DNA of 34,160 nt from Thermoplasmatota archaeon. Its GTDB lineage: Archaea; Thermoplasmatota; Penumbrarchaeia; Penumbrarchaeales; Penumbrarchaeaceae. The stretch is taken from contig JAFGLL010000086.1 of assembly GCA_016928095.1 (NCBI GenBank), forward strand, positions 1-34,160. The letters run 5' to 3'. Positions 1 to 34,160 of the stretch are shown piece after piece; position 1 is the stretch's first letter; every line of letters begins with the position of its first letter. Position numbers and translations under genes: made by a program. The notes beneath the pieces were generated by a model. The model was given only the letters and a program-made list of their open reading frames with translations. It searched no databases and was not told the origin of the DNA.

Positions 1-2619
1 AACGGGGCTATCAATGCCGAAGTCCTTGGGCAAGGCCAGTCAGACAATCCTTATTATCTAACAGCATGGGAAACAAACCCGTTCAACAGCGATAGTGATG
101 AGGATGGTGTTCCTGATGGAATCGATTCCCGGGTGGACCCCGAAGAAACATCCGAACCGGTTTACTGGAAATGGGATACAGATGATGACGGTCTGATCAA
201 TGCGATGGACAGCGATTCCGATAATGACGAAGAAGAAGATGATGAGGATACGACTCCCCTGGGAATAATTGGATTGAACCCAGGTGGCGACCTTGATTCC
301 GATGGTCTCACAAATGGAGAGGAATGGGAGATCGGCTGTCAGGATAATGATACGGATTCCGATGACGATGGACTCACCGACTATCAGGAAGTAATCACCT
401 ATGGATGTAATCCGATGGATAAAACAACTGATTCGGACTCATACGAGGATAAATATGAAGTTGATCACGGATTGTATCCGAACTCATCCGATACTGATAA
501 TGACGGATTACTCGATGACGATCCCTATGAGGGGATCCAGGACACCGACACTGACGGCATAATCAATGCAAAAGACCTAGATTCAGATAACGATGGGATA
601 CGCGATGAGGATGAGGTGAAAATCCACTACTCCGACCCAACAGATTCGGATTGTGATGATGATTATCTCTTAGATGGTGAAGAATTAATTTATAAAACCG
701 ATATCTTCTCAAAATATACGGATTCTGATGGCTGGACGGACTATTACGAAGTCAAAACCTCTTTAACGGATCCGAATTTACCGGATAGTGACTATGACGG
801 TGCAAATGACGATGTGGATTTCTGCCATGTGGAGAATGCCGAAATAATGTTTTCCATCCGCGAATTTATTTCAATAGATAAAGGAGATAGCGACGGAAAA
901 CCCGATCCATATTTAGTTGCATGTGCATATAGTTCGAAAGATGATATTTCATCTCCCAAGCAATATGATGATATTAACTGGAAAGGAGAGAATATTTTAA
1001 AATATTACCATACTTCGGAAGGTACTCTCACAGGTGGAGAACATTATTTGGTATCTGGTATATCCGAATGCAATAGGCATCCTACGGACCCTAAAAAAGC
1101 AGAACATCCGGAGAAGTATGAATTCGATGATGATTTTGGCGAGAAATGGATCCATGATGGAACAAAAACCAGGAACGAAATGAAATACAAATTCAGCTTT
1201 TGTACCAAAAACCTTGAAAATGACGCAAGACTTGTTAGGTTTATTATCATGATATATGATGATGATGCAGACGATGATGATCTTTTTGATATATCACCAG
1301 TTACCAATAAGTATGGTGAAAAACCTAATAATGAAAAATTTTGGGAGAATTTCTTGCTATTCCCTAATGACTGTATAGAGGGAAAAGCACTTGATATCAT
1401 TTATGACACTCATACCTCATTGTGGTATGTTATGGATTCTACTGGTAGAATTGTGGAGGGATGGAACTATTCTATCGATTCTGGAAATTTGAATATTCAC
1501 TATGATCAATGTGGGACTTCTAATGGTGATCCTTCTTGGGGCGGTTATTGCTCTGGTGATGAAGACAATGGGGTCAATAAAGGAGGCAGTATGAATGCCG
1601 CGATATCATTTGATATTTTTCCATTCAACACTTCAACTTATTCTGTATACAATAGTAGTCACTATTTCGAACCAGGTGACTACGATCATGATAAATTGAC
1701 AGAAATGTCAGAATTACTTTATTATCATACAAATATTACGAACGATAATACTGATGAATTTTTTGGTGGGGAAGCTGATTATTTTAATGATTGGTGGGAA
1801 ATTCGCTATGAGATGGACCCATTGGATAATCTTGATCTTGAATCGGGGTCTTATGATTGGAAAGGTGCGAGAGATAGTGAAGAAGATGGTTTAATATATG
1901 CTAATGAGTATAAGTATTTTGAATGGGGAGCCAATCCTTATGTAAAGGACATTTTCGTAGAGGTAGATTGGATGGAAGAATTAAAACTGAATGTTTTAAA
2001 AACAATAACCTACACCCTAATCTATCGATATTATTTCCCCGTTTTTGATTATATTAAATATAATTTTAAGGAAGGAAGTCAAAACATGGTAATTAGAACC
2101 TTCATAAACCATGATATATGTTTGCACATAGATGACGGATGCATGGGTGGGGGAAAAGGAAATATTCCACATCAAAAATATTGTGATGATGAAGAAAAGT
2201 ATCAAGGAGATACAAAGTATTTCGATTCGGATAGAAAAGGCGTTTTCTATTATTGCGTTCTTTGTGATGAATACGGAAAGAGAGGTGATACTGCTGAAGG
2301 ACATGGTTGGGGAGATTCTTTTCTTATTGGCGCCGGTGATAGTGGAAGTCATCTAGATAATAATTTTATGCATGAATTAGGTCATTGTATCATTGAGAGA
2401 ATAGATAATGGATCAGACCCATCACACCCAGATCACACGTCAACTGATTCGGATGATAATTTTCAATGGGCACATTGTGATAATGATTGCAATATGTATT
2501 GGAATTATAATGGAGGTGAAAGATATCGATGGTCCTTCAAAAACAGGCCATTAGATTTTTGTTCACATTGTTGGAATGAATTGAGTAGGGATGGAATTGG
2601 AATGGGGACTGTTTTATAG
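1..2619 (+). CDS. Partial secreted Tsp3-repeat protein with C-terminal HELGH zincin domain (5' end outside window)
   Basis: The frame is open from base 1, so the track start at 133 is only an internal GTG and the gene begins upstream of the window; 872 codons are visible. Codons about 25-277 are packed with DxDxDG-type calcium-binding repeats (for example DSDSDNDEE, DTDTDGIIN), typical of thrombospondin type 3 repeats in archaeal surface proteins. A long region without recognised domains follows. Near the C-terminus, codons about 791-795 read HELGH, the zinc-binding HExxH motif of zincin proteases, followed by a His/Cys-rich tail (WAHCDNDC, FCSHCW). I infer an extracellular calcium-dependent metalloprotease. 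There is no metzincin third-ligand spacing HExxHxxGxxH, so the family is uncertain. The second half is clearly richer in A/T than genes after 3.7 kb. The next gene starts 11 nt downstream, suggesting co-transcription. Confidence 0.85.
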   Translation, partial: NGAINAEVLGQGQSDNPYYLTAWETNPFNSDSDEDGVPDGIDSRVDPEETSEPVYWKWDTDDDGLINAMDSDSDNDEEEDDEDTTPLGIIGLNPGGDLDSDGLTNGEEWEIGCQDNDTDSDDDGLTDYQEVITYGCNPMDKTTDSDSYEDKYEVDHGLYPNSSDTDNDGLLDDDPYEGIQDTDTDGIINAKDLDSDNDGIRDEDEVKIHYSDPTDSDCDDDYLLDGEELIYKTDIFSKYTDSDGWTDYYEVKTSLTDPNLPDSDYDGANDDVDFCHVENAEIMFSIREFISIDKGDSDGKPDPYLVACAYSSKDDISSPKQYDDINWKGENILKYYHTSEGTLTGGEHYLVSGISECNRHPTDPKKAEHPEKYEFDDDFGEKWIHDGTKTRNEMKYKFSFCTKNLENDARLVRFIIMIYDDDADDDDLFDISPVTNKYGEKPNNEKFWENFLLFPNDCIEGKALDIIYDTHTSLWYVMDSTGRIVEGWNYSIDSGNLNIHYDQCGTSNGDPSWGGYCSGDEDNGVNKGGSMNAAISFDIFPFNTSTYSVYNSSHYFEPGDYDHDKLTEMSELLYYHTNITNDNTDEFFGGEADYFNDWWEIRYEMDPLDNLDLESGSYDWKGARDSEEDGLIYANEYKYFEWGANPYVKDIFVEVDWMEELKLNVLKTITYTLIYRYYFPVFDYIKYNFKEGSQNMVIRTFINHDICLHIDDGCMGGGKGNIPHQKYCDDEEKYQGDTKYFDSDRKGVFYYCVLCDEYGKRGDTAEGHGWGDSFLIGAGDSGSHLDNNFMHELGHCIIERIDNGSDPSHPDHTSTDSDDNFQWAHCDNDCNMYWNYNGGERYRWSFKNRPLDFCSHCWNELSRDGIGMGTVL

Positions 2620-2630
2620 GGGGAAAAATT

Positions 2631-3212
2631 ATGGTGAAAAAATTTTCAATTCTAATAATCATCATTTTATTACTCTTAATCCCTGGTTGCATCAACGATG
2701 AAAACAACACAAATTACATGAATAAAAGACTTTCTTATAATTATGAAGTTGAGGTTTCGAACATCAATTCAACTAATGACTTTATTTACGTACCCTTTCC
2801 ATTATATGCAAGCAATGATACGATTGTTGAACCTGTCTTAAGTACTTTTCATCAAATCTCTGGAATATGTGACTATAGTTTTATAAACACAGATTATGGT
2901 ATTGCAATAAACTTTTCCTCATCATCTGAGGCATTTCTACTTAAATCGGAGGGAGAATTACATTGGGAATACCAATTCTCAAAAGAACCAGCACCTATCA
3001 TCTTGAGTATGATAGCAGCATATGAAAAACCAAATTGGATTACTATCTCTGAAAAATATTGGATTTATTCAACTAATCAAAATATTTCTTTAAACATAAA
3101 AATGAAAACATCAAATGATCAGGGAGGATATACTGATTATAGTAGTCAAATTATTCATTTAACCACTGGATGGCAGATAATTGATATTAAGGAATCAATT
3201 AAAGTTCCATGA
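2631..3212 (+). CDS. Small secreted lipoprotein, unknown function
   Basis: This 193-aa protein begins with two lysines, a strongly hydrophobic stretch (residues 6-17) and the lipobox-like LIPGC with Cys20, the pattern of a lipid-anchored exported protein. The mature part is rich in Asn, Ser, Thr, Ile and Tyr, as expected outside the cell, and I recognise no domain. The start is supported by an AGGGGG ribosome-binding sequence just upstream (tatagggggaaaaattATG). It lies 11 nt after the Tsp3/zincin gene and shares its AT-rich composition. An accessory or inhibitor role for the neighbouring protease is possible but is only a guess from position. Confidence 0.8.
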   Translation: MVKKFSILIIIILLLLIPGCINDENNTNYMNKRLSYNYEVEVSNINSTNDFIYVPFPLYASNDTIVEPVLSTFHQISGICDYSFINTDYGIAINFSSSSEAFLLKSEGELHWEYQFSKEPAPIILSMIAAYEKPNWITISEKYWIYSTNQNISLNIKMKTSNDQGGYTDYSSQIIHLTTGWQIIDIKESIKVP

Positions 3213-3230
3213 AAACAAAGACATCCTTCA

Positions 3231-3410
3231 ATGAAAATCAATGGACTCTACATTAATATGGCCAATATGAAACATGAGAAGAGATTGGCTATGAAGAGTG
3301 ATTTCCCTGGTCTCTTCAAGCGCCTTCGAACAGAGCGCAGAAGGGGGAGTGATCAACGTCGGAAGTGGATGAACGAAGTGAAGGAGCAGTTGAATAATGG
3401 GCGAGTGTGA
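3231..3410 (+). CDS. Doubtful 59-aa basic ORF
   Basis: An ATG-started ORF too short for the supplied track encodes 59 residues, very rich in Lys and Arg (FKRLRTERRRGSDQRRKW) and ending in a probable helix. No good ribosome-binding site precedes it and I recognise no family. It could be a small nucleic-acid-binding protein or the decayed remnant of a longer gene at the edge of the AT-rich block. Confidence that it is translated is low. Confidence 0.15.
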   Translation: MKINGLYINMANMKHEKRLAMKSDFPGLFKRLRTERRRGSDQRRKWMNEVKEQLNNGRV

Positions 3411-3741
3411 GTCGATGATAAGAGTCTCCGAGGGATCCAATGAATAGGGTAGGTGAGTGGTGCTTTGCAGGATTCGAGGTCAGTGAATTGTCAGCGAGGA
3501 AACAAAGGGAATATATTTCGGTATAAAATGAGGATGTTGATCAAATGGACCGATCCGTTCGAGGTTGTTTCTTCACTTCTTGAACAGCATAACTTTGTTT
3601 CTCTTGCACAGCGCCTGATGACCGTGAAGTTCTACTGCAATATTGGATGGTGGGGTTGGCTTCGGGTTTGTTCAAGGAGATCCGATCGAGCAATACCATA
3701 AATGTTAATACCAAAATCTTTTTTGGATTGTCCAGAGGTTG
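3411..3741. other. Gene-poor gap before the activase gene
   Basis: About 330 bases hold no convincing gene. Two track ORFs here (3453-3701 + and 3541-3807 -) have no recognisable domain, no ribosome-binding site and atypical composition; they may be debris of a lost gene. A TATA-like ATAAATGTTAATACC at about 3699-3713 could serve the downstream activase gene, placing transcription start near 3730 and just ahead of an AGAGGTTG ribosome-binding sequence. Confidence 0.4.
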
Positions 3742-3775
3742 ATGATCTACGGCATCGGAAAGAGAATGGTCCAGA

Positions 3776-6700
3776 CTGGGGATCGACCTTGGATCGACCA
3801 CCGCCAAGTTAGTCGTCCTTGGACCGGATCACGAACCTGTTTACAGGGATTACAGAAGGCATAATGTTCAGATCGCCAGGACCCTGGGATCGATGATAGA
3901 AGCGGCCAAGAAGGAGCTGGGAGACCTAGAGGTCAGCGTCGCCATAACCGGGTCTGCCGGATTAGGGGTGGCCGAGAGGTTCAACATCCCATTTGTCCAG
4001 GAGGTTGTTGCAGCGGCGGAGACCGTAAGGAAGGAATATCCTGACGTTCGGACCCTGATAGATGTCGGAGGAGAGGATTCCAAGATGATCTTCTTCGATG
4101 ACAGGATGAGGGTAGATATCAGGATGAACGGGAACTGTGCGGGAGGAACGGGGGCTTTCATCGACCAGATGGCGACCCTTCTCAATGTCCCTTTGAAAGA
4201 ACTTGATGACATGGTCATAAGAAGCATCAACGTTCATCCGATAGCGTCAAGGTGCGGGGTCTTTGCCAAGACCGACGTCCAGAACCTCATGGCGCGGAAG
4301 ATCAGCAAGGAGGACATAGCGGCCTCCGTCTTTCACGCGGTGGCTCTCCAGACGGTCTCCACCCTTTCCCGGGGTTACGATCCCCGGCCAAAGGTGATGT
4401 TCTGCGGAGGGCCGTTCACCTTCCTACCCGAGCTGAAGAAGAGCTACATGAAGGTACTGGACCTGACCGATGCCGATATTCACGACCCGCAGTACCCTGA
4501 GATGATACCCGCTATCGGAACCGCGATCTACGAGGATATCCAGAGGCTTGAGGTCAGCTTGACGGGGCTTGAGAATATACTGACAGGGAAGGAACTTACC
4601 AGCGAGTTCCTCGGGAACCGCCTCGATCCGCTCTTCGAGAACGAGAAGGAGTATCGGAGATGGAGCATGGGGAGAATGACGCCGATAGGAAGGACGTCCT
4701 CCCTGAAGGATTTGAACGGTAAGGATTGCTTTCTGGGAGTTGATACCGGCTCCACCACCACGAAGGTCGTTCTGACGGACAACGACGGTAATATTGCATA
4801 CAGATATTACAGCAGCAATCATGGTGACCCCATCATGGCCGTCAAGGATGGTCTGGAGGGGTTGAGGAAGAGTGCAGCGGGTGTTGATCTCAGGATAGTC
4901 AGTACAGCCGTCACAGGTTACGGGGAGGACCTGATCAAGGCCGCCTACGGGATGGATATCGGAATGGTCGAGACATTGGCCCATTTCAGGGCGGCAAGGG
5001 AGTTCCAGGATGATGTGACGTTCATACTGGACATCGGCGGGCAGGATATGAAGGCCATTTTCATACATCAAGGTGTGATAAACGACATCGAGATCAACGA
5101 GGCATGCTCCTCCGGGTGCGGCTCCTTCATAGAGACCTTCTCGAACAACCTTGGGGAATCCGTTGAGGAATTCGCTCTCAAGGCATGTCATGCCAGGCAG
5201 CCGTACGACCTCGGTACCAGATGTACCGTCTTCATGAATTCCAAGGTCAAACAGGCCCTCAGGGAAGGCGCATCAGTTGGAGACATCTCCGCCGGGTTGG
5301 CATTCTCAGTGGTCAAGAACTGCCTTTACAAGGTCCTGAAGATAAAGGACACGGAGGTCCTGGGCGACAGGATCGTCGTCCAGGGGGGTACATTCAGGAA
5401 CCCTGCGGTACATCGTGCCCTTGAGCTAATACTGGGGGAAAAAGTGATCTGTTCGGACTCTCCGGAGCTGATGGGGGCATACGGAGCGGCTTTGACCGCA
5501 AGGGACGCCTACCAGAAGGCTCGTTCAAGGTCGACATTCATCGGTCTTGACTCCCTGGAGTTGGCCACGGACCACAAGGCCAGCTACATCAGGTGTCAGG
5601 GATGCCAGAACAACTGCATGGTCACCCGTATGACGTTCAGATCGGGGAAGGTGTTCCACACAGGCAACAAATGCGAGAGGATCTTCACGAACAAAGGGAG
5701 GGATACCCGCAAAGGGGAGAACCTTGCGGATATGAAGCTTCAGCTACTGTTCGATCGGGACCTGGCCAGCAAGGGTGTTCGCAGAGGCAGGATAGGTATC
5801 CCGAGGGTTCTCAACATGTTCGAGAACTTCCCTTTCTGGAGCACCCTCCTGACAGAATGCGGGTTCGATGTTGTCCTATCACCTCCATCCACCTCTGAGG
5901 TCCAGGAGCTTGGATCGAGGACCGTGATGTCCGAGAACATATGCTTCCCCGCCAAACTGGTCAACGGGCATGTCATGAAGCTGGCATCGATGAAAGTGGA
6001 CCGGATATTCCTGCCCATCGTGGTCTACGAGAAAGAGGAGTTCGATGGTGCCCTCAACACCTTCAACTGTCCCGTGGTCTCCGGTTATCCCGACGTTGTG
6101 AGGAGCGCCGTGGACCCGACCGGCAAGTACAGTCTACCTTTCGATTCCCCGACCATAACGTTTCGGAGCGAGACCCTGTTGAAGAAGGCCACCTGGGCCT
6201 ACTTGAAGGGCTTGGGTGTCCCGAGGGCCTCCTTCTCCTCGGCCTTCGCAAAGGCATGTGAATCTCAGAAAGGATACAAGGATGCGGTCCGGGAGAGAGC
6301 TTCCGTGATCCTTGAGGAGGCCCGGAAGGAAGAACGCCTCGTGGTCCTTCTGGTGGGGCGTCCATACCATATAGACCATCTCATCAACCACAAGATAACC
6401 GAGATGATAGCAAACCTCGGAGCTGATGTGATAACCGAGGATTCGATCCCTCTTGAGGACCCCGAGATAAAGGGTGTCGGGGTCCTGACACAGTGGCAGT
6501 ATCCGAACAGGGTATACAAGGCGGTCCAATGGGCGGCAGGGCAGGACAATGTCGAGGTCGTACAGCTGAACTCGTTCGGATGCGGCCCCGATGCCCTGGT
6601 CTGTGATGAGGCAAGGACAATACTGTCAGAGTCGGGGAAGAACCATACTTTGATCCGGATAGACGAGGTTTCCTCACCGGGTTCCATCAACCTCCGTCTT

Positions 6701-8017
6701 CGGTCCATGATGGAATCCCTTGAAAAGAGGGGTTTGGGGAAAAGGTTCGAGCCCATTAAGAGGAAGACGACACCCCCGTACCTGGATGGGGACAGGAAGA
6801 AGAAGATCATCGCTCCGGACATCTCGAGGTTCTACTCACCCATGATAATATCGGCCTTGAGGCAGCAGGGTTATGATGTGGACATACTGCCTGAGGCGGA
6901 TAGGGCATCTGTCGAGGTGGGTCTGAAGTACTGCAACAACGAGATATGCTATCCCGCGATCATCGTCATCGGGGATATATTGAAGGCCCTTCTATCTGGT
7001 AAGTACGATCCGAAGGAAGTCGTGGCCGGTATCACGCAGACCGGTGGGCAGTGCAGGGCGTCCAGCTATCTGTCCCTGTTGAACAAAGCTCTCTCCACTG
7101 CAGGCTTCGATGAAGTGCCGATAATAACATTGACGACATCCAGCCTCCCGTTGAACTACCAGCCCGGAATGAAGATCAACATGGTCAAGCTCCTCAGGAT
7201 GGGGGTCCAGGGAGTGCTTTTTGCAGATTCGATAATGCAAATGTACTATGCGACAGCTGTGAGAGAAAGATCAAAGGGGGAAGCTCACAGGATCTCGGAG
7301 AAATACATCAACCTGGCCTCAAGGGCCATCGACCATGGGAGGGAAATGGAACTCTCGGACCTTCTGGACAGGGCGGTGTTCGAGTTCAACCGGATCGAAA
7401 CGGACGTCAGGGAGCTACCGGTCATTGGCTTCGTCGGCGAGATATTCGTGAAGTACAACCCATTCGCCAACTACTATGTCGTGGATTGGATGGTCCAGCA
7501 TGGAATAGAGGTCATAGTGCCGCCGATGTTCGATTTCTTCGCCCAGGAATACCTGAACCAGAGGTTCCATGTCGAAAGCAGGACCAGGGACCGGGATATG
7601 AAGTACTGGATCAGCTACCCCGAGGAGTGGTATGTCAGGTATCATCTGAGGAGATACGAGAAGGTCAGGAGCAAGTTCAAGCATTACCGTAAGAACCACT
7701 ACATCGGGCACCTCTCGAAGAATGCCAGTGACATCGTGTCGATGGTGGACCAGTTCGGGGAGGGCTGGTTGATACCGGCAGAGATAGGAGCCTTCGCAGA
7801 GGAGAACATACACAACGTCGTCTGTGTACAGCCTTTCGGCTGCATTTCCAACCATATAATCGGAAAGGGAGTGGAAAAGGCGCTCAAGGTAAAATATCCA
7901 GACCTCAACGTTCTCTATCTGGATATGGATGCGGGCTCTTCAGAGGTGAACCTCTACAACAGGTTGAGCTTCATCATCAGGTCTGCCCGGGAGGACCTCA
8001 TGGCAAGGTCGAAATGA
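3776..8017 (+). CDS. Fused acyl-CoA dehydratase activase (two BadF/HgdC ATPase domains plus DUF2229/HgdB-like regions), probable N-terminal frameshift
   Basis: This giant protein (about 1,410 aa) belongs to the ATP-dependent iron-sulfur activases that reduce 2-hydroxyacyl-CoA dehydratases or benzoyl-CoA-type reductases. The first ASKHA nucleotide-binding motif, GIDLGSTTAKLVVL, is encoded from about 3779, upstream of the track ATG at 3893. The second, GVDTGSTTTKVVL, is at about 4738. Each domain carries Cys residues typical of the bridging cluster (NGNCAGGTGAF, RCGVF; NEACSSGCGSF, RCTVF). A CQGCQNNC motif follows (about 5596), then a DUF2229-like region (IGIPRVLNMFENFPF) and a C-terminal part resembling dehydratase D-component proteins (CNNEICYPA, GGQCRASSY). 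No ATG, GTG or TTG exists in frame between the stop at 3743-3745 and the motif. An ATG at 3742 behind AGAGGTTG would join if one G of GGGG (about 3778-3781) were removed. No dehydratase subunits are nearby; the true substrate is unknown. Confidence 0.88.
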   Translation: MGIDLGSTTAKLVVLGPDHEPVYRDYRRHNVQIARTLGSMIEAAKKELGDLEVSVAITGSAGLGVAERFNIPFVQEVVAAAETVRKEYPDVRTLIDVGGEDSKMIFFDDRMRVDIRMNGNCAGGTGAFIDQMATLLNVPLKELDDMVIRSINVHPIASRCGVFAKTDVQNLMARKISKEDIAASVFHAVALQTVSTLSRGYDPRPKVMFCGGPFTFLPELKKSYMKVLDLTDADIHDPQYPEMIPAIGTAIYEDIQRLEVSLTGLENILTGKELTSEFLGNRLDPLFENEKEYRRWSMGRMTPIGRTSSLKDLNGKDCFLGVDTGSTTTKVVLTDNDGNIAYRYYSSNHGDPIMAVKDGLEGLRKSAAGVDLRIVSTAVTGYGEDLIKAAYGMDIGMVETLAHFRAAREFQDDVTFILDIGGQDMKAIFIHQGVINDIEINEACSSGCGSFIETFSNNLGESVEEFALKACHARQPYDLGTRCTVFMNSKVKQALREGASVGDISAGLAFSVVKNCLYKVLKIKDTEVLGDRIVVQGGTFRNPAVHRALELILGEKVICSDSPELMGAYGAALTARDAYQKARSRSTFIGLDSLELATDHKASYIRCQGCQNNCMVTRMTFRSGKVFHTGNKCERIFTNKGRDTRKGENLADMKLQLLFDRDLASKGVRRGRIGIPRVLNMFENFPFWSTLLTECGFDVVLSPPSTSEVQELGSRTVMSENICFPAKLVNGHVMKLASMKVDRIFLPIVVYEKEEFDGALNTFNCPVVSGYPDVVRSAVDPTGKYSLPFDSPTITFRSETLLKKATWAYLKGLGVPRASFSSAFAKACESQKGYKDAVRERASVILEEARKEERLVVLLVGRPYHIDHLINHKITEMIANLGADVITEDSIPLEDPEIKGVGVLTQWQYPNRVYKAVQWAAGQDNVEVVQLNSFGCGPDALVCDEARTILSESGKNHTLIRIDEVSSPGSINLRLRSMMESLEKRGLGKRFEPIKRKTTPPYLDGDRKKKIIAPDISRFYSPMIISALRQQGYDVDILPEADRASVEVGLKYCNNEICYPAIIVIGDILKALLSGKYDPKEVVAGITQTGGQCRASSYLSLLNKALSTAGFDEVPIITLTTSSLPLNYQPGMKINMVKLLRMGVQGVLFADSIMQMYYATAVRERSKGEAHRISEKYINLASRAIDHGREMELSDLLDRAVFEFNRIETDVRELPVIGFVGEIFVKYNPFANYYVVDWMVQHGIEVIVPPMFDFFAQEYLNQRFHVESRTRDRDMKYWISYPEEWYVRYHLRRYEKVRSKFKHYRKNHYIGHLSKNASDIVSMVDQFGEGWLIPAEIGAFAEENIHNVVCVQPFGCISNHIIGKGVEKALKVKYPDLNVLYLDMDAGSSEVNLYNRLSFIIRSAREDLMARSK

Positions 8018-8056
8018 TCCCACATCTTGCATACTGGAACTCTTCTGGTGCGGGTC

Positions 8057-8296
8057 TTATTTTGGAAAGTCCACGACAGTGAGGGTCTTGGTGTCCAGCA
8101 CTCCGTTTATGGACCTTATCCTGGTGACGACCACCTCACCTATCTGGTTGTAACTCTCCACTTCGATCTTGGCTATGATGTCGAACTCTCCGAAAAGTGG
8201 ATAGATCTCCGCGATCTCGGGCAGTCTCTGCAGTTTCTCAAAAACAGCTTTCTCAACACCCGTACCGGTGCTGATCATCACGTAACCGATCACCAT
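8057..8296 (-). CDS. Stand-alone Lrp/AsnC ligand-binding (RAM) domain protein
   Basis: This 79-aa protein matches the effector-binding RAM domain of Lrp/AsnC regulators and lacks a DNA-binding helix-turn-helix. The beta-alpha-beta pattern is visible: GYVMISTGTG, a helix ending LPEIAEIYPL, the conserved GEFDIIAKIEV, and a C-terminal IRSINGVLDTKTLTV. Such single-domain proteins in archaea form oligomers and are thought to bind amino acids or to partner with full-length regulators. The start is supported by GGTGATC (from tagaaggtgatctcagATG). A TATA-like AATATTTAATAC sits at about 8336-8347 on the minus strand. It is convergent with the activase gene, with a 39-nt gap containing nothing notable. 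Confidence 0.85.
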   Translation of the reverse strand: MVIGYVMISTGTGVEKAVFEKLQRLPEIAEIYPLFGEFDIIAKIEVESYNQIGEVVVTRIRSINGVLDTKTLTVVDFPK

Positions 8297-8335
8297 CTGA
8301 GATCACCTTCTATCGTAGATGCGAATGTTCTGATC

Positions 8336-8347
8336 ATGTATTAAATA
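8336..8347 (-). promoter_or_regulatory. TATA-like promoter of the AsnC-domain gene
   Basis: On the minus strand, CAGAATATTTAATACATG lies about 45 nt upstream of the AsnC-domain start. This fits an archaeal TATA box with a short leader that carries the GGTGATC ribosome-binding site. Confidence 0.4.
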
Positions 8348-8533
8348 TTCTGAAGAATACTCTCATAAAGATCCAGGTGCATGTCAGGTGTTCGTTCTCC
8401 GGGATGCTTTCATTAGGATCGCGTGATCCCTTCAGGAAAAGTTCTAATCTCCTCTCCCTCCCGTTGACGTCCTTTATTCCTGTTCCACCTTGATATTGAT
8501 CCCCATCATATCCTCTTCACAAAAAAGACAGAT

Positions 8534-8567
8534 CGGTCCAAGGGTCGGGTCAGGACCTGTTGGACCG
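8534..8567 (+). promoter_or_regulatory. Hairpin / inverted repeat upstream of pyrD
   Basis: CGGTCCAA at 8534-8541 is the perfect reverse complement of TTGGACCG at 8560-8567, and the 18-nt loop contains a further GGTC/GACC pair. It stands about 50 nt upstream of the TATA-like sequence that probably drives pyrD. It could be an operator for pyrimidine control, or an RNA hairpin if transcription starts further upstream. The rest of the 8348-8610 interval shows nothing else I can name. Confidence 0.35.
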
Positions 8568-8610
8568 AAGGCTGCCCCGGGGCCTGTAATGTCCCCCATA
8601 TATGACGCAA

Positions 8611-8622
8611 ATCCTAAAATAT
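8611..8622 (+). promoter_or_regulatory. Probable TATA box for a leaderless pyrD transcript
   Basis: The sequence cctaaaatatgc lies about 30 nt before the ATG at 8650. That is the usual distance from an archaeal TATA box to the transcription start. This implies a leaderless mRNA beginning at ATG 8650 and argues against the track start at 8602, which would place the TATA box inside the coding sequence. Confidence 0.45.
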
Positions 8623-8649
8623 GCACACCATCATTGGACACGCGATAAC

Positions 8650-9588
8650 ATGGAAGGTCCCAAGCTGGATGTGGAGGTAGCTGGTATCAGGTTCCTGAAC
8701 CCCCTGATCCTGGCATCGGGAGTCGCGGACGAGACAGGTGCATCCATGGCGGAGGCCGTTAGGATGGGAGCCGGTGGCGTGGTGACCAAATCCCTCAGCC
8801 TCGAACCGAGGGAGGGGCACCCCAACCCTTGCGTCGTGGAGTTCCCTTACGGTATACTCAATGCCATGGGTCTCCCGAACCCCGGGGTACGAGGTTACAG
8901 TGATGAGGTAGAGGAATACCTTTCTACTACACGAGGATCGGCCCCGATCATAGCTTCCGTATTCGGCTCTTCGATCGAGGAGTACGCCATGGCTGCAGGA
9001 GCGGTCAAGGACCTGGGCGTTCATGCAGTTGAGATAAACGGTTCCTGCCCGAACGCCAGAGGCCTGGGCCTTCAATTCGGCCAGGACCCTCTCGTGATCG
9101 AGGACCTTGTCAAGGAGGTCAAGGCAACGGTCCCGATACCGGTCTTCTTCAAGCTCACACCAGCATGCTCCAGCATAGTGGACCTGGCCCAGGCCGCTCA
9201 AATGGGCGGAGCTGACGGACTGGTAGCCGTCAATACCATGCCAGCAATGAAGATCGATGTGAGGACCAGGATGCCCGTTCTTACCAATGTTACGGGAGGT
9301 CTGTCCGGTCCTGCACTGAGACCCGTTGGGGTCAGATGTGTATATCAGATCGCGAACTCGGGCAAGGTCCATCTCCCGATCATCGGAGCAGGAGGCATCT
9401 CGACCTGGGAGGATGCACTGGAATACATCATGGCCGGGGCCTCCGCTGTTCAGATAGGAACAGCTGTAACATGGGGGAACCTTGATGTCTTTTCCAAGAT
9501 CAAAGAAGGCATGATGACCTATATGATCGAGGAGAGGATCGGCAGGATATCGGATATGGTCGGTTCGGCTAAGGGGGTGAGGTCATGA
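8650..9588 (+). CDS. pyrD: Dihydroorotate dehydrogenase, class 1B catalytic subunit
   Basis: The protein oxidises dihydroorotate to orotate in pyrimidine synthesis, using FMN in a TIM barrel, and in class 1B passes electrons to PyrK. Visible signatures are LNPLILASG near the N-terminus, the catalytic-loop NGSCPNARG with the Cys characteristic of class 1 enzymes (about residue 130-139), the substrate-contacting VNTMPAMKID, GGLSGPALRP, and the FMN-phosphate region GAGGISTWEDALEYIMAGA. I chose ATG 8650 (MEGPKLDVEVAG) rather than 8602, because family members begin here and a TATA-like box precedes it at leaderless spacing. Length, 312 aa, is normal. It overlaps pyrK by 4 nt (ATGA), so the two are translationally coupled. 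The electron acceptor is probably NAD through PyrK. Confidence 0.93.
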   Translation: MEGPKLDVEVAGIRFLNPLILASGVADETGASMAEAVRMGAGGVVTKSLSLEPREGHPNPCVVEFPYGILNAMGLPNPGVRGYSDEVEEYLSTTRGSAPIIASVFGSSIEEYAMAAGAVKDLGVHAVEINGSCPNARGLGLQFGQDPLVIEDLVKEVKATVPIPVFFKLTPACSSIVDLAQAAQMGGADGLVAVNTMPAMKIDVRTRMPVLTNVTGGLSGPALRPVGVRCVYQIANSGKVHLPIIGAGGISTWEDALEYIMAGASAVQIGTAVTWGNLDVFSKIKEGMMTYMIEERIGRISDMVGSAKGVRS

Positions 9589-10439
9589 GGGCTCCTGGCG
9601 AGATGGAAATGGTCAAGGTGCTCAAGGTGATAAAGGAGTCATCCAGTATCTCCACTGTCCTGTTCTCTCCGGTCCATATCGGACGTTGGTCCGGACTCGT
9701 ACCCGGTCAATTCCTCATGGTCTGGATACCCGGGACCGACGAGGTACCGATGTCCGTCTCGTTCCTGAAAAGAGAACCGTTCCGAATGGGAATGACAGTT
9801 CAGAACATAGGAGAGGCCACCCAGGCGCTGTGCTCCCTTAAGCAAGGTGACTGGATCGGTATAAGAGGTCCGTACGGATACGGTTTCAACCTCCCCTCCA
9901 ATGTGGATAAGGACCTGATAATAGGGGTGTCGGGGGGTGTGGGTGCCGCATCGACCATTTTGGCGATGGAATGGGCCCGGTCGGAAGATTTCAGGACCGT
10001 CAACCTTGTTGGTGCAAGGGACCGATCCCTTCTCGTGTTCAGGGACCGGTGGAGGTCAATATCGGATGAGGTCCGATTCTCAACGGACGACGGAAGCTTC
10101 GGTCATAAAGGCCTTGTCGGGGACCTTCTGAACATGGAACTTTTGGCCATGTCGGACCATGAGAGGCAGAGGACAATGGTCTTCACCTGCGGTCCGGAGA
10201 TCATGATGGTCCAGGTGAAGAGGCTTCTGGACCAGTTCGGTGTTGAAGGTCAGTTCTCTCTTGAGAGGTTCATGAAATGCGGGATCGGGTTGTGCGATTC
10301 CTGTTCTGCATCCGGGAAGCGGGTATGCATGGATGGCCCGGTATTTTCTGGGGATGCCATCTCATTGCTGCGAGATTTCGGGAGGTCCCATCGGGACAGG
10401 AGCGGCCGACCATTGCCCTTGAAGGAGTGTGTGAGATGA
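9585..10439 (+). CDS. pyrK: Dihydroorotate dehydrogenase electron-transfer subunit
   Basis: PyrK is the FAD and 2Fe-2S subunit that links PyrD to NAD. The 284-aa protein has an N-terminal FAD-binding barrel (about residues 1-95), an NAD-binding segment with IIGVSGGVGAAS (about 107-118), and a C-terminal cluster motif, KCGIGLCDSCSASGKRVC, followed by DGPVF, a PyrK hallmark. The last Cys spacing is short, as in archaeal and methanogen homologues. The start overlaps the pyrD stop, and the end overlaps the next gene by 4 nt. The context (pyrD directly upstream) makes the pyrimidine role more likely than a generic ferredoxin-NADP reductase role. Confidence 0.92.
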   Translation: MRAPGEMEMVKVLKVIKESSSISTVLFSPVHIGRWSGLVPGQFLMVWIPGTDEVPMSVSFLKREPFRMGMTVQNIGEATQALCSLKQGDWIGIRGPYGYGFNLPSNVDKDLIIGVSGGVGAASTILAMEWARSEDFRTVNLVGARDRSLLVFRDRWRSISDEVRFSTDDGSFGHKGLVGDLLNMELLAMSDHERQRTMVFTCGPEIMMVQVKRLLDQFGVEGQFSLERFMKCGIGLCDSCSASGKRVCMDGPVFSGDAISLLRDFGRSHRDRSGRPLPLKECVR

Positions 10440-11263
10440 GGTCCGATATCTGTCTTCCCCTGCTCTCGGTCCTGATGGTATGCTTGGTATTGATACCCGT
10501 TCCGATCGGAGCCCAGTCCAAGGCTGTACCGGAGGGCGAGCCTCTGCACCTTTACATCCGAAGACAGCCAGTCCAGGATATGACATACCTCTACTTCCAC
10601 CCCCCAGACCAGATCTACGCTGACAGGTCCAGGGACGATCTTGACTATCGGGAGACCCTGATGCAGAAAGGCTCCGGGAACGATACTCTGAGAATGTTCT
10701 ACCCCCAGGACCCTGACCCGAGGAATAATTTCCTACAGTTCATGCCCAACGCCTCGCTTGAGCTCACGTACAATTTCGTCATATCGGCCGTCAGACCTTT
10801 GGACATCTCCAATACGACATACATCCTTGTGGTGCTCATCGATATGGACATGGACCACGATGGAAAATATGACAGGGATATATCTTTCGAGATATCGGGT
10901 GAGGCGGATTCCCAGAGGAGCTACAAGAACGGTACCGTTCCCATCGACATCGGATCGTTGAGGAGCTTCGACGGGGAGAGAGGGGGACGGTTGAGGGTCA
11001 CCTTGAGCAGGAAGGATGATATCGATACCTCGGTGACGATATACTGCGGTTATCGCGGTTTCCATTCCTGGTTCCAGCTCCCCTTTTCCAAGTTCGATCA
11101 CTCTCCGCAGGAGGATGATACCCCCCCATCCTGGCCTTATCTGATCGGGTTCGCAGCCATACTGGTGGTATGCGGTGTTGCCTATTTCTACTTCAGAAGC
11201 AGGCCGGAAAAAGCGTCCACCCACGAGAAGCCCGATGATAGGAGGTCCCGGAGGAAAAAATGA
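10436..11263 (+). CDS. Secreted, C-terminally membrane-anchored protein in the pyrDK operon
   Basis: The track start at 10277 lies inside pyrK; the real start is the ATG at 10436, which overlaps the pyrK stop as ATGA and follows a GAAGGAG ribosome-binding sequence. The 275-aa product has a signal peptide (LLSVLMVCLVLIPVPIGAQS), an extracellular beta-rich domain with a DMDMDHDGKYDRD stretch that could bind calcium, a C-terminal membrane helix (YLIGFAAILVVCGVAYFYF) and a basic cytoplasmic tail (RSRRKK). I recognise no family. It overlaps the larC-like gene by 4 nt. Why a surface protein is translationally coupled to pyrimidine genes is unexplained. Confidence 0.8.
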   Translation: MRSDICLPLLSVLMVCLVLIPVPIGAQSKAVPEGEPLHLYIRRQPVQDMTYLYFHPPDQIYADRSRDDLDYRETLMQKGSGNDTLRMFYPQDPDPRNNFLQFMPNASLELTYNFVISAVRPLDISNTTYILVVLIDMDMDHDGKYDRDISFEISGEADSQRSYKNGTVPIDIGSLRSFDGERGGRLRVTLSRKDDIDTSVTIYCGYRGFHSWFQLPFSKFDHSPQEDDTPPSWPYLIGFAAILVVCGVAYFYFRSRPEKASTHEKPDDRRSRRKK

Positions 11264-12039
11264 TGTATCTCACCCTCGATCTTCGATGCGGTGTGTCGGG
11301 AGACATGTTGCTGGGAGCACTTCTGGACTGGTATGAATCCGAGAAAGGTGATATCCAGCCGGTCCTGGATTTGATCATGGATGCCGCATCGGTGCAGAGC
11401 CCCACCAGGGTAAGTACGAGCAGTATCGTACGCGGAGGCATACGCGCAAAACGATTCCAGACCGAATGGGAGAAGTTGAAGGAGGGCACTGTTTCCGGGC
11501 GCGAGATGCTATCGTACATGAGGTCAGGCCTCGAACTCACAGGAATGAACTCCAGGGTCCAGAACCTCGCCCAGAGGATGATGATGAACATACTCGAGGC
11601 CGAGGCAGTCGTCCACAATGAAAGGAGCTTTTTAGACGTCCATCTGCACGAAACTGGTACACCGGATACGCTGGCCGATGTTATCGGTATAGCCTATGTC
11701 TCGGACAGAATGGAGGTGGACGGTTACTGGGTCAAGGCCACGCCATTGTCGCTGGGCCAGGGGACCGTAACCACCGAGCACGGGGTGTATGACATCCCGG
11801 TACCGGCCGTCAGGCACATGATACGGGGGATACCTGCCAACCATGGTCCCGCAGAAGGTGAGCTGGCCACCCCGACAGGGACGGCGGCCGTCAAGGCAAT
11901 TGTGGAACTCTGGATGGACCACGGTGAGTTGGGCGAAGACACCGCCCCTCCGGGAAGACCTGTAGGCCGGGGTGCTGGTGTGAGGGTATATGATAACGGG
12001 TTCACCAACATTCTGACCATGTACGAGGAGGGTAATTGA
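11260..12039 (+). CDS. larC: LarC1-type nickel pincer cofactor biosynthesis protein, lacking the LarC2 half
   Basis: LarC is the CTP-dependent cyclometallase that inserts nickel into the pyridinium thiocarboxylate (nickel-pincer) cofactor. The N-terminal domain is clear: LRCGVSGDMLLGALLDW, then DVHLHETGTPDTLADVIG, then TPLSLGQGTVTTEHGVYDIPVPA, GELATPTGTAAVKA and RPVGRGAGVRVYDNGFTNIL. The protein stops at 259 aa, just where LarC1 ends, whereas full-length LarC is around 400 aa. No LarC2 is encoded downstream: the next ORF is an unrelated membrane protein. Ribosome binding is strong (CCGGAGGAAAAAATG), and it overlaps both neighbours. LarB is encoded 6.7 kb away on the other strand; I see no LarE or LarA. 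Either a LarC2 elsewhere completes it, or this one-domain form does something related but different. Confidence 0.85.
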   Translation: MMYLTLDLRCGVSGDMLLGALLDWYESEKGDIQPVLDLIMDAASVQSPTRVSTSSIVRGGIRAKRFQTEWEKLKEGTVSGREMLSYMRSGLELTGMNSRVQNLAQRMMMNILEAEAVVHNERSFLDVHLHETGTPDTLADVIGIAYVSDRMEVDGYWVKATPLSLGQGTVTTEHGVYDIPVPAVRHMIRGIPANHGPAEGELATPTGTAAVKAIVELWMDHGELGEDTAPPGRPVGRGAGVRVYDNGFTNILTMYEEGN

Positions 12040-13283
12040 TGGAGGGGTATGATCTCACGATGGATGGGAAACATGTCGATCTTGCAGTGACCAGGGAGAG
12101 GGTGCTCCTTGAAGGGAACGAGCTTGATGTGAAGGCCGTATCATTGATGAAGAAGAGGAAACACCCCACTTTCAACATCATCATCTTCATGTTAGGTGTC
12201 ATTCTTGCAGGGGTCTTACTGTATGCTGCCTTGAGTACGGTGTTCGGAAGCGGAGAAGAGGGCAGACCCTATCGGGAACTTGACGATACCAACACGATCT
12301 CGTACCGCAGGACATTGACACAGGACCCGAGCCCTTTATTCATGGTAAGCTCCTCCATACCCGATACGGACCTATCAGGTTCGGTAGAGTGGAGGAGTGA
12401 GGGATGGGACATCATTTCTACCATCGGTGAGGTTTCGGGTGAGACCTCCCTGATGATCATGTGGTCCGGAAATGCCGACGACCTGCTCACAAGGCACATA
12501 TCCTCCCTTCTGATCGAGATCGATTCGGAGTTCCCATACAAACTCGAAACGGTGGATCTGGTGAAACTGGGAGAGGACAGGACTATCCAGGAAAAGGTAT
12601 CATTCATTGACGGATCGGGGGCCTTATCGATCAGGACCGGAAGGAGCACCCAGAATATCGAGCTTGATGACCTGAGGCTCGGTCAAGCAAGGAACATACA
12701 GAGCGGAGAGGTCTCGTCCAGGAAGGGGTGCCTCATAGGGATATCGTTCCCTCAAGGGGTATCCAGCGGCGAGATACGGGTCAGGATCAGCTTCGGACCC
12801 AATTATTATCACGAAACTACCAATATGGGGGTCATTGTTGGAGGGGTTACCGTTGCGATCACGATCATTGCACTGGTCATGGTCTATATCAGGTCGAGCC
12901 GGGAGACCGTTGCCCTGGTACTGGATGCCGGTGACAGGGAGTACGTTCTCAACGGCGAATACAACGATCTGAGCGGAGCTTACATGAAGATATCGAAAAT
13001 AACCATACCGAAAATGAAGGGCGAAAGCCAGGGAGAACATCTGCGACCCGGGATGAACAAAGGGATCGACCTGGTGGATGATGATGAGGCCAAGGCCATT
13101 GGAAAAGAGCTCAAGAGCATACCTGGCGGTTCCGGAAAGATGATCGTTCACCAGTGTCCGGAATGTTTTGGGACGGAGCTGTATTACGAGTCAGGTTTCA
13201 TGACGGGTTACAAGTACCACTGCAAGAACTGCGATTACGTGGGCTCCTTCGTGATCGAGAAACAGGTAGATTTCGACCGTTGA
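12039..13283 (+). CDS. Two-helix membrane protein with C-terminal zinc ribbon
   Basis: I take the ATG at 12039, preceded by GAGGAGGG, rather than the TTG at 12036; it overlaps the larC stop by one base. The 414-aa product has a short cytoplasmic head (MEGYDLTMDGKHVDLAVTRE), a membrane helix (FNIIIFMLGVILAGVLLYAA, about residues 48-67), an external domain of about 190 aa, a second helix (VGGVTVAITIIALVMVYI, about 263-280) and a cytoplasmic tail ending in a zinc ribbon (CPECFGTELYY...CKNCDYVG). The domain pattern suggests a membrane-bound sensor or scaffold, but I recognise no family. It is the last gene of the pyrD-pyrK-10436-larC operon and is followed by a hairpin terminator. Confidence 0.82.
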   Translation: MEGYDLTMDGKHVDLAVTRERVLLEGNELDVKAVSLMKKRKHPTFNIIIFMLGVILAGVLLYAALSTVFGSGEEGRPYRELDDTNTISYRRTLTQDPSPLFMVSSSIPDTDLSGSVEWRSEGWDIISTIGEVSGETSLMIMWSGNADDLLTRHISSLLIEIDSEFPYKLETVDLVKLGEDRTIQEKVSFIDGSGALSIRTGRSTQNIELDDLRLGQARNIQSGEVSSRKGCLIGISFPQGVSSGEIRVRISFGPNYYHETTNMGVIVGGVTVAITIIALVMVYIRSSRETVALVLDAGDREYVLNGEYNDLSGAYMKISKITIPKMKGESQGEHLRPGMNKGIDLVDDDEAKAIGKELKSIPGGSGKMIVHQCPECFGTELYYESGFMTGYKYHCKNCDYVGSFVIEKQVDFDR

Positions 13284-13289
13284 ATCCCA

Positions 13290-13313
13290 GAGGGGGCCTG
13301 ATGGAGCCCCCTT
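13290..13313. terminator. Hairpin terminator between convergent genes
   Basis: AGGGGGC (13291-13297) pairs perfectly with GCCCCCT (13306-13312) around an 8-nt loop. It lies in the 43-nt gap between the stops of the zinc-ribbon membrane protein (+) and the RRM gene (-), so it can serve either or both. The T-run is short, so it may act by blocking read-through rather than as a classical oligo-T archaeal terminator. Confidence 0.6.
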
Positions 13314-13326
13314 CTATCGTCGGATC

Positions 13327-13599
13327 TCAGTAAAAGTTCTTTCTCGGAGGTCTTTCCTCTCGGGGTCTGGCCTCGTTGACCTTGAGGGTCCTTCCCTGAT
13401 ATTCCTTCTGGTCCAGGGCTTCGATGGCAGCTTTTGCCTCGTTATCGTTCTCCATCTCGATGAACCCGAAGCCCTTGGATCTTCCGGTCATCCTGTCCGT
13501 GATCACCTTTGCCGTAATTACCTGCCCGTATTCCGAGAAGAGCTCGCTGAGTTCGTTCTCGGATGTACCAAAGGGGAGGTTCCCCACGTATATGTTCAT
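13327..13599 (-). CDS. Single-RRM RNA-binding protein of bacterial/cyanobacterial type
   Basis: This 90-aa protein is one RNA recognition motif with a short basic tail. RNP2 is IYVGNL and RNP1 is KGFGFIEM, with the aromatic residues that stack on RNA bases. The tail is ARPREERPPRKNFY. Small RRM proteins of this type bind single-stranded RNA and in bacteria are often cold-responsive. RRMs are uncommon in archaea, so transfer from bacteria is plausible. AGGAG lies 9 nt before the second ATG, while it directly abuts the first (13608), so I choose MNIYVGN at 13599. A palindrome and TATA-like sequences lie more than 100 nt upstream, implying regulation and a long 5' leader. Confidence 0.92.
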   Translation of the reverse strand: MNIYVGNLPFGTSENELSELFSEYGQVITAKVITDRMTGRSKGFGFIEMENDNEAKAAIEALDQKEYQGRTLKVNEARPREERPPRKNFY

Positions 13600-13972
13600 T
13601 GTCAACATCTCCTGGAACCATGACCGCAGATCGTCCTTTCAGGTGCATCCGGTAGGATGACCTGTTCGGCGGAAAGCGGTCACGGGGACTGATAGGTCTG
13701 GTCCCTAAAACCCCCAAACATTCATCATATTTAAGATGAACAGTTGAAAAACCCCCATTAACGTATATTATTTCATTTTCCATCATTTGGAATTCATCCG
13801 ATCCATGACGGATCGGGATATGGATGGACCCGGAACCCTCCTATTTCGGGAAAAGGTAAAGATGGGAATTATCGTCAAATATGAAAGGGTTCGAAGAACT
13901 GATCCTCCGCATCCGCGCTCCGATCAAGGCATGGTAAAGGCATCATCAAAACGAAAGGTCTTATCCTGCTGT
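13600..13972. other. Intergenic region upstream of the RRM gene
   Basis: No convincing gene lies here; the track ORFs 13442-13786 (-) and 13787-14278 (+) look like shadows. The region holds the RRM promoter. On the minus strand, AAATAATATACG (about 13763-13774) and CTTAAATATG (about 13728-13737) are TATA-like. Two copies of AAAACCCCCA (13707-13716 and 13748-13757) flank a 20-bp palindrome, and a leader of roughly 100 nt or more remains before the start codon. Confidence 0.45.
13721..13740. promoter_or_regulatory. Palindromic operator candidate for the RRM gene
   Basis: TTCATC-N8-GATGAA is a perfect inverted repeat (13721-13726 and 13735-13740) with an AT-only spacer. It is flanked at roughly equal distance by direct repeats of AAAACCCCCA. 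Depending on which TATA-like box is used, it covers either the TATA box or the transcription start of the RRM gene, as expected for a repressor site. Confidence 0.45.
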
Positions 13973-14518
13973 TTACAAGGACCCCGACAGCCCGCAGTAG
14001 GGACAGGTTATATGATGCGATCCCTCCGGGAGTTCTATATGACCTTGGCATTGGGGACATTCCACGGTCATCATCCGGGAACCGGTACCTTGACCTGTCG
14101 GTCGTTGATGGGGATCATGATGAGGTGTCACGTTTGGGACCTGGTGGGGCGGGATGTGGATGGAGGGTTCTTCCATGGTGACAGTAGCATATTGGACCCC
14201 TTCCACAGCGGAGTAATTCCCCACCATATTCCTGACCCTGATATAATCTATGAATGCCAGGACAAGGGCTATCAGTAAGATGATGCCTGTGATGATTATT
14301 ATCAGGTTCTTTTCCACAAGGAGAACGGATATGATGATGATGGCAAGTGCCATGATGAACATGATGGCATGAAGGGCGGGGATCCACCCCGGGATCCTTC
14401 CAACCCCGGCCTGAACATCCTCCTTACCCGGGAGAAGGATGTAGGTGACGATGAGCAGGATGAAGGTTATCAGAAGCAGGGCTTCGGATAAAATCCAGTA
14501 AGGCTCCACTCCGAACAT
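13973..14518 (-). CDS. Multi-helix membrane protein with C-terminal zinc ribbon
   Basis: This 181-aa product has four hydrophobic helices in its first 110 residues (EALLLITFILLIVTYILL; ALHAIMFIMALAIIIISVLL; a third, LIIIITGIILLIALVLAF, may be one or two spans). A His/Pro-rich linker follows (IHIPPHQVPNVTPHHDPH), and the protein ends in a zinc ribbon, VECPQCQGHIELP...CPYCGLSG. I recognise no named family. Architecturally it recalls the membrane plus zinc-ribbon protein at 12039-13283, although the sequences differ. A TATA-like stretch (ACAGATATATAACAG, about 14538-14552) lies just upstream, so it probably has its own promoter. Confidence 0.8.
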   Translation of the reverse strand: MFGVEPYWILSEALLLITFILLIVTYILLPGKEDVQAGVGRIPGWIPALHAIMFIMALAIIIISVLLVEKNLIIIITGIILLIALVLAFIDYIRVRNMVGNYSAVEGVQYATVTMEEPSIHIPPHQVPNVTPHHDPHQRPTGQGTGSRMMTVECPQCQGHIELPEGSHHITCPYCGLSGSL

Positions 14519-14582
14519 GGTCCACCCAGAATTCCACTGTTATATATCTGTTGCGAATGAAACGGCGAATGATGACCTGGGG

Positions 14583-15881
14583 TCATCCGATGGTCCTTCC
14601 TTTAGGGGGTTCGTGAACATACCTCAGCACAAGAAGTGCAGCGATCGTTCCCATGATAGCGGAGAAGAAGAACGGGACGGTATAACCCGGTAGGTCCATC
14701 AGGATGATGCTGTAATAGCGGTCGTGAGTGTGGTCCCAGATCAGACCTCCCGCAAGGGAGCCTATCAGGGACCCGGCATTGGAGTAAGACTGGATCGTTG
14801 CGATGAGCCTGCCTCTTATTCGAACCGGGGAGAGGTCCGCCTGGAGCGATCTCGTTGCCGGGCTGGCGATCTGTCTCCCCGCATCCTTCCCTGCGAAGAA
14901 GACCCATGACAACCAGTAGCCCATCGGAATGATGGGCGTCAGTGCCATGATGATGGTGGAAAGCTTCGAGACCAGGCTTCCGTATACCACGAATGGCTTC
15001 TTTCTTGAACGGTCGGAAAGCACTCCGGACGGGAAAACGAAGATGAGCCCGATCGCCTGTGAGAGGCCGAAAAGGATGGAAAAGACCTCATTTGGCATAT
15101 CGAAGGCCTGGTCCATGAACAGGTACATCACCACAGATCCCAGCGACCATGAGAACCCTTCGAAGAAGGAGTTGGAGTAAAGGAAATACAATGACCGTTT
15201 TATGTGGGGTTTGAGCTTTGCAAGGGCTTTTTTTACCTCCAGTTTTCTCTTCAACTGGTCCTTCAACGGGGGGAGCGCATCCATGAGCATTATCGATCCA
15301 ACGACCGCTCCGATAAGTGAGATGGCGCATGTGAAATAGAAGGGCATCCTAACCGATGCGAGCTCGCTGGTATGCAGGCTGTAAATGGCGAAATACTGTA
15401 TCCCCGACCCTATGAAAGGACCCGCGATGAAACCTATATTGGAGATTATCATGTAGATGGAGATGGCCTTGCTCCTCTTCTCAGGCGGGGCTGAATCTAT
15501 AACGAGCGCCTCACCGACCGGCCACACCATTGCAGATGCGGACCCCTGTAGCAGCCTGACGAAAATGAGACCGAACCAGTTGTCAGGAATTGTGAATAGA
15601 TAAGCCAGGACAGCGTAGGTGAACATACCTGCGATGATGACCTTTTTTCGACCGATCCGGTCCGATAATTTCCCGAACGGTCTTGCAAGGAACGCCCTGG
15701 TGAGCATGAAGGACGCTAGAAGGATACCAACCTCCGTACCTCCTCCACCCAGTAATACCACATAGGAGGGAAAGAGAGGCAGGATGAGGCCGAATCCGAG
15801 ATATATGGTAAACGCCAGGGCAGAGGTCACGATCAGGTTCTTGGACAAGCTCCCGGACATCCGTTCCCTGTCCTGTTCCAT
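14583..15881 (-). CDS. Major facilitator superfamily transporter (drug/proton antiporter-like)
   Basis: The 432-aa protein has about 12 membrane helices. The loop 2-3 signature of the MFS, GKLSDRIGRKKVIIAG, is well preserved, and helix 4/5 shows VRLLQGSASAMVWPVGEALV, similar to multidrug and tetracycline-type exporters. The second half keeps a weaker repeat, GVLSDRSRKKPFV. The substrate cannot be read from sequence. The gene starts 4 nt after the stop of the PKD-domain protein gene, so the two are probably translated from one message. Confidence 0.9.
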   Translation of the reverse strand: MEQDRERMSGSLSKNLIVTSALAFTIYLGFGLILPLFPSYVVLLGGGGTEVGILLASFMLTRAFLARPFGKLSDRIGRKKVIIAGMFTYAVLAYLFTIPDNWFGLIFVRLLQGSASAMVWPVGEALVIDSAPPEKRSKAISIYMIISNIGFIAGPFIGSGIQYFAIYSLHTSELASVRMPFYFTCAISLIGAVVGSIMLMDALPPLKDQLKRKLEVKKALAKLKPHIKRSLYFLYSNSFFEGFSWSLGSVVMYLFMDQAFDMPNEVFSILFGLSQAIGLIFVFPSGVLSDRSRKKPFVVYGSLVSKLSTIIMALTPIIPMGYWLSWVFFAGKDAGRQIASPATRSLQADLSPVRIRGRLIATIQSYSNAGSLIGSLAGGLIWDHTHDRYYSIILMDLPGYTVPFFFSAIMGTIAALLVLRYVHEPPKGRTIG

Positions 15882-15885
15882 CTCA

Positions 15886-16701
15886 TTATTCTATATATGA
15901 TACCAGGCCAGTCACGGATACGAACGCCGCTCCCTTGGTGCAATGGGCAAGGATATAGTATTCACCGGGTAGGTAAATGTCATCCTCCGTGAACTCCCAG
16001 GTTATGAGCTTCGATCCCAGAACCTCGACGGTTTCATTCGTTATCAGCTTCTCGTAGGGGTTGTAAAGGACGAGCTCCACCAGATTGGAGGAGACCTCTT
16101 GTGCATAGAAACCTGCCACGGAGATGTTGAGCTCCATGTACTTTGCGTTCTTCTTGACGGTCCAGTTCACTTCAGTGGTATTGCCGATGATCCTTATCCC
16201 CGGGATCAGTGGTTCTCCGATGAGTATCGTGGTGCCTGTTGATATCACGGTGTCCTTTGGTACTATGGTTATGTACAGGGAAGCGTTGTCGAACGCATTG
16301 TCCTCGTCATAGACCGTGAGGGTGACCGTATATCTTCCCTGTTCGTTGAAAACATGGAGAACGGTGCCGTTCTCGGTATTCTCCGGTTTTGAACCATCCC
16401 CCCAATTCCAGACATAGTTGAAGATACCTTTGTTGGTGAGGTTCCCCGAGTAATCCTTGTCAAAAGATTGGTTCCCGTCGAAGGGGACGCCCTCTCCCTC
16501 CCTGGCGAATTCATTGCTGGTGGTCAGTATGGCTGTTGGCGGGACGTTGGGTTTGTCGGTTGTCTGGTTCTGGTTACCACCGCCACCATCATCACCTTTT
16601 AAGGAGTCAACGATCCGAGGGATGTAAATTAAACCCACTATCACAAGGATAAGGACAACCACGACAACCCCGATGATCGTCAGAACGCTCTTTGTTTTCA
16701 T
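15886..16701 (-). CDS. Membrane-anchored PKD-domain surface protein
   Basis: I start at the ATG at 16701 (MKTKSVL) rather than the GTG three codons earlier. Residues about 5-27 form a single N-terminal membrane helix (VLTIIGVVVVVLILVIVGLIYI), then a Gly/Asn/Gln-rich spacer, then one PKD domain with the hallmark NYVWNWGDGS and GRYTVTLTVYDEDNAFDN. A C-terminal beta-rich region follows (about residues 150-270) that may be a second immunoglobulin-like fold. PKD domains mediate contacts at the cell surface. It is the first gene of a pair with the MFS transporter, and may be an accessory to it or simply a cell-envelope protein. Confidence 0.82.
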   Translation of the reverse strand: MKTKSVLTIIGVVVVVLILVIVGLIYIPRIVDSLKGDDGGGGNQNQTTDKPNVPPTAILTTSNEFAREGEGVPFDGNQSFDKDYSGNLTNKGIFNYVWNWGDGSKPENTENGTVLHVFNEQGRYTVTLTVYDEDNAFDNASLYITIVPKDTVISTGTTILIGEPLIPGIRIIGNTTEVNWTVKKNAKYMELNISVAGFYAQEVSSNLVELVLYNPYEKLITNETVEVLGSKLITWEFTEDDIYLPGEYYILAHCTKGAAFVSVTGLVSYIE

Positions 16702-16791
16702 GATACCCACCCATTGGCCAGCAATGTCACTCCATTAGGTGATGGGACAAAGGCGTTCATTAATGTTTTGGCAACTTGATAGAAGGTATTC

Positions 16792-17658
16792 CTATGCCGG
16801 TTTGACCTTCAGCCTCTCCTCTTTCTGGATCTTTCGCTGGAGTATGCGGTCCATTATGAGCTTCATGTAGACCGCATCATGTTCCAGGAGGGGTGACTCG
16901 GAGATCACCCTGAAATCCCAATCCTCGTGGTTAAGCATCACTTCCGCCATCGGGTCGAACCTGAGGTCCCCTTTCTTGATAGGAGTTGCCATGATCTTGT
17001 CCCCATCGGCATGTTCCACACCCGAAAAATGTAGGTAGAAATGGTCAGACCTTGTTACTGAGTGGACCTTGGTGAACAGTTCCTCGAAATCATCGATCTC
17101 CCTGAGTGTGCCCCCTTCTCTGGAATGTATATTCGGTATGTTGAGTACCGGAATGGTCCTCTGGACCCTCTTGATAATGGTGAGGACCTCATCAAGAGAA
17201 CCGAAGACCCTCTGCCTGCCGCTGGTCTCTATTCCGATCTGCGCATCGAATCCGAGCTTCTTGAACCGGTCCCTGAGGTTTCGTACCTCCTTGACCGCGA
17301 TCTCGATCGCCTCATCCGGGGAGTGCTCGTGATACATTCCAACCGTGATGGAAAGTATGTCCGCGCCCAGGTCTTTTGCCATCTGGCCTGCCCAGATCAA
17401 GTTGTCGAACGACCTGTCCCGGTAGGTGCTGTCCCCGAGGATGTCCATGTAATAAGGTGCGTGGATGGAGAGCTTCACATCGAGCTCCTCTCCCAGTTCC
17501 TTTATAAGGGCCAGGTCCTCGGGTATCTCCCTCTGCGGTCTGAGAAGCTGGATCTCCATTGCGTCGAGTTGCAGAGCGTGTATGTCCTCAATACCGTCCT
17601 TCAGGGTCCTGCCTTTGCAGGAGAGTGGTATACCTGCCGGACCGAATCTTATGTTCAT
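16792..17658 (-). CDS. Endonuclease IV-like TIM-barrel protein (AP endonuclease family 2)
   Basis: The 288-aa protein looks like endonuclease IV, a zinc enzyme that cuts DNA at abasic sites. Matching features in order are MNIRFGPAGIPLSCKG, the metal-ligand strand LSIHAPYYMDI, IGIETSGR with the conserved Glu, VLNIPNIHSREGG, and HFSGVEHADG. Some positions differ from bacterial Nfo (a ligand strand usually containing DxxH reads NIPNIHS), so a sugar-isomerase-like relative is possible. Length is typical. It has its own promoter, with an AT-rich TATA-like element in the 140-nt gap upstream, and a short untranslated leader. Confidence 0.8.
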   Translation of the reverse strand: MNIRFGPAGIPLSCKGRTLKDGIEDIHALQLDAMEIQLLRPQREIPEDLALIKELGEELDVKLSIHAPYYMDILGDSTYRDRSFDNLIWAGQMAKDLGADILSITVGMYHEHSPDEAIEIAVKEVRNLRDRFKKLGFDAQIGIETSGRQRVFGSLDEVLTIIKRVQRTIPVLNIPNIHSREGGTLREIDDFEELFTKVHSVTRSDHFYLHFSGVEHADGDKIMATPIKKGDLRFDPMAEVMLNHEDWDFRVISESPLLEHDAVYMKLIMDRILQRKIQKEERLKVKPA

Positions 17659-17748
17659 TATTTTTCACACCCTTGAATTCATGGTCATTTCATCTGTTGT
17701 GCATCCCTTGGTACGCATTCGATCCTTGTCCGTATTCTTTGGATGGCG

Positions 17749-17765
17749 GTGTTATTTATATTTAT
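17749..17765 (-). promoter_or_regulatory. TATA-like promoter of the endonuclease IV-like gene
   Basis: On the minus strand the sequence reads CGATAAATATAAATAACACC, a strong TATA-like run. It lies about 90-105 nt upstream of the start codon and just after the terminator of the preceding coiled-coil gene. Confidence 0.45.
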
Positions 17766-17768
17766 CGG

Positions 17769-17786
17769 AAAAAAACGGCTTTTTTT
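17769..17786 (-). terminator. A7-CGGC-T7 terminator after the coiled-coil gene
   Basis: The sequence is a perfect inverted repeat of seven A, CGGC and seven T. It lies 14 nt beyond the stop of the COG1340-like gene on the minus strand, ending in the oligo-T run that archaeal RNA polymerase uses to terminate. Confidence 0.6.
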
Positions 17787-17799
17787 CTCCCAAATTGCA

Positions 17800-18696
17800 T
17801 CAAAGAGTGATCTTCCCTTTCCGAAGGAGCATATCGACCGCCCTGTCTGCAGCATCATCTAGCTTGTCCTTGTCGGAAAGCTCCTTGTTGACCATCTCGT
17901 TCTGGTTGTCTATCAGAGCCCTGGAATCCCTTCTCAGCTGGTCCCGCTCCTGCCTCAGGGAGATCACTTTTTCTCTCAGTTCCATGGCTTTCTGATGATA
18001 GACATCAGCCTGTTTCCTTACCTTGAGATACTCCTCATGCCTCTTGTCCGCTTCCTTACGCAGATGATCGAGCACCGGTGATATCTCATCCATCTTCTTG
18101 TTGAGCTCTTTGAGCTTTTCGAAGATCTCATTCACCCGTGCATGCTCCTCGTCTGCAAGTCGGCGGTACTCCCTGATCTCTTCCTCCTTGCTCTGGGCTT
18201 CCACCTTTGCAGCCTGGAAAACAGGCTCCTTCGCCTTGATCTCCTTCAACTTCTTCCTGTATACTTCGATGGATTTCACGATCTCCCTCTCCTTGGCGAT
18301 CGAGTGGGATTGTGTCTGGTAAAGGTCCTCAAGCTTAATCAGTTCTATCTCGATGGTCCGTATGTCCTCGTATGGGTCCGCCTTTTTGACCTCTCCATCA
18401 CTGCGTCTCTTGATACCAAGGATCGTTCTGGCCTTTTCGTTGAACATCTCCCTTCTGGCCTTGGCAGCCTTCATCTCCTCAAGGAGCTTTGTCCGCTCAT
18501 CCCTTATCTTCTGGATGTTGAGCAGGACCTCCTTCCGTTTCCCGTGAAGGTCATCCCTCATCTCCCTGTAGACCTTTCCTTCCTCGTTGAAATGGTCCCT
18601 TTTCTCATAAAGGGCCTTTAGCCTTTTCTCGGAATCTGTAAGTTCCTTGACAAGTTCCTCTGGAACCTCTTCGGAGGACATAGGATCGCCTGGCAT
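17800..18696 (-). CDS. Archaeal coiled-coil protein (COG1340-like)
   Basis: The 298-aa protein is almost entirely charged heptad-like helix (for example RDHFNEEGKVYREMRDDL, KLLEEMKAAKARREMFNEKA) and ends with a small C-terminal segment, AADRAVDMLLRKGKITL. This layout and the recurring phrases match the archaeal coiled-coil family COG1340, whose members are widely conserved but functionally unassigned. There are no membrane segments or cysteines. A TATA-like TTATTTAATATGAG (about 18721-18734) lies at leaderless spacing from the ATG at 18696; MSSEEVPEE at 18681 is an alternative start. It follows larB by 41 nt on the same strand. Confidence 0.75.
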   Translation of the reverse strand: MPGDPMSSEEVPEELVKELTDSEKRLKALYEKRDHFNEEGKVYREMRDDLHGKRKEVLLNIQKIRDERTKLLEEMKAAKARREMFNEKARTILGIKRRSDGEVKKADPYEDIRTIEIELIKLEDLYQTQSHSIAKEREIVKSIEVYRKKLKEIKAKEPVFQAAKVEAQSKEEEIREYRRLADEEHARVNEIFEKLKELNKKMDEISPVLDHLRKEADKRHEEYLKVRKQADVYHQKAMELREKVISLRQERDQLRRDSRALIDNQNEMVNKELSDKDKLDDAADRAVDMLLRKGKITL

Positions 18697-18737
18697 TGTG
18701 GAGTTGATGGTAATCGAGAACTCATATTAAATAACTA

Positions 18738-19571
18738 CTAGTATGATGTCCTGTGCCGGCGGTGGTCCGCTATCCTTGCAGCCACTGCTCCGGCGATAAA
18801 ACCTGCATCGATGTTCACGACCACGAGAGGGGAGCAGCTCTGAAGCATGGCGAAGAGCGCGGTCTCCCCTTTTCCATGGATCCCGTAACCGGTCGAGATC
18901 GGGAGCCCTATGACCGGGATATCGACCAATCCGGAGACCAGCGTTGGAAGGGCCCCCTCCCTACCGGCAGCCACTATCAGCACATCAGCCCCCCACTCCT
19001 TCATGACCTTCAACGGGGTCATGACGCGATGTACCCCTGCGACACCCACATCATGGAAGGCTTTGACCGAACAGCCGAGCTCACCGGCAATGATCTCCGC
19101 CTCCCGTGCGACGGGGATGTCAGAGGTGCCTGCGGTGAGTATCCCCACCCTTCCACCCGAATCCTCTATCTTCCTTTCGCCCTTCCATGCGACCAGCATT
19201 GCAGCATCATCATGCATTTCGTGGTTTACGTCATCCATCGCTTTCTTCAGGGAGTCCATCAAACGATATGAGGTCTCACTGTCGATCCGCGAGACAATGA
19301 CCTTGCCATTCCTTTTCATGAAATCCATTACCGCTCCTTCAAGGTGGATGAAGGACTTGCCCTCGGCGATGATCACCTCCGGAATGCCGGTCCTATGCAT
19401 CCTCCCGGTATCAAGCGTATGGTTCCCGGAGCCGAACAGGCGTTCTTCCAGTTCTTTCTTTGCTTCATCCAGGGTCAATCGACCATCGATCAGGTCCCTC
19501 AGGACATCATCCATGCTGGTAGCATTGGTTATATGATATTTTAGGATTTCAATGGGATCGATGTCCGGCAT
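18738..19571 (-). CDS. larB: LarB, nicotinic acid adenine dinucleotide carboxylase/hydrolase of nickel pincer cofactor synthesis
   Basis: LarB carboxylates and hydrolyses NaAD, the first step towards the nickel-pincer cofactor used by lactate racemase and relatives. The C-terminal PurE-like domain is diagnostic: ILTAGTSDIPVAREAEI, KAFHDVGVAGVHRVM, VLIVAAGREGALPTLVSGL, VDIPVIGLPISTGYG and VVVNIDAGFIAGA. The N-terminal about 120 residues form the LarB-specific helical extension, starting with ILKYHITNATSMDDVLRDLI and containing EVIIAEGKS. Length, 277 aa, is normal. LarB and PurE share the fold, but GTSDIP and GREGALP favour LarB. The partner larC-like gene is at 11260-12039; the other cofactor genes are not seen here. 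Confidence 0.9.
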   Translation of the reverse strand: MPDIDPIEILKYHITNATSMDDVLRDLIDGRLTLDEAKKELEERLFGSGNHTLDTGRMHRTGIPEVIIAEGKSFIHLEGAVMDFMKRNGKVIVSRIDSETSYRLMDSLKKAMDDVNHEMHDDAAMLVAWKGERKIEDSGGRVGILTAGTSDIPVAREAEIIAGELGCSVKAFHDVGVAGVHRVMTPLKVMKEWGADVLIVAAGREGALPTLVSGLVDIPVIGLPISTGYGIHGKGETALFAMLQSCSPLVVVNIDAGFIAGAVAARIADHRRHRTSY

Positions 19572-19725
19572 GTATGTTCACCATGTTCGATCTCCCTCTG
19601 ATCCTAATTCTTTTGATATGCCAAAGGATCGGGAATTTCAAGAGGAGCTGATGACCATCTCCGGGAAATCGATTAATATGCAGGAGGAACAATAAGGGGA
19701 ATCCCCCCACGGGGTAGTAAGAACC

Positions 19726-19731
19726 AGGAGG
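19726..19731 (+). promoter_or_regulatory. Strong ribosome-binding site preceding a CTG codon
   Basis: AGGAGG lies 6 nt before CTG at 19738, which is in frame with the kinase-like ORF. The track start, GTG at 19849, has no comparable site. A TATA-like ATTAATATG at about 19672-19680 gives a transcription start near 19700, leaving a short leader that fits initiation at CTG. Confidence 0.4.
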
Positions 19732-19737
19732 ACCTAT

Positions 19738-21480
19738 CTGGAAAAGACCACCATCGATCAGGAACTCAGGCTCCGGGAACTGCTTCACAGGCTCCTGCCA
19801 GGGTCACTGCCAGTTCGATCTCCGGATTCCGTCGAGATCATCGACCACGTGAATGATGAGAAGAGGGATACGGTCCATCTGCTGGTTCATGATGGAATTG
19901 ATCACTATCACCTCTGGTCAAGGGACGAGAGGACCCCATTGATGCAGGATATGGACAAGGAAGGGTTGTTGGGGGTCATCAGGTCACAGGCCGAGGCTTT
20001 CCAGAACTCTGAAAGGTTGAATACCTACCAGGGCAGTGAGCTCGTCTACCAGAGGTTCGGTCCCTGGACCTCTTCCACATTGAGACCGTTGAACGAAGCG
20101 GGTGTCAGACCCGAGTTCGTTAGCGAGGATGGAGGGACGAGGATCAGGTGCGAGACCCCGGCAGGCAGTTTCATGATGGATATCAGGAGGTCAGCCCTGA
20201 AGCCTCCCACCGGGGAACTGATGCTCTCAAGGTTGAACAGCATGGGTTTTCGTCATTCCCCTACACTGCTGGGGATATCCCTGTGGTACAAAGGTGGCTC
20301 TCCTCTGTCATGGATGAGACTCATCCTCGGCAGGAAGGGGATCGGTTCCGGGTTCAAACCCTTTCTGTCCGACCTCAGGATGATCATGGAGACCTCCCAC
20401 ACACTGCCCGCTGATAAGCTGCATGAATACCTGGTTAAGCTCTCCAGATCGACAAATGTTCCTTCTATAGATGCGGCCGGTTCCTTCGGTGCTGTCCTTG
20501 GCGAGATGCATGGATCTGTCATGCTTGACAAGGACATCCATACTTCCACAAGGGGTGGCTCGACCTCCGGTATAGTTGAGCTCTTCAACCCTGGCAAGTT
20601 CAACAATAGCGACGCAGGCTCCATCCTGGGACTATCATCCTTTTATATGAGCGAATTGAAGAAGGAGTTCATCAAGCTCCTGGGGGATCGGAACAGGATC
20701 AATCCCCAAAGCGGAAGGAGGATGAGGGTGGTGAAGAACGTCAAGGCCAGGGTGGAAGGTGTTGACCCATTCGATCTGGGTTTGATCAGGGAGGTTTTCC
20801 TGAAGAGGGAACAGGTAATCCGGTCCCGATTGGCGATGCTTCGGAAGTTCTGCGGGTCACCGGTCGTACCCTCATGCGTCGACCCGAGGCTCGATAGGGT
20901 CGTGGTCGATACGGAGGGAAATTTCATGATAGAGGAATTCAACTGGACACCTTACGGGGTCGAACCCGGCGGAATGGTCAAAACACTTCCTCTGAAGGAT
21001 ATCGCCATGGTCCTGAACTCACTCAATAAGGCCAGATATCTAATCTCGATGCAGCTTATCAGGGAGGTCTGCCAGAAGACCGGAATGGACGATAGGCAGA
21101 TGAAGACGCTATTCCTTGAGTACAATATGGCAAAGGGCGACCATAACCAGGTTATGAGGGATTTCAACCTCTTCAGAGCGGTCTCCCGAAGAGAGGTCCC
21201 CTTCCGTTATGTTTTCTCCATGACAGTGGTGGGAGCCCTATGGTTCCAGCTCGTTCAGAACCAGCTGGTGAGCGGATATACCAACAGGCTTCATGAGATA
21301 AGAAAGGAGAACATGCTATCATACCCCAAAGGCGTGGACACAGTGCAAGGGATAGAGACCTTCCGTTCCATGCTCGGTCTGGGAACCTCCCTGGAGCAGC
21401 TCAAACAGGGAAAGGTGGCATCGATGATAGGTCTGGAAGCCGAGCTGATGAACGTTGTATGCATCCAGGATCAAGCGTAG
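19738..21480 (+). CDS. Divergent maltokinase-like (aminoglycoside phosphotransferase fold) protein, possible CTG start
   Basis: The frame stays open upstream of the track GTG (19849) back to a TAA at 19693; codons from 19738 read LEKTTIDQELRLRELLHRL and are well coded. I therefore propose a start at CTG 19738 behind AGGAGG, giving about 580 aa. The order of motifs resembles maltokinases and trehalose-synthase-linked kinases: an N-terminal cap, GAVLGEMHGSV (matching the LG..TA.LH helix), a catalytic-loop equivalent VPSCVDPRLDRVVVD, then MIEEFNWTPYG where maltokinases have DFEGEP, then LPLKDIAMVLNSLNKARY (matching SPLRDVAGMLRS). The His-Gly of HGD and the metal-binding Asp are replaced, so activity is doubtful. 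No trehalose or glycogen genes are adjacent. The stop overlaps the ABCE1 stop tail to tail. Confidence 0.6.
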   Translation: MEKTTIDQELRLRELLHRLLPGSLPVRSPDSVEIIDHVNDEKRDTVHLLVHDGIDHYHLWSRDERTPLMQDMDKEGLLGVIRSQAEAFQNSERLNTYQGSELVYQRFGPWTSSTLRPLNEAGVRPEFVSEDGGTRIRCETPAGSFMMDIRRSALKPPTGELMLSRLNSMGFRHSPTLLGISLWYKGGSPLSWMRLILGRKGIGSGFKPFLSDLRMIMETSHTLPADKLHEYLVKLSRSTNVPSIDAAGSFGAVLGEMHGSVMLDKDIHTSTRGGSTSGIVELFNPGKFNNSDAGSILGLSSFYMSELKKEFIKLLGDRNRINPQSGRRMRVVKNVKARVEGVDPFDLGLIREVFLKREQVIRSRLAMLRKFCGSPVVPSCVDPRLDRVVVDTEGNFMIEEFNWTPYGVEPGGMVKTLPLKDIAMVLNSLNKARYLISMQLIREVCQKTGMDDRQMKTLFLEYNMAKGDHNQVMRDFNLFRAVSRREVPFRYVFSMTVVGALWFQLVQNQLVSGYTNRLHEIRKENMLSYPKGVDTVQGIETFRSMLGLGTSLEQLKQGKVASMIGLEAELMNVVCIQDQA

Positions 21481-23309
21481 TAATACTCCCCTCTCCGTCT
21501 CTGATCCTCGTCCAGACGGGAGCCTTTCTTGTTTATTCTCGGGCGTTTCGTCTCGTTGTCCCTTCTGAAGGTGACCCCGACATCCTTGAGGAACAGGTTC
21601 ATGCCCTCCCTGAGTTCAAGTGGGCCTATGGCCGAACCGCTGACAGATGGCTCTCCCTGAAATACCATCAGCGTGTCGGATACGAGGTCGATGAAGTACA
21701 CATCATGGTCCACGATGAACCCTGAGCGTCCCCTCTTCTCGATGACGCGTCTTATGATCTTGGCCACCTCCATCCTCTGATTGGCATCGAGGTAGGCTGA
21801 AGGTTCGTCGAGAAGGTAGAGGTCCGCTTCGAGGGCGAGTGCTCTTGCGACCGATACCCTCTGCTGCTCTCCTCCCGACAGTCTGCTCATGTCCTTGTCG
21901 TACAGGTGTTTGAGCTTGAGAGGCCCCTCGAGCTCGGCTTTGAAGAACCCTGACATGAAAAGTTCCTTGAGCTCCATGATCAGGTAGTCCCTCACCGAGC
22001 CATCGAAGTCATGCCTGATGTACTGGGGTTTGTAGGAGATCTTGAAGGGTGTCTCGATAGAGCCCCTGTCCGGCTTCAGCTCTCCCGCAAGCATCTTCAC
22101 GAAGGTCGATTTTCCGGTTGCATTGGGACCCACGCAACCAACGCTTTCACCGATGTGGATGGTCCCGCCTTCGGATCGGAATGTGAAGTTGTCGAAACTC
22201 TTCTCGAGTCCGGGGAAGCTAAGCAGGTCCCCCCCCACCCAGTTCGATCTGGGAGGGTGGTCGTAGAACTCGACGGGTTTATCCCTGAACCTGACGTTCT
22301 CGACCCTCATGTATCCGTCGAGGAAGGTATTGATCGCCTGCTTGACGGTCATGGGTTTGGTGACCACACCGAAGGCTCCCATCTCACCGTACATCAGTGA
22401 GATATTATCGGCCAGGAAATCCAGTATGGCAAGGTCGTGCTCCACCACTATTACCTGTTTGGTATCTCCCAACTCCTTGATCCTCTGAGAGATCTTCAGC
22501 CTCTGTTTGATATCGAGATAGGAGGATGGCTCGTCCAGGAAGTAGAAGTCCGCATCCCTCAGAAGGGTCGCCCCGATAGCCACCCTCTGGAGCTCCCCCC
22601 CGGACAGCTTGTCAAGGGTCCTGTCAAGGATGTGTTCTATCTCCAGGGACATTGCCATCTCCCTGACCCTTTCGGGATCGACCTTTGCCAGTAGCTCTCT
22701 GACCTTTCCTTTGAAAGCTTTGGGGATGCTATCGACATACTGGGGTTTCAATGCCGATACCATCTTTTCGTGAGCGATCCTCTCGAAATGTTCGTATAGA
22801 CCCGTCCCGGAAAACCGGTCCATCACGTCGCTCCAGTTCTCGGGCGGCTTATCCTCCTCCTTCCGGTCCAATCTCTTGGATCCGAACGCTTTTGGTTCCT
22901 CATCCTCGTCCTCCTCTCTCTCTATCCCCTTTCCGAAATTGGGGAGCAGACCGCCGGAGAGGATGTTCAGGATGGTTGTCTTACCTATCCCGTTGGACCC
23001 GAGAAGGCCGAGCACCCTACCCTCCTGGGGATAGGGGATCCTGAAAAGCCTGAAGCCATTGGGCCCGAACTGATGCATCATGTCATCCTGGAGCTCTTCG
23101 GGGAGGTTCGTGATCCTGATCGCATCGAAAGGACATTTATGGACACAGATACCGCAGCCCACGCAGAGGTCCTCGTCTATGATGGGTTTGTCCTTGTCGT
23201 CGAAGGAGAATATATCATCTCCTGCCCTGACACGGGGGCAGAAGTTATGGCATTCCTTGCCGCATTTCTTTGGCTGGCATCTGTCGTATAAGAGCGATGC
23301 TATCCTCAT
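21471..23309 (-). CDS. rli: ABCE1/RLI ribosome-recycling ATPase
   Basis: ABCE1 splits ribosomes after termination in archaea and eukaryotes. The 612-aa protein has an N-terminal pair of 4Fe-4S clusters (DRCQPKKCGKECHNFCP and CVGCGICVHKCPFDA), a first ATPase domain (Walker A GSNGIGKTTI, signature LSGGELQRVA, Walker B FYFLDEPSSYLD), a second (GPNATGKSTF, LSGGEQQRVS, LYLLDEPSAYLD) and the usual C-terminus, GVTFRRDNETKRPRINK. Unusual is a charged insert of about 30 residues in the first ATPase domain, soon after Walker A (EREEDEDEEPKAFGSKRLDRK). It is essential and single copy in archaea, so this anchors the window as archaeal chromosome. Its stop overlaps the convergent kinase-like gene by 10 nt. 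Confidence 0.97.
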   Translation of the reverse strand: MRIASLLYDRCQPKKCGKECHNFCPRVRAGDDIFSFDDKDKPIIDEDLCVGCGICVHKCPFDAIRITNLPEELQDDMMHQFGPNGFRLFRIPYPQEGRVLGLLGSNGIGKTTILNILSGGLLPNFGKGIEREEDEDEEPKAFGSKRLDRKEEDKPPENWSDVMDRFSGTGLYEHFERIAHEKMVSALKPQYVDSIPKAFKGKVRELLAKVDPERVREMAMSLEIEHILDRTLDKLSGGELQRVAIGATLLRDADFYFLDEPSSYLDIKQRLKISQRIKELGDTKQVIVVEHDLAILDFLADNISLMYGEMGAFGVVTKPMTVKQAINTFLDGYMRVENVRFRDKPVEFYDHPPRSNWVGGDLLSFPGLEKSFDNFTFRSEGGTIHIGESVGCVGPNATGKSTFVKMLAGELKPDRGSIETPFKISYKPQYIRHDFDGSVRDYLIMELKELFMSGFFKAELEGPLKLKHLYDKDMSRLSGGEQQRVSVARALALEADLYLLDEPSAYLDANQRMEVAKIIRRVIEKRGRSGFIVDHDVYFIDLVSDTLMVFQGEPSVSGSAIGPLELREGMNLFLKDVGVTFRRDNETKRPRINKKGSRLDEDQRRRGEYYYA

Positions 23310-23370
23310 GTTGTTCTAACCATCAATACAAAGTAATTAAACTTATGTCAACATTTCTTCTTCTGGACTG

Positions 23371-24582
23371 GTGAAAAAAAAAGGATGTGGGATGAAAGAT
23401 ATGGGATCTGAGCGGGTAGGCAGGGGGACCACAGACAGCATCGATGATAGATCAGGGAGGACCCTCAGGACCCTAGCTGCTGCCTCCTTCCTTAACGATA
23501 TGGGATCCGACATGATATATCCGGTCTGGCCTCTTTTCATAACCCAGTTCCTGGGAGCCAACATGGCCGTCCTCGGTCTCCTGGATGGTCTGGGAGAAGC
23601 ACTTGTATCGATCTCCAAGGCGTTTTCCGGATATCTCTCGGACAGGTTGGGGAAAAGGAAGGTCTTCATCTGGACCGGTTACATCTTCGGGTCCCTGTCA
23701 AGGTTGGGATACGCATTATCACCATCCTGGGGTTGGGTTGTCCCTTTCAGGGTCCTTGACAGGGCAGGAAAGATCAGGAGCCCTCCCCGGGATGCCATGG
23801 TTGCCGATGTTTCCAGCGACAAGGACAGAGGGCGTAATTTCGGTTTCATCAGGTCCATGGACCATCTGGGGGCAGTCGTGGGGGTCGTGATCGCGGTATC
23901 CTTCTTCTCGTCCCTCGGTTACAGGAACCTTTTTTTACTGGCCGCTGCCCCTTCTATGGTTGCGGTCTTGCTGATATTATGGAAGATCAGGGAGGCAGGA
24001 CCTGGCTCCAGAGTTGCCTACAAAGGGTGCAATTTCAAGGGCATGTCTTCGGACCTCAGGCTCTTCATGGTCATCAGCGGGGTCTTTGCTCTTGGATCGT
24101 TCTCGTACTCGTTCCTGCTCATTTTCAGCAGGGAAGCCGGCATCGGAACAGGTTTCGTCCCCTTTTTCTATCTACTTTTCACGACCGTCGCTTCCGCTGT
24201 CTCGTTCCTGTTCGGGAGATTGTCCGACAGGATAGGTAGAAAGTTTGTCATCGCCATCTCCTTCGTCCTGTGGGCTCTGGTCTGTCTCTCCCTTCTTATA
24301 TCGGACGGCCTGCCATTCCTGATATCGGCCTTCGTCCTCTTCGGTCTTCACAAGGGATCGCTGGAACCGGTCCAGAAGACATTGGTATCCGAACTTGCAC
24401 CACATGAGTTGAAAGCTGGCACCCTGGGAGGGTATCAGATGGTGATAGGCCTGTGTGCATTGCCCTCCTCGCTGGGGGCGGGATTGATGTGGATGTTGTT
24501 GGGTCCTGGTGTTCCCCTCATGGTATCTCTATGTTTGACGGTGATCTCCCTTATCCTTCTTTATTTCATGAAAGCAAGATGA
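23371..24582 (+). CDS. Major facilitator superfamily transporter, second copy type
   Basis: The 403-aa protein has about 12 helices and MFS motifs: DMGSDMIYPVWPLF in helix 1, GYLSDRLGKRKVFIW between helices 2 and 3, RVLDRAGKIRSPPRDAMVAD in helix 4/5 and GRLSDRIGRKFVIA in the second half. The RxPPRDA phrase is characteristic of a subgroup of uncharacterised prokaryotic MFS permeases. It is not closely similar to the transporter at 14583-15881. The track start is a GTG at 23371; ATG 23392 (MKDMGSE) after AAGGATGTGGG is an equally reasonable start. It is divergent from the ABCE1 gene across 61 nt containing AATTAAACTTATG. Confidence 0.88.
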   Translation: MKKKGCGMKDMGSERVGRGTTDSIDDRSGRTLRTLAAASFLNDMGSDMIYPVWPLFITQFLGANMAVLGLLDGLGEALVSISKAFSGYLSDRLGKRKVFIWTGYIFGSLSRLGYALSPSWGWVVPFRVLDRAGKIRSPPRDAMVADVSSDKDRGRNFGFIRSMDHLGAVVGVVIAVSFFSSLGYRNLFLLAAAPSMVAVLLILWKIREAGPGSRVAYKGCNFKGMSSDLRLFMVISGVFALGSFSYSFLLIFSREAGIGTGFVPFFYLLFTTVASAVSFLFGRLSDRIGRKFVIAISFVLWALVCLSLLISDGLPFLISAFVLFGLHKGSLEPVQKTLVSELAPHELKAGTLGGYQMVIGLCALPSSLGAGLMWMLLGPGVPLMVSLCLTVISLILLYFMKAR

Positions 24583-24650
24583 GTGAAGGGGGAACAGATA
24601 TTGCCACGGAACGGACCATTTTTCATCGATACCTCGGACCATGGTAAAGC

Positions 24651-24661
24651 TGTTATATGAT
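24651..24661 (+). promoter_or_regulatory. TATA-like promoter of the 24703 gene
   Basis: GTTATATGATG lies about 45 nt upstream of the ATG. The implied short leader contains AAGGGGGT, a good ribosome-binding sequence seven to eight nt before the start. Confidence 0.4.
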
Positions 24662-24702
24662 GCGTTACATTGTATCTGGTGACCGAATGAAGGGGGTAAA
24701 AT

Positions 24703-25116
24703 ATGGCCGATACCAAGATGGTACGTATGCTTGATGCAAAGCTCATCGAGGAAGGTATCCTTTCCAAGGATTTCAAGAATGATTATTCGACGGTCCACGA
24801 CATGCTGAACAGCTATATGCGAAGGAGCGGTGGCAAACTTCCTGACGAGATATTCAAGATAGGAGAGAAGAAGCTGAGGGACTGGTTGATGATACTCTAC
24901 AAACAGGGGGCATCCCAGGAAAAGCTGACAAGTTATCTGAGGTGCGGGCTTGCCCACCTGTCCTTCGACTACATAGCTTCGCAGAACCCCCGCATTACAA
25001 CAGGCGATCTGGTGACCCGGTCGCTGCAGTCCTTCAAACTGAGGAAGTACAACAAGTCCTTCTTCAGGGTGTCCAGGCTAAAGGAGAAGACCACGATCTC
25101 CCTGAAGAAGAAGTAG
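24703..25116 (+). CDS. Conserved-looking 137-aa protein of unknown function
   Basis: I do not recognise this protein. It is mostly helical, with one central cysteine (YLRCGLAHLSFDYIA), a helix LPDEIFKIGEKKLRDWLMIL, and a strongly basic C-terminal third (FKLRKYNKSFFRVSRLKEK, ending ISLKKK). This suggests contact with nucleic acid or ribosome, but that is inference from charge only. It has its own TATA-like promoter and a strong AAGGGGGT ribosome-binding site, and composition matches the neighbours. Its stop lies 2 nt from the stop of the convergent winged-helix gene. Confidence 0.75.
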   Translation: MADTKMVRMLDAKLIEEGILSKDFKNDYSTVHDMLNSYMRRSGGKLPDEIFKIGEKKLRDWLMILYKQGASQEKLTSYLRCGLAHLSFDYIASQNPRITTGDLVTRSLQSFKLRKYNKSFFRVSRLKEKTTISLKKK

Positions 25117-25118
25117 GT

Positions 25119-25652
25119 TCAATCCTCGTCGAAGCGATCGGCGATCCTTCCGAAGGTATCCTCGTCTATCCGTCCATTCAGAAGATCGATGGTCGCCCTT
25201 CTCAGGACCTGACGGTCAAGTTCCCTTCTGGAAATGTATTGATAATGTACTTCCCTACCCTTTGAGTATCTTCTTAAGAGACCGTATGAGACCAACTTCT
25301 TCAGATTGTACATTAAGGTGAACCTGTTCGTGGAGGTCTCTTCGCACAATGACTTCTGGGTGATACCCCGTCTCTTCCTGACGGTGTTGAGTATCCTTTC
25401 CTGAACGGGTGAAAGCTTCATAGTGGCATTCAATGGTGTTCGATCAGGATCGACGGTGTAATAACACCTCCTGCCTTCGTGCATGTCGGACCGGACCTTT
25501 TTCTTCCTCTCGAGATATCTGATGTGATAACGCAGGGTTCCTTCGGGGATACCGAAGATATCCTTTAGGACCGTGAACTGGACACCAGGATATTTCATTA
25601 TATGTTTGTATATGGACCTCCTGATATCATTCTGAAGGATGCGGTCTTCCAC
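25119..25652 (-). CDS. Transcriptional regulator with two winged-helix domains
   Basis: The 177-aa protein starts with GTG behind AGAGGGGG. Residues about 5-70 form one winged helix (RRSIYKHIMKYPGVQFTVLKD then PEGTLRYHIRYLERKKKVRS, with the wing GRRCYYTV). Residues about 80-145 form a second (LSPVQERILNTVRKRRGITQ, NRFTLMYNLKKLVSYGLL, wing GREVHYQYI). The C-terminal DLLNGRIDEDTFGRIADRF resembles a short SHOCT-type helix pair. Such tandem winged-helix proteins are frequent archaeal repressors. It begins 20 nt after the WD40/Tsp3 gene on the same strand, so it is probably in that operon and is the prime candidate for controlling the divergent promoters at 27.9-28.1 kb. Confidence 0.85.
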   Translation of the reverse strand: MEDRILQNDIRRSIYKHIMKYPGVQFTVLKDIFGIPEGTLRYHIRYLERKKKVRSDMHEGRRCYYTVDPDRTPLNATMKLSPVQERILNTVRKRRGITQKSLCEETSTNRFTLMYNLKKLVSYGLLRRYSKGREVHYQYISRRELDRQVLRRATIDLLNGRIDEDTFGRIADRFDED

Positions 25653-25672
25653 CGTCAGATTCCCCCTCTGGG

Positions 25673-27904
25673 CTACTTGCCGCCAACCACATTTTCGATG
25701 ATGAAGGTGAACGTCTCCTCCGATATCTCACCGCTGTATCTCTTCCTTGATAGGTCTTCGAGTAGCTCCCCTTCGGGTATGTCATACTCGTCATCATCAA
25801 GCCCTTTCAATACCCCATCACGATACTTACTTATCCTGTACTCATCAGGGTCTGTATCCATGTTGGAGGATCTGCGCCATCTTACCATGATCAATGTGGC
25901 CAGTATAGCAATGACGGACAGGATAAATACAATTATTGGTACATATACCCAAGGCGAGGTGAGAGTGTCATTCACTCCATCTCCATCGGGCCTGTTCTTC
26001 GGGTCGAGAGGATATCTGTCGAGTACCAGTCCGGTCGTTGAATCTTCAGCCCTCATACCCGGATTCCATGAATCCGGATAACCGTCCCCGTCCGTGTCGA
26101 CCGATGCAGCGGGATCCGTGGGAAAAGCGTCAGCTTCGTTCCCGACCCCGTCCTCGTCCGTATCGGCCCATTCGTTCGGGTCTTCGGGGAACCTGTCCGA
26201 GTTGTCCCCGTGTCCGTCCCCGTCCGTATCTATCCATTCCAGAGGGTCCGTCGGGAAATCGTCCAACCTGAGTCCAGTTGTAGAATTCCCCTCGTTCATT
26301 CCCGTGTTCCATCTGTCAGGATATCCGTCGCCGTCAAGGTCCTCGGATGCTGCAATATCGTCCGGGAACCTGTCGGTATTGTCCGGTATCCCATCGCCGT
26401 CACTGTCGGCCCATTCGTTCGGGTCTTCGGGGAACTCATCCGAGTTGTCCCCGTGACCGTCCCCGTCCGTATCTATCCATTCCAGAGGGTCCGTCGGGAA
26501 TTCGTCCAACTTGAGCCCAGTAGTGGAATTCTCCTCGTTCATTCCCATGTTCCATCTGTCAGGATATCCGTCGCCATCAAGGTCCTCGGATGCTGCAATA
26601 TCGTCCGGGAACCTGTCGGTATTGTCCGGTATCCCATCGCCGTCACCGTCGGCCCATTCGCTCGGGTCCAGAGGATAGAGATCGAGCTTCAATCCGGTGG
26701 TTGAATCATCTGCGCTCTTCCCGGGGTTCCAGATATCCGGAAAGCCATCCCCATCCGTATCGATGGAAGCTGCGGGGTCCGTTGGAAAGGCGTCATACTC
26801 ATCGGTAACACCATCGCCATCGATGTCGGCCTCAACATCGGGTGGCTCTATCCATGTGATATCGATGAAATATAAGGTATCGAATGCGATGGCCATCAGG
26901 ACGGAATTGTCGCTTGTAAGTGATATCCCGAGGACATAGTCGGAAAGGTCGATGTGCATATCATTCCTCGGTTCGTTTGGGTCAATGAACTCCACCCTGG
27001 AGTTGTTGGCAACGAAGAAACCATCGCCCCCATTGGCCCATCCCCATCCATTTATCCATATCTCTTCGGAGTTGTTGCGGGTGAATACGGGAGTGTCCTT
27101 ATCAACGTCCCATACCTCAAGGGACAGGTTCCCGATACCAAGTCTGGACCCTTGTTGGTCCCAACGAAGAACATCGGGGGAGAAGGAGTACCCGCCCATA
27201 TGAGAATGGACCGAGTAATCATCGCTGGAGTCCAGGATGTCAACCGAACCCTCATAATCTTCACTACCGAATGACATCTGCCCCACAGCGAGGAGGCCCC
27301 CTTCGGGTTGCCACTCCACGGCCATTTTGTAATTGTTACCAGGCAGGACCGCTCCCATTCGGGTCCAATTTCCTGTCCATATGAGATCGACGATGTTTAT
27401 GTTCGGCACCGCTAGAAGAGACCCGTCCGACTTCCAGCTGATGGAGAATATCTGGGAACCGTATGTCCTTTCCTCGACGAGCGCCCAGGATGGACCTGAA
27501 TATATTTTGAACCAGCCCTCGACATTGTCCCAGTTCTTGCCTGTTGCCACGGCGAGGACCGGTGTGGAGCCAACGGGGCACCACTCCACATCCCAGACCC
27601 AATGACCCGGATGCAGCACGGTCACCATGTACTTTGTGGATATGTTATAGATGATGACACTACCATTCGCCAGACCTATCGCGGCATATTCGTCACCCGG
27701 GGAGATATCGATGCAGAGTATCCTTACGGAATCGTGGTCTATCGTCAGGTTGATGGTCGGGTAAGGATAGGTCTCCGAACTCGAGGTGGTCGTATCCGCC
27801 ATGGTGATATCTTGAACGAAGATCGAAAGGAGCGCTCCAAGAAGTAAAAGAGAAAAGAGCGAACATTTCACGATCCGAAGGCATGAGCTTGAGTAATCTG
27901 ACAT
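25673..27904 (-). CDS. Membrane-anchored WD40-like / Tsp3-repeat surface protein
   Basis: The 743-aa protein has an N-terminal hydrophobic signal (CSLFSLLLLGALLSIFVQDI), then about 330 residues of WD40-like beta-propeller blades (ILCIDISPGDEYAAIGLANG, VWDVEWCPVGSTPVLAVATG, FSISWKSDGSLLAV). About 280 residues of DxDGDG calcium-binding repeats follow (residues about 355-635), then a membrane helix (VYVPIIVFILSVIAILATLIMV) and a cytoplasmic tail, LLEDLSRKRYSGEISEETF, similar to SHOCT domains. The Tsp3 section contains near-identical 81-residue units. The architecture suggests a calcium-stiffened stalk presenting a propeller that binds a ligand outside the cell. It is divergent from the GH97 gene and is followed by the winged-helix gene. 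Confidence 0.9.
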   Translation of the reverse strand: MSDYSSSCLRIVKCSLFSLLLLGALLSIFVQDITMADTTTSSSETYPYPTINLTIDHDSVRILCIDISPGDEYAAIGLANGSVIIYNISTKYMVTVLHPGHWVWDVEWCPVGSTPVLAVATGKNWDNVEGWFKIYSGPSWALVEERTYGSQIFSISWKSDGSLLAVPNINIVDLIWTGNWTRMGAVLPGNNYKMAVEWQPEGGLLAVGQMSFGSEDYEGSVDILDSSDDYSVHSHMGGYSFSPDVLRWDQQGSRLGIGNLSLEVWDVDKDTPVFTRNNSEEIWINGWGWANGGDGFFVANNSRVEFIDPNEPRNDMHIDLSDYVLGISLTSDNSVLMAIAFDTLYFIDITWIEPPDVEADIDGDGVTDEYDAFPTDPAASIDTDGDGFPDIWNPGKSADDSTTGLKLDLYPLDPSEWADGDGDGIPDNTDRFPDDIAASEDLDGDGYPDRWNMGMNEENSTTGLKLDEFPTDPLEWIDTDGDGHGDNSDEFPEDPNEWADSDGDGIPDNTDRFPDDIAASEDLDGDGYPDRWNTGMNEGNSTTGLRLDDFPTDPLEWIDTDGDGHGDNSDRFPEDPNEWADTDEDGVGNEADAFPTDPAASVDTDGDGYPDSWNPGMRAEDSTTGLVLDRYPLDPKNRPDGDGVNDTLTSPWVYVPIIVFILSVIAILATLIMVRWRRSSNMDTDPDEYRISKYRDGVLKGLDDDEYDIPEGELLEDLSRKRYSGEISEETFTFIIENVVGGK
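26171..26656. repeat. Tandem 243-bp repeat within the Tsp3 region
   Basis: Two in-register copies (26171-26413 and 26414-26656) differ at only a limited number of bases, mostly synonymous or conservative, and encode 81 residues each. A third, partial and more diverged unit lies on either side. The period is exactly 81 codons, so it is an intragenic duplication that lengthens the calcium-binding stalk. Confidence 0.9.
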
Positions 27905-27961
27905 AGGCTATCCGATGAGCATGGGTTTTCGGATATAAATCCAGTACAAAGTGTTTTTTCA

Positions 27962-27991
27962 ACATTTCTGGTCAGGACGTGGTATATAATT
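27962..27991 (-). promoter_or_regulatory. Promoter of the WD40/Tsp3 - winged-helix operon with CCAGAAATGT motif
   Basis: On the minus strand the TATA-like AATTATATA (27983-27991) is followed 11 nt later by CCAGAAATGT (27962-27971). The same motif in the same relation to a TATA box drives the divergent GH97 gene, so I read it as a shared operator or core-promoter element near the transcription start. Confidence 0.5.
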
Positions 27992-28054
27992 GTTATGACG
28001 AATTCCCTGCACATGAAGGCATTCCTGTCGATGTGAAAACAAAACGCCATAAAA

Positions 28055-28083
28055 CTTATAAGGTTATGAGAAGCCAGAAATGT
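28055..28083 (+). promoter_or_regulatory. Promoter of the GH97 gene with CCAGAAATGT motif
   Basis: The TATA-like CTTATAAG (28055-28062) is followed about 11-12 nt later by CCAGAAATGT (28074-28083), mirroring the minus-strand promoter. The rest of the 228-bp intergenic region carries no other feature I can name. Confidence 0.5.
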
Positions 28084-28132
28084 AAATGTTCGGCGTGACA
28101 TCCCGGTTATATCCCCAGACCCATGGAGTCAT

Positions 28133-31100
28133 ATGCCTCGGGTAGAGGAAACATCCTGTGAGCGATCCCTATTCGGAGAGTCATTTTCGATATTACTGAT
28201 CATCGTCGTTGTACTCTCCTGTACAGTATGTTTCACTGGACGGATCCAAGACGGCCCAAGAGCTATAGCTATCGATATATCTCCTTCCGAAAAGGATGGC
28301 AGCGATACTAGTGGTCCATCCGAGATAACCGTTTCCTCCCCCGGCGGAAGGACCACTTTCAGACTTATTCTCGGTGGTCCGAACCTCACATACGAGGTAT
28401 GGCTTGGAGGTGAGCGGCTCTTGACCGGTTCGAGATTGGGGCTCTTGCTGGGAGACGGTGACATGATCCCTTCCGGTACGGCTGAACACCTTCGGACCGT
28501 CATGAACACCGTTAAGGAGGAATACACGGTGGCATACGCCGAAGGTTCCCGTTTCGAGGATCACTACAGATATGCCCTGGTAACTCTCAGGGAGAGCCTT
28601 GGCAAGGGGAGGACCTTCGAACTGCATATCAGAGCCTACGACGAGGGTGTCGCTTTCAGGTACGTCGTTCCCGACCAGGAGGGTGTCGGGAGGACGACGA
28701 TCATGGGAGAGGCCACGACCTTCTCCTTCAACGATGACCTTCCATGTTTCGCGGAGTACGGGACGGAAGGGGAATATTCCAGGGTTCAGATCAGCAGGGT
28801 CAGACAGCAATGCGAGGTGCCTCTGGCAGTGGAACTCCCAGATGGACGCTACGTCTCTATCGGTGAAGCCGCTCTTCTGGATCATTCCAGGATGCTGCTG
28901 AAGAACGCTGGCAATGGATCCACCTCCCTTCAGGTGCAGCTCTGCTCGAGGGTTGTTCGGAACCCCGGGTTCGAGACCCCCTGGAGAGTGGTCATCGCCG
29001 GAAATGGTTCCGGGGACCTTATCGAGAACTCCCATATCCTCTATTCCCTTTGCCCGGAGAGCAAACTTAAGGATATTTCATGGATCAGACCCGGGAAGGC
29101 CTTCCGCGATTGTACCCTTACGACCAACGGTTCAAAGGCGGTGATAGATTTCTGCTCCGAGAACGGTCTCCAGTACGTCCATCTTGACGCTGGATGGTAC
29201 GGCAAGGAGTTCGATCCGGGATCTGACGCCAGTTCCGCTTCGGTCCCGGACTTGGATATACCGGAGATAGTCAGATACGGGAAGGATAAAGGGATCGGTG
29301 TCGTACTCTACGTCAACAACCGTTCATTGAGGAAGCAGCTGGACAAGGTCCTTCCGCTCTACCAGGAATGGGGAATAAAAGGTATCAAGTTCGGTTTCAT
29401 GGACGGAAGGACCCAGACCGGGATTAACTTCATTCATTATGCCGTGCAGAAAGCTGCTGAACATGAACTGTTCGTGATAATCCATGATAATTATCGCCCA
29501 ACAGGTCTCACAAGGACCTACCCTAATATCCTATCGGTAGAAGGTGTCAGGGGAAACGAGCACTTTCCGACACCTTATCACAATACTTTACTCCCGTACA
29601 CCAGGTCCGTTTGCGGTCCGATGGATTACACCCCCAGAGCGGTCCCTTACAAAGAACGCACGACATCATGCCATCAGATGGCGCTACCCTTTGTATTTTT
29701 CTCCCCAATGACCTTTTTGTACTGGTATCAGGACCCGATAGCGGTGGCAAGGTCCGGACCGTTCGAGGCCTGGCGGGATCTACCAACGGTCTGGGATGAG
29801 GTGATCTATCCCGATGACATTCCCGGAAGGTATGCTTCTGCATTGAAGAGGAATGGTGACACCTGGTTCTACGGGTTCATCAACGGACCTTCTCCCGCAA
29901 GGGCCGTGGTCGACCTTGCCCCGGTCGGGGAAGGCAGGACATTCGCGGCAACGATCTTCAAGGATGATCACGGGTCCATCGATACGAGAAGGTATCTCGT
30001 GGACAGGAACACGATCATTGACGAGCAGGTGGTTGAGGACGGTGGATCATGCGCCATGATCCGTCCCGCCACGTTGAACGACCTCCGCACCCTTAGCGGG
30101 TATCCTTCCTGGAGCAAGACCTGCACGGAGCTCACGGTGGAAGAAGACAAGGAGATGATGCTGTTCCTGTGCATGCCAGGATCGAACAGATGCAACCTCA
30201 CCTATGATGCTTGGACCGATTCCGACTTCATCTCGTTCGATCCAATGACGGGTACGGTTTCAGGCACTCCGGGAAACGATGACATAGGCAGATATCATTT
30301 CTCGGTCCTGATAAGGTACGACGGGGAACCGATAGGCAGTCTGATGTTCACGATCAATGTTCTCAACACGAACGATCCGCCAATGATAACCGAGCTTCCC
30401 AGATACATAGAGGTCATGCCTGGTGAGGAGCTTCTTGTCGAACCCAGGGCCGAGGACGTGGACCCAACATCCGACAGGTTGATCTGGGATATTGCGGGGG
30501 ATGTATCTTTCGTGAGCATAGACCCATTGACAGGAATATTGCGGGGAACCCCCACCCGCGACGATATCGGGACACATCTTATTGAAGTGAGTGTGGATGA
30601 CGGGAACGGCGGCACATGCACGAGGGAGATGATCTTTCATGTCAACGACACATCGATACAAGAGAAGGTCACGACGTTGGATCGTGTGATCTTTCTGTGC
30701 GAGGATGTCCCCTTCGAGATCGATCTGCGGGAGGAACTGATGCCCGAATGGGAAGCCCATGAAGGACTGATCATCGAGAAGATGCCCGGATTCGTCAGCA
30801 TCTTCGGAGATGGTCCCATATTTCGAGGTATCCCGACCCAGTCGGATATCGGCGTCCACGAGATCTTGATACGCATGAAGACCGAGGGTGAACCCGATGA
30901 GATCGTCCAGTTCAGGATGATCGTCATCGGGACCAACGACCCTCCGGTGTTCGTCAACTCCTCGATCTTCCTCATGACCGCTGTGGGGGAGCATATTGAC
31001 CTCGAGTTCGTTGTTGACGACGAGGACGATGCGAGAGAGGTCCTAACATGGTCCCTGTGGCCCTGCGATGATTTCTTGGCTCTGGACATGAAGGCCGGAA

Positions 31101-31546
31101 CCCTTCAGGGGACCCCGCTCTCTGACGACAAGGGGGTCCACAGGATGGTGCTCAAGGTGACCGATCCCGGGGGAGGAGTGGCAGAGATGGAAGTGACATT
31201 GCTTGTTCTGGCCGAAGGCTCCTTGCTGTCCATTTTCGATGATCGTCCGATCCTGAAACCTAACATAGGTTCTAACGCAACCGGAGTATCTTGCATTCCT
31301 TTGACCATGGTCCGGGTAAGGATAGGTTCCGGCGAGGTGGTGGCGGTCCCAATGACCGATGGGATTGAGCGACTTCTTTCCGGGAACGGGACCTCACCCG
31401 GGGTTATCGATGACAGGCCCGTGATAGAAGAGAAGAGCGATGCGTGGGAGCTTATCCTCCCTCTCTTTGTTATCTCCTTGACAATATGCCTCTTGATGGT
31501 CCTGGTCCTCAACCATTCCGGGAAAGCCCGATCGAAGAAAGGGTAG
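28133..31546 (+). CDS. GH97-family glycosidase with cadherin-like repeats and C-terminal membrane anchor
   Basis: The 1,137-aa protein has an N-terminal signal or anchor helix (SILLIIVVVLSCTVCFTG), the GH97 N-domain (SPGGRTTFRLILGGPNLTYEVW; AYDEGVAFRYVVP), the TIM barrel with GLQYVHLDAGWYG, GIKGIKFGFMDGRTQ and the diagnostic HDNYRPTGLTRTYPN then EGVRGNE, and a GH97 C-domain (to about residue 650). Four immunoglobulin/cadherin-like repeats follow (FISFDPMTGTVSGTP; FVSIDPLTGILRGTP; IFRGIPTQSDIG; LDMKAGTLQGTP), then a membrane helix (LILPLFVISLTICLLMVLVL, about 1106-1125) and a basic tail. GH97 enzymes are alpha-glucosidases or alpha-galactosidases, found mainly in Bacteroidetes; which one this is cannot be told without alignment. 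It would work outside the cell on alpha-linked oligosaccharides. Confidence 0.92.
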   Translation: MPRVEETSCERSLFGESFSILLIIVVVLSCTVCFTGRIQDGPRAIAIDISPSEKDGSDTSGPSEITVSSPGGRTTFRLILGGPNLTYEVWLGGERLLTGSRLGLLLGDGDMIPSGTAEHLRTVMNTVKEEYTVAYAEGSRFEDHYRYALVTLRESLGKGRTFELHIRAYDEGVAFRYVVPDQEGVGRTTIMGEATTFSFNDDLPCFAEYGTEGEYSRVQISRVRQQCEVPLAVELPDGRYVSIGEAALLDHSRMLLKNAGNGSTSLQVQLCSRVVRNPGFETPWRVVIAGNGSGDLIENSHILYSLCPESKLKDISWIRPGKAFRDCTLTTNGSKAVIDFCSENGLQYVHLDAGWYGKEFDPGSDASSASVPDLDIPEIVRYGKDKGIGVVLYVNNRSLRKQLDKVLPLYQEWGIKGIKFGFMDGRTQTGINFIHYAVQKAAEHELFVIIHDNYRPTGLTRTYPNILSVEGVRGNEHFPTPYHNTLLPYTRSVCGPMDYTPRAVPYKERTTSCHQMALPFVFFSPMTFLYWYQDPIAVARSGPFEAWRDLPTVWDEVIYPDDIPGRYASALKRNGDTWFYGFINGPSPARAVVDLAPVGEGRTFAATIFKDDHGSIDTRRYLVDRNTIIDEQVVEDGGSCAMIRPATLNDLRTLSGYPSWSKTCTELTVEEDKEMMLFLCMPGSNRCNLTYDAWTDSDFISFDPMTGTVSGTPGNDDIGRYHFSVLIRYDGEPIGSLMFTINVLNTNDPPMITELPRYIEVMPGEELLVEPRAEDVDPTSDRLIWDIAGDVSFVSIDPLTGILRGTPTRDDIGTHLIEVSVDDGNGGTCTREMIFHVNDTSIQEKVTTLDRVIFLCEDVPFEIDLREELMPEWEAHEGLIIEKMPGFVSIFGDGPIFRGIPTQSDIGVHEILIRMKTEGEPDEIVQFRMIVIGTNDPPVFVNSSIFLMTAVGEHIDLEFVVDDEDDAREVLTWSLWPCDDFLALDMKAGTLQGTPLSDDKGVHRMVLKVTDPGGGVAEMEVTLLVLAEGSLLSIFDDRPILKPNIGSNATGVSCIPLTMVRVRIGSGEVVAVPMTDGIERLLSGNGTSPGVIDDRPVIEEKSDAWELILPLFVISLTICLLMVLVLNHSGKARSKKG

Positions 31547-31558
31547 TGGCCCTATCCT

Positions 31559-32779
31559 TTATTCGACACATAGCTCGACGATCATCTCGAGGGGAAGCAG
31601 CCCAGTTTCCACCCCGGACATCCTCGGGATGTAGTGGGCCGCCTTACCGGAATCCGTTCCGACCCTCTCGATCCCTATGCTGCGAAGCGGTGTAACGACC
31701 ATGCAGGTGTCGTTGTAGATCTCGATCCCCGCATCGATGAGCACCCCCCGTTCGTGTTCTTCCATTGCTCCAAGGATCGAACGATTGGTGTAGACGATAA
31801 TTCTCTTACCCATCTTCAGCTTCCTCCCCTTGAGGGCGCCCGACAACCGGTCGAACTCCGATATCCCGAACTGGGGACACCCGAGGACGAATATGTCAAT
31901 ATCCTTTGCAGGGGCAGGATACAATCCATCCTTAAGGTCGTCCAGCTCCTCGGGCGTAAGGGTTATCCTTTCAACGATGTGCTTATCCGTGTAGGCTTTC
32001 TGGACCAGGTCACGTTCGGGTGTCATATCCAGGATATGGAAGATGGCGTGTCCGCCCTTGGCGGCCATTGCCGCACCCAGGTGCTTCAATGATCCACGGC
32101 TCACGTCCTTCTTGATCCCTTTATAAACGGGTATGATCGAGTTGAAGTGCTTTCCGATATAGGCACCCAGCAGATCGAAATGGTGTGCCTTCATGGAGCC
32201 ATCGATCGTTACTTCCATGGAGGGCATCCTGGGTCCGTCGAGGTGCATCCCCCAGACCGGGGTCTTCCCAAGGATCGCGGATGCAAGCGCTGAGACACCG
32301 CTTTCCCGGTTGGTCCTTGCTCCGACCATGGAGTTCGCGTAGATGACAGCGTTGGATTCGCTCCAAGCGAGGTGGTCGCCCATCCTTACAGATTGAACGC
32401 TCTGCGGTGTTTCGTAAGGTATGCATGAGCAGGTGATATCGATGCCAAGCTTGGAGTACAGTTCTATTATCATAAACTGTTTTTTTGCGAAATCAGGCGG
32501 ATAGCCTATACTTTCCCAGAGTTCCAGGTCCATGCCAGCCGGGTTGAGACTGGTCGGGACCGTGACCTTGGCACCCATCCGGTTTAGTTCCTCCAATAAC
32601 CTGATGAGGGCTTCCCCCGCCGTATGATATGATACCCCAGACACATGGGCTGAAACTATTGGATAGAAACCTTCGGAACTCTCGAGGTCCCCGAGGTTTA
32701 CGAGTACCTTCATCGCGAAGGCCTTCGCCTCACCCTCGGACCCGGCCAGGATGGCTTCCTCTTCATTGGTCAGATACAT
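31559..32779 (-). CDS. Aconitase X catalytic domain; phosphomevalonate dehydratase large subunit
   Basis: AcnX (DUF521) proteins in archaea form, with a small DUF126 subunit, the 4Fe-4S phosphomevalonate dehydratase of the archaeal mevalonate pathway for isoprenoid lipids. The 406-aa protein starts MYLTNEEEAILAG and shows SAHVSGVSYHTAGEA, TSLNPAGMD, CSCIPYETP, NSMVGARTNRESG, LGCPQFGISEF and the C-terminal NDTCMVVTPL; the three Cys segments are the expected cluster ligands. A cis-3-hydroxyproline dehydratase is the main alternative, but bacterial-type members differ and the archaeal context favours mevalonate. No small-subunit gene is visible in the window. A TATA-like AGGTTAATAGG (about 32805-32815) lies at leaderless distance upstream. 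Confidence 0.92.
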   Translation of the reverse strand: MYLTNEEEAILAGSEGEAKAFAMKVLVNLGDLESSEGFYPIVSAHVSGVSYHTAGEALIRLLEELNRMGAKVTVPTSLNPAGMDLELWESIGYPPDFAKKQFMIIELYSKLGIDITCSCIPYETPQSVQSVRMGDHLAWSESNAVIYANSMVGARTNRESGVSALASAILGKTPVWGMHLDGPRMPSMEVTIDGSMKAHHFDLLGAYIGKHFNSIIPVYKGIKKDVSRGSLKHLGAAMAAKGGHAIFHILDMTPERDLVQKAYTDKHIVERITLTPEELDDLKDGLYPAPAKDIDIFVLGCPQFGISEFDRLSGALKGRKLKMGKRIIVYTNRSILGAMEEHERGVLIDAGIEIYNDTCMVVTPLRSIGIERVGTDSGKAAHYIPRMSGVETGLLPLEMIVELCVE

Positions 32780-32853
32780 GATTTTGATGAATGGTCGGTA
32801 TTCCTATTAACCTTATGTTGCAGGAATTTCCGGGGGAGGGGGATGACTGAAAG

Positions 32854-32867
32854 AAATATATTTATAG
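32854..32867 (+). promoter_or_regulatory. Strong TATA box of the RHH - FtsZ-like cluster
   Basis: AAATATATTTATAG is the best TATA-like sequence in the window. It lies about 25-30 nt before the centre of the perfect palindrome at 32882-32903, predicting a transcription start inside that palindrome and a leader of roughly 50 nt before the RHH start codon. Confidence 0.6.
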
Positions 32868-32881
32868 TTAGTAGATACTCA

Positions 32882-32903
32882 CTGTAATACGATAATATTA
32901 CAG
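32882..32903. promoter_or_regulatory. Perfect 22-bp palindromic operator
   Basis: CTGTAATA-N6-TATTACAG is an exact inverted repeat located over the expected transcription start of the ribbon-helix-helix gene. RHH proteins bind such short dyads in the major groove, so autorepression by the first gene of the cluster is the simplest reading. Confidence 0.65.
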
Positions 32904-32934
32904 CTTTGAACTATCAGGGATCGTGGGTGTTAAA

Positions 32935-33318
32935 ATGAGCGGAAGGATAACCACCGTTTCAGCAAGATTCTCTCCTGACCAGGTGGAGATGCTCGATAGG
33001 ATCCAATCGGAGTTGAACATCTCTAAGACGGATGTATTACATCTGGCGCTCGAGAACCTTGAGAAGATCGGCCTGATGCCGAGGGTGAAGAGAGTGGAGG
33101 TCCTGATATCGGCCGACTCCATGAAAAGGGCAGCAAGGCTGCATGAATATTATCAGTACGGCACTTCTCTTGATGCACTGCTTTCCGAAGCTCTCGAGCT
33201 GGGGATCCGGGAGATAAGGACAAAGCTCATGGCGGACAGGAAAGAGGATACGGAGCTTGCACGTGTCGATATGGATGCAAGGTCCATAGAGATGCAGCAG
33301 GATTCGATGACAAGGTGA
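32935..33318 (+). CDS. Tandem ribbon-helix-helix (CopG/MetJ-like) DNA-binding protein
   Basis: I start at ATG 32935 rather than GTG 32923. The 127-aa protein has a typical RHH at residues about 3-47: a beta-strand RITTVSARF, helix SPDQVEMLDRIQSEL and helix SKTDVLHLALENLEKIG. Residues about 52-92 look like a second, diverged copy: strand RVEVLISA, helix SMKRAARLHEYY, helix SLDALLSEALELGIREIR. A charged C-terminal tail follows. Two copies in one chain would let it fold as a pseudo-dimer. RHH proteins act as autorepressors, or as centromere-binding adaptors in plasmid partition. It heads a co-directional cluster with a small helical protein and an FtsZ-like GTPase. Confidence 0.85.
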   Translation: MSGRITTVSARFSPDQVEMLDRIQSELNISKTDVLHLALENLEKIGLMPRVKRVEVLISADSMKRAARLHEYYQYGTSLDALLSEALELGIREIRTKLMADRKEDTELARVDMDARSIEMQQDSMTR

Positions 33319-33332
33319 TGATCGAAGTTCGA

Positions 33333-33396
33333 AGGACCACAGGGATGCATGGTCCTCAACCGAAACAACGACCGCTTGCGGGGAACGGACGCGGTC
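33333..33396 (+). other. Two consecutive RNA hairpins between RHH and small ORF
   Basis: AGGACCA (33333-33339) pairs with TGGTCCT (33350-33356), and GACCGC (33370-33375) pairs with GCGGTC (33391-33396). Both are perfect, and they occupy most of the 118-nt gap between two otherwise co-directional genes. They may set relative expression (processing or partial termination) of the downstream genes. Confidence 0.4.
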
Positions 33397-33436
33397 TTCG
33401 AGCCTTTCCGGGCGATCAAAAAGGAGGGATGGAACA

Positions 33437-33631
33437 ATGCTACTGGATGAAGAGGGTCTGACGGAAAAAGCGAAAAGTGATCTGCTATACCTTGAGCAGC
33501 TGAACTCGTATGCGGAGAACACGAAGAACACTCCCGAATACATCCGTGCGATGGCGATGTACACACACGCTCTGCATGTGATAGATGAAAGGTACGGGAA
33601 CATCCAGCATCTGATATACCGGTCGAAGTGA
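33437..33631 (+). CDS. Small helical protein of the FtsZ-like cluster
   Basis: This 64-aa protein has a very good ribosome-binding site (AAGGAGGGA, eight nt before the ATG). It is predicted all-helical: a Leu-rich acidic helix (GLTEKAKSDLLYLEQLNSY), a short loop, then PEYIRAMAMYTHALHVIDERY. I recognise no family. Its stop lies 13 nt before the FtsZ-like start, so the two are probably translated from one message. A small partner placed like this could be a regulator or membrane linker of the GTPase; it has no membrane helix itself. The function is unknown. Confidence 0.75.
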   Translation: MLLDEEGLTEKAKSDLLYLEQLNSYAENTKNTPEYIRAMAMYTHALHVIDERYGNIQHLIYRSK

Positions 33632-33644
33632 GGTGGGTAGTTCC

Positions 33645-34160
33645 ATGATAGGTTCAGCCGATCCTTCCTCAAGGTCAGATAAGGTCCTGGTCATCGGGGT
33701 AGGTAGCGGCACGAGTCGTCTTATAAGGTCCGTCCACGAGACCTCGGGGCCGAACATAGACACCCTTTACATCACTACCGATGAGGAAGATATCAGGCAG
33801 ACAAGGGCCGATACCAAGTTCCTCATCGGCAGGCGTCTTTGCGGGGGTAAGGGTGCCATGGGTCTCATCGAGCTCGGTGAGCGGGCCGCGGAGGATTCAA
33901 GGCGCGACATCGAACCTTTCATGGAAGGATACAATCTCATAGTCCAGATAGGATCGCTCGGCAAGGGAACTGCCAGCGGCGCATCTCATGTGATCGCAGC
34001 GATAGGGGAAGGCCTGGGTGCAACCGTGTTGAACTTCCTCATTCTGCCATCGGCAACGCTCGAATCGATGTCTAGGACAATAGCCAACCACGCAAAGAAC
34101 AGCATGATCAAAAGGGGATTCAAGGTAGTGTCGATAGACCAGGACAGGTTCCAGGAGATC
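33645..34160 (+). CDS. Divergent FtsZ/tubulin-superfamily GTPase, 3' end outside window
   Basis: The ORF track missed this because no stop is reached; 172 codons are visible. The frame aligns in order with FtsZ: VLVIGVGSGTSRLI (FtsZ IGVGGGGxN), TLYITTDEEDIR (NTDAQAL), KFLIGRRLCGGKGAMG (IGxxLTxGxGAGG), ELGERAAEDSRRDIEPFMEG (xGxxAAEESxxxI), VQIGSLGKGTASGASHVIA (GMGGGTGTGAAPVIA), NFLILPSATLES (GVVTxPFxFE) and VVSIDQDRFQEI (IPNDRLLxI). Key GTP-binding positions are altered: the first glycine cluster has Ser and Thr, and the tubulin signature GGGTGTG reads GKGTASG. It is thus a non-canonical member, not the housekeeping FtsZ. A short GAGGTGGG ribosome-binding sequence precedes the ATG. It follows the RHH and small-protein genes in the same direction. 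Confidence 0.82.
   Translation, partial: MIGSADPSSRSDKVLVIGVGSGTSRLIRSVHETSGPNIDTLYITTDEEDIRQTRADTKFLIGRRLCGGKGAMGLIELGERAAEDSRRDIEPFMEGYNLIVQIGSLGKGTASGASHVIAAIGEGLGATVLNFLILPSATLESMSRTIANHAKNSMIKRGFKVVSIDQDRFQEI

Follow-up and report, generated by a model that had tools for sequence, protein, structure and literature searches.

Are a GH97 glycoside hydrolase gene and a divergently transcribed surface-protein operon of a Thermoplasmatota archaeon controlled by one and the same regulator? This question is raised by a gap of 228 bp (27905-28132) in the window, i.e., the whole stretch of 34,160 nucleotides analyzed here, which separates a 743-aa ORF (minus strand, start at 27904) from the GH97 ORF (plus strand, start at 28133). 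The earlier note described in this gap a 10-bp motif mirrored behind two TATA-like boxes, and proposed that the winged-helix (wHTH) protein encoded in the operon of the 743-aa ORF acts on both sides.

The GH97 gene (28133-31546, plus strand) encodes a glycoside hydrolase with Ig-like domains, for which all Pfam scores lie above cut-off (GH97_N 142.9, catalytic domain 191.7, and GH97_C 36.9 bits). Hydropathy indicates an N-terminal signal/TM segment and a C-terminal TM segment that leaves an 11-aa tail, so the enzyme is probably surface-anchored. For this archaeal GH97, with its Ig-like repeats and its membrane anchor at the C-terminus, searches of the nine other genomes of the order yielded no full-length relative; the best match, in G003, was a partial one (33%). 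There is no wHTH gene behind it, and the convergent neighbor (31559-32779, minus strand) encodes an aconitase X (AcnX, PF04412, 428 bits). On the other side of the gap, the 743-aa surface protein (25673-27904, minus strand), our candidate sensor, carries according to domain searches and hydropathy a signal, WD40-like repeats, DxDxDG-rich Tsp3-type repeats, a single C-terminal TM segment, and a cytoplasmic tail of 69 aa ending in a helical hairpin. The wHTH gene (25119-25652, minus strand) starts 20 bp downstream of it and encodes the candidate regulator of the two operators. Its product matches HTH_HVO_0163_N (PF24266) with 47.9 bits (gathering cut-off 31), as well as HTH_24, and scores 39.6 bits against the ArsR/SmtB metalloregulator model NF033788 (cut-off 55). 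A structure model comprises two wHTH units in tandem and a C-terminal helical hairpin; Foldseek searches with this model returned generic winged-helix neighbors (TFIIIC, RPC62, ScpB, and MarR) with TM-scores mostly of 0.3-0.4, which are uninformative about function.

Within the gap, the reported motif is exact: CCAGAAATGT occurs at 28074-28083 on the plus strand and at 27962-27971 on the minus strand, with 102 bp between the copies and an equal distance from the TATA-like box in both arms (TTATA-N13). The mirror is more extensive than the earlier note stated, as a CATAA block and a second TATA-like box are also common to the arms, both of which read CATAA-N3-TTATA-N13-CCAGAAATGT-N23-TTATATCC. 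In the GH97 arm, alignment of the two arms, together with the class alignment presented below, places the BRE-like CATAA block at 28048-28052, TATA box 1 (TTATAAG) at 28056-28062, and the second TATA-like box (TTATATCC) at 28107-28114; the candidate GH97 operator at 28074-28083 divides into a CCAG core (28074-28077) and the bases AAATGT (28078-28083). Arm alignment, spacing comparison, and pattern scans similarly place, in the sensor-operon arm, CATAA at 27993-27997, TATA box 1 (TTATATA) at 27983-27989, the candidate operator of the sensor/wHTH operon at 27962-27971 (CCAG core 27968-27971, AAATGT 27962-27967), and TTATATCC at 27931-27938. Folded about the center at 28022/28023, the arms align without gaps over ~95 bp each (28031-28125 versus 28014-27920). 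The blocks ATGTG, CATAA, TTATA, CCAGAAATGT, TTATATCC, and ACCCATG are in register, while the spacers between them are dissimilar. The ungapped inverted-repeat score is 24.6, versus a maximum of 16.4 among 300 dinucleotide shuffles; under a stricter mismatch penalty, one of the 300 shuffles equaled it.

Is the 10-mer itself the functional unit? Its own genome (2.8 Mb, 124 contigs) contains five exact copies of CCAGAAATGT, which approximates chance expectation, and the three copies outside the window have no TATA box at matching spacing. Thus, the 10-mer itself is not a general promoter element, and we rejected it as a genome-wide one. Allowing three mismatches, CCAGAAATGT-N23-TTATATCC has 30 matches in 10 genomes, versus 12 for reversed controls; three extra matches in the genome of the window did not look like members of a regulon and were discarded. 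When the intergenic DNA was compared with eight genomes of the family, it matched the window alone and none of the seven others. In the nearest homologous operon (G005:C46, from another genus), a TATA-like box is followed by CCAGACATGT, so that the motif does have a counterpart in relatives, as the earlier note would require. What is strongly enriched, in a single class of genes, is a TATA-CCAG core; rather than being private to the two promoters of the window, the element belongs to this class, and the 10-mer is a local variant of the core.

The class in question consists of operons in which a surface-protein gene is followed by a wHTH gene of one subfamily, as is the case for 25673-27904 and 25119-25652. 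Relatives of the wHTH protein are present in all 10 genomes of the order, and a subfamily profile shows a clear break between members (E < 1e-50, 174-191 aa) and remaining wHTH genes (E > 1e-31). All 15 subfamily genes of the order lie directly 3' of a gene for a large membrane-anchored surface protein on the same strand, with gaps of -11 to +38 bp and partners of 504-1283 aa as far as the sequence extends; the remaining wHTH genes are segments of long ORFs, solitary, or otherwise arranged. The ectodomains of the partners are mutually unrelated (NosD/beta-helix, BNR, laminin-G, DUF3160, and PKD/Ig), and every partner has a C-terminal TM segment and a tail of 66-141 aa with a hairpin-like end. 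This tail end aligns with the C-terminus of the wHTH proteins in a profile comparison (hhalign probability 92.7%). Neither the surface proteins nor the wHTH proteins have a SHOCT match in Pfam at E 0.001, the likeness to SHOCT being one seen by eye. A scan of genome contigs with a subset of the alignment returned four loci of genomes already in the set and one distant match in Halovenus, and the named records are MAGs of Ca. Thermoplasmatota. The 743-aa protein and its wHTH neighbor are one of many such pairs of surface protein and regulator, which together form a large family. Long ORFs of ~800-900 aa (e.g., L130:13414-15840, L129:6628-9072, L137:2626-5025, and L201:3272-5722, among others) hold tandem wHTH units of the same type within one protein; they lack a CCAG promoter and are possibly one-component fusions of the sensor/regulator pair.

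The arrangement of a TATA box, ~12 nt, and CCAG was first seen 5' of these surface-protein/wHTH operons, and unaligned motif discovery in 13 upstream regions recovered both CCAG and its position relative to TATA. Defining membership as CCAG 15-19 nt from the start of a TATA-like box 5' of the gene, an arrangement present in both promoters of the window, we found it within 200 bp upstream for 11 of the 13 promoters of the set (GH97 included), versus 12 of 751 other genes, the background being ~1.1 Mb of sampled sequence in which genes were called mechanically. When 13 genes were drawn at random 20,000 times, none of the 256 tetramers exceeded a count of 5. CCAG stands at the equivalent position in each of the 12 subfamily operons of the order whose upstream DNA is readable, and is lacking at more distant wHTH genes. 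The mirrored motif is thus part of a conserved promoter signature of surface-protein/wHTH operons.

The two promoters of the window were also ranked by profiles built from 11 operons, all outside the window. With the core profile (TATA to CCAG+10), the GH97 promoter ranks first and that of the 743-aa sensor operon third among 753 unseen promoters; a narrower profile ranks them first and fifth, and the widest one, which includes a downstream CAKAAC, 29th of 753 and second, respectively. Leave-one-out recovery succeeds for most operons, not all (L071 and L078 are poor throughout, and L079 is poor with core profiles), and a further caveat is that some of the sites were chosen by eye. The downstream element, CAKAAC(CCC)TTTA, is the second conserved element of the class and begins 21-22 bp past CCAG, or two helical turns. 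CAKAAC with TTTA is found in 6 of 11 class promoters versus 1 of 342 others (the promoters concerned being L073, L074, L075, L076, L077, L078, and L079). As CAKAAC is not universal, it is not used to define membership in the class; its absence from both arms in the window, like the rank of 29 for GH97 with the widest profile, does count against the reading proposed here. CATAA before TATA is unspecific by itself, occurring in 67 of 342 other promoters. The top unseen promoter with the widest profile precedes a 1048-aa surface protein (L149:324, i.e., G000:C1:324, plus strand), with CCAT replacing CCAG.

Such a fixed position invites another explanation, namely that CCAG is a core-promoter element of the class and that a general factor, whether an alternative TFB or RNA polymerase at the promoter-proximal position near -10, reads it instead of the wHTH protein. 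The distance between CCAG and TATA is indeed fixed in nearly all members, and archaeal promoters do have a promoter-proximal element (PPE) at about -10 (PMC5316973). However, the PPE as known is rich in A/T and occurs across promoters in general (PMC5316973), whereas CCAG contains G and C and is limited to GH97 and to operons with a wHTH gene of one subfamily; its frequency at the TATA distance in other genes, the 12 of 751 given above or ~2%, is background. We thus consider a general factor unlikely.

If CCAG belongs with the wHTH subfamily, it should follow this subfamily elsewhere. Among the 390 genomes of the phylum that were searched, a single one outside the order, G077 from the same class, has the subfamily. 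All four of its surface-protein/wHTH operons with readable upstream DNA carry TATA-N-CCAG (e.g., CATAAAGGTTAAATATAATTAACTAGCCAG), versus 1 of 152 other genes of the G077 test set. A wider scan for CANAANNNTTWWATA-N11-CCAG, allowing one mismatch, in all 12 genomes of the class returned 27 places, versus 10 for the reversed pattern. These include the known operons and further intergenic places. One of the latter (G077:C58) precedes a masked gene with a subfamily wHTH gene behind it. Another (G002:C269) precedes a surface protein present as its 5' portion, the end of which matches the start of a truncated partner on another contig (93% over 43 aa), and a third (G005:C226) precedes a secreted repeat protein cut at the contig end. 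Several of the remaining matches fall within ORFs and resemble chance hits. Two more intergenic copies occur in other settings. In G077:C156, a perfect CCAG promoter precedes the gene of a 960-aa surface protein with a hairpin tail (L277, 7966-10848, minus strand) that is not directly followed by a subfamily wHTH gene; this protein is a possible orphan sensor. In G077:C126, a good copy of the signature (L283:10857-10886, GCCAGATATTTTG) is followed by no ORF.

These results bear on two claims of the earlier note. First, it had judged chance an improbable source of the mirror. The frequency of the exact 10-mer in the genome would suit a chance repeat, but the shuffle test, the enrichment in the class, the ranking of held-out promoters, and the test outside the order all contradict it, and we give it almost no credence. 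Second, the co-encoded winged-helix protein stands as the best candidate regulator, as CCAG accompanies its subfamily in 12 of 12 operons within the order and 4 of 4 outside, and is lacking at more distant wHTH genes.

Would the mirror also be informative about common regulation? It could have arisen by inverted duplication of one promoter, in which case it would say nothing on this point. The ~95-bp ungapped alignment is what such an event would leave. However, the GH97 and 743-aa promoters are identical at 45 of 86 aligned positions, a value also covered by pairs of unrelated promoters from the class (mean 34, sd 6, maximum 50 excluding an ortholog pair). In addition, the conserved blocks are elements of the class and the spacers are unlike. 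The mirror is therefore mostly the class signature, duplication is not needed to account for it, and we regard this origin as quite improbable.

What sets the two arms apart from other class members is AAATGT, the six bases after CCAG, which are identical in both. Only one further pair of the 136 compared agrees at all six positions, and it consists of orthologs of two congeneric species; the nearest homologous operon (G005:C46) has ACATGT, and a paralog at G000:C19 has ATATGG. If CCAG were the common core and the following bases conferred the specificity of each regulator, as we infer, the AAATGT pattern would fit expectation. Its identity in the two arms thus suggests a single regulator for GH97 and the sensor operon. 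Across the class, operator similarity correlates weakly with wHTH similarity (r 0.28, p 0.07), so that the step to a same regulator remains one of interpretation. Of the proposal that one regulator serves both genes, the element shared by the two promoters is observed, and the wHTH protein is its presumed reader.

We consider it probable that the CCAG signature is bound by the tandem wHTH protein, acting as an autoregulator and as a co-regulator of GH97, with the 743-aa protein as sensor. The signature of surface-protein/regulator operons in Ca. Thermoplasmatota would read approximately CATAA-N3-TTWWATA-N11-CCAG. The tandem wHTH protein (25119-25652) would bind there, recognizing CCAG as core together with the AAATGT specific to this variant, and thereby regulate its own sensor operon together with the divergent, surface-anchored GH97. 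The 743-aa TM protein would relay an extracellular signal, probably a glycan, through its cytoplasmic tail, whose terminal hairpin appears to be of the same kind as that of the wHTH protein.

Archaeal TATA boxes are centered near -27 (PMC5316973). On this basis, the predicted position of CCAG is about -12 to -9, downstream of TATA and upstream of the transcription start, which itself is expected at ~28086 (plus strand) and ~27959 (minus strand), with leaders of ~50 nt. The sequence GGAG at 28124-28127, a possible Shine-Dalgarno of GH97, fits such a leadered mRNA. Alternatively, the second TATA-like box may set the start, in which case CCAG would be an activator site near -55 and transcripts would be leaderless or short-leadered. 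TTATATCC is equidistant in the two arms, and its distances to the start codons downstream (26 bp for GH97, 34 bp for the sensor) are typical of short leaders. Against this, box 2 in the window is not preceded by CATAA or an A-rich BRE, conservation across the class is higher for box 1 than for box 2, several relatives have Shine-Dalgarno-like leaders, and the GGAG before GH97 suits a leadered mRNA. We therefore hold a start set by box 2 to be rather unlikely, while giving it appreciable weight. With the start set by box 1, RNA polymerase would have to compete with a regulator located between TATA and this start. Pyrococcus TrmBL1 represses from downstream of TATA and activates from upstream (PMC4706686). 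By analogy, the position of CCAG downstream of TATA would favor repression by the wHTH protein, relieved when substrate is sensed.

The kind of system, i.e., a local autoregulator with a shared divergent operator and a membrane-protein partner, is known in outline. TrmBL1 and the Thermococcales glycolytic motif (TGM) of Pyrococcus furiosus also combine an archaeal wHTH protein with an operator whose position with respect to TATA is defined, control sugar-related genes, and can serve divergent genes (PMC4706686). However, the TGM is a palindrome, TATCAC-N5-GTGATA (PMC4706686), whereas the element of the window, CCAGAAATGT, is non-palindromic, with a CCAG core at a fixed TATA distance; moreover, TrmBL1 is a global cytoplasmic sugar sensor, whereas our candidate is paired with a surface protein. 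As for the protein itself, its N-terminal domain passes the Pfam cut-offs of HVO_0163-type and ArsR-like wHTH domains (PF24266, PF12840), but it differs from these in its tandem second wHTH, its C-terminal hairpin, and its fixed place behind a surface-protein gene, and it falls under the NCBIfam cut-off for ArsR.

In Bacteroidota polysaccharide loci, where GH97 is typical, hybrid two-component and anti-sigma systems couple a surface sensor to a cytoplasmic regulator beside glycoside-hydrolase genes. The window presents the same layout, but with an archaeal TATA promoter and unrelated proteins; neither a kinase nor a response regulator nor a sigma factor was detected in the pair. A limited literature search found no description of the pair family or of the TATA-CCAG signature.

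More broadly, the locus may be one instance of a widely paralogous mode of surface sensing in Ca. Thermoplasmatota. Exchangeable ectodomains (beta-helix/NosD, BNR, laminin-G, WD40/Tsp3, PQQ propeller, and PKD/Ig), followed by a TM anchor and a C-terminal hairpin, would each signal to a dedicated, hairpin-sharing tandem wHTH protein that regulates its own operon through TATA-N12-CCAG with paralog-specific flanks, GH97 having been recruited as an output. We advance this generalization tentatively, as it seems to us about evenly balanced between right and wrong. To our knowledge, archaeal extracellular sensing outside two-component systems is poorly known, and we know of few operators for uncultured Thermoplasmatota. 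As the signature is tied to one regulator subfamily, the link between regulator and operator can now be tested in vitro. The TATA-CCAG signature points to a family of paired surface and DNA-binding proteins and offers a route to its output genes, of which GH97 is the first candidate.
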